Virus record (IMG/VR): IMGVR_UViG_3300045242_000094
Coordinates: 1 to 40,983 of that record
DNA length: 40,983 nt
Strand: one strand, 5' to 3'
Source of the DNA: a virus
Positions 1 through 40,983 of this stretch are shown in pieces; within the stretch, counting starts at the first letter, position 1, and each line of letters opens with the position of its first letter. The notes under the pieces are model-generated. The model made no database searches and had not been told where the DNA came from. It saw only the letters and a program-made list of their open reading frames with translations. Both the position numbers and the translations under genes were made by a program.

Positions 1-127
1 GCCGGGGGGGGCGGCGTGGCGCGCCCCGAAATGGCTTCAAGGCGTTGGAACAGAGGCTGGCAGCAGCCGACGCCAGTCGAGGCACGACGATCGAGGCAAC
101 CGCCGAGGAAGTGGCGGAAATCCACGA
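1..127. repeat. Terminal direct repeat, left copy (circular closure)
   Basis: Bases 1-127 are identical to 40857-40983. The right copy continues an open frame (the DUF1376 gene) that carries on without a break into the left copy and stops at 173, so the contig closes as a circle of 40,856 bp. A 127-base overlap is a common k-mer size of short-read assemblers, so the repeat is probably an assembly overlap and not a biological terminal redundancy (inference). Confidence 0.95.
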
Positions 128-173
128 GTTTTCTACCAGACTCAGGCTCGTTGCGGGTGGCTCCAATGGCTGA
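1..173 (+). CDS. DUF1376-type replication protein (C-terminal part)
   Basis: Continuation of the gene that begins at 40280, read in the frame of codons starting at base 3, ending at TGA 171-173. This portion encodes the basic linker and a helical C-terminus (NGFKALEQRLAAADASRGT and following). The next gene starts at ATG 166 inside the last codons, so the two are translationally coupled. Confidence 0.75.
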   Translation, partial: RGGRRGAPRNGFKALEQRLAAADASRGTTIEATAEEVAEIHEFSTRLRLVAGGSNG

Positions 174-639
174 CCAACTCATCGTCCAGCGCTGGCTCAT
201 TCGCCTCGGACGCTTCAGCACGGCCAGGCTAAGCGAGGATGACGCTGTCGATTTTGTCGAGGAGTTCACCCCACTTCTCGCGCTTCGTTTTGGCGATGAG
301 GCGTTCACAAACGTCTCTCTGGAGTTCGTCGCGGCCGAATGTAAGTACCTCCCTACATACGGCGAACTCGTCGGATATTTACGGGACTGGAAGCGCCAAC
401 TCCCGGCCCCCTCTTATCCCGCGCTCAACGACAACGTGGCTGACATGGATGCGAAAAACCGACACTGGCTGAGCTACTACCAGCGCCGCGAGCGCGAGGG
501 CTTCACGCCGCTACGCGAGAAGGACGGGCGGCTGTCGCGCCCCGATGTGACCGACTGGCGCGAGCATACGCTCAGCCTACTGCACCAGCACGCGCCAGAC
601 GCATGGGCTTACCTGCACCGCGATGAGCACGCAGCATGA
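166..639 (+). CDS. Possible replicative helicase loader (G39P-like), early protein
   Basis: 157 residues from ATG 166, which overlaps the end of the DUF1376 gene by 8 bases. The frame is open further upstream, but that part is antisense-free coding of the previous gene in another frame, so ATG 166 is the likely start. The N-terminal half is helical, ending in PTYGELVGYLRDWKR, a pattern (aromatic/Pro followed by a short helix and W) seen in phage G39P-type helicase loaders. The C-terminal half is charged with several Trp/Tyr. Its position directly after a DUF1376 initiator fits a loader role. This is inference; no catalytic motif is expected or seen. Confidence 0.5.
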   Translation: MADQLIVQRWLIRLGRFSTARLSEDDAVDFVEEFTPLLALRFGDEAFTNVSLEFVAAECKYLPTYGELVGYLRDWKRQLPAPSYPALNDNVADMDAKNRHWLSYYQRREREGFTPLREKDGRLSRPDVTDWREHTLSLLHQHAPDAWAYLHRDEHAA

Positions 640-839
640 CCGCGCTGGCGACGTGGCCCCATGAGGCAGAGTTCCGGCGCCTGCTCCGTCAATGCTGCGA
701 CGGACAGGGCATTTCCGCGAGCGAGTTCGATCGCCTGCTCGAGATGACCCGTCACCCGCTACCGGACGCCGAGGCGCAGGCCGAACTGGTGGGCCTTGTC
801 CAGCTCATGCAGCGGGAATGCGTCGGGGCATGGTCATGA
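636..839 (+). CDS. Small hypothetical early protein
   Basis: 67 residues. ATG 636 overlaps the preceding TGA as ATGA, and its own stop overlaps the next ATG. The product is a small helical, slightly acidic protein (MTALATWPHEAEFRRLL...) with two Cys residues and no recognised domain. It belongs to the tight early operon between the replication proteins and the NusG-like gene. Confidence 0.65.
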   Translation: MTALATWPHEAEFRRLLRQCCDGQGISASEFDRLLEMTRHPLPDAEAQAELVGLVQLMQRECVGAWS

Positions 840-1048
840 CCCCCCGCCCGCTCCAGTGCTTCGAGCTGGCCAACCTGGTCGCCGAGGTCTCCCACGACCT
901 CCGCGGCTGCCATCCCAACGACGCTCTCGGCGTCGCCCAGTGGATCGCCACCAACGCCCTGCGCTGCTGGTCCCCCGAGGACCGCATCCCGCTCGCCGCC
1001 GAATGGTGCGACCACGTCATCTCCACCGTCCGTGAGTCCCTGGATTGA
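836..1048 (+). CDS. Small hypothetical early protein
   Basis: 70 residues from ATG 836, overlapping the previous stop as ATGA. The product starts MTPRPLQCFELANLVAEV and contains two Cys and two Trp residues in a helical context; no domain recognised. It is the last small gene before the NusG-like protein and ends at TGA 1046-1048. Confidence 0.6.
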   Translation: MTPRPLQCFELANLVAEVSHDLRGCHPNDALGVAQWIATNALRCWSPEDRIPLAAEWCDHVISTVRESLD

Positions 1049-1050
1049 TC

Positions 1051-1632
1051 ATGCCGCTTGACGCATCCGTGATGGCAGCCGTAGATACCGACAGCCGCTC
1101 ACAGCGCGTCCACGAGCGGTGCGGTAGCCGTTGGGGCGTGGCGCACACCCACCCGCAAGCCGAGCAATGGGCCCGCGCCAACCTGTTGCGACAGGGATAC
1201 GACGTCTGGTGGCTCACACGCCAAGCGCTGCGACGCGATCCAGTCACCCGCACCATGACGCGACGGGTCGACGTCCCGCTGTTCACCAGCTACATCTTCG
1301 TGGCAATACCACTGACCCAATGGGGGCCAATCTGCCACACACTCGGCATCAAGCGCCTGCTGATGAGCGGCGAGAAACCCTACACCCTCACAGAGGCCGC
1401 TCAGAGCGCGCTACAGGCCGTCGAGGCTCTGTCCGCCACTCACCCCCCAACCGACAGCTGGGCGGCGTGTGGGGTGCCTTGCAGCCTCGGCACGGGGGCG
1501 TTTAGAGGGCACGAGGGGGTGATCGTGGCGGTTGATGCTCGGAAGGGGACTGCCGACGTGGCGATGCTGATATTCGGGGAACTGCGGACGGTCAGCGTCG
1601 CGCTAAAATCGTTGCAAGAGCGTGGTAGCTAA
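1051..1632 (+). CDS. NusG/RfaH-like transcription antitermination protein
   Basis: 193 residues from ATG 1051 (a TTG at 1045 overlapping the previous stop is an alternative start). Residues 28 to about 107 match the NusG N-terminal (NGN) pattern: RWGVAHTHPQAEQWARANLLRQGY, a basic middle and the hydrophobic LFTSYIFVAI strand. Residues about 145-190 read as a KOW domain (FRGHEGVIVAVDARKGTADVAMLIFGELRTVSV). NusG-family proteins bind the RNA polymerase clamp and suppress pausing or termination. It lies at the end of the early operon just before the packaging genes, so it may drive late transcription through the many hairpins in the late region (inference). Confidence 0.8.
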   Translation: MPLDASVMAAVDTDSRSQRVHERCGSRWGVAHTHPQAEQWARANLLRQGYDVWWLTRQALRRDPVTRTMTRRVDVPLFTSYIFVAIPLTQWGPICHTLGIKRLLMSGEKPYTLTEAAQSALQAVEALSATHPPTDSWAACGVPCSLGTGAFRGHEGVIVAVDARKGTADVAMLIFGELRTVSVALKSLQERGS

Positions 1633-1672
1633 GTCATTGATATGACATTCGAAAAACAATCGGCGTGAATCA

Positions 1673-2056
1673 ATGGCTGGCAAGGGCGGCTACATTCCAG
1701 GCTCAGGGCGCAAGCCTGGTATACCAAACAAGCTCAATCGCGACATCAAGGAGATGATCGTCGGCGCGTTGGAAGACGTCGGTGGACGCGCCTATCTCAG
1801 GGACTGCGCCATCTCTCACCCAGTCGCATTCCTCGGCCTCGTCGGCAAAGTGCTGCCGCTTCAGATCGCCAGCCAGGACGGCTCAACCATCGGGTTCGAC
1901 TTCCAGTGGGCAAGCGCAGCAGGGGGCGATGAAACACGCCACCAGGCCCTCTCGCACTCACCCAACGCTACTGTCGCTACGATCGACGCTGAGCCACTGG
2001 AGCCCGAGCAGCCTCTCGAGACGCAACCACAGCGCGTAAACCCGAAACGACGATAA
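1673..2056 (+). CDS. Putative small terminase subunit / DUF5681-like protein
   Basis: 127 residues from ATG 1673. The N-terminus (MAGKGGYIPGSGRKPGIPNKLNRDIKEMI) carries the GRKPGxPNK basic motif common at the start of phage small-terminase-like proteins, followed by a predicted helical DNA-binding part ending in PVAFLGLVGKVLPLQ. The last third is disordered and rich in Glu/Pro/Gln. It precedes the large terminase after a short noncoding region. No clear Shine-Dalgarno is visible upstream. Role by context and motif, not by structure. Confidence 0.65.
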   Translation: MAGKGGYIPGSGRKPGIPNKLNRDIKEMIVGALEDVGGRAYLRDCAISHPVAFLGLVGKVLPLQIASQDGSTIGFDFQWASAAGGDETRHQALSHSPNATVATIDAEPLEPEQPLETQPQRVNPKRR

Positions 2057-2306
2057 CTGGCGGACATGCGTTATCACGTCCACAAAGGGATATTATCGGA
2101 CGTAATAACAGCACAACTACGGGTAGCATTTTGCAACTCTAGGTTGCATCAATACGGTAGGGTTACGTGTGTGGAAAACCACGTCGGCCAGCGCCTCGAC
2201 CCCCCCGGGGCATGGGCACTTCCGTTTCCACCCGGCCGCATGTGTCCTCACCCACCCCTACTGTCACCCTGTTTCCCCGTATCTACATTCAGACATACGG
2301 TGCGAT
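2057..2306. promoter_or_regulatory. Noncoding regulatory region with nested inverted repeats
   Basis: No convincing gene covers these bases. They hold an 11-bp imperfect inverted repeat (2071-2081 with 2098-2108, core ACGTCC/GGACGT), a perfect 6-bp repeat TGCAAC/GTTGCA (2132-2137 with 2143-2148), and an ACGGTAG element (2153-2159) that recurs inverted near 2528-2534 and directly near 2599-2605. This looks like an operator or terminator zone ahead of the packaging genes. No promoter could be assigned with confidence. Confidence 0.45.
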
Positions 2307-2507
2307 ATGCGAGAAAGCCTCAGCGTGGTTTTACCCAACCCTGGCGAGCGAGTTGTTACGCTTGTGATGAAGTGTGGAAATGCCAGGAAAGCGCGTTTGG
2401 TTGCGGACATGATAAACAGCGAGTTGCTGGATCGCGGTGAGGTTACGTTGAGCGTAGATAGCGGGCTGCGGCTGGCGCCCACCGGCACCCCGATCGCCTC
2501 TCTCTAA
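2307..2507 (+). CDS. Small hypothetical protein
   Basis: 66 residues from ATG 2307 (MRESLSVVLPNPGERVV...). The sequence has a regular hydrophobic pattern (VVTLVMKCGNARKARLVADMINSELLDRGEVTLSV) that looks like a small alpha/beta protein, unlike the overlapping frames, which are low complexity. No good ribosome binding site is seen. It is bracketed by copies of an ACGGTAG-containing element. A gene is likely but not certain, and the function is unknown. Confidence 0.4.
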   Translation: MRESLSVVLPNPGERVVTLVMKCGNARKARLVADMINSELLDRGEVTLSVDSGLRLAPTGTPIASL

Positions 2508-2614
2508 ATCCTGGGGCGCGGCAAAACTACCGTAGATGCAAACCCATATTCTGAGAGCGCGCTATGAAGCGGCATCACCTCCCTGACCCAACCGCAACAC
2601 GGTAGTGTGGTCGC

Positions 2615-4240
2615 ATGAAGCCACGCGGCAAACCGCAAGGGGGGCGATCCAAGGCCTTCCAGGCCCAGTTGGCGGCGTTCAAGGCGGGGTTGGCGCCTGG
2701 CACGCTTCCGACGCCTGCAGGGGGCGTGCAGCACAAGGCGAAAGCGGCGCCTGAGGCCCGCAAACGGGCTAGACCGACCGCCCGCCACGCGGTCCCACGG
2801 CCTGCTAGACCCAAGACGCCCCCACCACAGCCCGCTAAGGCGACCACAGAGGCCGTCCAGAATGCCCTGCCCGAACAGGCGGCCGCGCCACAGGCGCCTC
2901 CACAGCCCCCGTCGAAGCCGCGGCAGACGATCAGCATCCCGTTTGCGCCTCGGCCGTGGCAGATTCCGCTGATTGATGACCCGGCGAAGCGGATTGTGGC
3001 GGTGGTGCATCGCCGGGCTGGCAAGAGCACTGCGCTGATGTGGCGCGGGCTCAAGAGGTGCCTGACGGAAGTCAAATGGCCCAATCCGCGCGTTGTCCAC
3101 ATCCTGCCGTTTGGCGTGCAGTGGCAGAGGACTGGATTGTGGGATGATTTGGTGCGTGCGGCGGACGCGATACCGGGTGCATCTGTCCGCAGAAGCGAAA
3201 TGTCGGTGAAGCTGCCCAACGGGGGCACGTATCAGTGTGGTGGTGCGGACAATCAGGATGTGTGGCGTGGTGGCGGGGCGATTGAGTGCATCATTGATGA
3301 GTTTGATGATACGCCGCCCAGCATGGTCCCGCTGGTTATTGAGCCGATGTTGGCGGACAGGAATGGGACATTAGTCAGATCCGGCACGCCGAAGGGGAAT
3401 GGGCTGCTCGAGGCCGCCTACAATCGAGCGACAACGACACCCGGCTATTCGGCATACTTGCTGGACTATAGGAAGACGGATGCGCTGACGCCTGAGGCGA
3501 TTGAGCGCCTGCGCACTGAGATGACCGAGGAAGAGTTCGCGCAGGAATTAGAATGCAGCTTTGCGAGCCCGAACAGCGGCAGCTACTACGGCAGGGCGAT
3601 GGACGGACTGTTAAGAGATGGCCGCATCACCAATGTGCCGCATGATCCAAGCCTCAAAGTTTGGACGGCGTGGGATTTGGGTGTGCATGACAGCACGGCC
3701 ATTTGGTTCGCGCAGATAACGAAATCAGGTGAGTGGCGTATTATCGACTACATCGAGGATAGTGGCGCCGGGCTGGATCACTACGCCGGCCTCCTCCAAT
3801 CCCGGCCGTATGTCTATGAGAAGCATCTATTGCCGCATGATGCGAAGGTGAAGGAACTGGGGTCAGGGAAATCCCGTACCGAGACGATGCACGGGCTGGG
3901 GATCAGGCCGACACGGGTCATCAAGGCGCACAGTGTGGCGGATGGCATCAATGCCGTGCGGATGATACTGCCGAAGGCGTGGTTTGATGCGACGAAGTGC
4001 GCCCGGGGCATTCATGCGCTGCGACACTATAAGCGCGAGTGGAATGAGCAGGCGCAGGCGTGGCGGGCAAGCCCGGTGCATGATCACGCGAGCCATGGAT
4101 CTGATGCCATGCGGTATCTGTGCCTCGGCGTGCGCGAGGAGGGGGCCAGCGTCGGATCTAATATCATCCGCAACCAGTTTGGGGCACCAAGAGTTATGCA
4201 GCAGGGGCACGGTGCGGATACGGGTTGGATGAGCGTGTGA
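2615..4240 (+). CDS. Terminase large subunit
   Basis: 541 residues. After a long Ala/Pro/Lys-rich N-terminal extension (about 105 residues, probably disordered) comes the packaging ATPase: Walker A HRRAGKST at about 132-139 and Walker B IIDEFDD at about 226-232. The C-terminal RNase H-like nuclease starts around residue 345 (AWDLGVHDSTAIWFAQ, first acidic residue visible), with a late HDHASHGSDAMRY motif near the end. It powers DNA translocation into the prohead through the portal and cuts genome ends. The N-terminal extension is longer than usual for the family. It overlaps the next gene by TGATG. Confidence 0.95.
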   Translation: MKPRGKPQGGRSKAFQAQLAAFKAGLAPGTLPTPAGGVQHKAKAAPEARKRARPTARHAVPRPARPKTPPPQPAKATTEAVQNALPEQAAAPQAPPQPPSKPRQTISIPFAPRPWQIPLIDDPAKRIVAVVHRRAGKSTALMWRGLKRCLTEVKWPNPRVVHILPFGVQWQRTGLWDDLVRAADAIPGASVRRSEMSVKLPNGGTYQCGGADNQDVWRGGGAIECIIDEFDDTPPSMVPLVIEPMLADRNGTLVRSGTPKGNGLLEAAYNRATTTPGYSAYLLDYRKTDALTPEAIERLRTEMTEEEFAQELECSFASPNSGSYYGRAMDGLLRDGRITNVPHDPSLKVWTAWDLGVHDSTAIWFAQITKSGEWRIIDYIEDSGAGLDHYAGLLQSRPYVYEKHLLPHDAKVKELGSGKSRTETMHGLGIRPTRVIKAHSVADGINAVRMILPKAWFDATKCARGIHALRHYKREWNEQAQAWRASPVHDHASHGSDAMRYLCLGVREEGASVGSNIIRNQFGAPRVMQQGHGADTGWMSV

Positions 4241-4503
4241 TGCGCAAGCCGACCGACGCGGAGCTCATCGCGGCAGGCTGGAAGTCGCCGCCGGCCGTAT
4301 CGCCGCCTCCGCTGGCTGGATTGCTAGAGGAACTGCGCGCTGCTGAGTTGGAAGACGGCCCTGGATGCTGGACGATGTTCGGCCCTGACTGTGATGCCGT
4401 GCTACGAGAGGCGCTTAAGCATCAGCCGGAGCTGCATCTGCGCCGCAAGGTGACCAAGCGCGACGGTGAAATGTGGGGAATAGCCTCAACACCGGGTGGA
4501 TGA
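4240..4503 (+). CDS. Small hypothetical protein downstream of terminase
   Basis: 87 residues from ATG 4240, which shares a base with the terminase stop (TGATG); an in-frame ATG at 4225 inside terL is less likely. The product starts MRKPTDAELIAAGWKSPP and includes an acidic ELEDGPGCWTMFGPDCDAVLREAL segment. No domain recognised. Confidence 0.6.
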   Translation: MRKPTDAELIAAGWKSPPAVSPPPLAGLLEELRAAELEDGPGCWTMFGPDCDAVLREALKHQPELHLRRKVTKRDGEMWGIASTPGG

Positions 4504-4535
4504 GCATCTAACAACGATCGCAGGGGGACAATGCC

Positions 4536-5015
4536 ATGAGCCATAGCAGCCACAAGAATGACACGCAGGCGCACACAGCCTCCACACAGGCCACACCGAA
4601 GGCCGACGCCAAAGCCGGCACCAAGGGCGCATCCACGCGCAGCGCGGCGGACGACCAGCTGCGGCTGTTGCTGCTGCTCGCCACCGACTGGCTCAACGGT
4701 GACCGCACCCACAGCGCCGAGATTGCGACGCTGACGGCAAGCCTGGCCGGCGCACAGGGCGCACCGGTCAATGTCGATGTGCCGTACGTGTCGCAAACTG
4801 GCGCGACGCTGTTCTGCACGATGGGGAACTGGTCGGGCGAGCCCGTCAGCTACGTGTACGACTGGCATATGGACGGGGTGTCCAACGGGGGCGCCCAGCC
4901 GACGTATGCCGTGCAGCTGGATGACGTGGGCAAGAGCGCGACGTGCGCCGTCACGGCCACCAACGCGCTGGGCAGCACGGCGGCGCCGATGAGTAATGCT
5001 GTGACGGTCGCCTGA
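4536..5015 (+). CDS. Ig-like-fold protein, probable virion decoration or accessory protein
   Basis: 159 residues from ATG 4536 with a purine-rich ribosome binding site (AGGGGGA). The N-terminal 45 residues are polar and low complexity (His, Thr, Ala, Lys), followed by a Leu-rich helix. Residues about 78-158 have the strand pattern of a bacterial/phage Ig-like domain: VPYVSQTGATLFCTMGNW, a tyrosine corner YVYDWHMDG, and the closing TNALGSTAAPMSNAVTV. Such domains commonly decorate phage virions and bind weakly to cell surfaces. The assignment to the virion is inference. Confidence 0.6.
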   Translation: MSHSSHKNDTQAHTASTQATPKADAKAGTKGASTRSAADDQLRLLLLLATDWLNGDRTHSAEIATLTASLAGAQGAPVNVDVPYVSQTGATLFCTMGNWSGEPVSYVYDWHMDGVSNGGAQPTYAVQLDDVGKSATCAVTATNALGSTAAPMSNAVTVA

Positions 5016-5043
5016 TAACCCCTCCGTCCGGAGGACCGCAGCG

Positions 5044-5232
5044 ATGCCCATAGGCTTCATCTACTGGCTGATCATGCTGTTGGCCGTCGTGTTCTACCTC
5101 GCCGGCTACTGGGGGCCTTACGCGAACAACCCGAATTTTGGGCGGTTCAACGGTGTCTGGCTGTTCGTGTTGTTGTTTATCTTGGGGTGGGCGGTATTCG
5201 GCTTCGCAATCCAGGGGCCGGGTATCCGATGA
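5044..5232 (+). CDS. Small two-helix membrane protein
   Basis: 62 residues from ATG 5044, with a strong ribosome binding site (CCGGAGGA). Two hydrophobic helices, about residues 4-24 (FIYWLIMLLAVVFYLAGYW) and 39-58 (WLFVLLFILGWAVFGFAI), are joined by a polar loop. It is translationally coupled to the next gene. Together with the neighbouring membrane proteins it is a candidate holin-type protein, but nothing in the sequence proves a lysis role. Confidence 0.7.
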   Translation: MPIGFIYWLIMLLAVVFYLAGYWGPYANNPNFGRFNGVWLFVLLFILGWAVFGFAIQGPGIR

Positions 5233-5411
5233 GCTTGGTCCTCATCATCCTGGTCGTGCTGATCCTGTTCGGAGGTCTGGGCGGCGGGTGGTATGGCTAC
5301 CGTGGTGGCGCGTATGGACCTGGGGGTTTTGGCGGCATCGGCCTCGTGGTGATCCTGCTGATTGTGCTGCTGCTGTTCTCGGGCGTCGGCGGCTGGCGGG
5401 GGCCGTGGTGA
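5229..5411 (+). CDS. DUF3309-like small membrane protein
   Basis: 60 residues from ATG 5229, overlapping the previous stop as ATGA. Two hydrophobic stretches (MSLVLIILVVLILFGGLGGG and GIGLVVILLIVLLLFSGVGG) flank a Gly/Tyr-rich loop (WYGYRGGAYGPGGFGG), the organisation of the DUF3309 family, which is widespread in alphaproteobacteria and their phages and of unknown function. The stop overlaps the start of the methyltransferase gene. Confidence 0.7.
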   Translation: MSLVLIILVVLILFGGLGGGWYGYRGGAYGPGGFGGIGLVVILLIVLLLFSGVGGWRGPW

Positions 5412-6142
5412 TGCGCTGTGAGCGCATTGGCGATGCGACTCTGTATCTCGGCGATTGCCGTGAGGTGCTGCCGACGCTGAGTGGCATTGATGCGGTGGTG
5501 ACTGACCCGCCGTATGGCATCGGGTTCAAATACGAGAGCCATGTCGATGACCCTGTCACGTATCCTAGCTTTATCGGCCCGGTAGTTTCTGAGTGTTCGC
5601 GCCTGGTAGGGGTTGGCCCGTGTGTTTTTTGGCAAGGAATGCCGAATTGTGATCGCTGGCACACTTGGTTCCCGCCTGGCTTCCGCCTCTTCGCGGCATG
5701 CAAGGGGTTCGTTCAGTACCGTCCCACGCCCATCCAGTATGCCTGGGACCCGGTGGTTTTCTGGGGAATGCCGCGTGGTTATGCTGGCGTCGGTCGGAGA
5801 GATTGGCATCTCCAGTCGCTTGCCCCGTTTGGGGCCTATCGCGACCGCGTAGAGCATCCATCTCCCAAACCAATAGAGCAATCCGTCTATGTCGTTGAGA
5901 TGTTCACAGCCCTCGGTGACGCAATCCTTGACCCCTTCATGGGCAGCGGCACCACGGGCGTCGCTTGTGCTCGTCTTGGGCGTGGGTTTATCGGCATTGA
6001 GATTGAGCCGCGGTATTTCGACATAGCGTGTCGGCGGATAGAGCAGGCGCAGCGGCAACGTGATCTGTTCGTGCATACGCCAGTGCCAGAGCATCCCGTC
6101 GAGACGCAGATTGCCGACCTATTCGCGGAGGCCGCGGAGTGA
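5411..6142 (+). CDS. DNA methyltransferase (N6-adenine/N4-cytosine, beta-type motif order)
   Basis: 243 residues from ATG 5411. The catalytic motif DPPY is at residues 32-35 and the S-adenosylmethionine-binding motif DPFMGSGT at 174-181. Catalytic before AdoMet motif is the order of the beta class. DPPY makes adenine-N6 the more likely target. The length is normal for a solitary phage methyltransferase, and no restriction endonuclease lies beside it, so it probably protects phage DNA or alters regulation. The odd position among small membrane-protein genes suggests a moron-type accessory gene. Confidence 0.85.
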   Translation: MRCERIGDATLYLGDCREVLPTLSGIDAVVTDPPYGIGFKYESHVDDPVTYPSFIGPVVSECSRLVGVGPCVFWQGMPNCDRWHTWFPPGFRLFAACKGFVQYRPTPIQYAWDPVVFWGMPRGYAGVGRRDWHLQSLAPFGAYRDRVEHPSPKPIEQSVYVVEMFTALGDAILDPFMGSGTTGVACARLGRGFIGIEIEPRYFDIACRRIEQAQRQRDLFVHTPVPEHPVETQIADLFAEAAE

Positions 6143-6210
6143 GCCACGGGGCGCTGCTCGGCATCCTGGTGGCGGCGCTGGTCGTGCTGCTGATCACCGC
6201 TGTCACCTGA
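6139..6210 (+). CDS. Single-span membrane microprotein
   Basis: 23 residues from GTG 6139, overlapping the methyltransferase stop as GTGA. Almost the whole peptide is one hydrophobic helix (ALLGILVAALVVLLITAV). GTGA coupling recurs elsewhere in this genome (40280, 37656), which supports translation. Its function is unknown. Confidence 0.4.
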   Translation: MSHGALLGILVAALVVLLITAVT

Positions 6211-6329
6211 ACGTTGCACGACGACACCCCGGATAGCTGGTAGTGACGACATGCCACCGTGGCGCCGCGATACCATGACACCGCGCCACCATGAAACCAT
6301 TCTACCATATCAACACAGGGAGGCATTCA

Positions 6330-6833
6330 ATGGCACGGGTTCACGTCATGGGCGGGTATTTGAACGTCGAGGGGATGAGCGGCGGATATCCGGACCAAGG
6401 GCTGCCTGGATCGCCTGCCTATCCGGATCAGGGGCTCCCTGGTGATCAGCCTGGGATCGACAACGCGCTGCCGGAGCCACCGCCTGGCATCTGGCCGCCA
6501 CCGAGCCTTGGCAATCCCATCGTGCCGATTGGCCCCGACAACACATTGCCGGTGCAACCCGGCACCATCTGGCCATCGCCCGGACGCCCTGCGCGACCCG
6601 ACCAGGGACTGCCAGGAGGCGGTGGACACCCTGGTGGTGGGCCGATGCCCGGCAATCCGCCGCGGCCCGATCAGGGGCTTCCTAGCGGGCAGGGCGGGCA
6701 GATCGACAACGCGCTGCCCAGCAAGACGTTCTGGATGGTCGCGTATTGCCCATCGCTGGGGTGGCGGTTCATTGCCGTCGATCCGTCGCTGCGTCCGGGC
6801 ATGCCGCTGCCGCCGCACGCACAGCCGAAGTAA
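6330..6833 (+). CDS. Proline/glycine-rich PDQGLP-repeat protein
   Basis: 167 residues from ATG 6330 with ribosome binding site AGGGAGG. Most of it consists of short repeats built on PDQGLPG, DNALP and DNTLP (for example YPDQGLPGSPAYPDQGLPG and RPDQGLPSGQGGQIDNALP), followed by a compact ending KTFWMVAYCPSLGWRFIAVDPSLRPG. Proteins of this type recur in phages of proteobacteria, but I know of no defined function. A flexible virion or assembly accessory is possible (inference). Confidence 0.65.
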   Translation: MARVHVMGGYLNVEGMSGGYPDQGLPGSPAYPDQGLPGDQPGIDNALPEPPPGIWPPPSLGNPIVPIGPDNTLPVQPGTIWPSPGRPARPDQGLPGGGGHPGGGPMPGNPPRPDQGLPSGQGGQIDNALPSKTFWMVAYCPSLGWRFIAVDPSLRPGMPLPPHAQPK

Positions 6834-6835
6834 CC

Positions 6836-6967
6836 ATGCGCATCATCATGCGGCATTCCAGCGGCACGGTGTTCCAGCATACCGGCAACCTCTGGCAGAG
6901 GCTGCGGGACTGGCGCGAGTGGCGTTGGTGCTGGCGCAACGGATACCGGTTTGGCATCGATAGGTAA
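6836..6967 (+). CDS. Small basic Trp/Arg-rich protein
   Basis: 43 residues from ATG 6836, two bases after the previous stop. The product is very rich in Arg and Trp (LWQRLRDWREWRWCWRNGYRFG). Its stop overlaps the start of the next gene as TAATG. The coupled position supports a real gene; function unknown. Confidence 0.45.
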   Translation: MRIIMRHSSGTVFQHTGNLWQRLRDWREWRWCWRNGYRFGIDR

Positions 6968-7191
6968 TGTCTGGGGCGCCTCCGAACGGCACCAACGGCC
7001 ACACCACGGTCGTTCAGGCGGCGATCAAGCTTGGCGGGCAGGCTGCGCACACGCTCGGCCCCCAGTTCCTGGCGTTGATCATCGTGAACGGCTTGGCGCT
7101 CGGCTTCCTGTTCTGGTTCGTTGATGCGAGGGCGCGACACACTGCCGACGTACTCAATCAGTTGCTGTCGGCGTGTCTGACGAAGCAATGA
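6967..7191 (+). CDS. Single-span membrane protein, possible holin or spanin component
   Basis: 74 residues. ATG 6967 overlaps the previous TAA. A hydrophilic N-terminus is followed by one membrane helix, about residues 34-53 (FLALIIVNGLALGFLFWFV), and a short helical tail. The size and topology fit small phage lysis or membrane proteins, but no endolysin sits nearby, so the role is open. The leftward genes start immediately beyond it. Confidence 0.55.
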   Translation: MSGAPPNGTNGHTTVVQAAIKLGGQAAHTLGPQFLALIIVNGLALGFLFWFVDARARHTADVLNQLLSACLTKQ

Positions 7192-7239
7192 CCCAAGCTG
7201 AGAGGCGCGTCCCTGTGGATCACTGGCCATTGCCGCCTC

Positions 7240-7503
7240 CTACTCATCAACCTGCCCCTCATGCCAAGCGTTCACGGCGGCAATCGCAGCCTGTCGCCGC
7301 GTCATCTCGGGCGGGTCTGGCGGCTCCGTGCCACCGCAGCATGTGCAGCGACCCAGAAGGTGGTTCAGACCGCCAATGACCAGCCGTTGTCGGCAGGCTC
7401 GGTGGTAGTAACGCTCCGTCAAACCGTCCCCGTCGATGTGCGGGATCATTTCGGGGCGACCGGCGGTGATCTCCTCGTCGCAGTGCGCGCAGATCAAGCT
7501 CAT
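7240..7503 (-). CDS. Small zinc-binding (Cys-rich) protein
   Basis: 87 residues read leftward from ATG at 7503 with an AGGGA ribosome binding site. Two probable zinc knuckles are visible: ICAHCDEEI with the later YHRACRQR, and GRCTCCGG. The ending is helical (EMTRRQAAIAAVNAWHEGQ). It follows the 7513-7725 gene by 9 bases in a two-gene leftward operon inserted in the rightward late region. The function is unknown; small zinc proteins of this kind are common in phage accessory loci. Confidence 0.65.
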   Translation of the reverse strand: MSLICAHCDEEITAGRPEMIPHIDGDGLTERYYHRACRQRLVIGGLNHLLGRCTCCGGTEPPDPPEMTRRQAAIAAVNAWHEGQVDE

Positions 7504-7512
7504 GGCACGTCC

Positions 7513-7725
7513 CTACTCTTCAACCTGCTCCTCGAAGCGTCCATCCCCGAACTCAACATCCCACCGTGCCCATAGCTTTCCGTCGGCACCACGATAGATG
7601 ACGAGTGTGTCTTGCTCCATTGGGTGTGGGCGGTTTCTGTCGGCGGCCTGTAGTTCCGCCCGACCGATCTCCTCGTACACCGTGCCGCGTAGCCTATGGC
7701 GCCATTTGCGGCTGGTTGTGGCCAT
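7513..7725 (-). CDS. DUF1653-like small protein
   Basis: 70 residues read leftward from ATG at 7725. The start is fixed by a strong ribosome binding site (AGGGGAGGGG) directly upstream; the open frame extends further but lacks such a site. The sequence (YEEIGRAELQAADRNR ... DTLVIYRGADGKLWARWDVEFGDGRFEE) resembles the small DUF1653-type or related beta-rich proteins found in phages, in which a strand with LVIYRG and a WARP-like turn are typical. Function unknown. Confidence 0.65.
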   Translation of the reverse strand: MATTSRKWRHRLRGTVYEEIGRAELQAADRNRPHPMEQDTLVIYRGADGKLWARWDVEFGDGRFEEQVEE

Positions 7726-7788
7726 CTGCCCCTCCCCTCTACTCTTCAAAATGCCCCTTTTGACGCCTGCCATGCAGCAAAGTGCCAG

Positions 7789-8067
7789 ATGCCACAATTG
7801 AGCGCCCCGGAAGCTGTCAGAACACCCCAGGAATGGCTCGACGGCCACGCGTCAGGCCTGGCATCGCGCGATGGCGAAGTGTCGCTGCTCAATGCGGTAA
7901 TCCGGGAATTAGCGGCAGAGAAGATGGCGACATTGGCGGCTATGCGCGAGTTGCTGAGTGGCCACGACAGGCTTTATTGCGCTCATTTTGGTGCCGCCTG
8001 CAATCCGGCTGACGATATCGCCGCCAAGGCCGCCCGCCGGATACTGGATGGGGCATATCCCCGCTGA
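7789..8067 (+). CDS. Hypothetical helical protein
   Basis: 92 residues from ATG 7789 (MPQLSAPEAVRTPQEWLDGHASG...). Predicted mainly helical with an amphipathic stretch EVSLLNAVIRELAAEKMATLAAMRELLS. Upstream in-frame starts would overlap the leftward 7513-7725 gene. The last 17 bases are also the first part of the CRISPR-like repeat at 8051, so the array abuts or invades the end of this gene. Confidence 0.55.
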   Translation: MPQLSAPEAVRTPQEWLDGHASGLASRDGEVSLLNAVIRELAAEKMATLAAMRELLSGHDRLYCAHFGAACNPADDIAAKAARRILDGAYPR

Positions 8068-8140
8068 CGCAGGGAACACCAGATCTGGGAGAACGGCCTC
8101 GGCCCGGTGCTCGGGTCAACCCCGCACGGCGGGGAAGGCG
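8051..8140 (-). CRISPR. Minimal type I-E-like CRISPR: repeat-spacer-degenerate repeat
   Basis: A 29-nt repeat (8051-8079), 32-nt spacer (8080-8111) and second 29-nt copy (8112-8140) have exactly the type I-E 61-nt period. Compared with the complement of the Escherichia coli K-12 repeat, the first copy matches 23 of 29 positions, including an unbroken CCCCGCTG and GGGAAC. The second copy is degenerate but keeps CGG, CCCCGC and GCGGGGAA with a shortened 3-nt loop. By comparison with known arrays the crRNA would read leftward, so 8112-8140 is the leader-side repeat. The spacer matches this phage at 8232-8263 (inside the GcrA-like gene) at 26 of 32 positions. No cas genes are present, so host I-E machinery would be needed. 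Confidence 0.75.
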
Positions 8141-8171
8141 ACCCCTTAACATGATCGTGGAGGCCAGCGCT

Positions 8172-8456
8172 ATGGCAACCATGCGGCACGTTGTATCCAT
8201 CCCCTGGTCCGACGAGGAACGTAACCTGTTACGCCAGCTATGGGCCAACGGACTCGGGCCGGTGCTGATCGGGCGGCTCATGGGGCGCTCCAAATACAGC
8301 GTCACCAAGCAGACGCAGGCACTCAAGCTGCCGCGACACCGGCTGCCGCCCGGTCTGGCGCCGCCACCAGAACCACGCCAACGACCACCACAACCACTGC
8401 GACCCGGCGCCCGCACGCTGCCGCCGCTGCCGAGCGAGATGAACGCCGGCGAGTGA
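8172..8456 (+). CDS. GcrA-like / SANT-type HTH DNA-binding protein
   Basis: 94 residues from ATG 8172, chosen because GGAGG lies 8 bases upstream; ATG 8151 is an alternative. Residues about 11-52 (WSDEERNLLRQLWANGLGPVLIGRLMGRSKYSVTKQTQALKLP) match the N-terminal HTH of GcrA-type alphaproteobacterial cell-cycle regulators, with the W-[ST]-D-E opening. The rest is Pro/Arg-rich and disordered. GcrA-like phage proteins probably tune phage or host transcription. The QLWANGLGPV codons are the region matched by the neighbouring CRISPR-like spacer. Confidence 0.7.
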   Translation: MATMRHVVSIPWSDEERNLLRQLWANGLGPVLIGRLMGRSKYSVTKQTQALKLPRHRLPPGLAPPPEPRQRPPQPLRPGARTLPPLPSEMNAGE

Positions 8457-8472
8457 TGTGATATAACGAAAC

Positions 8473-8507
8473 GGCTCGGGGGGCGCGTCAACGCCCTGGT
8501 CCGAGCC
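8473..8507 (+). terminator. Two-tier hairpin, probable terminator
   Basis: The outer stem GGCTCGG (8473-8479) pairs with CCGAGCC (8501-8507) and the inner stem GGGCG (8481-8485) with CGCCC (8492-8496), with a 6-base loop. It follows the GcrA-like gene and precedes the HNH gene's ribosome binding site. It has no U-rich tail, so it is either a weak terminator or a structured leader for the HNH gene. Confidence 0.6.
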
Positions 8508-8531
8508 TAACCGCCGACATGGAGGTGAGCC

Positions 8532-9206
8532 ATGGCGAAGGCTGCTGGATACCTACCCCACACGGGCCCGATCGTCACGCGGGCCGAGGCCAAGGCGGCC
8601 GGGGCCAAGCTATACTTCACCGGGAAGCCGTGTCCGAAGGGGCACATCAGCGAGCGGTGGATCGCAAGCTACTCATGCGATACGTGCCAGCGCTTCGATC
8701 TGATCGCGCTGTATCAGGGCAACTACAAAGGCCGCCGAGACCGCAACCGATCCACCGCTAAGGCGTATCGCGAGGCCGCGCGAGAGAAGAACCGCATTCT
8801 CTCGCGGCAACAGTATGAAGCCCGCAAGCCATATATGGCGGCGTGGCAGGCCGCCAACGCAGACAAAATCCGGGAGTATCGCCGCGCTCGCGATGCCGCA
8901 ATGTCAGACGAACAGCGCGAAAAGAAGCGCGTTATCGTTCGCAATCGTCGTGCCCGCAAGCGAGGGAATGGTGGGAAACACACCGCCGCCCAGATCAGGG
9001 AACTGTTAATCAGACAGCGACACAGATGTATATACTGTCCAGCAGATCTGCGGCGTGGCTATCACGCAGACCACATCATGCCGCTTGCCCGTGGCGGGTC
9101 GAACGACATCCGCAACATCCAGTTGCTGTGTCCGACCTGCAACGACAGCAAGGGCTACAGCCACCCTGTTGCATGGGCACAGCAGAAGCGGGGACGACTG
9201 CTGTAG
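8532..9206 (+). CDS. HNH endonuclease (probable homing endonuclease)
   Basis: 224 residues from ATG 8532 with ribosome binding site GGAGGTG. The N-terminus carries a zinc-type pair (GKPCPKGH ... CDTCQRF), a long basic helical middle follows, and the C-terminal HNH is CIYCPADL ... HADHIMPLARGGSNDIRNIQLLCPTCNDSKG, with the catalytic DH pair and the two closing Cys. This is a complete free-standing homing-type nuclease. It sits directly before the portal gene, a favoured site for such elements. Confidence 0.85.
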   Translation: MAKAAGYLPHTGPIVTRAEAKAAGAKLYFTGKPCPKGHISERWIASYSCDTCQRFDLIALYQGNYKGRRDRNRSTAKAYREAAREKNRILSRQQYEARKPYMAAWQAANADKIREYRRARDAAMSDEQREKKRVIVRNRRARKRGNGGKHTAAQIRELLIRQRHRCIYCPADLRRGYHADHIMPLARGGSNDIRNIQLLCPTCNDSKGYSHPVAWAQQKRGRLL

Positions 9207-9215
9207 GAGGCTCCT

Positions 9216-11390
9216 ATGCCTCGGTCTAAGGCGGGTGATGCTGAGATTATCAGGGAAGCGAAGGAAAGGTTCGCTCGTTGCGTGGCTTGGGAGTCTGATT
9301 GGAGGGAGCGAGCATTATTTGATACTCGTTTCGCTAACGGAGACCCTTTGAACTGCTACCAGTGGGATACGAATGTTAGGTCTGAGCGTGGCGCTAGGCC
9401 TTGTCTTACTTATAACCAAACGAGGCAACATAACTTACAGGTCCAGAATGATAACAGGCAGCACAAGGCGCAGATCAAGGTAAGCCCCAGTGGGGGACGT
9501 GCCAGTTATGAAGCCGCGCAGGTGTTTAGCGGCATCATCCGGCGCATCGAGTATCAATCGAAGGCCGTCGACGCCTACGCCACTGCGACATACCACCAGG
9601 TCGAGAGTGGCATCGGCTATGTGCGCGTCGACACCGGATACTGCAACGACAATAGCTTCGATCTGGATCTGTTTATCAAGCGCGTGAAAGACCCGCGCTC
9701 GATCTACATGGACCCGGACTGCGAGATGTACGACAAATCCGATGCGATGTTTGCATTCGTGTTCGAGGACATCGAGCGGTCGCGCTACGAGGACGAGCAC
9801 GGTAAGGACGATCAGGCAGCCCCGGCCGCGCTCGATCATACCGATGGCTGGAACGACCGAGATCACGTCCGCATCGCGGAATACTGGCGCGTGGCAATCA
9901 ACACCGCCACAATCCACCGCCTGCACGACGGCACCGTGGTGCGTGACGATGAGATCCCGCCCGAGTTGCGTGAGCAGGTTAAGGCACTGATCGACAAATC
10001 ACGCGAGGTGCAGGAACGCAGCGTGGAATGGTTCAAGATCGCCGGCGACCGGATTGTGGATCGCGAGGACTGGCCGGGGAAGTACATACCGATCGTGCCG
10101 TGGATCGGTGAAGAGACGGTGATTGCCGGCGAGATGGATCGCAAGGGGCACACCAGATCGCAGATAGATGCGCAGCGGATTTATAATTACTGGGCATCGG
10201 CGGCGGTGGAACAGGTGGCGCTGCAAACCAAATCACCCTACGTCGCGCGTGCCGATGCGATCGAAGGCAGGGAAGAGCAGTGGGCCACTGCCAACACCAA
10301 AAACTGGTCGGTGCTGTTGTTTAATCCCCTAGACGAGCAGGGCAACCCGATCCAACGACCCGAGCGCGAGCCGCCACCACAGATGGCGCAGGCGTATATC
10401 CAGGGGATGCAGATCGCTAAGGCGGATCTGATGTCGGTCACCGGGCAATATCAGGCCGAGCTTGGGGCGCCGAGTAATGAGCGCAGCGGCGTCGCCATCC
10501 AGCAGCGACAGCGTCAGGGCGACAACGCCACGTATCACTACACGGACAATCAGGCCAAAGGCATCAGGCAAGTCGGCAGAATTCTCATCGATCTGATCCC
10601 TAAGATCTACGACACCCCGCGTGTTGTTTTGATGCTCGCGGAAGACGGTAGCGAGAGCAAAGTGTTGGTGGCTCCCGATGCACCAGACGCGCATCAGCAA
10701 GTACAGCCGCAGCCGGATGGTAGCGTCGCGCCTGTCATGCCAGGGCAGGCACAGGCCGCGCAGGATGACCCCAATGCGCCCGATCCGGCGGTGATTTTTA
10801 ATCCCAATGTGGGCGAGTATTCCGTCGAGGCTGATGTCGGGCCGGCGTTTGGTACGCAGCGGCAGGAAGCGGCCAATGCGTTCTCGGAAATCATGCAACA
10901 GAACCCGGCGGCGTTTCAGATCGTGGGCGACTACTGGGCGGCCAATTCGGACTTCCCCGGGGCTGATGAGTTGGCAGAGCGACTGAAGCGGGGGTTGCCG
11001 CCGCAGTACAAGGCCGGGCCCGACCCGCAGGTGGTGCAGGTACAACAGGCCGCGCAGCAGCAGGCACAACACGCCCACGAGCTGCTCGGGCAGGCCGATC
11101 AGGAAATCGCGGCGCTGAAGCAGCAACTCGCCACAGCGCAGATGCAGGGCAAGGACAAGGACGCCGAGATCGCGGTCAAAGATTACGACGCCGAAACTAG
11201 GCGTTTAGCGGCTGTCGGTGCCATCGATCCGCACAGCCTGCAGGTGATCGTGCGGGGCATGGTCGAGGACATGCTCGGCACGCGGCTGCAGCCGGTGCTG
11301 GAAGGGCACGCCGACGTGCAGGGGGACTTGGCCGCCCGTATGGCGCCGCCGGCCCCAGAGGCATCCCCGGCGCCCGCAACGGTGCAGTAA
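9216..11390 (+). CDS. Portal protein (P22-like)
   Basis: 724 residues from ATG 9216 with ribosome binding site TAGGAGG. The N-terminal two thirds follow the P22 portal family pattern (REAKERFARCVAWESDWRERALFDTRFANGD ... LTYNQTRQHNLQVQNDNRQ ... DPRSIYMDPDCE ... VTGQYQAELG). Twelve copies form the DNA channel at the packaging vertex. The last 130 residues are Gln/Ala-rich and helical, like the barrel or crown extension of P22 portals, and end in a Pro/Ala tail. The first 60 codons use more A/T-ending codons than the rest, possibly because of the adjacent HNH insertion. Confidence 0.9.
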   Translation: MPRSKAGDAEIIREAKERFARCVAWESDWRERALFDTRFANGDPLNCYQWDTNVRSERGARPCLTYNQTRQHNLQVQNDNRQHKAQIKVSPSGGRASYEAAQVFSGIIRRIEYQSKAVDAYATATYHQVESGIGYVRVDTGYCNDNSFDLDLFIKRVKDPRSIYMDPDCEMYDKSDAMFAFVFEDIERSRYEDEHGKDDQAAPAALDHTDGWNDRDHVRIAEYWRVAINTATIHRLHDGTVVRDDEIPPELREQVKALIDKSREVQERSVEWFKIAGDRIVDREDWPGKYIPIVPWIGEETVIAGEMDRKGHTRSQIDAQRIYNYWASAAVEQVALQTKSPYVARADAIEGREEQWATANTKNWSVLLFNPLDEQGNPIQRPEREPPPQMAQAYIQGMQIAKADLMSVTGQYQAELGAPSNERSGVAIQQRQRQGDNATYHYTDNQAKGIRQVGRILIDLIPKIYDTPRVVLMLAEDGSESKVLVAPDAPDAHQQVQPQPDGSVAPVMPGQAQAAQDDPNAPDPAVIFNPNVGEYSVEADVGPAFGTQRQEAANAFSEIMQQNPAAFQIVGDYWAANSDFPGADELAERLKRGLPPQYKAGPDPQVVQVQQAAQQQAQHAHELLGQADQEIAALKQQLATAQMQGKDKDAEIAVKDYDAETRRLAAVGAIDPHSLQVIVRGMVEDMLGTRLQPVLEGHADVQGDLAARMAPPAPEASPAPATVQ

Positions 11391-11393
11391 GAC

Positions 11394-13142
11394 GTGGCGG
11401 TCAACCCGCTCTCGTATGGCGACCCCTACAGGCTCAGCGACAACCCGCTGGGGCGCGCGCCTGCGCCACCCTATGACCCTGCCGCCGCGACGCTGCCGGA
11501 TACCGGGACGCCGACAGTTGTGGACCCGTTGGTGGACTGGCTCACCTCGATGCGGGCGAAGCACCAGCGCGACCAGCCGTCGATCTGGCCCATGTCCAAC
11601 CCCGTGGGCACGCAGGCCTTGAACGAGCAGTCCTTGCGCATGCCAACGGGGCCATACGATCAGATTGCGTTTATGCGGCCGGATGGCACGCCGGTCATGG
11701 CCTCGGATATAGCGGCGGCGCATCAGGCGATAGAGACCGCGAAGGATGTAGCGCCGACTATGGCCCTCGGCATGATGGGCACCACAAGGGGGCCAGTTCG
11801 CGTTCCCGACGTTCCTGAGTTCTCGCCGGGTGATGCGCCGCCAACCCCTTACGGGTCGTCTGAGCCGCCCCCGGCATACGGCATCGGGCACAACCAGCCG
11901 CCAGTGCGCAACGCCATCTGGGCAGCACCGCAAACCCGAGGCGCAGTGACCGCGACGGCGGGGCGGCTGGGGACCAATGCGGACCAGACATTAGAGGCCC
12001 TTGGCCTGCCAGCGTACCGCGATATCGTGCCATCCACCAACACCGGCCCGGTGCCCGAGAGTATGGTGCAATCAGGCTCGCCGGTTCGCCCAGGCCAGGT
12101 GTTCGACCTCTCGGATACTTGGCGCGTGCCAGACGTTTCGCAGGAGGACTTGGCGCGCATCGACCCTAATGCTGGACTTCGGAAGGGCCTGCCGCAACAC
12201 ATCATCGACGCCACCACCGATCCCGACATACGCGGGAAAATGCGCACGGTCGCCGAGGCGGGGCTGAAGACCGGCGGCGCCTACTGGTACAACGCCGAGC
12301 CCCTGCGCCTGGCGTTTGTCACCGAGTTGGGACCAGAGGAAGGCAACGCCACATTCGCCAAATACATGCGCACGGTGGGGGCCGTGAGTGCCGGCTCCGA
12401 CGTGTCCCAGAACATCAGGACCGCGAGCTACTACAACGTGAAAGAGCGCCAGGGCGACCCGGTCAAGTCGGTCGAGGATCTGATCTCGCCCTACGGCCAC
12501 AAGATGCAAAACACGCAATTCGGAGCCTATTCCGACATTGCCGGCGGCAACCCGCTCGATCCCGAGATGCGCCCGAAGCGTGCGTCATTCGATGCCAATC
12601 TGGGCGGCAACCAAGAGCCGGTGACGGTCGACAAGCACAATCTCAGGCTCATCGGGATGCTGTCGAAAAACCCAGAGTTCCTCAACACGACGCAGACGGC
12701 GGACGTCAACTACCCGAGTATCGGCGTGCAGAAAGGCGACAAGATCAACTGGCGCGACGAAGTCAAATCAGGGCGCCTCACGATCGACCAGATGCTGGAA
12801 ATACCGCAGGCCTGGAAGGACGTGCCCGAGGCCAACCACTACGCCGCTCTGGAGGGCTTCCAGCAGGATCTGGCGCGTGAGATGGGCATATCCCCCGCCC
12901 AGCTGCAGGCGGCGCTGTGGGTGGGCGGGGGGCGCGTCACGGGGCTGCGCTCGTTGCCCACAAGCTTCATGGGCGCTTTCGAGGGCCGCCTGCAGAAGAC
13001 CGCCGCCGAGCGTGGCGGCACGCCCACCAAGGCATTGCTCGACTTCGTGCGCGGCAAGAAGCCCCTGCTGTCACCGCTCGCGGCGACGGTGGGCGCTGGT
13101 GCGGCGGCTAACGCCCTGCAGCCCGACGATACTCGTCAATGA
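11394..13142 (+). CDS. Hypothetical virion-module protein between portal and scaffold
   Basis: 582 residues from GTG 11394, three bases after the portal stop. The N-terminal 200 residues are Pro-rich and loosely structured. The middle (GAYWYNAEPLRLAFVTELGPEEGNATFAKYMRTVGAVSAGSDVSQNIRTASYYNVKE) and the part up to residue 540 look like a folded helical domain. The C-terminus has a hydrophobic stretch (LSPLAATVGAGAAANAL). The GxxWYxxxxxR motif recurs in phage proteins of unknown function. Its place between portal and scaffold suggests a virion or head-assembly protein. I do not recognise the family with certainty. Confidence 0.75.
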   Translation: MAVNPLSYGDPYRLSDNPLGRAPAPPYDPAAATLPDTGTPTVVDPLVDWLTSMRAKHQRDQPSIWPMSNPVGTQALNEQSLRMPTGPYDQIAFMRPDGTPVMASDIAAAHQAIETAKDVAPTMALGMMGTTRGPVRVPDVPEFSPGDAPPTPYGSSEPPPAYGIGHNQPPVRNAIWAAPQTRGAVTATAGRLGTNADQTLEALGLPAYRDIVPSTNTGPVPESMVQSGSPVRPGQVFDLSDTWRVPDVSQEDLARIDPNAGLRKGLPQHIIDATTDPDIRGKMRTVAEAGLKTGGAYWYNAEPLRLAFVTELGPEEGNATFAKYMRTVGAVSAGSDVSQNIRTASYYNVKERQGDPVKSVEDLISPYGHKMQNTQFGAYSDIAGGNPLDPEMRPKRASFDANLGGNQEPVTVDKHNLRLIGMLSKNPEFLNTTQTADVNYPSIGVQKGDKINWRDEVKSGRLTIDQMLEIPQAWKDVPEANHYAALEGFQQDLAREMGISPAQLQAALWVGGGRVTGLRSLPTSFMGAFEGRLQKTAAERGGTPTKALLDFVRGKKPLLSPLAATVGAGAAANALQPDDTRQ

Positions 13143-13299
13143 ACGCCAAGATGGCATCCGCTTCGTCCGTGTCGTCAGCGATCCGCGCGATTGCGCGCGC
13201 GAGCTCGTGGTCAGTCCCCCAGGACGCAACGCGCTCCACGAACGCGTCGGCGGCCTCCGTTCTCCACCACGGGTGCGGGTCTGGTATACTGGTCGACAT
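13108..13299 (-). CDS. Small acidic leftward protein
   Basis: 63 residues read leftward from ATG at 13299, preceded by AGAAGGA at good spacing. The composition (PHPWWRTEAADAFVERVASWGTDHELARAIARIADDTDEADAILAFIDEYRRAAG) is a typical small helical acidic protein, not a shadow of the rightward frame. It overlaps the tail of the 11394-13142 gene by 35 bases on the opposite strand. A lone leftward gene inside the virion module suggests a moron or regulator expressed independently. Confidence 0.55.
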   Translation of the reverse strand: MSTSIPDPHPWWRTEAADAFVERVASWGTDHELARAIARIADDTDEADAILAFIDEYRRAAGR

Positions 13300-13332
13300 G
13301 CTGCGTTCCTTCTCAAACAAGGGGCGTCGCTA

Positions 13333-13368
13333 GGGGCGGTATCGGTGCGCAAACACCGGTCCCGCCCC
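13333..13368. terminator. Strong bidirectional hairpin
   Basis: GGGGCGG (13333-13339) pairs with CCGCCCC (13362-13368), and after a 3-base internal loop CGGTG (13343-13347) pairs with CACCG (13354-13358). It lies in the gap between the leftward 63-residue gene and the rightward 13401 gene and could end transcription from the portal side. No U-tract is present. Confidence 0.55.
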
Positions 13369-13400
13369 GCACATAGCATAACCATTGCGGTATTCCAAAG

Positions 13401-13610
13401 ATGACTGACACCCCCACCAGCCTGGCCGAGGCGCTGGCCGAGATCGAGCGCCTGCGCGCCCGCGTTCACGAGCTTGAGTTGTCGCTGGAGATCTGGCGCA
13501 AAGTGGCCGGCGACTTTGGCCACATGGCCATCCACGGCACCCTGGCAGAACCCACGCCAGACGAGGCGACCACCATCGTCCACGACGTACCGCCCAACGC
13601 CCCGAGATAG
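13401..13610 (+). CDS. Small coiled-coil protein before scaffold
   Basis: 69 residues from ATG 13401. The first 35 residues form a clear heptad-type helix (SLAEALAEIERLRARVHELELSLEIWRKVAGDFG), and the rest is short and polar. Function unknown. It is probably co-expressed with the scaffold gene 38 bases downstream. Confidence 0.6.
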   Translation: MTDTPTSLAEALAEIERLRARVHELELSLEIWRKVAGDFGHMAIHGTLAEPTPDEATTIVHDVPPNAPR

Positions 13611-13648
13611 CGCGGCGGCCCTCTACCACCACACACAACGAGTACCCC

Positions 13649-14392
13649 ATGAGCGAGACAATCGAGCAACCGGCCCCCGAGCCGGAACGCGAACCCGCGC
13701 CTACACCCGCACCAGAGTCCACGCCGGCACCGGACGACGCGCCAGAGCAGACGCCCGAGGAAGAGGCCGAGCGTAAGAGTCGGGGCGACCGCCGCTTCGC
13801 GGCCATCACGGCCAAGCTCAGCGCCGCTGAGAGGCTCCAGGCCCAGCAGGCAGCAGAACTGGAGTTCTACCGCCGCCAGGCCGTAGCGCAGCCACAGGGC
13901 GAGGAAACCCCCGAGCAACGCTATCAGCGCGAGCGCGTCGCCATCCGCGCCGAGGTCGAGGCGCAGATCAGGACCGAGCGGTTCCACGAGCAGGGCGCTA
14001 CCGAGTTCACCGACTGGAAGGCGCGCTGCGACGACCTGGTGAAGATGGGCGCCGATGCCGGTTTCGCTCAGTTGCTGGTCGAGATGCCGGATGGCGTGCG
14101 TGTGGCGGGTGCGCTGGCAGCGGACCCCGAGGCGGTGGAGCGCATTGCCGGCCTGCATAGTGAACGCGCGCGGGCTGTCGCGTTGGGTAAGTTCGCCGCC
14201 ACGCTCGGGGCTGACAACGGCAACGGTCACGCCCGTGCGGCTGCACCGACGCCTATGACCCGTGCGCCGGCTCCAGTGCGCCCGGTTACGGGACGCGCCA
14301 GCCCCGTGTTCAATGAATACACCGCAAGCCCCGAAGCGCTGGCCGACTACTACCTGAAGAAAGACCTGGAGCGCCATCGGTCGAGGCGGTGA
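13649..14392 (+). CDS. Scaffolding protein
   Basis: 247 residues from ATG 13649. An acidic, Pro/Glu-rich N-terminus (about 50 residues) is followed by a long charged helical region (RRFAAITAKLSAAERLQAQQAAELEFYRRQAVA ... EQRYQRERVAIRAEVEAQIRTERF) and a basic C-terminus ending YYLKKDLERHRSRR. A highly charged, helical protein with a basic tail directly before the coat gene is the usual form of podovirus scaffolds. The C-terminal basic helix would bind coat protein (known for P22). Identified by position and composition. Confidence 0.75.
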   Translation: MSETIEQPAPEPEREPAPTPAPESTPAPDDAPEQTPEEEAERKSRGDRRFAAITAKLSAAERLQAQQAAELEFYRRQAVAQPQGEETPEQRYQRERVAIRAEVEAQIRTERFHEQGATEFTDWKARCDDLVKMGADAGFAQLLVEMPDGVRVAGALAADPEAVERIAGLHSERARAVALGKFAATLGADNGNGHARAAAPTPMTRAPAPVRPVTGRASPVFNEYTASPEALADYYLKKDLERHRSRR

Positions 14393-14642
14393 TGCCGTGC
14401 CTGGCCGTGCCTGGCCGTGCCTAACCCATAGCGGGTGGGTTAACCCCGCTCACCGCCGCGCCCGGTATATGGCGCTGTGGCTACAGCACACCAAGCCCTC
14501 GCGAGGCTCTAAATCCGCCGTGTCGTGCTGATCCGCCTGCGGCTGTGTCTACCCCTTTCGTCGCAGCGGGCAATCGAGGCTCCAAGAACCGCATCCGGTG
14601 AGGAGCCCTTTTCCCGCACTCGTGTGACGAAAGGGGCATGTC
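14393..14642 (+). promoter_or_regulatory. Leader region of the coat gene with short tandem repeat and hairpin
   Basis: Noncoding. It begins with a short tandem repeat: two CGTGCCTGGC units and a truncated third copy, near 14397-14421. Next comes a hairpin AGCGGG/CCCGCT around 14430-14450 with a TTAA-containing loop. The coat ribosome binding site is AAAGGGG near 14630. The 250-base leader suggests separate control of coat expression from the scaffold. No promoter was identified with confidence. Confidence 0.45.
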
Positions 14643-15833
14643 ATGCCCGCCACCAATACACTCCTCACTATAAACATGATCACGGCGAAAGCGCTCGCAA
14701 TACTGCACCAGAAGTGCAACATTATAGGTGCAGTCAACCGGCAGTATGATGATAGTTTCGCCAACTCCGGAGCTAAAATAGGCAGCACGCTACGCATTCG
14801 CCTGCCGGTGCAATACACGGTCAGCACCACCCCTGCACTGTCGCTGCAGAACACCATCGAGAACTACGTCTCGCTACCGATCACCAACCAGTACCACGTC
14901 GACTTCTCATTCTCGTCCGCAGAGCTCACGCTGACCATCGACGACTTCAGCGCTCGATACATTGAGCCGGCGATTGCTGTGTTGGCTGCCAGGCTGGAAA
15001 GCGACTTCGTCAACGCAATGTGGCCGCAGGTTTGGAACCAAGTGGGCACGGCAGGCAGCGCTATGCCGTTCAAAACGGTGCTGCAGGCGCGCAAGCTGCT
15101 GCTCGACAATCTGACGCCGCAAAGCAAGCAGTGGCTGCTGCGCATCAATACGCAAGACAACGTGGACATGGTCGACACGTTGAAAGGCTTGTTCCAGGCA
15201 TCCACCGAGATCAGGACGCAATACACCGATGGTGTGATGGGCCTGTCGGCGGGATTTGAGTGGGCGGAAAATACCCACTTGACCACGCAGACGCGTGGCG
15301 CCGAGAGCGGCGCATATATCGTTGGTGCAGGCTCGCAGACCGGCAGCACGCTCGCGGTGACGACGGGCACGGGCGCAGGCAATGCCGGCGACGTGTTCAC
15401 CATCACGGGCGTCTATCGCGTGCATCCCGAGACGAAAGTGTCATCGGGCATCTTGCAGCAGTTCGTGCTGACGGCTGCCTACGCTGGTGGTGCTGGCAAC
15501 ATGGCCATCGCACCGGCCATCGTCACGTCAGGGCCGACGCAGAATGTGTCTGGCAGCCCTGCGGCATCCGCGCCTCTCACGTTTGCCAACACAGCAAGCA
15601 CAGCAACGGGGCTCAGCCTCGCCTTTCACCCAGACGCTTTCACATTCGCCACCGCAGATCTTGTCATGCCTGGGGGCGTGGATATGGCGTCACGCGTGGT
15701 AAAGGATGGTATCTCTATGAGGGCCGTGCGTCAATACTCGATTTCAGATGATACGATGCCAATTCGCATCGATGTACTATGGGGCTACGCCGCCCTCCGC
15801 CCCCAACTAGCGTGCAGGCTGGTTGCGAACTAG
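14643..15833 (+). CDS. Major capsid protein (P22 coat-like)
   Basis: 396 residues from ATG 14643. The N-terminus and core follow the P22 gp5 coat family (HK97 fold): ITAKALAILHQKCNIIGAVNRQYDDSFANSGAKIGSTLRIRLP, the FSSAELTLTIDDFSARYIEPAIAVLAARLESDF spine helix, and the late RIDVLWGYAALRPQLACRL strand. Residues about 225-315 (VGAGSQTGSTLAVTTGTG ... FTITGVYRVHPETKVSSGILQQFVL) form a beta-rich insertion where P22 coat has its I-domain. It ends with TAG, showing that UAG is a working stop in this phage. Several hundred copies build the head. Confidence 0.9.
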   Translation: MPATNTLLTINMITAKALAILHQKCNIIGAVNRQYDDSFANSGAKIGSTLRIRLPVQYTVSTTPALSLQNTIENYVSLPITNQYHVDFSFSSAELTLTIDDFSARYIEPAIAVLAARLESDFVNAMWPQVWNQVGTAGSAMPFKTVLQARKLLLDNLTPQSKQWLLRINTQDNVDMVDTLKGLFQASTEIRTQYTDGVMGLSAGFEWAENTHLTTQTRGAESGAYIVGAGSQTGSTLAVTTGTGAGNAGDVFTITGVYRVHPETKVSSGILQQFVLTAAYAGGAGNMAIAPAIVTSGPTQNVSGSPAASAPLTFANTASTATGLSLAFHPDAFTFATADLVMPGGVDMASRVVKDGISMRAVRQYSISDDTMPIRIDVLWGYAALRPQLACRLVAN

Positions 15834-15866
15834 AGAAACCCTGACAGGAAGGACGATCATAACGGA

Positions 15867-15894
15867 CGGCACGGCGTAGTCAAGCGGCGTGCCG
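15867..15894 (+). terminator. Terminator hairpin after coat gene
   Basis: CGGCACG (15867-15873) pairs with CGTGCCG (15888-15894), followed by CCTTCCTTG. It lies between the coat stop and the HNH gene, so coat mRNA can end here and the homing endonuclease may be expressed at a lower level. Confidence 0.6.
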
Positions 15895-15955
15895 CCTTCC
15901 TTGCGGAACGATATCGCACCGAGTATCTTGTCACCTCCTACAGAGGGAGGATGGC

Positions 15956-16933
15956 ATGAACAACGAAAATGGCGCTTGGACAGTTTGCTGCATAAGGGGA
16001 TGCGACGCGCCGCTGCACTCAAACGGTCTCTGCCTCAATCATCAGCGCCGCAATCAACTCTACGGCTCACCGGTTGCCTCAACGATAGTCGGGTGGCGCT
16101 GGCGGCACCTCTCTCATGAGGAGAGGTTCTGGGTGTCGATAAAGAAATGCGATGATGGCTGCTGGTTGTGGATGTCCGGGCGAGATGGAGACGGCTACGG
16201 GACATTCCATGCGGAACACAACGGTGCAAGTTACAAGCGAGCGCATCGCTATAGTTACGCATTGCACAAAGGGAAAATCCCGACACTCCTCAGTGTCTGT
16301 CATACATGCGACGTACGAGCCTGCGTTAACCCAGACCATCTGTTCCTCGGCACAAATACCGAGAACATGAACGACAAGATGGCCAAGGGGCGCCATCGAA
16401 CTATCAACGGCGAGAACCACTATCGCGCGATACTCACAGAGGAACAGGCCCGCGCCATCCTACTGGATCCACGGCCTCATACACAGATCGCCAACAGCTA
16501 CAACGTAGCCCGGACGACGATCAGCAGTCTCAAGGCACGGCACTCATGGCCAGAGCTTGGCGAGGCCAAGGGCGTCAAGGGAAAGCGTATCGGCCCGCGA
16601 ACAGGTGTAAGCGATAGGGTCACGCCCGAGATGGTGCGGGAAATCCTAGCCAGCGAGGAACGCGGCAAAGACCTTGCCGCCAAGTTCGACATCACGCCGC
16701 AGATGGTCAGCAACATCCGCCATCGCCGCAACTGGGCACATATCGAGGGAGACGTCGCCAAAGCGTCCACTCGTAGCGGAGCCGGCAACCACGATGCGAA
16801 ACTCTCGACACAGGACATAAGAGCCATCCGCGCCAGCGATCAGATGGGCGCGCGCATAGCCGAGCAGTACGGCGTCTCACGGTCCACCATCTCAAGCATC
16901 CGCAACCGACGCACTTGGACCCACATCGAATAG
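15956..16933 (+). CDS. HNH homing endonuclease with triple C-terminal HTH repeats
   Basis: 325 residues from ATG 15956 with GGGAGG upstream. A Cys/His zinc motif opens the protein (CCIRGCDAPLHSNGLCLNH). The HNH_3-type core is WLWMSGRDGDGYGTF ... RAHRYSYALHKGKIP ... CHTCDVRACVNPDHLFLGTNTENMNDK. The C-terminus holds three copies of a 40-45 residue HTH module, each with a pattern I-A-x-x-Y/F-x-[VI]-[AST] and a final W: LTEEQARAILLD..., VTPEMVREILAS... and LSTQDIRAIRAS.... The tandem HTHs should give long site recognition. It is inserted just after the coat gene and its terminator. Confidence 0.85.
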   Translation: MNNENGAWTVCCIRGCDAPLHSNGLCLNHQRRNQLYGSPVASTIVGWRWRHLSHEERFWVSIKKCDDGCWLWMSGRDGDGYGTFHAEHNGASYKRAHRYSYALHKGKIPTLLSVCHTCDVRACVNPDHLFLGTNTENMNDKMAKGRHRTINGENHYRAILTEEQARAILLDPRPHTQIANSYNVARTTISSLKARHSWPELGEAKGVKGKRIGPRTGVSDRVTPEMVREILASEERGKDLAAKFDITPQMVSNIRHRRNWAHIEGDVAKASTRSGAGNHDAKLSTQDIRAIRASDQMGARIAEQYGVSRSTISSIRNRRTWTHIE

Positions 16934-16943
16934 GAGAACCACC

Positions 16944-17363
16944 ATGTCAGGCTTTGCCAACAGAGGCCCGCAGGACGCCGCCCTCGGCGGATCGTTCTCG
17001 GGTGGCCCGCAGCTGTTCGATCCCACAATCGCCGCCAGCGGTGCCGGCCATAGCTACGCCAGCAACGTCACAGCCAAGGCCGGTGGTGGGCGGGCATCAG
17101 CAACGAAGGTCACGACGGGTGTCGTGCGCATCGCCGTATGCGCAACGGCGGCCGATAGCATCGCGCTGCCACCCGCTGCGGGTGGGCAGTGGATGGTGAT
17201 CTACAATGCCGGCGCCGCTGCCTGTCAGGTGTTCGCTGATCCCGCGACGTCCGACACCATCAACGGTGTGGCGGCGGCGACCGGCGTGTCGCTGGCTGCT
17301 GCCAAAAGCGCGTGGTTCTGCAGTGCCGCGCAGGGCGTGTGGTTCTGGAACCTGTCTGCCTGA
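16944..17363 (+). CDS. Small beta-rich virion protein (probable decoration protein)
   Basis: 139 residues from ATG 16944 with ribosome binding site GGAGAA. The core (VTAKAGGGRASATKVTTGVVRIAVCATAADSIALPPAAGGQWMVIYNAGAAACQVFADPATSDTINGVAAATGVSLAAAKSAWFCSAAQGVWFWNLS) is a Gly/Ala-rich beta pattern common in phage head or tail decoration proteins. Its position after the coat gene supports a head role. A strong terminator follows. Confidence 0.6.
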   Translation: MSGFANRGPQDAALGGSFSGGPQLFDPTIAASGAGHSYASNVTAKAGGGRASATKVTTGVVRIAVCATAADSIALPPAAGGQWMVIYNAGAAACQVFADPATSDTINGVAAATGVSLAAAKSAWFCSAAQGVWFWNLSA

Positions 17364-17415
17364 GCTTGCTGCCGGAAGCCCCGTAGCCTCCCTACCGGGC
17401 GCTTCATCGCGTGTG

Positions 17416-17449
17416 GCCCCGAGCGCGATCTACCCGGCAGCCTCGGGGC
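17416..17449 (+). terminator. Strong terminator hairpin
   Basis: GCCCCGAG (17416-17423) pairs perfectly with CTCGGGGC (17442-17449), followed by TGTTTCCTG. It sits after the decoration-type gene and ahead of the next HNH gene. Confidence 0.75.
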
Positions 17450-17495
17450 TGTTTCCTGCTATCTGTCCGACGCCGTTGTCCCGTATCATGGCGGC

Positions 17496-18035
17496 ATGAA
17501 CCAAGATGAAAAGCGCGAATACAACCGTCTATACGCAATCGCCAATAAGGAGCGCATCGCCGCTAGACGTGAGGCGCGACGGGCTGGGCTTGGTGGCGAT
17601 GTCCGACGATGCAGCGTTTTGGGATGCAACGGCGTCTATGACGCAGCAGGATATTGTGGGCGACATTACATGGCGTTCCGGCGCCACGGAGACCCGACAG
17701 CGCCAGTCCAACTCCAGATACGCGGCAGGACGCTTGAGGAGCGTTTCATACTTCGCGTCAAGAAGGGGCGCGGGTGCTGGGAATGGACCGGCGCTCGTAA
17801 CTGGAAGGGCTATGGCGTGCTGCGCGTAGATGAAAGAAACCAGTTAGCCCATCGGATCGCCTATCAATTAGCGTACGGTGAAACCCCGTTTGATCTCTAC
17901 GTGCTCCATCATTGCGACAACCCAGGCTGTGTTCGGCCAGATCATCTGTTCCTAGGCACGCTCGCTGATAACAACGCGGACATGCGCGCAAAAGGCCGCA
18001 ACTGGTGGCCAGGAAAGGCGAGAATAAATGATTGA
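17496..18035 (+). CDS. HNH homing endonuclease
   Basis: 179 residues from ATG 17496. A basic N-terminus and a zinc-type motif (RRCSVLGCNGVYDAAGYCGRHYMAFRRHGDP) precede the HNH_3 core (CWEWTGARNWKGYGVL ... AHRIAYQLAYGETP ... LHHCDNPGCVRPDHLFLGTLADNNADM). It lacks the C-terminal HTH repeats of the 15956 gene but shares its core organisation. It overlaps the following connector gene by 8 bases, so it is coupled to an essential gene. Confidence 0.85.
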   Translation: MNQDEKREYNRLYAIANKERIAARREARRAGLGGDVRRCSVLGCNGVYDAAGYCGRHYMAFRRHGDPTAPVQLQIRGRTLEERFILRVKKGRGCWEWTGARNWKGYGVLRVDERNQLAHRIAYQLAYGETPFDLYVLHHCDNPGCVRPDHLFLGTLADNNADMRAKGRNWWPGKARIND

Positions 18036-18795
18036 GACCACAGGAGATCTGATAACATTTGTACTTAGAGCCTCGGGCCTGAACGGAGTGGGTCAAACGC
18101 CCCTGGCCGAGGACAGCAACACCGGCCTCGAGTTCCTGCGCATGCTCATCGCGCAGTGGCAACGCAAGCGCTGGCTGATCTGGAACGAGCAGGAGCTGTC
18201 GATCGTCTCTACCGGCGCGCAGTGGTACACCATCGGGCCGGGGCAGGACTTCGATACCGCGCGCCCTGACAAGCTGCATGCGGCATGGTGTCGTCTGCAA
18301 CCATTCGGTGGCCCGATGCCGGTCGATCTGCCGCTCACCATCATCGAGGCGAAAGAGGACTGGGCCGCCATCGGCATCAAGGATCTGAAATCGCTGCCGG
18401 CGGCGGTGTTCTACGACAGCAGCTTCCCGATCGGGCGCATCACATTCTGGCCGGTGCCGATCGCCGCGCAATACGAGATGCACATCGTCGTCAAAGCCTC
18501 GCTGCCGACATACAGGACGCTCACCGATCCGCTGGACCTGCCGGACGAATACCTCGAGGCGGTGATCTGGTCGCTCTGCGTGCGCATGCAAATGGCCTAC
18601 GGGCTGCCGGCACGGCCGGATCATGTCGCCGCCATGAAGGTCGCGATGAACACCATCAAGCTGGCCAACTCGCAGATCAAGCTGCTGAGCATGCCGGCGG
18701 CGGTGGTCGGGCGCGGTGGCGGTGACGTGTCGAGCTGGGTGGGGCGCGGCCTCAACCACGCGTGGACGCTCGGTGGCGGGTGCGTTTTGGGATGA
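18028..18795 (+). CDS. Head-to-tail connector / tail accessory factor (P22 gp4-like)
   Basis: 255 residues from ATG 18028 inside the end of the HNH gene. The opening GDLITFVLRASGLNGVGQTPLAEDSNTGLEFLRMLIAQWQRKRWLIW is the signature of gp4-type packaged-DNA stabilisation proteins, and LDLPDEYLEAVIWSLCVRMQMAYGLPARPDHVAAM is the conserved C-terminal helix pair. In P22 twelve gp4 copies bind beneath the portal and close the filled head. Length is slightly above P22 gp4. Confidence 0.8.
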   Translation: MIETTGDLITFVLRASGLNGVGQTPLAEDSNTGLEFLRMLIAQWQRKRWLIWNEQELSIVSTGAQWYTIGPGQDFDTARPDKLHAAWCRLQPFGGPMPVDLPLTIIEAKEDWAAIGIKDLKSLPAAVFYDSSFPIGRITFWPVPIAAQYEMHIVVKASLPTYRTLTDPLDLPDEYLEAVIWSLCVRMQMAYGLPARPDHVAAMKVAMNTIKLANSQIKLLSMPAAVVGRGGGDVSSWVGRGLNHAWTLGGGCVLG

Positions 18796-18799
18796 TGCC

Positions 18800-21028
18800 A
18801 TGACCGACAATGCATACCCGTGGGAAGAAGGCGACACGCTGACGGCGGCAGCGCTCAACGCGGCGATCGCTGGCGTCAGCGGCACGCCAGGCGCTGAAGG
18901 CCCACCAGGGCCGCCTGGACCGCCTGGCAGCACTGACTGGCAGGCCGGCGTCGTCACCAGCCTGGGGACGCACCTGACGCTCGCGGGTGGCTCGCTCGAT
19001 GCCACTGCTGGGCTATGGAATGTCGGGCCGGCAAACAGCCTCGGCACGGGCCTCGCGCTGATCGGCGGCGTGCTCAGCGCAACCGGCACCGCGAGCAGCC
19101 CACCATCAGGGCCGGCCGGCGGCGACCTCGGTGGCAACTATCCCAACCCGACAGCGCTCAAGACTGGCGGCAAGGCCTTCGTTGCGAGCGCAACTACCGA
19201 CACGACGAGTGCCACCAACATCACGTCGGGCAGCCTGGCCATCAGCCTGTTTAATGGCGGGACGGGCGCATCATCCGATACCTATTGGCGCGGTGACGGT
19301 TCATGGGCCGTGCCGCCGGTTGGCGCTGCACCGATCGGGCCGGCATCCGGTGATCTCACCGGCACATACCCATCACCCATCGTGGCCAAGACCGGCGGCG
19401 TGGCCTTCGCGAAATCCGCGACAGTCGATGCGACGAATGCCGCCAATATCACCGCCGGCTTGCTGCCGGTTGCGCGACTGCCTGGCAGCGGCGTCACAGC
19501 GGGCAGCTACACGCTATCGAGCATCACTGTGGATGCCGCCGGGCGGGTCACAGCGGCGTCCAGCGGCACGGCTGGCGGTGTCACCTCGGTGGCATCCGGC
19601 GCGGGGCTGACCGGCGGCCCGATCACCACGGCGGGGACGCTCGTTGCCAACTGGCAGTTGGGCACTGTCACCGCGCTCGGCACCAGCCTGCAGCTCACCG
19701 GCACCACGCTGCAGCTGCCCACCACGGGGGTGATACCAGGCGCGTACACCAGCACCAATCTCACCGTGGACGCCACCGGCCGCATTACCGCTGCGGCCAA
19801 CGGCAAGGGCGGCGGCGGGGGCGGCACAGTCACCAACATCGCCACCGGCACCGGCATCAGCGGCGGCCCGATCACCACCACCGGCACCATCAGCCTGGCA
19901 GCGTCAGGCGCGACACCTGGCACCTACACCAACGCCACAGTCACGGTCGACGCCACCGGGCGCCTTACGGCAGCCAGCACGGGCACCGCAGGGACGGGCA
20001 CCGTTACCTCGGTGGCCACCTCTGGCAGCGGCATCACGGGCGGGCCGATCACCACGGCGGGCACGCTGTCGGTGCAGTGGAATGCGGGCGCTGTGAGCCT
20101 GCTGGGCAGCGGCCTCTCGCTCACCACAGGCACACTCACCGCCACCGGCTCGGTGCCGTCTGGCAGCGCTGGCGGGGATCTCACGGGGACATACCCCAAC
20201 CCTACGCTGGCCACCACCGCAGTGGCGGCTGGCACCTACGGCGACGGCACGCATGTCCCCACCATCACTGTCGATGCCAAGGGGCGGCTGACCGCAGCGT
20301 CCTCCACCGTCATTGCCGCGTCCCCCTCCGGCGCGGCCGGCGGCGATCTGACCGGATCGTATCCGTCGCCTACTCTGACGACATCCGGCGTGACAGCCGC
20401 GAGCTACGGCGACGCCTCGCACGTTCCGCAGCTCACCATCGATGCGAAAGGCCGCGTGACCGCCGCGAGCGTCATCGCTATTCCAGCCGGCGGCACTGGC
20501 ACGGTGACTTCGGTCCAGACGAGCGGCGCCGGTATTACGGGCGGCCCGATCACCACGGCTGGTACCCTCGCGGTGCAGTGGAACGGCGGCACAGTCAGTG
20601 CGATTGGCACCGGGCTGTCGATTACGAGCGGCACGCTGAGCGTCGGGGCATTGGGCTATGCCAGCTTGCCGAGCGAGGTGCAGAGCGTGCCGATCAGCTT
20701 CCCGTTCGCGGCCAAGCCGTCAACCGGCGCCTTGGTGAACGTCCCGATGGCGATGGCACTGACCGTGCCGGCATCACTCGCCGGGACTGTGGTCTACGAC
20801 GCGACCAAGGCCACGAGCAATGCGGGGTTCGTGCTGAACCGCATCAGCGGCGGCACTACGATCACTGCGCTCGGCACGATCACGATCACCACGACAACGA
20901 ACACCAGTGCGACGCTCTCAGGCGCAGGCGGGACGCTCGCGGTGGGCGACGTGATGCAGCTCGTTGCCCCGACACAGGACGCAACGCTTGCGGATATCGG
21001 CATCACCATTCTAGCGAACCGCGTCTGA
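18800..21028 (+). CDS. Tail fibre protein with collagen-like segment and tandem beta repeats
   Basis: 742 residues from ATG 18800, five bases after the connector stop. Residues about 30-45 are collagen-like (GPPGPPGPPGS). The middle is built of repeats of GGDLTGTYPNPTL, TVDAxGRxTAAS and VTSVATxGxGITGGPITTAGTL; the last gives at least four near-identical DNA copies of GGCGGCCCGATCACCAC between about 19610 and 20560. The C-terminal 120 residues differ (SLPSEVQSVPISFPFAAKPSTGALVNVPMAMALTV...) and may be the receptor-binding or trimerisation part. Such repeats form long beta-structured trimers. Host attachment role is inferred. Confidence 0.75.
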   Translation: MTDNAYPWEEGDTLTAAALNAAIAGVSGTPGAEGPPGPPGPPGSTDWQAGVVTSLGTHLTLAGGSLDATAGLWNVGPANSLGTGLALIGGVLSATGTASSPPSGPAGGDLGGNYPNPTALKTGGKAFVASATTDTTSATNITSGSLAISLFNGGTGASSDTYWRGDGSWAVPPVGAAPIGPASGDLTGTYPSPIVAKTGGVAFAKSATVDATNAANITAGLLPVARLPGSGVTAGSYTLSSITVDAAGRVTAASSGTAGGVTSVASGAGLTGGPITTAGTLVANWQLGTVTALGTSLQLTGTTLQLPTTGVIPGAYTSTNLTVDATGRITAAANGKGGGGGGTVTNIATGTGISGGPITTTGTISLAASGATPGTYTNATVTVDATGRLTAASTGTAGTGTVTSVATSGSGITGGPITTAGTLSVQWNAGAVSLLGSGLSLTTGTLTATGSVPSGSAGGDLTGTYPNPTLATTAVAAGTYGDGTHVPTITVDAKGRLTAASSTVIAASPSGAAGGDLTGSYPSPTLTTSGVTAASYGDASHVPQLTIDAKGRVTAASVIAIPAGGTGTVTSVQTSGAGITGGPITTAGTLAVQWNGGTVSAIGTGLSITSGTLSVGALGYASLPSEVQSVPISFPFAAKPSTGALVNVPMAMALTVPASLAGTVVYDATKATSNAGFVLNRISGGTTITALGTITITTTTNTSATLSGAGGTLAVGDVMQLVAPTQDATLADIGITILANRV

Positions 21029-21663
21029 TGCCGACGACATGGGAGCCGGGGTCCGTCGCCTCTGTCACGCTATCCGGTGGCAATCTCGTCGCGGCCAATA
21101 CAGGCACCACGTCGGCAAATCAGGGCGCACACGGCGTAACGACTGACGGGCAGACGACCGGCAAGTATTATTTCGAGGTGACGTGGACGACATCGACGGG
21201 CGGCGCAAATACAGGTGTTGGGGTTGGCACGACAGCTTCCACTTATACCAATATGGGGAACGGGGGAACGACAGGTGTTATTGCCTATCCCGCCGGTGGT
21301 GTCGTGTGGTCGAATGGAAGCCAGATTGCTGCGCCCGGCGTTTGGTCTGTTGGTAATGTGATTGGTATTGCGGTCGATTTGGACAACCGGAAAATCTGGT
21401 TTCGTACATCACCGTCCGGCAACTGGAACAATAGTGGCACAAACAATCCGGCCACCAATGTGGGCGGTTACACCATCCCCGCCGGGACGATGGTGCCGTT
21501 TGTGACGTTCGGCGGCGGCAGCGGTGCGGCCGGCAATGTGTTCACCGCCAACTTCGGCGCCACGGCGTTCAGCGGCGTCGCGCCGAGCGGCTTTATCGCC
21601 GGCTTTCCGACAGCAGGCGGTGGTGCGGCGGCGGCGCAGGCGCGCGCGATGGTGCTGGCATGA
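21028..21663 (+). CDS. SPRY-like beta-sandwich protein, probable receptor-binding accessory
   Basis: 211 residues. ATG 21028 overlaps the fibre stop as TGATG. The sequence follows the SPRY (B30.2) pattern: GKYYFEVTWTTSTGGANTGVGVG, a central VVWSNGSQ turn, VGNVIGIAVDLDNRKIWFRTSPSGNWNN, and the closing MVPFVTFGGG ... FTANFGATAFSGVAPSGF. SPRY modules are binding domains, and in phages they often sit in tail-tip or adhesin loci. A Gly/Ala-rich tail links to the next gene, with ATGA overlap. Confidence 0.75.
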   Translation: MPTTWEPGSVASVTLSGGNLVAANTGTTSANQGAHGVTTDGQTTGKYYFEVTWTTSTGGANTGVGVGTTASTYTNMGNGGTTGVIAYPAGGVVWSNGSQIAAPGVWSVGNVIGIAVDLDNRKIWFRTSPSGNWNNSGTNNPATNVGGYTIPAGTMVPFVTFGGGSGAAGNVFTANFGATAFSGVAPSGFIAGFPTAGGGAAAAQARAMVLA

Positions 21664-24600
21664 AGGTCGCGCTTACCGGTGGCGCCTATCAGGCGCGCAG
21701 TGTGATCGCGTCGGCGCAGCGCCAGCTCAACTTGTTCAGCGAACCGATGCCAGAGGCGCAGGGGGAACCTGGACGTGCGGCCAACTACCCAACCCCCGGC
21801 ACACGCCTGCTCTCCACCATCGGCACCGGACCAATCCGAGGTATCCGCCAGGCCACCACTGGCGGCATCTATGTCGTGTCCGGCAGCACCGTCTACAGCG
21901 TCAACCCGACGACATGGGCGGGGACATCGCTAGGCACCATCACGGCGGGGCTACGGACGCCGGTCAGCATGGTAGACAACGGGCTCGATATGCTGATCGT
22001 GGACGGCACAGCGAATGGCTGGGACATCAACCTGGCAGCCAACACCATGAGCCAGATTGTCGATCCTACCGGCATGTTCAGCGGCGCCGACAAGGTCGAC
22101 TACCTCGACACATTCTTCATCCTCAACAAGCCCAACACGCCGCAATTCTACATCAGCGGCAGCCTGGCGGTGACATTCGATCCCCTCGATTTCGCCAACA
22201 AAGAGGCCTATTCCGACCTGCTGGTGACGCTGATTGTCGCGCGGCGGGAAATCTACCTGCTCGGCGCGAAGACCACCGAAGTCTGGTACGACGTGGGCGC
22301 CCAGAACCCGACCGACACCAGCTTCTTTCAGTTCGCCTCGGTGCAGGGCGTCTTCATCGATCACGGCTGCGTCGCTAAGTACAGCCCCGCAACCTACGAC
22401 AACGGTGTTTTCTGGCTCACCGCCGACCGTCAGGGGCATGGCATCGTCATGACCTCGGCAGGCTACCAGACCAAGCGCATCAGCACCTACGCGATCGAAG
22501 CCGAGATCGCCGGGTATGCGCGCATCGATGACGCGATCGGCTTCTGCTACCAGCTCGCCGGCCACACGTTCTATGTGCTCACCTTCCCGCACGCGGACCA
22601 CACCTGGGTCTACGACATCACCACCGGGCTGTGGCACGAGTGGCTGTGGATCGACAGTAACGGTAGCGAGCACCGGCACCGCGCGAATTGCTTCTGGCCG
22701 GTCAACGATACGTTGGTCGTGGGCGACTGGCAGAATGGCAATCTTTATGCACTGGACCAGAACGTGTTCACTGACGTTGGCTGGGTGTCAGCGCCAGCGC
22801 CAGCCGGTTATATCGGCCCGCTCGACATCGTGGCCGGCGCGGTGCTGGCCTACTCGCAGCGGGCGCTTTCAGCAGCCTGGTCGTCGGACGCAATCACGAT
22901 CCGCCGCGACAGCGACGACACTTCAATGAGCTTCGCTACCAACGTAACCAATGCGATAGACCCTGCTGCGGTGGGCACATTTATTGGCGGCGGTGCGGGC
23001 TTCGTAACCAAGCTATTCGATCAAAGCGGCCACGGTGCCGACGCTCTAGAGGCAACAGCAGTCAACCAACCCCAATGGGGGGCAAGTCTCATAGGAGGAA
23101 AGCCCGGCTTGATTGGTGACCGCATTAACAGCGTTATGGAGACAGCAGTTAACGTAACCATTGCGACTGGAGCAATAACGGCATTTGCAGTGGTGCAGTC
23201 ATCTGACGACAGTGTCGGTCAAGGTGTCTTTTATCTTTCGGTTGACGTGGACAGCCCATATGTGCAGATGGCATTGCTTAGAACTGACACGCCGCCATAC
23301 CTGCGACTGTATCTTGATGCGTTTAACGATCCTAACGAGATTGGCACACAGACGGACGCCGTGGCTAGCGTGGATACGCCATACCTGTTTGTTGGCGCAT
23401 GGCAATCCGGCACGTCCAAGACCCTGCTCAATGGTGCGGATGTGCCGAACGTGCCTTTCGATAGTGGCGGCGCTCTGGACACGATCACCGGCCCCATCAG
23501 TATCTTGACACAGAGCCCTGGGGTTCCTGTGGGGGGGTTCCTCGGATACCTGTCTGAGTTGCTGATTTACGATGGCCTTTTGTCGGATGTGGATATTCTA
23601 TCCATCAGCCAGAATATCGCGGCTTACTATGGGATCTCAACAAGGGGAACGGGGGGCGTCTCTCCAAGAAGCGGCACGGTGGTGGTCAACACGCCGATCA
23701 AGCGCGTGCGCTCGTTTCCGCATATGCTGAACGACGGCAAGCGTGTGTTCTATCGGCAGTTTCTCGCGGACATGGAAACCGGCAATGCGCCGCAGGAAAC
23801 GGTCGTAATACCGCCGGTCGCGGCGGGGTTCACCGCGCTGCCGCTGGCGACAGGCGGATCGTTCGGAGGCGCTTACGCAGTCTCGGCTGACGGCAGCACG
23901 GTGGTCGGCTACGTTGCCCCGGCAGGCACGATAGTTCCTGGGGACCATCACAAGGCATGCTACTGGAGCAGCCCGACCAGTGATCCAACCATCATCGGGC
24001 CAGACTTCAGCGAGGCCTACGGCGTCTCTGGCGACGGCTCGGTGATCGTGGGCGACACGTTTACCAAGCCCTTCATTTGGACCGCAGGCGGCGGCTACGT
24101 GCTGTTTGGCAGCGATACCGACGCGGTGTGGGGGATCAGCTCGGACGGCACCCGTCTTGTCGGTGCGACATCGGCTGACGGCGGCACCCATTACCAAGCG
24201 TGCTACTGGAACCGCAGCTTCGCACGCACGGATCTAGGCACGCTGCCGGGGCATGACGACGCCACAGCGCTCGCCGTTTCCGCCGACGGGACGTGCATCG
24301 TCGGTTATTCGAGGATCAGAGCGACGGCCAGTTCACAGCGCGCGTTCCGCTGGACGGCATCCGGCGGCATGGTCGACCTCGGCGTGGCCGGCAGCGCTGA
24401 CCATTCGACCGGCACTGGCGTGTCCGACGATGGCACGGTGGTGTCGGTCAATCAGACGGCAACGCCGGACCCGAATGATAGCGCGGCGAAGTGGACGCTG
24501 GCGGGCGGCCTCGAGCTGTTGCCGGCGCTGCCTGGCGCAGTGTCGGACAACTTCGCAATCGCCGTCTCTGGCGACGGCAGCATGATTGTCGGCGTCGCGG

Positions 24601-25055
24601 ATGAAGTGGTTGGCGGCATCGGCACCAACAGCGAGAACCTCGCCTGGTGGACGCCGGTCACAGGCGCCACGGCGATCACCGTGACCGTGCCATCAGCGGA
24701 CCCTCTTCTCTCCGCGCTCATCGATGCGAAGGGCGTCAGCAGGGACGGTATGGTGATCGTCGGAACCACTCACGGGGGCGACAGTCTGCCGTGGGTCTAT
24801 CACCGTGCGGGCTCGCCAGGCAGCGTCGCCATCACCTCGGTCAATCTGATCAGCCTGGACTGGTCCGACGATCGTGGCCACAGCTACGGCAACCCGGTGT
24901 CGCAGTCGATGGGCGAGGCGGGGGAATACCGGACATCGCTGCAGTGGCAGAGGCTCGGCGTGGCCCGCGACCGTGTGTTCCGTCTCACCTGGTCCGTAGC
25001 GGCGCCGACCGCCCTGCAGGGCGCCTGGATTGACCCAACGCCAGCGGAGAGCTGA
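21660..25055 (+). CDS. gp10-like packaged-DNA stabilisation protein carrying two inserted modules
   Basis: 1131 residues, more than twice the P22 gp10 length. Residues 1 to about 373 are the gp10-type beta-propeller (ends at LYALDQNVFTDVG). About 374-679 is an insertion that resembles the arabinofuranosidase-B/LamG-like beta-sandwich (AYSQRALSAAWSSDAITIRRDSDD ... GFVTKLFDQSGHGADALEAT). The gp10 sequence resumes at IKRVRSFPHMLNDGKRVFYRQFLADMETG (about 680-710). About 714-1050 is a second insertion with HAF-type repeats (seven copies of [AG]-V-S-x-D-G-[ST]-x-[IV]-V-G). The C-terminus LDWSDDRGHSYGNPVSQSMGEAGEYRTSLQWQRLGVARDRVFRLTWS is again gp10-like. In P22, gp10 forms the hub below gp4. The inserts probably project as glycan-binding or decoration domains (inference). 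Confidence 0.8.
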   Translation: MKVALTGGAYQARSVIASAQRQLNLFSEPMPEAQGEPGRAANYPTPGTRLLSTIGTGPIRGIRQATTGGIYVVSGSTVYSVNPTTWAGTSLGTITAGLRTPVSMVDNGLDMLIVDGTANGWDINLAANTMSQIVDPTGMFSGADKVDYLDTFFILNKPNTPQFYISGSLAVTFDPLDFANKEAYSDLLVTLIVARREIYLLGAKTTEVWYDVGAQNPTDTSFFQFASVQGVFIDHGCVAKYSPATYDNGVFWLTADRQGHGIVMTSAGYQTKRISTYAIEAEIAGYARIDDAIGFCYQLAGHTFYVLTFPHADHTWVYDITTGLWHEWLWIDSNGSEHRHRANCFWPVNDTLVVGDWQNGNLYALDQNVFTDVGWVSAPAPAGYIGPLDIVAGAVLAYSQRALSAAWSSDAITIRRDSDDTSMSFATNVTNAIDPAAVGTFIGGGAGFVTKLFDQSGHGADALEATAVNQPQWGASLIGGKPGLIGDRINSVMETAVNVTIATGAITAFAVVQSSDDSVGQGVFYLSVDVDSPYVQMALLRTDTPPYLRLYLDAFNDPNEIGTQTDAVASVDTPYLFVGAWQSGTSKTLLNGADVPNVPFDSGGALDTITGPISILTQSPGVPVGGFLGYLSELLIYDGLLSDVDILSISQNIAAYYGISTRGTGGVSPRSGTVVVNTPIKRVRSFPHMLNDGKRVFYRQFLADMETGNAPQETVVIPPVAAGFTALPLATGGSFGGAYAVSADGSTVVGYVAPAGTIVPGDHHKACYWSSPTSDPTIIGPDFSEAYGVSGDGSVIVGDTFTKPFIWTAGGGYVLFGSDTDAVWGISSDGTRLVGATSADGGTHYQACYWNRSFARTDLGTLPGHDDATALAVSADGTCIVGYSRIRATASSQRAFRWTASGGMVDLGVAGSADHSTGTGVSDDGTVVSVNQTATPDPNDSAAKWTLAGGLELLPALPGAVSDNFAIAVSGDGSMIVGVADEVVGGIGTNSENLAWWTPVTGATAITVTVPSADPLLSALIDAKGVSRDGMVIVGTTHGGDSLPWVYHRAGSPGSVAITSVNLISLDWSDDRGHSYGNPVSQSMGEAGEYRTSLQWQRLGVARDRVFRLTWSVAAPTALQGAWIDPTPAES

Positions 25056-25061
25056 AGGCAC

Positions 25062-25802
25062 ATGGCCGCACCTGTCATTATTCCAGAGCTGACTTTCGTT
25101 GATGCCGATGGACACCCGTATGCCGGCGGTTCGCTGGCAACGTACATCGTTGGCACCAGCACGCCCAAGGCAACCTGGATCGATCCTGACGGCTCGGCGC
25201 TGCAGACCAACCCGGCGATCCTCGATGCGGCGGGCCGCTGCCTGATGTGGGGGGACGGCGATTATCGCCTCGTCCTACGTGACGCCGTCGGCAATTTGAT
25301 ATGGGATCAACCAGCGACGACGTTGGTATCTGCTGCCATGGCCCCCGTAGTCGCGGCGCCCACGATCGCGGACGCGGTCGAGCTGCTCGGCATCAACGAC
25401 CTGATCGCCACCGAGGCTGCCGATCGCGCGGCGGCCGACAGCACCGAGCAGACCGCACGCATCGCCGCCGACACCACGCTGACCAACAACCTGGCGGCCG
25501 AGGTCACGCGGGCGGAAGCAGCCGAGGCTGATCTGCAGACCCAGATCGATGCGATACCCGGCGGTGGGGGCGCCCTTGTGCAGGGCGGCCAGGGCAACGC
25601 CAGCAGCGGCCATGTCCGCATCACCTTCCCGACCCCCTACACGACGTGCCAATCGTGCGTCGCGGTTGCTGACGGGACCGGCTACACCTCGATCGCGATC
25701 CTGCTGAGCTTCGATAACACCGGCGCGGACATTTACGTTGTGACGAGCACGAATAGCCCGGCGGCGTGCGACGTTGACTGGATCGCGGTGGGCATCGCCT
25801 GA
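25062..25802 (+). CDS. Tail fibre/tailspike-type protein
   Basis: 246 residues from ATG 25062. The N-terminus (PELTFVDADGHPYAGGSLATYIVGTSTPKATWIDPDGSALQTNPAILDAAGRCLMWGDGDYRLVLRDAVGNLIWDQPA) is the particle-attachment domain common to phage tail fibres and spikes. A helical coiled-coil segment follows (IATEAADRAAADSTEQTARIAADTTLTNNLAAEVTRAEAAEADLQTQID), then a short C-terminal beta domain of about 75 residues. It overlaps the next gene as TGATG. Confidence 0.75.
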   Translation: MAAPVIIPELTFVDADGHPYAGGSLATYIVGTSTPKATWIDPDGSALQTNPAILDAAGRCLMWGDGDYRLVLRDAVGNLIWDQPATTLVSAAMAPVVAAPTIADAVELLGINDLIATEAADRAAADSTEQTARIAADTTLTNNLAAEVTRAEAAEADLQTQIDAIPGGGGALVQGGQGNASSGHVRITFPTPYTTCQSCVAVADGTGYTSIAILLSFDNTGADIYVVTSTNSPAACDVDWIAVGIA

Positions 25803-26305
25803 TGTCGGGCGGCGCCGTCACCGCTGCCTTCCCGAGCGGCCCGCTACTCGAGGCGGATGGCAGCCTGTCGAGCGCCTGGCGCGGGTTTTTCTTGGCGCTG
25901 TACAACCGCACCGGGGCTGGCACAGGCACGCCCGCCGGGGTCACGCAGGCGGCGCTGGATGCCGAGACGGCAGCGCGTATCGCCGGCGACCACAACCTGC
26001 AGGTCCAGATCGACGCGATCACGGGGGCGACGAGCAATATCGTCACCATGCAGCGTGGTGTCGGCGCGTCTGACAGCGCTGCGATGGTCAACGTGACGCT
26101 GCCTCGAGCCTACACAATCCGCACGCTGTCATTCGCCTGCGACGGCAATCCGACAGAGCCGACTGCGTACTTCAACATCGACGTGGCCGGGGGCGCGATC
26201 ACCACCACGAATGTGATCGGCAAGCTGTCGAAGCTTGATATATCGAGCGGCACCATCATCGATCTGGCGGGGGTCAACTTCACTTGGTATGCGACGGGGG
26301 TTTGA
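25802..26305 (+). CDS. Short fibre-associated protein
   Basis: 167 residues from ATG 25802. It repeats in short form the design of the previous gene: a leader (AFPSGPLLEADGSLSSAWRGFFLALYNRTG), a coiled-coil stretch (QAALDAETAARIAGDHNLQVQIDAIT) and a C-terminal beta domain. Probably a tail accessory or fibre-tip protein; no enzymatic motif is visible. Coupled to both neighbours by TGATG overlaps. Confidence 0.6.
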   Translation: MSGGAVTAAFPSGPLLEADGSLSSAWRGFFLALYNRTGAGTGTPAGVTQAALDAETAARIAGDHNLQVQIDAITGATSNIVTMQRGVGASDSAAMVNVTLPRAYTIRTLSFACDGNPTEPTAYFNIDVAGGAITTTNVIGKLSKLDISSGTIIDLAGVNFTWYATGV

Positions 26306-27351
26306 TGCCGCCGTTCGTCGTGTTCGCGTTACCCCGAAGCAGATCGAAGTGGCTGTCCGCATTCCTCACCTACGGCGACTGGATCTGCGGTCACGACGAG
26401 ATCCGTCATTGCAGCTCGCTGGACGACGTGAGCGCCTGGCTGTCGCAACCGTGCGCCGGCAGCGTTGAAACCGCTGCAGCCCCGTTCTGGCGCCTGCTAC
26501 GGCCCGATGTGCGGGTGGTCACACTCAGGCGCCCGGTGGCCGACGTGGTGGCGTCCTACGAACGAGCCGGGGTAGCGTTCGATGCCGCGGTGATGACACG
26601 CATCATCGAGCAGCTGGAGCGCAAGCTGGACCAGATCGAGGCGCGGCGAGCGGGCGTGCTGGCGACGACGTACGACGAGCTCGGCACTGAAGCGGGCTGC
26701 GCGCGGGTATTCGAGCATTGCCTGCAGGCACCACACGATCATGCATGGTGGGCAGCGGTTTCGCCGCTCAACATCCAGATCAACCAAGCGCACATGCTGC
26801 GGCATTTCATCGCGCGCAAACCGCAGATCGATAAGCTGGCCAAGATCGCCAAGCATCGCTGCCTCGCCACCATGAAGCGGCAACCGCGCGAGGCTGACGG
26901 GGTGACGTTCCAGTGCGAGCCGTTCCGCGAGTTCTACCGCGACGCGCAGCCATTGTTCGCTGAGCATCTGGTGCAGACTGGGCAATCACCGGATGACCAC
27001 GCACGCAAGAACGTGCCTTTGTTGGAACGGCTGGATGACGATGGGTGCCTGCATGTGTTCACCGGACGCAGCAACGGTCGGATGTTCTCGTATCTGCTAT
27101 CGGTTATCGCGCCATCGCTCGACTCGCCGACTGAAATGCTGGCTGAGCAGACAATCTTTTTCGCTGATCCGTCCTGGCCCGGCCTGGGCATGAAAACACA
27201 GCGCGCGGCGATTGCCGATCTCCGGGAGCGTGGTGTCAACCGTGTTCTTATGCGGGCCGGGCGTCGTGGCAGCGGTCCTCGCCTCGGGGCGCTGTTTCGC
27301 AGGTTAGGAGCGGAGCCGTTTGGCGATCTGTATAATCTATCACTGGATTGA
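26305..27351 (+). CDS. Sulfotransferase-like / GNAT acetyltransferase-like fusion
   Basis: 348 residues from ATG 26305. The N-terminal half looks like a P-loop sulfotransferase: FALPRSRSKWLSAFL with a PRSRSKW phosphosulfate-binding motif at 10-16, and VVTLRRPVADVVASYERAG matching the 3'-phosphate-binding strand-helix. The C-terminal half, from about residue 190, resembles a GNAT acetyltransferase (GRMFSYLLSVIAPSLDSPTEMLAEQTIFFADPSWPGLGMKTQRAAIADLRERGVNRVLMRAG). Together they could modify sugars or other small groups on virion or host surface molecules (inference). The last 104 bases overlap the leftward HNH gene on the other strand. Confidence 0.7.
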   Translation: MPPFVVFALPRSRSKWLSAFLTYGDWICGHDEIRHCSSLDDVSAWLSQPCAGSVETAAAPFWRLLRPDVRVVTLRRPVADVVASYERAGVAFDAAVMTRIIEQLERKLDQIEARRAGVLATTYDELGTEAGCARVFEHCLQAPHDHAWWAAVSPLNIQINQAHMLRHFIARKPQIDKLAKIAKHRCLATMKRQPREADGVTFQCEPFREFYRDAQPLFAEHLVQTGQSPDDHARKNVPLLERLDDDGCLHVFTGRSNGRMFSYLLSVIAPSLDSPTEMLAEQTIFFADPSWPGLGMKTQRAAIADLRERGVNRVLMRAGRRGSGPRLGALFRRLGAEPFGDLYNLSLD

Positions 27352-27976
27352 GCATGTGCCGCCGGTTAACCGGTTCCAATGCGGATTGAATGGTTTGGCC
27401 TGCCGCAAGCCGTGCGCGGATCGTGGTCAGTCCTAGGCCTGTCCATTTGCTCCAGTCGCTAAGTGAGCCTAGCCGTCCACCATAAGAAATGAGACGGACC
27501 TGGCTTGTGTTGAGAGCTTGTTCCTTTGATGTTGCCCAACGGCAGTTGGCTTTACAATACGGACCGTCGTTGTCGATGCGGTCTAACGTGCGGCCGGGAG
27601 GGCGCTCTCCCATATCAGAGATAAATCTCTCCAGTCCGTCTGGCCCTCGCCATCCAGCGCTAACGCTAATCCCGCGTCCGCCGTATCGGTGATATGTAGG
27701 GGATGTTGGGTCGAAACACCGGTCAATCATCGCGACCCAGGTGTTATAGAGGGGATGGGAAGTCATCCCGTGAGTAAGCAACTTATCCCTTACCAGGCAG
27801 CCGCAGGATGTAGCGCCGCCTCGCTTAAGCACAGAGCTGACGACCTTATGGGGGTTGCCGCACGTGCATCGGCATAGAAAGTTGGCTTGGTTCTTATATT
27901 TGTTTGGGAATACCCTTCGGATGACTGTCAAACGACCAAAGGTAAGGCCGATGAGGTTTAAAGCCGGACGACCCAA
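27248..27976 (-). CDS. HNH/AP2-type homing endonuclease, leftward
   Basis: 242 residues read leftward from a TTG start at 27976, supported by GGGAG eight bases upstream and by the typical MGRPALNLIGLTFGRLTVI opening. A Cys-rich zinc region (CRCTCGNPHKVVSSVLKRGGATSCGC) precedes the endonuclease core (HPLYNTWVAMIDRCFDPTSPTYHRYGGRGISVSAGWRG ... GRTLDRIDNDGPYCKANCRWATSKEQALNTS). A C-terminal HTH-like part follows. The final 33 codons run antisense through the end of the sulfotransferase-GNAT gene. It separates the tail genes from the ejection-protein genes. Confidence 0.8.
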   Translation of the reverse strand: MGRPALNLIGLTFGRLTVIRRVFPNKYKNQANFLCRCTCGNPHKVVSSVLKRGGATSCGCLVRDKLLTHGMTSHPLYNTWVAMIDRCFDPTSPTYHRYGGRGISVSAGWRGPDGLERFISDMGERPPGRTLDRIDNDGPYCKANCRWATSKEQALNTSQVRLISYGGRLGSLSDWSKWTGLGLTTIRARLAAGQTIQSALEPVNRRHMLNPVIDYTDRQTAPLLTCETAPRGEDRCHDARPA

Positions 27977-28048
27977 GGCTAAGGCTCCCTTTGCTGGGTT
28001 TCAGTATACAGCATTAGCCCCAGCGGTTCTACGGCAGGGGAGGCGATA

Positions 28049-28897
28049 ATGGGCCTTGGAGCAGTAGCCGCCGCGACGGTTGGCGCGAGCGTCATCGGTG
28101 CGGGCGCATCGCTGTATGGCAGTAGCCAGGCGTCGAAGAGCGCGAAGGATGCTGCCAATTTACAGGCGCAGCAGTTCGGCGTCACGCGCGGCGATCTGTT
28201 GCCATACAACACCACCGGGCAGAACGCGCTCGAGGGCGCCTACAACCTAGCGGCCGGCAGTCGGACAGGCGGCGGCCCCGACTATGTGAGCATGGCCCAG
28301 GGCATGATGCCGGGGCAGATGACGCAGGCCGAACTCGAGGACACGCCAGGCTATCGGTTCACCCGCGCGCAGGGGCTCAAAGCGGTGCAGGGCGCCACAG
28401 CGGCGCGGGGCCTCGGTGTCAGTGGCGCGAGCCTCAAAGGGGCTGGGGACTACGCGACCGGGCTGGCCGACAAAACGTACTTGGATCAATTCAATATCGG
28501 GCAGCAGAGATTTGGCGACGTGCTAAATTTGAACACCGCGCAGCAGGGCAACCTGCAGGCGCAATTCAAACGGTTGAGCGACCTGTCGACGATCGGTGAG
28601 AGCGCGGCGGCTGGAACCGGTGTGGCGGGCACCAGCGCTGCGGCGACCGGCGGCAACTATCTCAACCAGGCGGGGCTGGCATCGGCCGCCGGCACCACCG
28701 GGGTGAGCAACGCAGTGGCTGGCGGGGCGAACAACTATCTCGCTTACAATGCGCTCAATCGATATCTGAACCCCAGCACCACGACGGGATACGGTACCAG
28801 CGCGGCGGGCACGCCTGGTATCAGTGCGTCGGGCAATCCTGTGATGACCGGATACGCGCCGTCCGTGACGGAAGCCCAGATCCGCGCCGGTTACTGA
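28049..28897 (+). CDS. DNA ejection protein (P22 gp7-like)
   Basis: 282 residues from ATG 28049 with a strong AGGGGAGG site. It starts with a small-residue hydrophobic segment (VAAATVGASVIGAGASLYGSSQASKSAKDAANLQAQQF), typical of internal podovirus proteins. The conserved middle is TPGYRFTRAQGLKAVQGATAARGLGVSGASLKGAGDYATGLADKTYLDQFNIGQQRFGDVLNLNTAQQ, and the C-terminus is Gly/Ala/Ser-rich. Such proteins are packaged in the head and ejected to build the channel through the envelope. Confidence 0.8.
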   Translation: MGLGAVAAATVGASVIGAGASLYGSSQASKSAKDAANLQAQQFGVTRGDLLPYNTTGQNALEGAYNLAAGSRTGGGPDYVSMAQGMMPGQMTQAELEDTPGYRFTRAQGLKAVQGATAARGLGVSGASLKGAGDYATGLADKTYLDQFNIGQQRFGDVLNLNTAQQGNLQAQFKRLSDLSTIGESAAAGTGVAGTSAAATGGNYLNQAGLASAAGTTGVSNAVAGGANNYLAYNALNRYLNPSTTTGYGTSAAGTPGISASGNPVMTGYAPSVTEAQIRAGY

Positions 28898-28912
28898 TAG
28901 GAACACCGCGCC

Positions 28913-30496
28913 ATGGCCGACGACCTCAACAGCCTGCTGCAGGCACAGCACGCATCCACGGTGCTGTCGGGCATCATGAACCCGGCGCAAGTCAACCCGC
29001 TGGCGGCGCTCAACAGCGCGACGCAGACGGCTGGCGGCATCTACGATCTGCGGCAGAAGCAGGCCGTCGAGGCGGCGGGGCAGGCGTTCCAGGCCTCGAT
29101 CGATCCAGAGACGGGGATGCCACGGCAGTCGGTGCTGATGCAGAACCTGGCGAAAGACCCGCGAGCAGCGATGGCAGCGCAGTCGAGCGCACAGGCTGGA
29201 CAGACGCTCGATGTCGCGGCCTACAACCAACATAGCGCTCGGCTTGGCCGAGGGGCCGATGCGCTCGGCAACCTGATCGGCAGCTATCCTGGCGGCATAC
29301 CTGGCGACGCGTTCCGCACTGCGATCCAGCAGGAAGTCGCCACCGGGCTATTGACGCCCGCCGATGCTGCGCAGCTCACCGGGCTGGTGACCGACGACCC
29401 GAAGAAGAATTCGCTGGTCGCCACGCAGCTCTACACGCACAACATGAACACGCAGCAGCAGCTCGAGCAGATGTACGGGAAGCCGATCACCCAGACCGGA
29501 CCCGGCGGCGTCACCATTGGCGGCGTGCAGAACCCAAGGACCGGCGCGGTGACCGGGCCTGCTGCCCAACCCGGACTGCCACAGGGTCTGTCGGCAGAAA
29601 GCACGGCGGCCTATCAGCAATGGCTAAAGGGCGCGAGGGATTATCCTGACCCAGCCAACCCCACCGTGACGAAGCACGGCACCAATGAGACATTCCTCCG
29701 AGACTCCGGCACACCTGAGCAATTCATCTACCCCGGCGGCGCCCCCGCTACACCAGGCACGCAACCCTCGCCACTCGGAACCGGCCGGCCGCCGGCGACG
29801 CTGCTCAACCCAAACAAACCAACGACCACATCGGCACCAGTAGCCGTGCCATCGCCTGCGGGAACAGGGATCAGTGGCCCGACGCCGGCGCAAACAGCGA
29901 CAGCGAAAGCGACTGAGGAACAGGGCAGGCTCGGGCCGCCAGAGTTCCAAGCGCGGGCAGCGGAGGACACTCAGGCGCAGAACCAACAGGCGGTTCTCGG
30001 CAATATGCTAGCTGATACCTCGCAATTTACGACCGGGCCGCTCGCCGGCATTGTCGGCAAGGTGCGTAATATGGCAGGCAATCTCGGTCTCAACATCAAT
30101 ACGGAGGCACAGTCGGCAAAGGAAAGCTTCAACAAGCTGGCTGCCGGTCTGGCTAATGCGCAAGGCGCCGGGAGTGATCAGCGCATGGCTGTCAACATCT
30201 CCGCGAACCCGCATGAGGAGCTGTCGCCTGCAGGCGTCGATATGATCCTGCGCCAACTACAGGGGAACACCGATTTCATTCGGGCTCGCGCCAGTCTCGC
30301 CGCCAAATATCCCGACAAAGCAAACTACCCAGCCTTCCAGGAGAGCATCAAAGACCTCGATCCGCGTGTGTTCCAGTTGTCGCGTATGACCGGCCCGCAG
30401 CGGACGACCTATTGGAACAGCCTGGACGACACGGTGCAGAAGCAGCTCGGCGCCGCGATCAAGAGGGCCAAGGATATGGGCGTGCTCGGTGGCTGA
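28913..30496 (+). CDS. Second internal/ejection protein (gp20-like position)
   Basis: 527 residues from ATG 28913. The N-terminal 150 residues are Ala/Gln-rich helices (LLQAQHASTVLSGIMNPAQVNPLAALNSATQTAGGIYDLRQKQAVEAAGQAF). A Pro/Thr-rich low-complexity middle (about 200-330) follows, then a helical C-terminal domain (QNQQAVLGNMLADTSQFTTGPLAGIVGKVRNMAGNLGL ... AAIKRAKDMGVLGG). It lies between gp7-like and transglycosylase proteins, the gp20 place in the P22 ejection cassette. The assignment is mainly positional. Confidence 0.65.
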   Translation: MADDLNSLLQAQHASTVLSGIMNPAQVNPLAALNSATQTAGGIYDLRQKQAVEAAGQAFQASIDPETGMPRQSVLMQNLAKDPRAAMAAQSSAQAGQTLDVAAYNQHSARLGRGADALGNLIGSYPGGIPGDAFRTAIQQEVATGLLTPADAAQLTGLVTDDPKKNSLVATQLYTHNMNTQQQLEQMYGKPITQTGPGGVTIGGVQNPRTGAVTGPAAQPGLPQGLSAESTAAYQQWLKGARDYPDPANPTVTKHGTNETFLRDSGTPEQFIYPGGAPATPGTQPSPLGTGRPPATLLNPNKPTTTSAPVAVPSPAGTGISGPTPAQTATAKATEEQGRLGPPEFQARAAEDTQAQNQQAVLGNMLADTSQFTTGPLAGIVGKVRNMAGNLGLNINTEAQSAKESFNKLAAGLANAQGAGSDQRMAVNISANPHEELSPAGVDMILRQLQGNTDFIRARASLAAKYPDKANYPAFQESIKDLDPRVFQLSRMTGPQRTTYWNSLDDTVQKQLGAAIKRAKDMGVLGG

Positions 30497-32975
30497 TGTA
30501 ACGGCATATGATCCGGTCTTCGAAGCTGCCGGCAACGAGTGGAACGTCGACCCGCAGTTGCTCAAAGCTATTGCGACGCAGGAAAGCGGGGGCCGAACGG
30601 CTGCGGTATCGCCCAAGGGTGCGCAGGGGTTGATGCAGATCATGCCGGACACCCAGAAGTATCTCGGTATGACCGACCCAAATGACCCGGTGCAGTCGAT
30701 CTATGGCGCGGCGAAGTATCTGAGCGAGGGGTTGGACAAAGAGGGCACTCCCCAGGGCGCGCTGCTGTTCTACCACGGTGGCCCGGACTGGCGGCAGAAC
30801 TACGGTCCCGAGAGCGCGGCCTATGTGCCGGCGGTGACGAAACACTACCAGCGGCTGGGGCAGGTCAAGACAGCGCTGGCGGCCCCTGACCCGTCTACGG
30901 CTACCGATGCCACGCCGAGCGGCGCGTCGGCTCCAGCAGTCTCCACAGGCGCGGGAAAGACCATGGCAAGCAGCGACCCCCTGAGCCTGCTCCCGCCGGC
31001 GCCTAAGCCAACGGCTGGTGGGCCTGCGACCGCTTCGCCTGACGATCCGCTAAGCCTGCTGCCGCCAGCGCCGAAGCCGACAGGGACGACGGCAACCGTG
31101 CAGGCGGCTCAGCCTGGCGGCTTAGTCAAGAACATCGCGGCCGGCGAGCTTGAGGGCGTCGGCGGGACCATCAACGCTTTGACCAACCCATCAGGCAATC
31201 TGATCGGCAAGCCGCTGGCAACGGCCATCGTGTTCGCGCACGACGCTCTGGCTCCAGTGTTCGGCTATGAGCGGTTTCCCGACGATGTCCGTAATGCACT
31301 ACTCAACGACACGGTGCCCCAGCCAGGGACGCGAGCAATCGAGGCGATTGGCGGCGTTGTCGGCGCGAAGCCATCGGACGTGCAGGCTACGACGCCGACC
31401 GAACAATATGGTCGGACTGCCGCGAGTGGTGCGACGATGGGCGCTCTGATGGGGCCAGGGGTGATCGGGCCAATCGTCGGCGCCTCGGGTGCGGTCACTG
31501 GAAAGGCAGCAGGAGAAGCCGCCCCACCATGGGCGGCACCAGCCGCTGAGTTGGCAGGGAATGTGCTCGGCGGCGCTGCTGCCGTGCCGGTGGTGGCTGG
31601 TGTCAGGGCAGGCACCAACGCGCTGTCGGGAGGTGTCTCGCGCTTTGTCGATGCGCCTGGCGTGCCAGAGCCGAACCGAGCACCGGCGGCTGGCGGCCCG
31701 GTAGCTGAAGGCGCCCCACGGCCAGCGGCGCCCGAGAGCGATGGCGTAGGAGGGGCAGCTGGAGCACAGGTCACACCATCCTATGAAGCCATCCATACAC
31801 CGGCAGAAGAGGCTGCATACCGCGCGAACGCTGAAGGCAAGAAGCTGATCGAGGGCCAGAAAATAGGCGAGCCGGATCTCAACCAATACATTCCTGGCGA
31901 GACCGCCAACAACGCGGAACGGGAGCAAACCGCCAAAGCGGCGCGGGAGCTGAAGGAGCTCGGCATCCGTGTGCCCGAGGCGTCGCAACTGGATAAAGAA
32001 GCGGCCGAGAGCAACAACACCGCGCGCGTCATCTACGCGGAAAACACCGCGAAGGGGCCAGTCGAGATCGCCAACCGCCGAACGCAGCGGGAAACCGATA
32101 TCAAGGCCGACAAGGCTCGGGTGTTCGCCCCGGATAACGTCACAGGCCCGGTCGATTTTGCGCCTGTCATTAAGCAAATGGAGGCGGCACTAAAGGAGCC
32201 GGAAAACCGCCAGAACAGCGCCTTGCAAAGTGTCTACCGCGAACAACTGGAGCGGATCAAAACAGCGAACATTGAAGATCCGGCCGAGGCGTGGGGGCTT
32301 CGCCGGGATCTCGACCGACTGACCGACAAGAGGATGGCGGCGAAAGATCCTAACCTGCACTATGTGGCGCATCACCTGGATGATGTCGCCAATCTGATCG
32401 ACACCCAGAATAAGCAGGTGGCGCCAGGCTATAGTGACATGCTAGCGAAGTATAAGGAGCACTCGCGGGCGATCAGTGAAATGGAAGTGTTGCAGGGGGC
32501 GTTGAAAAATCTACGTGGCCCCGGGCAAAAGATGACCTACAACGATTTCCAGCGGTTTATGAAGAATGTAGTCGACAGCAGGATGACGCCATCGACTGAC
32601 CTAAACGCATTCAAGACAATCTCTGAAGAGAACATGCAGCGGCTATGGAACATCCGCGACAGCTTGCGGCGCACGGCTAGTGCTAAGGAACTTGCCAGTG
32701 CGGCCGGGTCCGACACGATGCCGAACATCATCGACGCGCTCAAGGGCATCGGGAAAATGGGCGGCACCGCTGCGCTGCACGCTTACGTTGGTGCGCATCT
32801 TGGCCCAGGCGGTAATCTGGCGTTGCAGTCGCTCGGCGCGCTTGGCAAGAGCCTGAACGACCGAAGGACGATCCGCCGAGCTACGGAGCAGATGAACCGA
32901 CTATTGCGCCCATCTGAGCCATTGCGCGTGCCGCCTGGGCAGGAGAACCCGCTGACAGGGGCGCCGCCGCCCTAA
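30489..32975 (+). CDS. Large ejection protein with lytic transglycosylase domain (gp16-like)
   Basis: 828 residues from GTG 30489, overlapping the previous stop by 8 bases. Residues 10 to about 115 are an SLT-type lytic transglycosylase: AIATQESGGRTAAVSPKGAQGLMQIMPDTQKYLGM, with catalytic Glu at 32, and ALLFYHGGPDWRQNYGPESAAYV. Two copies of a DPLSLLPPAPKPT linker follow, then hydrophobic Gly/Ala segments (SGATMGALMGPGVIGPIVGASGAVTGKAAGEAAPPWAAPAAELAGNVLGGAAAVPVVAGV) that may enter the membrane, and a long helical C-terminal half. It would degrade peptidoglycan locally during DNA entry. Confidence 0.85.
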   Translation: MADVTAYDPVFEAAGNEWNVDPQLLKAIATQESGGRTAAVSPKGAQGLMQIMPDTQKYLGMTDPNDPVQSIYGAAKYLSEGLDKEGTPQGALLFYHGGPDWRQNYGPESAAYVPAVTKHYQRLGQVKTALAAPDPSTATDATPSGASAPAVSTGAGKTMASSDPLSLLPPAPKPTAGGPATASPDDPLSLLPPAPKPTGTTATVQAAQPGGLVKNIAAGELEGVGGTINALTNPSGNLIGKPLATAIVFAHDALAPVFGYERFPDDVRNALLNDTVPQPGTRAIEAIGGVVGAKPSDVQATTPTEQYGRTAASGATMGALMGPGVIGPIVGASGAVTGKAAGEAAPPWAAPAAELAGNVLGGAAAVPVVAGVRAGTNALSGGVSRFVDAPGVPEPNRAPAAGGPVAEGAPRPAAPESDGVGGAAGAQVTPSYEAIHTPAEEAAYRANAEGKKLIEGQKIGEPDLNQYIPGETANNAEREQTAKAARELKELGIRVPEASQLDKEAAESNNTARVIYAENTAKGPVEIANRRTQRETDIKADKARVFAPDNVTGPVDFAPVIKQMEAALKEPENRQNSALQSVYREQLERIKTANIEDPAEAWGLRRDLDRLTDKRMAAKDPNLHYVAHHLDDVANLIDTQNKQVAPGYSDMLAKYKEHSRAISEMEVLQGALKNLRGPGQKMTYNDFQRFMKNVVDSRMTPSTDLNAFKTISEENMQRLWNIRDSLRRTASAKELASAAGSDTMPNIIDALKGIGKMGGTAALHAYVGAHLGPGGNLALQSLGALGKSLNDRRTIRRATEQMNRLLRPSEPLRVPPGQENPLTGAPPP

Positions 32976-33124
32976 CGAAAGAATGGATGCGTGCGGTGGT
33001 ATTCCGCGTCACGCTCGCGTTGGCGCTTCCGCTGGATACGGCCACCCCACTTGCCGATAAGCCACGCGATCGCGCCGGCGATGCCAAAAACCCAGAACAG
33101 CGTCATCGCGAGGATGTACGGCAT
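32972..33124 (-). CDS. Small N-anchored membrane protein (last gene of leftward cassette)
   Basis: 50 residues read leftward from ATG at 33124, overlapping the previous stop as TGATG. Residues 3-24 form one membrane helix (YILAMTLFWVFGIAGAIAWLIG), followed by a very basic tail (KWGGRIQRKRQRERDAEYHRTHPFFR). The stop overlaps the stop of the rightward ejection gene. It could be a spanin- or holin-type protein, but nothing proves it. Confidence 0.6.
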   Translation of the reverse strand: MPYILAMTLFWVFGIAGAIAWLIGKWGGRIQRKRQRERDAEYHRTHPFFR

Positions 33125-33216
33125 CAGTGCGCCCACCCGAATGCCGCGAGCAGCTCTGGCAGCCGCGCGACGATCGCCGCCATCGCCTCGTAGACCTCTG
33201 AGATCATCGTGGTCAT
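33124..33216 (-). CDS. 30-residue helical peptide
   Basis: Read leftward from ATG at 33216, overlapping the previous stop as ATGA; its own stop overlaps the next start. The peptide MTTMISEVYEAMAAIVARLPELLAAFGWAH is one amphipathic helix. The double overlap in a compact operon is the main support for translation. Confidence 0.5.
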   Translation of the reverse strand: MTTMISEVYEAMAAIVARLPELLAAFGWAH

Positions 33217-33461
33217 CACGCCCCGCCCTCCAGCTTGTCGAGCCGGTCCTCGGTGGTGCGGATGCGTTTCAGCAGGGGCGCCTCGATCGCACCCAGCACG
33301 GTGCCGGGTAGTTTCAGCACCATGTCCCGCGTGACGCTGTGCTCCGAGCGTAGGTCGCGGACCTCGCCCTCTATCATGGTCAGCCGATTGAGCACGCGCT
33401 CGTGCTGGTCGTTCATCAGCTTGATTACGTCGCGGATCGTCGGCTCTGGTGTGTCGCTCAT
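33216..33461 (-). CDS. Small coiled-coil protein of leftward cassette
   Basis: 81 residues read leftward from ATG at 33461, overlapping the stop of the gene before it as ATGA. The sequence is helical with heptads at both ends (IRDVIKLMNDQHERVLNRLTMIEGEVRDLRSEHSV ... LLKRIRTTEDRLDKLEGG). Function unknown. Confidence 0.7.
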   Translation of the reverse strand: MSDTPEPTIRDVIKLMNDQHERVLNRLTMIEGEVRDLRSEHSVTRDMVLKLPGTVLGAIEAPLLKRIRTTEDRLDKLEGGA

Positions 33462-33697
33462 GGCGTTCCCGCCAACTGGGCGAGCAGCTCGGTCTGCTGG
33501 CGCAGGATCAACCCGATACCGTTGAGGCTTTCCTCGATGCCGCCAATGCGCGCCTCGAGGGCACTAAAGCGGGCTTCCAGGGCTGACAGGCGCGCCGGCA
33601 ACGGCTCAACCAGCCCACGCAGCATGCGTTGCTCTGCCTGCACAGCAGTCAGGGTTCGCCTGATCCATCCCCATTCGATAGTATCATCAGTGGCCAT
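33458..33697 (-). CDS. Small coiled-coil protein heading the leftward cassette
   Basis: 79 residues read leftward from ATG at 33697 with AGGAAA upstream. The middle is a Leu/Ala heptad repeat (RLSALEARFSALEARIGGIEESLNGIGLILRQQTELLAQL). It heads four overlapping genes (33697 down to 32972). The cassette sits at the late-gene border and ends with a membrane protein, so a lysis or membrane role is possible (inference). Confidence 0.7.
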   Translation of the reverse strand: MATDDTIEWGWIRRTLTAVQAEQRMLRGLVEPLPARLSALEARFSALEARIGGIEESLNGIGLILRQQTELLAQLAGTP

Positions 33698-33725
33698 GAT
33701 CGTACTTTCCTACGGTCTGGTGTTT

Positions 33726-33756
33726 GGGCCGGGTGGTGTTCGCGCACCCCCGGCCC
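33726..33756. terminator. Hairpin between RecT-like gene and small-gene cassette
   Basis: GGGCCGGG (33726-33733) pairs with CCCGGCCC (33749-33756), with further G-T-G/C-A-C pairing inside. It lies just after the RecT-like stop in the leftward direction and could separate the recombination operon from the four-gene cassette. No T-run follows on the leftward strand; on the rightward strand GTTTCGTTT follows. Confidence 0.6.
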
Positions 33757-33775
33757 GTTTCGTTTACAGCGTCCG

Positions 33776-34699
33776 TCAACCCGCTGCCAGATGTTCCTCG
33801 CCTTTGATCGCGACCTCGTCCAGGTCGTCTCCAGGCTCGGCTGCCTCTGGCTCTGCGAACCGGCCGTAAGCGTCGGCCAGTAGCTTGTCCACCCGGCGCT
33901 TTACATCGGCAGGCGTGCCGGCGTCGGAGATGACGTGCTTCACCGAAGCATGATCGCTGATGTCCACCACCTCCTGTTGGGTCAGTGCATTGGCCAAGAC
34001 CACGTCTAGGTTCTTGAGCCACCGGCGCCCGTCTGGCTCGTCCAGCAGGGTGAACTCGGCATCGGCGTCGTAGACTTTGGGCGCCACCTTGCGCTCGGGG
34101 GGCGGCGTGCGGGCGGCAACCGCTTTCAGCGGGATGGAATCGTTCAATGCCTTCCTGGCGTCGGAGGGCGGCTCCCACTCGATCGTGGAGCCTGTGTGCG
34201 GCGTCTCTTTGGCGGGAATGTCGGCCTGCTCCTCCGGGACGTACATGCCCGACGTGGCCAGCGGCCAGAGCGTGCGGACGCCCTCTGACACCACCCGGCT
34301 GCGCAACATCTGCCTGGGGAATTTGGCGTACATGTCCTTCTTACCAAAGGCGGTCATCGCACGCTTCATGTCCCAGTCGATGCGCACCTCGCCGGTCTGC
34401 GGATGGGTGAACGTGGCGTCGGCCAGTTCGTCGGTGAGCGCGTGCCACGCTACCTTGCCGCCAGCGAGGATGAAATCGCGCAGCATCGCCTCGGCCTTCT
34501 TGGCGGGCCTGCCGTTAATAATGTCGTAGTCGCGCGCGGCCTCGACCGGGTGACGGCCCTCGGCCTGGGCGATTGCCATCAGGACCAGCGCCTGCTCCGG
34601 CGTCTTGATGCCGAACAGGTTGCTCTTGGCGATGGCGACGGCGAGTGTCTGCATGTCCTGCAACGGCATCGGTGCGGGAATCGTGGATATGGCGTTCAT
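33776..34699 (-). CDS. Single-strand annealing protein, RecT-like
   Basis: 307 residues read leftward from ATG at 34699, sharing a base with the preceding TAA. The conserved part (LAVAIAKSNLFGIKTPEQALVLMAIAQAEGRHPVEAARDYDIINGRPAKKAEAMLRDFILAGGKVAWHALTDELADATFTHPQTGEVRIDWDMKRAMTAFGKKDMYAKFPRQMLRSRVVSEGVRTLWP) matches phage RecT/Bet-type annealing proteins. The C-terminal third is acidic and less conserved, ending EPGDDLDEVAIKGEEHLAAG, possibly a protein-docking tail. It pairs homologous strands in recombination-dependent replication and repair. No RecE-type exonuclease is visible beside it. Confidence 0.75.
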   Translation of the reverse strand: MNAISTIPAPMPLQDMQTLAVAIAKSNLFGIKTPEQALVLMAIAQAEGRHPVEAARDYDIINGRPAKKAEAMLRDFILAGGKVAWHALTDELADATFTHPQTGEVRIDWDMKRAMTAFGKKDMYAKFPRQMLRSRVVSEGVRTLWPLATSGMYVPEEQADIPAKETPHTGSTIEWEPPSDARKALNDSIPLKAVAARTPPPERKVAPKVYDADAEFTLLDEPDGRRWLKNLDVVLANALTQQEVVDISDHASVKHVISDAGTPADVKRRVDKLLADAYGRFAEPEAAEPGDDLDEVAIKGEEHLAAG

Positions 34700-35178
34700 T
34701 ATGCGGTCCTAATTATCAATCTCGGGGCGTCGTTGCCGAGTGACGCGCCTGGTACGTCCTGGCCGGCGCGCAGGGCCTTGGCGATGGCGATCTTATCCGG
34801 CGCATGGCGCCAGTACGTCTCGGGCAACTGCGTTTCATCGAGCGCACCTATCTCGCGGTGGTGGCTGATAGAGGCTGTATACACGCCTCGTTCTAATGGG
34901 CTGACACCCAGCGCCTCGATGATCTGGAGCGCTACGCCGCGGGCACGCTCGGCTCTCGCTTCGATACGTTTCGCGCGTTCTCTCGCGAGTTCCGCCAGCT
35001 TCTTGTCCGCGATGGCTGCCTCGACCACGCGGTCCAAGACTTCCAGCACATCACTTTCGCCCTCGATCGTGTTGAGCAGCAGCACGTTGTCGCCGTCATC
35101 CGGCAGCGCGCTGATGGCCTCCATCGCCGCACTCATAGCGCGCTCGATGGCAGCGCCGTGGGGGACGTTACTCGGCAT
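34699..35178 (-). CDS. Gp157-like protein
   Basis: 159 residues read leftward from ATG at 35178 with GGGAG upstream. The organisation fits the siphovirus Gp157 family: a helical coiled-coil half (VLEVLDRVVEAAIADKKLAELARERAKRIEARAERARGVALQIIEAL) and a C-terminal part YTASISHHREIGALDETQLPETYWRHAPDKIAIAKALRAGQDVPGASL, in which LP-x-x-Y/W and the D-K-x-x-I-x-x-x-L-[KR]-x-G motif are conserved. Gp157 proteins accompany phage annealing proteins and have been linked to phage resistance. Coupled to the RecT-like gene by TAATG. Confidence 0.75.
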   Translation of the reverse strand: MPSNVPHGAAIERAMSAAMEAISALPDDGDNVLLLNTIEGESDVLEVLDRVVEAAIADKKLAELARERAKRIEARAERARGVALQIIEALGVSPLERGVYTASISHHREIGALDETQLPETYWRHAPDKIAIAKALRAGQDVPGASLGNDAPRLIIRTA

Positions 35179-35386
35179 CGTGGCGCTCCCGGCGAAGCTT
35201 GTGGAAGCCCAGCCGGACCTCAGGGCTGTCCAGCCGCAGCGGCACGTTCTCCAGGTGCTTCACCTGATCAGCGAGTGCCAGCAGATTGGCGGCGAGGTGC
35301 TTTGCCACGCTCGGCATGATGGGCTCGAGGCGGTTGGCGTATCCGGCGATGCGGTCTGCCAGGTTTTGGTAGTCGTCGGAAATCAT
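35168..35386 (-). CDS. Small helical early protein
   Basis: 72 residues read leftward from ATG at 35386 with AGGGAG upstream; its end overlaps the Gp157-like start by 11 bases. Helical throughout (MISDDYQNLADRIAGYANRLEPIMPSVAKHLAANLLALADQVKHL...). Function unknown. Confidence 0.65.
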   Translation of the reverse strand: MISDDYQNLADRIAGYANRLEPIMPSVAKHLAANLLALADQVKHLENVPLRLDSPEVRLGFHKLRRERHDAE

Positions 35387-35401
35387 GGTGTCGTCTCCCT
35401 G

Positions 35402-35650
35402 TTACGCGCCGGGGGCGTCTGACTGGAACGGCAGTTCGTCGTCGTCTGGCGGCTGGTGGTTGGCGCCGGTGACATGCAGCGGCGGCTCAACCGCCTCCAG
35501 CTTGCGTGGGCGGCCACGCCGCGGCGGGCGCTCGATCAGATCAATCATGGAGCGCACCTCTTCGATGCGGCTGCGGACGGCCATGGCGTCCAACTCCAGG
35601 TCGCGCTCACGGAGGCGCAGCGCCGCGAGCAGGTCGGGGCAGGCGTTCAT
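35402..35650 (-). CDS. Small protein with AT-hook-like motif
   Basis: 82 residues read leftward from ATG at 35650, overlapping the previous stop as ATGA. A charged helix (LLAALRLRERDLELDAMAVRSRIEEVRSMIDLIE) is followed by RRGRPRK, an AT-hook-like DNA-binding core, and an acidic, Pro-rich tail. Similar small proteins occur in phage recombination operons. The specific function is unknown. Confidence 0.65.
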   Translation of the reverse strand: MNACPDLLAALRLRERDLELDAMAVRSRIEEVRSMIDLIERPPRRGRPRKLEAVEPPLHVTGANHQPPDDDELPFQSDAPGA

Positions 35651-35814
35651 GGCGCGCTGTCCTTGAGCGCACGCTCCAGTCCGTTAAGGAATGTCTCGGC
35701 GGTGTTCTGGAGGTGCTGTGCCAGGGAGCGCAGGGCCTCGTGGTAGTCGGCGCCGAGATCGAGGTGACGCAGGAAATACTCGGCCAGCAGCTCGCATTGC
35801 GGGTCGTACGCCAT
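35647..35814 (-). CDS. Small acidic helical protein
   Basis: 55 residues read leftward from ATG at 35814. ATGA overlaps on both sides (with the genes ending at 35814 and starting at 35650) support translation. Sequence MAYDPQCELLAEYFLRHLDLGADYHEALRSLAQHLQNTAETFLNGLERALKDSAP, predicted helical. Function unknown. Confidence 0.6.
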   Translation of the reverse strand: MAYDPQCELLAEYFLRHLDLGADYHEALRSLAQHLQNTAETFLNGLERALKDSAP

Positions 35815-36017
35815 CACGCTGCCCTCCGAGCTTGCTGCCGCTCAACCGCTGCCTCGAAGGCGGCGCGCTCGGGGATCAGCCAGTCGCGCCTGAACCGGGC
35901 GATGTCGTGGAGGGCGAGGCGGCGCCAGAAGCCCCTAAACTGCGGGCTGGCCGTTCGCCATTCCCCGATTTCATTGAGCAGCTCGTCGAGGGCCTGCTGG
36001 CGCAGCAAATGCTGCAT
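35814..36017 (-). CDS. First small gene of the leftward recombination operon
   Basis: 67 residues from ATG at 36017 (MQHLLRQQALDELLNEIGEWRTASPQFRGFWRRLALHDIARFRRDWLIPERAAFEAAVERQQARRAA). The same frame stays open to about 36293, but the upstream part is low-complexity and Arg/Gly/Ser-rich and crosses the regulatory zone, so the shorter start is favoured; neither has a clear ribosome binding site. Function unknown. Stop overlaps the next start as ATGA. Confidence 0.5.
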   Translation of the reverse strand: MQHLLRQQALDELLNEIGEWRTASPQFRGFWRRLALHDIARFRRDWLIPERAAFEAAVERQQARRAA

Positions 36018-36368
36018 GGAGAATAGGTTGCAGCCCGCGTTATTCGCGCGTGATTTGGTGTGCCAATCACTGTCGCACGGTGCAGTTGCGAAACTCTCGC
36101 CCGTGACACTTGCGCTACCGTCCCGTGACGGGGGTAGAGTGGTTTCGGGCGCGCCTATCTCGCCAGCAATGCCTAGCCGCGACGTTCCGGAAGAGCCATC
36201 GGCTCGGCCCCCTGAGCAGGGACACCGACGATGTCGGAGGAGGAGGCCGTCGCCGTGCCGTACGGTAACAATAAGCATTTCGCGCTTCCACAAACTGGAA
36301 GCAACCTTACAGGACGTAAGGTTCTAGTGCAAGGTTCTAGTGGTGACCTTAGCGAAATTGTTCGCGAG
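36018..36368. promoter_or_regulatory. Leftward control region with operator-like repeats
   Basis: No well supported gene. A perfect inverted repeat AACCTTAC (36303-36310) / GTAAGGTT (36316-36323) is followed by two direct copies of AAGGTTCTAGTG (36318-36329 and 36331-36342) and a further ACCTTAG (36346-36352). The GTAAGG half-site recurs before the Cro-like gene (36895-36905), so these look like operators for the CI/Cro pair controlling the leftward operon. The base composition here is less G+C-rich than the flanks. The -35 and -10 boxes cannot be fixed. Confidence 0.6.
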
Positions 36369-36794
36369 CTAGCGACCGAAGCCCAAAATGGTGCTCTGCA
36401 TGGGCGCGCCATCGATGCTCATTTCATGGCCAAGCGACTGAGCGCCTTGGCCGCCTGTCACACACTGAACGAATTGCGCCAATTGGAACAACTGCAGTTT
36501 CTCTGGCATTAGCCGGAACAGCCGCAGCAGCTGATACTCGGCGTTGTCGCGCGTCGTCAGCGCGGGCGGTGGTTCTGGTATTGCCAGTTCCGCGCCCTCT
36601 CCGAGCAGTTCGGATACTCGGATATTGAGAACCTGCGCGATCTTCTGTATATACTTGGTGGCGACCTTGCGACGGTTCTTGCGGTTCTCCTACAGCGTCA
36701 CCGTCGCGACATGAACACCAAGCTTGGCAGCAAGTTCGCTCTGCGTCATTCCCAGATGCTCGCGTGCCTCGCGCAGCCGGTCGCCAACGTCCAT
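36369..36794 (-). pseudogene. CI-like repressor with in-frame amber codon
   Basis: Read leftward from ATG at 36794, the frame gives MDVGDRLREAREHLGMTQSELAAKLGVHVATVTL, then TAG at 36692-36690 (codon 35), then continues as ENRKNRRKVATKYIQKIAQVLNIRVSELLGEGAEL ... LLRLFRLMPEKLQLFQLAQF to a TAG at 36371-36369, 141 codons in all. The interrupted part is a standard HTH_3 domain in which the stop replaces the residue of the usual x-W-E-N motif, so TGG to TAG is a single change. UAG ends other genes here (for example coat), so general recoding is unlikely. Either the repressor is dead, it is suppressed, or the contig carries a base error or mutant variant. Confidence 0.8.
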
Positions 36795-36835
36795 ATCCAC
36801 GATACACCTCAGAGTCGGGTTGGGCAGCGTGTCTA

Positions 36836-36905
36836 GGTTAACGTAGTTAAGCCGGCCTTAGCAACTCATTCGCGCTATTGTAATCCCGCCTGCTCTTACC
36901 GTAAG
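36836..36905. promoter_or_regulatory. Divergent CI/Cro control region
   Basis: Between the leftward repressor start (36794) and the rightward Cro-like start (36914) lie an imperfect palindrome GGTTAAC-GTA-GTTAAGCC near 36836-36853 and a perfect CTTAC-C-GTAAG at 36895-36905, immediately upstream of the Cro-like ATG. The second shares its half-site with the leftward operators at 36303-36323. This is the layout of a lambda-type genetic switch. Confidence 0.6.
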
Positions 36906-36913
36906 GTAGGCTG

Positions 36914-37150
36914 ATGGCACCCCGGCCTCTCCAGCCTGGCGAGCGTGACGCAGCCCTGGAACTGGCGCTGAGCCCCCGTATGGCGGTCACGGAGATTGCC
37001 GAGGCCCTCGGCGTGTCCAGGGCGGCGGTCAGCCAGTGGCGGCGGGTGCCGGAGCGGCACGTTGCCGTGGTGGCGCGGCTCACGGGCATCTCGAAGCGGC
37101 GGCTGCGGCCGGACTTGTTCCCGGTGCGGCAGCGGCTGGCGGCTGAATGA
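36914..37150 (+). CDS. Cro-like HTH regulator (YdaS-type)
   Basis: 78 residues from ATG 36914. The HTH is MAVTEIAEALGVSRAAVSQWRRVPERHVAVVARLTGISKRRLRPDLFP, the YdaS/Cro pattern with a final R-P-D-[LI]-[FY]-P signature typical of antirepressor/Cro proteins. It is divergent from the CI-like gene, with an operator palindrome directly upstream, and begins the rightward early operon. The stop overlaps the next start as ATGA. Confidence 0.85.
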   Translation: MAPRPLQPGERDAALELALSPRMAVTEIAEALGVSRAAVSQWRRVPERHVAVVARLTGISKRRLRPDLFPVRQRLAAE

Positions 37151-37659
37151 CCCCCCCCGGCGATGACCCCCGCCCGATGCGCGTTGGTGGCGGCGTCCAG
37201 ACGGCCGAGGTGCGGGTCACCACGGGCCGCGCCTGGCGGCTGACGGAGGACATCCCGCGGGAAAAAGACATCCAGGCGACAGTCAGGCACGGGCTCGACG
37301 TATTGCTGATGCCGCCGGCGGTGTGGTTCGCGATGCCGGTCGGCCACATCAAGCTGACCAAGGCGCAGGCCGCGCGCCTCACGGAGATCGGCCTAAAGCG
37401 CGGCCTTCCCGACATCTTCGTGCTCCATCAGCGCCTCTATGGGGTTGAGCTGAAAAGACCTGGCGGCCAGTTGTCGCGGACGAGGATCGTGCGGACGCGT
37501 CGCGGCGGGCTGCGCGAGCTTGCAGGCCAGCGGGAGACCTTCCCGGTGCTTGAGGCCGCAGGGCTGACGATCGCCGTGTGCGACAGCCTGCCGGCCGTCC
37601 TGGCGTTTCTCACGGCCTGTGGCGTGCCCTTGAGGCCCTACACGGACATGGCCGCGTGA
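37147..37659 (+). CDS. VRR-NUC domain nuclease
   Basis: 170 residues from ATG 37147. Residues about 39-160 form the VRR-NUC type PD-(D/E)XK domain: EKDIQATVRHGLDVLLMP, GLKRGLPDIFVLH with the acidic residue at about 89, YGVELKRPGGQLS with E101 and K103, and the closing REtFPVLEAAGLTIAVCDSLPAVLAFL. Phage VRR-NUC proteins are stand-alone structure-specific or Holliday-junction-type nucleases used in recombination and replication. Its place early in the rightward operon fits this. Confidence 0.85.
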   Translation: MTPPGDDPRPMRVGGGVQTAEVRVTTGRAWRLTEDIPREKDIQATVRHGLDVLLMPPAVWFAMPVGHIKLTKAQAARLTEIGLKRGLPDIFVLHQRLYGVELKRPGGQLSRTRIVRTRRGGLRELAGQRETFPVLEAAGLTIAVCDSLPAVLAFLTACGVPLRPYTDMAA

Positions 37660-37757
37660 CGGTGCTCCGCGCCCTTGCCCTGACGGCTTGCGCGTGGGCG
37701 CTGAGCGGTGGGGCTACGTGGCTGGCGGTGGTGGCATTTTCTGAGCGGGGAATGTGA
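37656..37757 (+). CDS. Membrane microprotein
   Basis: 33 residues from GTG 37656, overlapping the VRR-NUC stop as GTGA; its own stop overlaps the next ATG as TGATG. The sequence (TVLRALALTACAWALSGGATWLAVVAFSERGM) is one hydrophobic span with a polar end. The overlaps at both ends are the evidence for translation; function unknown. Confidence 0.45.
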   Translation: MTVLRALALTACAWALSGGATWLAVVAFSERGM

Positions 37758-38389
37758 TGGTGCAATTGGCGCAGGCGTTGCGTGCGGCTGGCGTGGTGAC
37801 GATTGAGGAGCAACTGCGCTCGATTGCCATCGAGGTGCTCGCGGCACACGGCACCAGTCGTATTGCAGCGGCCAACGCGCTCTATGCCCGTGTGCGGCAC
37901 GATGCGGATCTGCTGGATGGATTGTTCGAGCCGTATCGGGAGTTGGCGCTGCGCCGGCTGCTGGGCGGCATCGAAAGCGAGATGCGCCGGGACGAGCTTA
38001 CTCGGCAGGAAAGGGCGCGCGGCGGGGGCCGCATAGCCTCTGACGACCATGCTGGATCTGCCCCCAACGAGCGCCCCGGTGGGGGCCACAAAGCGCGTGA
38101 GTACCAGATTCCTGGTGCCCCCACCCCTCCCAATCGCCGCGCGGCACAGGACAGCGTGGGGACCGTGCTGCGCCTGACCATGCTCGATACCTTCAGGATC
38201 GATGGGATGCCGATCGGTGACGTGCAGGCTGGTGTGGCGCGAGCGTGGGCGCGGCGCGAGGGCCGACATGTCCGATGGGTCACCATGCTGACCTCGAACG
38301 TCCCCGCTGCCGATCCGATCCGGCGCTGGATCAGCGCGGAGGATGCGGACGACCTATGGGCTCGCTCGGTGGAGGGCGACGATGCCTAG
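37757..38389 (+). CDS. Early protein with two TIGR-like units inside its linker
   Basis: 210 residues from ATG 37757. The N-terminal helical part is about residues 1-88 (TIEEQLRSIAIEVLAAHGTSRIAAANALYARVRHDADLLDGLFEPYRELALRRLLGGIESEM). The C-terminal part (about 124-210) includes VLRLTMLDTFRIDGMPIGDVQAGVARAWARREGRHVRWVTMLTSNVPAADPIRRW, which looks helical and nucleic-acid related. Between them residues about 89-123 (Gly/Pro-rich, unstructured) are encoded by two copies of the 36-nt structured repeat. The stop TAG overlaps the start of the Tas-like gene. I do not recognise the family. Confidence 0.65.
   Translation: MVQLAQALRAAGVVTIEEQLRSIAIEVLAAHGTSRIAAANALYARVRHDADLLDGLFEPYRELALRRLLGGIESEMRRDELTRQERARGGGRIASDDHAGSAPNERPGGGHKAREYQIPGAPTPPNRRAAQDSVGTVLRLTMLDTFRIDGMPIGDVQAGVARAWARREGRHVRWVTMLTSNVPAADPIRRWISAEDADDLWARSVEGDDA
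38022..38125. repeat. TIGR-like array part 1: units 1-2
   Basis: Two units of GGCC-N10-TG-N4-CC-N10-TGCC. The 28-base variable cores are 38031-38058 and 38088-38115, 57 bases apart. Unit 2 is closed by GGTGGGGGC (38078-38086) with GCCCCCACC (38117-38125); unit 1 has a 6-bp stem. The cores differ from each other except at the TG and CC positions. Both lie in frame in the 37757 gene's linker. Confidence 0.8.
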
Positions 38390-39467
38390 GAAACGCAAGA
38401 CAGAGATTGCCGGCCAGCCAGGCGTTGGAGCCCATACGGTCAATGCCGGTGATGCGGGGGTCGTTGGCCACATGCGCTCTGAGACCCAGACAACGCTTGC
38501 CGACGACACGGAGGCGGCCGGAAACTACGCGGTAGCCAGTAGGCAAATGCCGCCTCCGCGTGGCGTGGAGGGGGCCGAAGGTCAAATGGTCTCCAGGCGC
38601 ACGGTGCCCCCTCCACCTCCTCCCCTGATCGCGGAGCTTATCGAATGGCAGCGACGCCGGGTGCATGCGATCCGCTCGCAGTCTCAGTGTGATCGATCAT
38701 GCGATGCTTATGTGTCGCGTTATATCGGGTATCACGCCGGCCTACCGGAGGCCGAGCGGCTGGCGCTTATGAAGCGGGCCGCGAAGATGCGGGCTGACGT
38801 AGCGAAGTCTCGGGGCCGAGCATCAGATGAAGACCAGTGGACTGCTGCTCCGGAGGCGGCGGACGGCGGGGGCCAGGGAAGTTCTGAATCCCACGAGCTC
38901 ATTGCCCCCGACGCCTGCTTGCCCATCATCGTCAACACCATCCAGTCACGCGCCGGGTGGGATGCAATGCGCGTGGATGCCGAGCGTCGCATGCGTGAGA
39001 TCGCGCGGACGTTCGCGATCTATGAACGGTGCGCAGCCATCGCCGGGTTCGGTGACCTTGGCCTCGCCTGCATCATCGCAGAGGCCGGCAACGATCTGAC
39101 CAGCTATCCGCACTACTACCATCTGTGGAAACGCCTCGGGCTGGCGCCGTTCCGCGGCAAGGCGATGTCGCGGTTCAAGGCGGCTGAGCTGACCAAGGCT
39201 GAGTGGTCCGAGCTTGGCTACAATCCGATGCGACGCGGCAGGATGGCGGGCGATGTCGGCGCTGCGCTGTTCTTCGCCAAGGGCCGCAATGTATATGGCG
39301 ACGTCTATGCCCAGCGCCGCGAGCAGACGGCGCTGACGCACCCGGATTGGACGCCGGCGCACAGCGATGCGGATGCCAGGCGCATCATGCTGAAGGCGCT
39401 GGTGGAGGATCTGTGGCGCTGGTGGGTCGAGGCGGCGCGGGCCGCTGATCTGGCGGCTGCCGCGTGA
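38382..39467 (+). CDS. Tas-like protein (Nop/IS110 C-terminal-like domain), candidate TasA
   Basis: 361 residues from ATG 38382, overlapping the previous stop. Residues about 9-78 and 143-177 are low-complexity segments encoded by TIGR-like units. Residues about 79-142 are a helical arm (LIAELIEWQRRRVHAIRSQ ... ALMKRAAKMRADVAKSR). From about 178 to the end is a domain resembling the IS110 Transposase_20/Nop fold: FAIYERCAAIAGFGDLGLACIIAEAGNDLTSYPHYYHLWKRLGLAPF, then RRGRMAGDVGAALFFAKGRNVYGDVYAQRREQTA and DADARRIMLKALVEDLWRWWVEA. No RuvC DEDD, HNH or other nuclease motif is visible, so a nuclease-less TasA-type, RNA-guided DNA-binding role is the best hypothesis. The true start may be downstream of unit 6. 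A degenerate IS110 relative is the alternative. Confidence 0.7.
   Translation: MPRKRKTEIAGQPGVGAHTVNAGDAGVVGHMRSETQTTLADDTEAAGNYAVASRQMPPPRGVEGAEGQMVSRRTVPPPPPPLIAELIEWQRRRVHAIRSQSQCDRSCDAYVSRYIGYHAGLPEAERLALMKRAAKMRADVAKSRGRASDEDQWTAAPEAADGGGQGSSESHELIAPDACLPIIVNTIQSRAGWDAMRVDAERRMREIARTFAIYERCAAIAGFGDLGLACIIAEAGNDLTSYPHYYHLWKRLGLAPFRGKAMSRFKAAELTKAEWSELGYNPMRRGRMAGDVGAALFFAKGRNVYGDVYAQRREQTALTHPDWTPAHSDADARRIMLKALVEDLWRWWVEAARAADLAAAA
38406..38616. repeat. TIGR-like array part 2: units 3-6
   Basis: Four units with cores at 38416-38443, 38470-38497, 38520-38547 and 38577-38604. The closing stems differ but all pair: ATTGCCGGC/GCCGGTGAT (two G-U), GTCGTTGGC/GCCGACGAC (one G-U), GGAGGCGGC/GCCGCCTCC, and GTGGAGGGGGC/GCCCCCTCCAC. 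This is clear covariation. They encode, in frame, residues about 9-78 of the Tas-like ORF. Confidence 0.85.
38810..38910. repeat. TIGR-like array part 3: units 7-8
   Basis: Two units 57 bases apart, cores 38818-38845 and 38875-38902. The first ends TGCT where the others have TGCC and has a 7-bp stem with two G-U pairs; the second is closed by CGGGGGC (38867-38873) with GCCCCCG (38904-38910). They encode residues about 143-177 of the Tas-like ORF, exactly between its N-terminal helical part and its Nop/IS110-like domain. Confidence 0.8.
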
Positions 39468-39468
39468 G

Positions 39469-39861
39469 TATCGGGGCCGATCGTTGGGTGGATACCAGGC
39501 TGTCACTGCCCCGATGTCAGCGAGGGGAGGGGGCCATTATCTCGGTGTATCCCGACGATGCCGTGCCCCCTCTGCTTGCTGACGAGATGACCCGGGCCGG
39601 AGGCACAATGATTACCGCCAACGAATTGCCGGGGCATATCGGGGCCGTATCCATAATGACGCCCACGCGCGTCTTGCCCCGATGCCGGTGGGTGGAGGGG
39701 GCCAGCGTAGATGTGGATCCCACGATTTGTTTGCCCCCTCTGCCTGCCGACGTGCTGACCTTGGCCGATGAGACACTGAATACCGAAGAGGTGTTGCCGG
39801 GGTCGTCATGGAACCGCGCGGCCAATGGCACAGAGCATACCGAACGGAGCGTGCCGCGCGG
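39469..39861. repeat. TIGR-like array part 4: units 9-15, main array after tas
   Basis: Seven units begin two bases after the Tas-like stop, with cores starting at 39479, 39536, 39599, 39647, 39704, 39767 and 39824. Six have 9-bp closing stems, for example TATCGGGGC/GCCCCGATG (twice), GGAGGGGGC/GCCCCCTCT (second of each triplet, near-identical), GACCTTGGC/GCCGGGGTC (two G-U) and CCGCGCGGC/GCCGCGCGG; one (core 39599) is mismatched. Units 9-11 (39469-39636) and 12-14 (39637-39804) are adjacent 168-base blocks that share stems and linkers while the 28-base cores are unrelated. Core consensus: N10-TG-R-N-N-M-CC-R-N9. Confidence 0.85.
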
Positions 39862-40019
39862 CTTCCGACTCAAGTCATTATGGGGTATGAACGAGAACCG
39901 CCCCGGCTGTAACCGAGGCGGTGCTGTAACTGTAACCATCGAGACCGATGGGTGTGCTAAAGAGCATCTGGCGACGCTCATTTTGCACACCCCTTGGCTC
40001 GAAGCAAGAGGGCTGTGCC
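39862..40019 (+). promoter_or_regulatory. Noncoding region with two hairpins after the TIGR-like array
   Basis: The first hairpin is ACCGCC (39897-39902) with GGCGGT (39917-39922) and an inner GG/CC pair. The second is longer: GGGTGTGC (39950-39957) with GCACACCC (39985-39992), with inner GAGC/GCTC, followed by CTTGGCTC. CTGTAAC occurs three times around 39906-39936. These may terminate or process the array transcript. The downstream gene's AAGAGGG ribosome binding site is near 40006-40012. Confidence 0.5.
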
Positions 40020-40283
40020 ATGACAATCCCGACATACGTCCGCAACCGTCCCGAGGGGCTGCGCCACCGGGCGCTGATCCGGCGGTGGATATTGCCCCGG
40101 CTGCGGCCTGGGTGCCGAATTCCATCGGCCGCGTGGATGGGCCGGTTCCTGCACATCAGCGCCGGCGAGGGCGCGCGGCACATGCGCCGGGTGCTGGCGG
40201 AGGCGGGAATTCAAACCGAGACACGGGGCGCCTGGCGCGATCGCCGGACCTACGTCGTGGCCGTGGGGAGGGTTGAGGCGTGA
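40020..40283 (+). CDS. Small basic winged-helix-like replication protein
   Basis: 87 residues from ATG 40020 with a good ribosome binding site. Very basic: MTIPTYVRNRPEGLRHRALIRRWILPRLRPGCRIPSAAWMGRFLHISAGEGARHMRRVLAEAGIQTETRGAWRDRRTYVVAVGRVEA, which reads as a winged-helix (helix, AGEGARHMRRVLAEAG recognition-type helix, two-strand wing). It is coupled by GTGA to the DUF1376 replication gene. Probably a DNA-binding partner for replication initiation (inference). Confidence 0.65.
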   Translation: MTIPTYVRNRPEGLRHRALIRRWILPRLRPGCRIPSAAWMGRFLHISAGEGARHMRRVLAEAGIQTETRGAWRDRRTYVVAVGRVEA

Positions 40284-40983
40284 GCATCCTTCCGCACCCG
40301 TTGACGCCGCCTGACTGTGATCTGCGAGGCTTTGAGTGGATGCAGCTCTGGGGCCACCGGATGTTCACCAGCAGCTGGTACCGCGCCGCTCGCAAGGATG
40401 GGCGTGGGGGTATTGCGTCTCTCAAGCTCTATTGGGCAGCAATGCTGCAGTGCCCCGCTGGCAGCCTCCCGAATGACGAGGAAGAGCTTTGCATGCTCGC
40501 TGATTTTGGTGAGGACATGCGGGCGTGGAAGAGGCACCGTCTGGTTGCCATGCACGGGTTCGTCCTTTGCTCCGACAATCGCTGGTATCACCCGGTGGTG
40601 GCAGAGCAGGTGCTCGATGCTTACGACCGACGGTTGAAATCAGCGCGCACCCGTGAGGTTGATCGGGAGCGTTTGAAACGGTGGAGGGCGAGCCACAACG
40701 GGGCGCAACCACCCGACAAACCAAACGGAGAAACGCCTAATGAAACGCGTTTCGAAACGCGGCCCGAAACGGGGGGTGAAACCCCCGACGAAACGTCGCG
40801 CGCGACAGGACAGTACCAGACAAGACAAGAAAGACCCCCCCTAGGCCCCCCCCAAAGCCGGGGGGGGCGGCGTGGCGCGCCCCGAAATGGCTTCAAGGCG
40901 TTGGAACAGAGGCTGGCAGCAGCCGACGCCAGTCGAGGCACGACGATCGAGGCAACCGCCGAGGAAGTGGCGGAAATCCACGA
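40280..40983 (+). CDS. DUF1376-type replication protein (N-terminal part, crosses contig junction)
   Basis: Starts at GTG 40280, overlapping the stop of the upstream gene as GTGA, and continues through the junction to the TGA at 171-173, giving about 249 residues. Residues 1 to about 100 resemble the DUF1376 (YdaU-like) domain found at the N-terminus of phage replication-initiation proteins, with aromatic and acidic residues around WMQLWGHRMFTSSWY and the ASLKLYWAAMLQCPAGSLP segment. A charged middle rich in repeated NETRFETRPET-like residues precedes a basic, Gly/Arg-rich stretch encoded by the poly-C/poly-G tracts. It follows a small winged-helix gene and precedes a possible helicase loader, which supports a role in replication initiation. 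The poly-C/G tracts could cause slippage. The family call is from sequence style only. Confidence 0.75.
   Translation, partial: MSILPHPLTPPDCDLRGFEWMQLWGHRMFTSSWYRAARKDGRGGIASLKLYWAAMLQCPAGSLPNDEEELCMLADFGEDMRAWKRHRLVAMHGFVLCSDNRWYHPVVAEQVLDAYDRRLKSARTREVDRERLKRWRASHNGAQPPDKPNGETPNETRFETRPETGGETPDETSRATGQYQTRQERPPLGPPQSRGGRRGAPRNGFKALEQRLAAADASRGTTIEATAEEVAEIH
40857..40983. repeat. Terminal direct repeat, right copy
   Basis: Second copy of the 127-base repeat. It starts at a run of eight G (40860-40867) that faces a run of eight C (40846-40853), which together can form a very strong hairpin inside the DUF1376 coding sequence. The junction therefore lies at a sequence that is hard to sequence, which fits assembly ending there. 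Confidence 0.95.

Follow-up and report, generated by a model that had tools for sequence, protein, structure and literature searches.

A probable virus-borne type I-E mini-CRISPR next to the gcrA-like gene that its spacer partly matches

The locus and its repeats

The window analysed here is the whole 40,983 bp of the viral record IMGVR_UViG_3300045242_000094. A repeat–32 nt–repeat unit of type I-E spans positions 8051-8139, next to a gcrA-like HTH gene. The features of the locus are:

7739-8057, plus strand: stretch common to gcrA-bearing phages, with the similarity ending inside repeat R1
8051-8079, minus strand: repeat R1 (3' repeat in crRNA orientation), GUGUUCCCUGCGUCAGCGGGGAUAUGCCC, which would give the 3' hairpin
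8080-8111, minus strand: 32-nt spacer, window sequence CAGATCTGGGAGAACGGCCTCGGCCCGGTGCT, crRNA AGCACCGGGCCGAGGCCGUUCUCCCAGAUCUG
8112-8139, minus strand: repeat R2 (5' repeat in crRNA orientation), GCCUUCCCCGCCGUGCGGGGUUGACCCG, predicted 5' handle UUGACCCG
8151-8178, minus strand: weak promoter-like site TTGCCA-16-GATCAT, directly upstream of R2 in crRNA orientation
8151-8456, plus strand: gcrA-like HTH gene, the window's own allele of the targeted gene, likely start ATG 8172
8235-8266, minus strand: self site, 26/32 to the spacer, mismatches in crRNA orientation at 9, 15, 21, 22, 27 and 29
8267-8269, minus strand: PAM position of the self site, ATC (ATG in the phages G020, G010 and G022)

On the minus strand, in crRNA order, the unit reads R2', spacer, R1'. 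It has the hairpin repeats of 28-29 nt, the 32-nt spacer and the AAG/ATG PAM of type I-E, and, as in known mini-arrays, a single spacer lies between CRISPR repeats in a viral genome. Against the I-E consensus R1 reaches 24/29, more than any shuffled window (maximum 22); its core recurs in R1 of nine further distinct arrays, and its handle side is degenerate (GGGCAT on the plus strand). R2, with a loop one base shorter, scores 20/29, which alone is not significant, and is accepted on account of its stem, its distance of 32 nt from R1, and relatives in which it recurs in the same slot with the same form. A chance repeat is ruled out for R1 and for the whole unit, R2 being weak by itself. Hairpin folds are predicted for both repeats; in a joint fold of the whole transcript they pair with each other, with an uninformative z of -1.8.

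The repeats of the single-spacer arrays in this set of phages decay asymmetrically. The CGG end of the handle is found in R2 of 16/16 arrays and in R1 of 2/16, and the AACAC end in 10/16 and 3/16 of R1 and R2, respectively. This is the pattern expected of one mature crRNA from the minus strand. The promoter-like site scores 9/12 (mean of shuffles 0.1), and a sigma-70 scan over all array leaders gave an enrichment of -10-like sequences and no convincing full promoters. A PADLOC scan of 20 window ORFs, which covered all but the smallest, found no cas genes.

The Pfam GcrA match of the gcrA-like gene falls below the Pfam cut-off, and most of its relatives have 56-84% identity. The gene is unmatched in INPHARED phages and the array locus in PLSDB plasmids. 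Upstream, identity to the phage G022 reaches 99.5% over 7780-7969 and 97.8% over 8012-8057, and this similarity points to a recent exchange between the two phage lineages. A 22-nt direct repeat occurs in three copies between small ORFs (7239-7260, 7512-7533 and 7738-7759), with similar copies in gcrA-bearing phages. An HNH endonuclease gene (8532-9206) lies just after the gcrA-like gene, and the ORF at 15956-16933 has a weak homing-endonuclease match.

The spacer and its matching sites

The spacer occupies 8080-8111, as the first-pass annotation had claimed. That annotation had also described a match of 26 in 32 within the neighbouring gene at 8232-8263; the identity stands, and the true site lies three positions further on, at 8235-8266. 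After this correction its mismatch positions are exact, with positions 1-8 matching, and both the ATC flank and the codon reading (QIWENGLGPV against QLWANGLGPV) are correct. The spacer differs from the own site by six mismatches within 41 kb and from its best foreign sites by one. Since control spacers in the 2.15 Mb compared reached at best 7 mismatches when reversed and 8 when shuffled, and none reached six or fewer, the match to the own site is beyond chance.

The best target, at 31/32 and with PAM ATG, is the gcrA-like gene of IMGVR_UViG_3300045119_000186 (G020/L064); as in known mini-arrays, the spacer matches a competing virus beside a functional PAM. Matches of 31/32 also lie in the gcrA-like genes of G028 and G009, both with PAM ATC, and matches of 30/32 in four more phages; the sites of G010 (30/32) and G022 (29/32) both have ATG. 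Among the 17 foreign gcrA sites tallied for this spacer, 6 have ATG and 11 have ATC, and ATC flanks many of the 30-31/32 sites as it does the self site. The consensus PAMs for interference by the E. coli I-E system are AAG and ATG, and ATC is grouped with the interfering or intermediate ones (PMC6568314).

The first-pass annotation had derived the spacer from the same gene of a related phage, and expected a perfect match beside an AAG-type motif. G020 indeed supplies such a gcrA-like target in another phage, flanked by an I-E motif that is ATG instead of AAG, and the IMG/VR search returned no 32/32 donor. The target is thus the gcrA-like gene of other phages, as proposed, but G020 is not a close relative of the window because their portal families differ. 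The window has a P22-type portal (Pfam P22_portal), terminase and head genes, and this portal is largely missing from the gcrA-bearing target phages; the portal of G020 belongs to a different PHROG family, and this phage also has scaffold, tail fibre and DNA ejection proteins. In the nearest portal relatives, L002 and L003 (86%), the best spacer sites reach 24/32, and no array was found in the sequence compared.

Homology running past the spacer limits had been named beforehand as the sign of a decayed gene copy. Identity to G020 is 31/32 inside the spacer and only 18/60 and 20/60 outside it, and the 32-mer is therefore a spacer and not a gene remnant. This conclusion also draws on the foreign best matches, on the sister arrays with other spacers and on the asymmetric repeat decay. 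The near-perfect foreign sites and the homology limits also support its origin from the same gene of another phage.

Related arrays, their carriers and the host

The unit pattern occurs in 21/50 phage records (reversed-pattern control 0/50), and in the related records over a dozen other arrays share this form, with different spacers of 32-33 nt. Among the 23 distinct spacers of these records, 15 have a foreign site with at most six mismatches in the 2.15 Mb compared, three match a foreign phage at 32/32, and five have no match there. AAG or ATG flanks the sites of 13 of the 15 matched spacers (about 3% expected per random site), the exceptions being the G036 spacer (AAA) and one G045 spacer (TCT). 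The PAM is sometimes the start codon of the target gene, for example in G044 and G025. Mutual targeting at 32/32 with PAM ATG is found between G013 and G045/G047. A leader-like sequence that ends in gagtatatacgaag is common to the arrays G013:17986-18136 and G045:4072-4283 (the same array in G047).

The slot upstream of the gcrA-like gene was compared in five phages. It is empty in G010, holds one repeat in G005, and holds repeat, spacer and repeat in G013, G044 and the window, with three different spacers all directed at the gcrA-like gene. The solitary I-E repeat in this slot (L046 2555-2577, record G005:2557) is a candidate RNA anti-CRISPR, or a candidate array minus its spacer.

Several other arrays were observed. 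The 41-kb phage G040 (IMGVR_UViG_3300046376_000041) has at least nine repeat units in four separate arrays with five spacers, for which no confident target was found. The spacer of L107:6578-6678 has a 31/32 match with PAM ACG 309 bp away on the same contig. Two unrelated viral contigs are candidates for CreA-like regulation: L125 (array at 836-939) and L110 (4477) each have an own site with intact seed and a PAM of AAG or ATG, at distances of 71 bp and 1.2 kb from the array, respectively.

The carrier's own copy of the target is usually spoiled in seed or PAM. Own sites have mismatches only at 4, 5, 7 and 8 for the G013 array 18047, at 1, 2 and 7 for the second, gcrA-directed G013 array, at 7-10 plus three more in G045, at 5, 7 and 8 in G025, at 1 and 2 in G044, and at 4, 7 and 8 in G023; the foreign sites paired with these seed-broken alleles have intact or nearly intact seeds. 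The orthologous site of the window is likewise mutated (26/32, PAM ATC), as known for mini-arrays. Its PAM difference is a synonymous Leu codon, own CTG against CTC, and this change from CTC to CTG, together with mismatches outside positions 1-8, may be what spares the window. Since ATC is interfering or intermediate in E. coli, sparing would come from the mismatches plus a weaker PAM, not from an absolute PAM block. Two exceptions were seen. The own site of the G013 spacer 17986, 15 kb off, has AAG and position 6 as its sole mismatch in the first 16, and in the G014 array 39552 own and foreign mismatches are identical and the PAM alone differs (CAG against AAG).

The exact R1 core (TGAC/GCAGGG) was not found as a host repeat in GTDB genomes. 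A looser repeat pattern matched 16 stretches, whose spacers reach at most 26/32 to these phages and were treated as chance-level. Portal relatives occur in the Acetobacter phage phiAX1 (40%) and in 14/397 genomes of the family of an Acetobacteraceae isolate (36-44% identity), and Cse1, of type I-E, in 46/299 genomes of that family. Acetobacteraceae are a candidate host family, a link resting on portal relatives at about 36-44% identity. The Acetobacteraceae contig L281, probably a prophage, has tail-like genes and a three-spacer I-E array (2750-3010).

Function of the array and its closeness to the target

We consider it very probable that 8051-8139 is a Cas-less, virus-borne I-E mini-CRISPR that hijacks the host I-E system against rival phages. 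A minus-strand transcript would be cut by host Cas6e into one crRNA with the handle UUGACCCG, a 32-nt guide and a 3' hairpin from R1. In an I-E host, the host's Cascade would take up this crRNA and Cas3 would be guided to the gcrA-like gene of other phage lineages infecting the same cell, best where the PAM is ATG, and the carrier would thereby exclude co-infecting phages that bear the target. The own gcrA-like allele, 36 bp away, would escape because of its six mismatches and poorer PAM. The DNA itself shows how the array is built, that foreign protospacers match almost perfectly beside I-E PAMs, that own alleles are spoiled and that related arrays repeat this pattern; transcription, processing, use of the host I-E system and exclusion we infer. 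Against the hijacking of a host system count the missing R1-core host repeat, the missing 32/32 donor, the 11/17 sites with ATC, the weak promoter-like site and the five unmatched spacers.

An alternative is that the guide brings host Cascade to the adjacent own gcrA-like gene and represses it without cleavage, as a CreA-like regulator. The array does resemble the CreA of CreTA systems in having two degenerate repeats around a spacer beside a gene that it partly matches, with seed positions 1-8 intact (PMC8501985, PMC9458426), and the own sites of L125 and L110, near their arrays and with PAM and intact seed, fit such regulation too. On the window's sequence alone such a regulator would be possible. 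We nevertheless regard it as unlikely, because the spacer fits its foreign target much better than the own gene (31 against 26), and because the own site has PAM ATC and lies inside the coding region, whereas the CreTA guide matches a promoter. Regulation would need an intact own seed and PAM, and at least six own sites in relatives have broken seeds; unlike in CreTA, the target here is foreign and the own seed or PAM is usually broken. No CreTA toxin was found in a search that excluded small toxin RNAs, and the adjoining gene encodes a GcrA-like HTH protein.

The repeats could instead sequester host Cas6e/Cas7 as an RNA anti-CRISPR, a Racr-like decoy with an incidental spacer. Racrs of type I-E are known, as Cas-less repeat units in phages (PMC10651486), and G005 has such a single unit in the same gcrA-upstream slot. 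The window differs in having two repeats at spacer distance and a spacer that matches targets. Spacer length is moreover constant at 32-33 nt, spacers match rival genes beside correct PAMs, and repeat decay preserves exactly what a crRNA needs, all of which makes a decoy very improbable. The chance that the locus is a degraded copy of part of the gcrA-like gene, flanked by accidental hairpins, is negligible. The 32 nt are in frame and codon-like, as such a duplicate would be, but their homology stops at the spacer limits, they are nearer to foreign gcrA than to the own one, and the arrays of relatives hold unrelated spacers; we therefore reject it.

As a mini-CRISPR, the array has its closest parallel in the Sulfolobales viruses SPV1 and SPV2, whose mini-arrays carry spacers against competing viruses and have a mutated own site (Medvedeva et al. 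2019, PMC6858448). Both sets share few spacers, the lack of cas genes, mutual targeting and spacers directed near the array. In contrast to SPV1/SPV2, the carriers here are bacterial phages with type I-E repeats, ATG/AAG PAMs and degenerate terminal repeats, the window's rival comes from a different phage lineage, and proximity is quantified. Mini-arrays and single repeat units of phages, the same kind of element, have been reviewed (PMC11656645) and modelled (PMC7099407), and in this literature phage leaders are said to differ from host leaders. The present set differs from these in its many alternative arrays, usually beside the own target allele, and in repeats without an identical counterpart among known host repeats.

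Closeness of array and target has been reported, unexplained, for the Sulfolobales virus mini-arrays (Medvedeva et al. 2019, PMC6858448). In our set, 12 arrays have a foreign target in a gene of which the carrier has its own homologue, and for 10 of these that own allele is no more than 260 bp away, where 0.6 are expected from random placement with an assumed 300-bp homologous stretch (P about 1e-12); as records were partly gathered via the gcrA-like gene, the count without the three gcrA-directed arrays is 7/9. The clear exceptions, G013 17986 and G045 4072, are leader-proximal spacers of multi-spacer arrays. G014 has no own homologue, and its array 27655 sits between both flanks, where the targets' gene would be. 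This array, common to G014 (27655-27744) and G017 (252-340), lies within a 627-bp island of 99.4% identity against a background of 81-91%.

It is possible, though we propose it only tentatively, that this proximity reflects a homing-like element or, more weakly, selection that keeps weapon and immune allele linked; either would explain it. In the case of homing, the crRNA would cut the rival allele at the very locus that the array occupies, and the cut locus, by recombining with the carrier, would become array plus immune allele. The 10/12 proximity, the G014 array at the locus of the targeted gene, the 627-bp island and the G022 similarity ending in R1 support such a process.

Virus-borne mini-CRISPRs are already known, and the best-studied case is archaeal. 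To these the present phages add a bacterial set in which the alternative arrays are many, the targets match almost perfectly beside correct PAMs, the own alleles are broken in the seed, and the proximity can be counted. If homing is true, the mini-array would spread as a natural drive among co-infecting phages, and a bacterial set of this kind makes it a testable question whether the array is merely linked to an immune allele or spreads by cutting and replacing the rival locus.

Follow-up and report, generated by a model that had tools for sequence, protein, structure and literature searches.

A premature amber codon in the Cro/CI-type repressor gene of an uncultivated P22-type phage, probably a recent nonsense allele

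Introduction

What does a single amber codon mean that interrupts the DNA-binding domain of a phage repressor gene in an otherwise intact frame? The question arises from IMG/VR record IMGVR_UViG_3300045242_000094, of which the whole stretch of 40,983 nucleotides, in the following called the window, was analyzed. The initial annotation offered a virulent variant of a temperate phage, a suppressor host or a polymorphic site as explanations. We think it likely that the TAG arose recently from TGG by a genuine nonsense change of one base, and that it inactivates a Cro/CI-type repressor. As close relatives have an intact gene, an ordinary knocked-out allele, as has long been known from clear-plaque phage mutants, is the most likely case.

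The window carries an exact direct terminal repeat (Table 1) and thus represents a complete genome of 40856 bp, closed or permuted. It encodes a structural set with P22-type coat, portal, scaffold, head-closure and DNA-ejection proteins. The coat protein has 186 relatives in viral contigs, which places the phage in a large group of uncultivated phages, and its identity to named phages reaches only about 42% at best. In five of the coat relatives (L005, L006, L007, L009 and L065) the tblastn matches are longer than in the others by about 350-560 nt, possibly because an insertion or intron lies close to the 5' end of the coat gene, or because an upstream match was joined. Four genes for HNH-type endonucleases are found at 15956-16933, 17496-18035 and 8532-9206 (+) and at 27248-27976 (-), of which two follow closely after the coat gene, a density reminiscent of homing endonucleases. 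A NusG/RfaH-like protein with homologues in G001, G002 and G003 is encoded at 1036-1632 (+) (RfaH model, E 5e-11, below the cut-off) and could be an antiterminator.

Table 1. Features of the window discussed in the text
Feature	Position	Strand	Remarks
Direct terminal repeat	1..127; second copy 40857-40983	+	exact, 127 bp
Inverted repeat and tandem copies downstream of the repressor	36303..36342	.	AACCTTAC-N5-GTAAGGTT and tandem AAGGTTCTAGTG copies; identical in G001
Cro/CI-type repressor gene (HTH_3), disrupted	36369..36800	-	likely GTG start 36800, SD-like AGGTG upstream, terminal TAG 36371-36369
Premature TAG	36690..36692	-	codon 35 from ATG 36794, codon 37 from GTG 36800; TGG in G001, L122, L123
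Presumed operator/promoter region separating the divergent repressor and Cro-like genes	36801..36913	.	contains CTTACCGTAAG and GTTAACGTAGTTAAG
Cro-like regulator, divergent from repressor	36914..37150	+	YdaS 30.9 bits (cut-off 30); P22_Cro 29.0, just under cut-off 30.2
Conserved uncharacterized gene following cro	37147..37659	+	96-98% identical in G001, L122, L123; weak endonuclease-like PHROG matches
TIGR-Tas-like stem-loop array, guide units	38028-39854	+	at least 13 units
Tas-like gene	38343-39467	+	NCBIfam TIGR-Tas endonuclease model, E 1.7e-13, 51 bits vs cut-off 100

The repressor gene

Translation of the minus strand from 36794 to 36369 yields 142 codons, with an internal TAG at codon 35 (36692-36690) and a terminal TAG. 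The resulting protein reads MDVGDRLREAREHLGMTQSELAAKLGVHVATVTL, stop, ENRKNRRK...GFGR, stop, which agrees with the earlier description of a frame that is open except for one TAG. When read through, the protein scores 52.3 bits against Pfam HTH_3 (cut-off 23), compared with 47.5 bits in the genome scan with the TAG counted; it also matches PHROG repressor families and, in phmmer searches, ImmR, SinR and a 434 repressor variant. The C-terminal region (residues about 70-141) belongs to no recognized family. Among named phages there was no match to the repressor or the immunity region, and genome contigs scanned with the repressor gave nothing.

The nearest relative of the repressor is found in IMGVR_UViG_3300047471_000628 (G001), with 97% amino acid identity when the stop is read through. 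Two further records, L122 and L123, which were located via the neighboring gene, carry a repressor orthologue of 56% amino acid identity, and their repressor genes are identical to each other. Judged by this conservation, the frame at 36369-36794 is a real gene; a spurious open frame was considered and is excluded by the two levels of orthologues and the low dN given below. The gene probably starts at GTG 36800 instead of ATG 36794, and would thus extend over 36369-36800. The start region reads GTG GAT ATG GAC GTT in the window and in G001, and GTG GAA AAG AAG GAT GTT in L122, which has no ATG at the position corresponding to 36794. AGGTG is located just upstream of the GTG, and this start codon and its ribosome-binding context are conserved in L122. 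The placement of the amber at codon 35 is therefore correct as counted from the ATG, while from the likely GTG start it becomes codon 37.

The structural position of the stop could be derived from an AlphaFold2 model of the intact G001 protein. The model shows a five-helix HTH (helices 3-13, 18-25, 29-36, 46-56 and 60-64; mean pLDDT about 90 up to residue 60), and Foldseek matches this fold to ImmR, SinR, 434 Cro and P22 c2. As helix 3, the recognition helix, comprises residues 29-36, residue 35 lies at its end. A complete DNA-binding domain is thus encoded in G001, L122 and L123, but not in the window. A restart of translation in frame downstream of the TAG was also considered; it cannot rebuild the HTH domain, as the first ATG, GTG or TTG beyond the stop lies near codon 96, far past the HTH.

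Origin of the stop codon

At the amber site, all three orthologous records possess TGG, which confirms that the amber is one base away from a tryptophan codon. Because G001 as well as the outgroup L122 have TGG, the stop is derived on the window branch. The initial annotation ascribed the W of a W-E-N motif to the family at this site. This is true of the direct orthologues G001, L122 and L123, which share TVTLWEN, but not of the group as a whole: in its other repressors the residue is V, I, Y or W, and only the following E is invariant. No further contig with the TAG allele was found, as a DNA pattern permitting TAG or TGG retrieved only G001 among the records searched, which may not include those nearest to the window. 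The related records have 16 other HTH_3 matches, all of them free of internal stops.

The repressor genes of the window and G001 differ in 15 codons, comprising 10 synonymous changes, 4 missense changes and 1 nonsense change. For the whole gene, dN is 0.016 and dS 0.103, and for codons 36-117 dN is 0 and dS 0.085. This implies that purifying selection acted on the sequence after the stop during most of the period in which the two lineages have been separate, and that the lesion is recent. The missense sites are found at codons 118-131, three on the window branch (codons 118, 122 and 131) and one on the G001 branch, weakly hinting at a relaxed constraint near the C-terminus on the window branch, in numbers that are too small to test.

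The TAG is known from one metagenome-assembled consensus, which speaks against a null allele. It is conceivable that the population mostly has TGG and that the assembly picked up a rare base or an error. A single record, the TGG of the intact homologues and a repressor that appears to be under full constraint as far as codon 117 would all be in line with such a consensus error or a polymorphism of low frequency. Of the 2694 one-base routes to a stop in the genes listed, 40 (about 1.5%) lie in the repressor, so that a random consensus error could have hit it as well as any other place. However, short-read consensus errors of the TGG/TAG kind are rare. Furthermore, no other internal stop occurs in the checked frames, and the sole stop is situated in a gene that lytic growth is not expected to require. 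The hint of relaxed constraint near the C-terminus points in the same direction, albeit with few numbers. We consider a consensus error or polymorphism to be rather unlikely, and the allele is probably real in the population.

Decoding of the amber codon

The view that the code is not generally altered was upheld. Recoding of TAG (genetic code 15) was considered and is very unlikely, since TAG terminates the coat gene here and in 51 of 77 coat relatives, and since no tRNA genes were found in the complete genome. A search for Rfam families in the window was negative. In the 29 gene frames that were checked, the repressor TAG is the only internal stop, and in a comparison with 2,710 ORFs of relatives it is the only one that is backed by homology. 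According to our reading of the list, the other stops in that comparison fall in antisense or upstream-extended frames. The TAG-recoded phage phAss-1 differs in this respect, having TAG in 41 ORFs (PMC10607447).

A more specific possibility, the suppressor host of the initial annotation, obtained no positive evidence. A suppressor tRNA of the host, or a tRNA of the phage itself, could permit the full or conditional production of a functional repressor, and the preserved frame after the stop would suit this idea, but such a frame is also expected when a stop is recent. The genome encodes no tRNA, a strong suppressor would lengthen the coat protein by 41 residues, and the single internal TAG contrasts with what has been described for phAss-1. 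Suppression therefore appears highly improbable, and we give slightly less credence still to its narrower form, in which a conditional read-through would make the repressor level and any repressed or lysogenic state dependent on the suppressor background of the host.

The immunity cassette and the question of a temperate parent

The repressor gene and the Cro-like gene are divergently oriented, and the latter matches YdaS and P22_Cro/repressor families. The region between them is near-identical in G001 and partly conserved in L122, and its repeats are presumed to be candidate operators. Downstream of the repressor, the block 36240-36342, which includes the inverted repeat and the tandem copies, is conserved even in L122, with about 76% identity overall, and might be a second operator. 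Over 35814-37733 the window and G001 are 92% identical, whereas most of their other genes, among them most of the structural ones, are not alike at the DNA level, indicating an exchange of the immunity cassette between genomes that differ elsewhere.

It is less clear whether the parent was temperate. Searches for tyrosine (PF00589) and serine (PF00239) recombinases, which detected their positive controls, gave no match in the complete genome, and thus there is no sign of an integrating temperate phage. Likewise, PF00589 was not matched in six contigs that share the neighboring immunity-region gene, and a tyrosine integrase is present in only 3 of 31 related records (G016, G017 and G019). Integration by Xer/dif in place of an integrase was tried as an alternative and rejected, as the best dif-like score was 13/22, compared with 14-15 in shuffled sequence. 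The P22-type podovirus group of the window and its relatives G001-G037 is mostly devoid of a tyrosine integrase (and of a serine recombinase where tested), and several members have kept the repressor/Cro cassette. The proposal of a virulent variant of a temperate phage is therefore partly supported. The loss of repressor function is the simplest consequence of the stop, and, as expected for a virulent repressor mutant, the genome is intact apart from the inactivating lesion in its repressor, but the temperate parent is doubtful, as the genome has no tyrosine or serine integrase and its relatives have no PF00589 match. Lysogeny of the parent is thus itself only presumed, which counts against the null-allele reading.

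These observations also bear on a variant of our preferred explanation that is compatible with it, namely that the stop reflects decay and not adaptation. The lineage could already have been obligately lytic, with the repressor as a remnant of an exchanged cassette and the nonsense mutation being neutral. The missing recombinases in the complete genome, the scarcity of integrases among the relatives and the movement of the 35.8-37.7 kb cassette between genomes are all in favor of it. On the other hand, the repressor is intact and under purifying selection in G001, L122 and L123, which are likewise without a tyrosine integrase match, suggesting that it has some use even there. We regard decay as a possibility that merits consideration, although somewhat less than an even chance would be assigned to it. 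As the gene is intact in G001 and L122/L123, the repressor does something in these phages, perhaps in immunity, in a plasmid-like prophage or in timing, and the intact repressor/Cro cassette in several members without integrase raises the modest question of what the switch does there.

A TIGR-Tas-like neighboring locus

Close to the immunity cassette, the window contains a Tas-like gene and an array of guide-like units that resemble TIGR-Tas stem-loop arrays (PMC12045711). The Tas-like Nop-type protein was modeled with low confidence, and the top five Foldseek matches of this model are all TasH complexes (E 0.03-0.13); no nuclease domain was detected in it. A guide unit is composed of a stem, GCC, two spacers split by TG..CC, TGC and the complementary stem, with 34 nt from GCC to TGC. 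At least 13 such box C/D-like units were counted in 38028-39854, compared with 0.3 per strand in shuffled sequence. Five units lie within the tas coding sequence, where they fall on linkers (residues 1-91 and 156-190) that flank a coiled coil and are predicted to be disordered. A text search of the TIGR-Tas paper PMC12045711 found no mention of a guide array that overlaps the coding sequence of its own effector.

In four Tas-like homologues, 0 of 24 spacer-encoded residues are invariant, compared with 200 of 281 residues outside the units. Spacers differ between the relatives L135, L136 and L137, and stems covary. Among 49 units from four genomes, which are related so that not all units are independent, the stem positions covary as well: positions 6 and 7, which had been left out of the unit selection for this count, pair in 35/49 and 41/49 units (shuffle maxima 29 and 36). 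The idea that array spacers target the genome of the phage itself, with the repressor among the targets, was rejected, since matches were near chance and none was located in the repressor.

Consequences and comparison with known systems

If the TAG is a genuine nonsense mutation, the translated chain would comprise 34-36 residues and break off where the DNA-recognition helix ends, leaving a fragment without HTH helices 4 and 5 and without the C-terminal region. The intact protein presumably represses the divergent operon. Its loss would lead to constitutive expression of the Cro-like operon and the genes downstream, and the phage would grow lytically where intact relatives can stay repressed. 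The probable phenotype would be obligate lysis or constitutive lytic growth, and the window allele would correspond in nature to the clear-plaque (cI) mutants obtained in the laboratory. By itself the allele alters nothing that is known of phage repressors. It is, however, plausibly a repressor-null allele of natural origin in an environmental phage, and with the intact gene of its close relative G001 it provides a clean comparison for studying how frequently variants restricted to lytic growth appear and spread in nature.

The HTH fold of the intact window homologue is common to ImmR of ICEBs1, SinR, 434 Cro and P22 c2, whereas the C-terminal region of the window family is not recognized. Single nonsense mutations in a repressor gene have been described for the Cluster A mycobacteriophage mutants Bxb1 phiTM45 and Et2Brutus phiTM39, in which they are linked to the escape from superinfection immunity; for Bxb1, a single rep nonsense mutation results in this escape (PMC6550527). 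These repressors are of a different family, and the effect was shown experimentally there (PMC6550527). The other parallel, a nearly exact one, is the clear-plaque mutant C3 of the lactococcal phage TP901-1 (PMC4892519), which was selected in the laboratory, unlike the window, a metagenome consensus without integrase. In C3 the nonsense codon is located two residues after the recognition helix, and the activity of PL was taken as fully unrepressed (PMC4892519). In both C3 and the window, one nonsense codon interrupts a short phage repressor where the recognition helix of its HTH ends, and DNA binding is not expected.

What the first reader, a model, noticed from the sequence alone, without database searches (positions are those of the whole stretch)
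38022..39861. Candidate TIGR-Tas system in a phage, with 15 guide-like units
Fifteen units share GGCC-N10-TGNNNNCC-N10-TGCC (one ends TGCT), exactly 36 nt, the published length of processed tigRNAs. Each has two 10-nt variable segments around a conserved core, as in the dual-spacer design of TIGR arrays, and closing stems that covary (for example ATTGCCGGC/GCCGGTGAT versus CCGCGCGGC/GCCGCGCGG). The gene between and before the units encodes an IS110/Nop-like C-terminal domain without a visible nuclease motif, as expected for TasA. The unit geometry is read directly from the sequence; the TIGR-Tas name is by comparison.
Basis: partly seen in the sequence, partly recalled or inferred. Interest (0 to 1): 0.97.

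Follow-up and report, generated by a model that had tools for sequence, protein, structure and literature searches.

The report
Guide-RNA array inside phage protein genes
A bacterial virus carries a TIGR-Tas system, a recently described kind of RNA-guided DNA-binding system, and eight of its fifteen guide-RNA units lie inside protein-coding genes, six of them in the gene for the guide-binding protein, while the guide sequences are swapped completely between closely related viruses.

Summary
In detail: 15 units at 38027-39855, all on one strand. Their closing stems covary strongly, and no equivalent appears in 100 shuffles. The protein is a Nop-domain Tas protein: the best fold match is TasR (9MTY), then TasH, then IS110. 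The only profile hit in the PDB at E<0.01 is TasR. A covariance model from these units finds the same units, on the gene's strand, beside Nop genes only 27-34% identical, but almost nowhere in related phages that lack the gene. So this is a TIGR-TasA system of the published stem-loop-array type, not the dual-repeat type, with 9-nt rather than 10-nt spacers.

Three points go beyond the published text. Eight units lie in frame inside translated genes: two in a conserved upstream gene and six in tasA, including two at the tip of its dimerising coiled coil. Codons on both sides are under purifying selection and no in-frame stops occur. Second, in relatives 84-92% identical in the Nop domain the unit slots and flanks persist, but the spacers are replaced (about 22% identity, the random level). 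Third, N-terminal embedding recurs in distant relatives, including a cultured Rhizobium phage. Targets were sought and not found. Guide production, processing and function are inferred, not shown.

The parts
37757..38389 (+). ORF1, conserved partner gene upstream of tasA; units 1-2 lie in frame in its linker
   Evidence: N- and C-parts conserved in four phages (A3), dN/dS 0.02-0.18 on both sides of the units
38027..38062 (+). unit 1 (in ORF1)
38084..38119 (+). unit 2 (in ORF1)
38382..39467 (+). tasA: Nop-domain protein, 361 aa, no nuclease domain
   Evidence: Foldseek top TasR/TasH, PDB profile hit 9MTY TasR, phrog_4285, no Pfam domain at or above cut-off; GGTGGAGGG before the ATG at 38382
38412..38447 (+). 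unit 3 (in tasA, N-terminal extension)
38466..38501 (+). unit 4 (in tasA, N-terminal extension)
38516..38551 (+). unit 5 (in tasA; first box D is CG)
38573..38608 (+). unit 6 (in tasA; identical in relative L002)
38625..38807 (+). tasA coiled-coil helix 1 (conserved, translated, between unit groups)
   Evidence: aa identity 0.84-0.98, dN/dS 0.03-0.06
38814..38849 (+). unit 7 (encodes part of the coiled-coil tip loop; ends TGCT)
38871..38906 (+). unit 8 (encodes part of the coiled-coil tip loop)
38913..39464 (+). tasA second coil helix and Nop RNA-binding domain
   Evidence: dN/dS 0.05-0.12; fold match
39475..39510 (+). unit 9 (downstream array)
39532..39567 (+). unit 10 (downstream array)
39595..39630 (+). 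unit 11 (downstream array)
39643..39678 (+). unit 12 (downstream array)
39700..39735 (+). unit 13 (downstream array; near-identical to L002 6617)
39763..39798 (+). unit 14 (downstream array)
39820..39855 (+). unit 15 (downstream array; first box D is AG)

Best explanation
[quoted passage not shown] Each unit is a variable stem closing a loop that reads CCR - spacer A (9 nt) - TG - 4 nt - CCR - spacer B (9 nt) - TG; CCR is box C and TG is box D. Inferred step: the units are transcribed with the ORF1-tasA transcript and released as small RNAs, which a TasA dimer binds through its Nop domains and carries to DNA whose two strands match spacers A and B side by side. Without a nuclease, TasA would bind, bend or block the site rather than cut it. 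Shown: eight of the fifteen units are in frame inside translated genes, six in tasA itself, so the sequence that encodes TasA also contains its guide units; every guide cut from within tasA would cost a tasA message (inferred). Shown: spacers are replaced wholesale between relatives while stems, boxes and slots stay, as expected of guides under selection to change. The biological target (competing phages, plasmids, host genes) is unknown.
For: Units and covariation. Tas fold: TasR 9MTY E=4.7e-4, prob 1.00, rmsd 2.7; TasH complexes next; then IS621, ISCro4 and Prp31/Nop5. The poorer four-sequence model also ranked TasH first. Profile search of all PDB sequences: only 9MTY below E=0.01 (9MTY is TasR). 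A covariance model from the window clade finds units beside Nop genes 27-34% identical (38 of 39 hits in the eight Nop-bearing loci L010 and L050-L056, all on the gene's strand; one weak hit in 19 loci fetched by terminase; none in L011). A pattern plus stem search of 13 complete or partial genomes gives 103 units within 7 kb of the Nop gene (about 182 kb) and 2 in the other 503 kb. Box D is TG at both sites in the window clade and CG at both sites in the Rhizobiales clade, the matched edge/loop divergence described in PMC12045711. Coding: dN/dS 0.02-0.18 before and after the units; 28 embedded units in four phages with 0 in-frame stops against 4.6 expected (p=0.0098) and never in the phase in which box D TG would often make TGA. 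Turnover: spacers about 22% identical, 15-nt flanks about 80%, in 22 non-identical slot comparisons.
Against: No RNA data: transcription, processing and guide loading are not shown. No target found: 102 spacer pairs against 1.05 Mb of relatives show no excess in the published geometry over control geometries, and two units have no exact target in 298 genomes of the host family. No sigma-70-like promoter and no terminator beyond chance. The fold E-values are moderate and the TM-scores about 0.5. The in-frame argument rests on four closely related phages, and the stop-codon p-value treats shared units as independent.
Confidence: 0.87

Rival explanations
1. Same TIGR-TasA system, but the embedded units are not really translated: the true starts lie after the units (two-part ORF1, tasA split or starting later), and the open frame is a by-product of high G+C.
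For: In L051 and L053 the start codon with a ribosome-binding site lies after the upstream units, so units can sit in the 5' untranslated region. The unit-encoded peptide is low-complexity and predicted with pLDDT below 50.
Against: Coil helix 1 and the Nop domain are one structural unit with two units between them, and both are under strong purifying selection in one frame. Starts with a purine-rich site lie upstream of the units in the window, L002, L003, L010, L054, L055, L056 and L052. No stops in 28 units.
Confidence: 0.12
2. Units are in-frame palindromic insertion elements (like Rickettsia palindromic elements) that spread selfishly, not guides.
For: In-frame palindromic insertion into protein genes is known for such elements (own knowledge; a related review is PMC10969869, not read). 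An orthologous gene exists without units: the ORF1 homologue in L046.
Against: The palindromes are not the conserved part: stem sequence varies by compensatory change, whereas box C, box D and the 9/4/9 spacing are fixed. Units are confined to the neighbourhood of the Nop gene in 13 genomes and the Nop protein matches tigRNA-binding proteins.
Confidence: 0.04
3. The protein is an IS110-family transposase and the units are bridge-RNA-like parts of a mobile element.
For: phrog_4285 is named transposase; weak Pfam Transposase_20 similarity, below cut-off.
Against: No N-terminal DEDD domain; the unit-bearing N-terminus is low-complexity; many units per gene; TasR and TasH are better fold matches than IS621 and ISCro4.
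Confidence: 0.02

Closest known systems
TIGR-TasA with a stem-loop array (Peromyscus leucopus gut contig; Faure et al. 2025, PMC12045711, Fig. 7)
   Same: Nuclease-free Nop protein; three sub-arrays; [quoted passage not shown]
   Different: The published array is described as three subarrays separated by a ~450-nt intergenic region; here 8 of 15 units are inside translated genes, six of them in tasA. The main text of that paper has no report of arrays overlapping coding sequence. Loop fixed at 4 nt here, 9-nt spacers.
Dual-repeat TIGR arrays (TasR, TasH, FpTasA)
   Same: About 9-nt spacers, box C CCA-like and box D UG-like motifs at both ends, 36-nt unit.
   Different: No constant edge and loop repeats; edges are variable palindromes and loops vary in sequence.
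IS110 bridge RNA and transposase; box C/D snoRNP (Nop5/Nop56/58, Prp31)
   Same: Nop RNA-binding fold.
   Different: No DEDD recombinase domain or single bridge RNA; no K-turn boxes.
Rhizobium phage RHph_X2_25 QWY83253.1 locus (MW960032; annotated hypothetical)
   Same: Distant Nop homologue with the same units (box D CG), two fitting the model inside the annotated coding sequence.
   Different: About 27-31% protein identity; temperate phage (integrase, repressor); the gene lies between repressor C and an XRE regulator.

Membership tests
TIGR-Tas | Nop-domain effector of the Tas group | tested here: met
   Top Foldseek matches TasR 9MTY and TasH complexes; only PDB profile hit below E=0.01 is TasR
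TIGR-Tas | Array of repeated dual-spacer units next to the tas gene | tested here: met
   15 units; 103 units near Nop genes versus 2 far in 13 genomes
TIGR-Tas | Box C and box D at both spacer pairs, diverging together between the two sites | tested here: met
   CCR/TG twice in window clade; CCA/CG twice in Rhizobiales clade
TIGR-Tas, dual-repeat subtype | Constant alternating edge and loop repeats | tested here: not met
   Edges are variable palindromes, loop NNNN variable
TIGR-Tas, stem-loop subtype | Variable but palindromic sequence in place of edge repeats | tested here: met
   Covariation
TasA | No nuclease domain | tested here: met
   No HNH or RuvC hit in Pfam or PHROGs; N-terminus is low-complexity and encoded by units
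TIGR-Tas | Array processed to guide RNAs bound by Tas | not testable with these tools
   needs small-RNA sequencing of a pull-down
TIGR-Tas | Tandem-spacer DNA targeting (A then reverse complement of B, gap 0-2) | tested here: inconclusive
   No excess of targets over control geometries in relatives; single leads only
IS110 transposase | N-terminal DEDD RuvC-like domain with single bridge RNA | tested here: not met
   No such domain by Pfam/PHROGs; the protein begins with the unit-encoded extension, then the coil
box C/D snoRNA | K-turn boxes RUGAUGA/CUGA and L7Ae partner | tested here: not met
   Boxes are CCR and TG; L7Ae itself was not searched for
CRISPR-Cas | 25-36 nt direct repeats with one spacer each, cas genes | tested here: not met
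   Unit anatomy; no cas gene among the proteins scanned (not all ORFs were scanned)

The most novel reading that the evidence does not exclude
One transcript serves as both message and guide array: guides are embedded in frame in the effector's own gene (and in the tip loop of its dimerising coiled coil), so TasA that binds units in its own message turns it into guides and limits its own synthesis. The spacers are a hypervariable repertoire exchanged slot by slot under a double constraint: new guides must keep 9-nt length and an open reading frame.
Probability: 0.4. Interest if true: 0.88.

Novelty: new variant of a known kind. Interest (0 to 1): 0.74.

Why it matters
How TIGR arrays gain and change spacers and what nuclease-free TasA proteins do are stated open questions (PMC12045711). 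This locus gives aligned relatives in which individual unit slots can be followed while their spacers change, which makes spacer turnover measurable without a known adaptation gene. Coding-embedded guides also predict a testable link between translation, RNA processing and TasA level. Finding the same system in a cultured Rhizobium phage and in genomes of named Rhizobium and Shinella strains gives laboratory material in which native targets, so far hard to find because most loci are metagenomic, can be sought.

Tried and rejected
Targets: all spacer pairs against own and related genomes in four geometries plus a reversed-spacer control, gaps 0-2, 9- and 10-nt spacers; no excess in the published geometry. 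One 1-mismatch hit (unit 6 against a portal gene in G004) is about 0.1 expected by chance. IMG/VR scan for the unit 6 target: 31 stretches, apparent excess at one spacing mostly duplicate contigs of one portal and one other gene; four are SNF2-like helicase motif V, one exact 18/18, but that motif is common in phages, so no claim. Units 3 and 13: no exact target in IMG/VR. Host family: 0 of 298 genomes for one unit of each of two prophage-like loci. Shared half-spacers among 116 units: 8 at one mismatch or fewer, about 7 expected, so no sign of half-unit exchange. Rfam: nothing. Single-sequence folding z-scores are mostly unremarkable, because the signal is covariation, not stability. The 36-nt length match was set aside as evidence. 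Protein search in genome contigs with the single sequence gave none; with the alignment, four.

Full report
What is there. The window is a phage genome (P22-like portal; terminase) with a 127-bp direct repeat at its ends, so probably a complete circular or permuted contig. Fifteen units lie at 38027-39855 on the + strand. Each is a variable stem closing CCR-N9-TG-N4-CCR-N9-TG. Twelve match exactly and three deviate at one position. With at least five closing pairs required, 100 dinucleotide shuffles of the window give none. The closing stem of eight pairs covaries: 92.0% of cells pair in 44 units, 86 cells have both sides changed against 23.5 in shuffles, and sliding the partner by one to three columns drops pairing to 53-63%.

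The protein. The 38382-39467 product has no Pfam domain at cut-off, a hit to phrog_4285 'transposase' (E=1.9e-7) and relatives in IMG/VR at 84-92% and at 27-34%. A profile of 11 relatives against all PDB sequences has one hit below E=0.01, 9MTY, which the TIGR-Tas paper names as TasR. A model from that alignment (pLDDT 77.8) matches TasR first (E=4.7e-4, rmsd 2.7), then TasH complexes, then IS621, ISCro4 and Prp31/Nop5. No nuclease domain is present. This is a TasA.

Link between units and protein. A covariance model of the window-clade units finds units in the eight other Nop-bearing loci L010 and L050-L056, whose Nop genes are only 27-34% identical, all on the gene's strand; 19 loci fetched by terminase give one weak hit, and L011 (Microcystis phage, a weaker Nop relative) gives none. 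Across 13 complete or partial genomes 103 of 105 pattern-plus-stem hits lie within 7 kb of the Nop gene. In the distant clade box D is CG at both sites instead of TG at both, with the same 9-nt spacers; the paper reports that these motifs diverge together between sites. That is independent support for membership. The array is the stem-loop type of PMC12045711 Fig. 7, not the dual-repeat type.

Embedding in genes. Units 1-2 lie in frame inside ORF1 (37757-38389) and units 3-8 inside tasA. ORF1 is conserved before and after its units (dN/dS about 0.18 and 0.02-0.12). In tasA the coil helix between units 6 and 7 has dN/dS 0.03-0.06 and the part after unit 8 has 0.05-0.12 (alignments). Units 7-8 encode the loop at the tip of the coiled coil, where relatives have a short turn; the model gives pLDDT below 50 there. 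In four phages 28 embedded units contain no in-frame stop (4.6 expected, p=0.0098) and never sit in the one phase in which box D would often read TGA. N-terminal embedding recurs downstream of start codons with a ribosome-binding-like site in RHph_X2_25, L052, L054, L055 and L056, but not in L051 and L053, where units precede the start. An ORF1 homologue without tas and without units exists in L046, and the gene upstream of tas in the Rhizobiales loci is collinear with ORF1 (weak: hhalign E 0.005, probability 7%). The searched main text of the paper has no mention of arrays in coding sequence; supplements were not available to me.

Spacer turnover. Unit slots, stems and 15-nt flanks are kept between relatives (about 80% identity) but spacers are at the random level (about 22%) in 22 slot comparisons; two units are identical and one nearly so between the window and L002. 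This pattern suggests that spacers change as whole units, not by drift. Sharing of half-spacers among 116 units is at chance.

Mechanism. Shown: anatomy, Tas fold, coding embedding, turnover. Inferred from the family: transcription, processing by a host RNase, loading on a TasA dimer, two-strand DNA binding without cleavage. Inferred from the anatomy: message and guide compete for the same transcript. Targets were sought and not found; the unit 6 leads (a portal gene, SNF2 helicase motif V) are at about chance level. In RHph_X2_25 the gene sits between the repressor and an XRE regulator, which would fit a role in lysogeny or superinfection, but this is one case.

Verdict. A real TIGR-TasA system, new variant: guide units embedded in frame in translated genes including the effector's own, with slot-wise spacer replacement.

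Noticed in passing
L010 (MW960032.1 24663-25718): The cultured Rhizobium phage RHph_X2_25 carries a tasA annotated as hypothetical protein, between repressor C and an XRE regulator, with stem-loop units around and inside the gene.
   Followed up: yes
L117, L118, L119, L120: Tas relatives with unit arrays in genomes of Rhizobium esperanzae, Shinella sumterensis, Metarhizobium album and an alphaproteobacterial MAG; the first two are the same elements as two IMG/VR records used here (identical Nop protein and units).
   Followed up: partly
L046:8969-9619: Homologue of ORF1 in a related phage without tas and without units; ORF1 may be an older phage gene recruited to the module.
   Followed up: partly
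L020:3493-6340: In this relative the stretch between the nuclease gene (like 37147-37659) and the gene like 40020-40283 holds a methyltransferase-like gene and other genes instead of ORF1-tas-array, so the module is replaceable.
   Followed up: partly
window:1-127 and 40857-40983: Direct terminal repeat of 127 bp, consistent with a complete circular or terminally redundant contig.
   Followed up: no
window:15956-16933, 17496-18035, 8532-9206: Three HNH or endonuclease VII-like genes, two beside the major head protein gene.
   Followed up: no
L072:1626-1643: Exact 18/18 match to the predicted target of unit 6 in motif V of a phage SNF2-like helicase; three homologous helicases match all 17 bases of the search pattern. 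Expected by chance about once or twice, so only a lead.
   Followed up: partly
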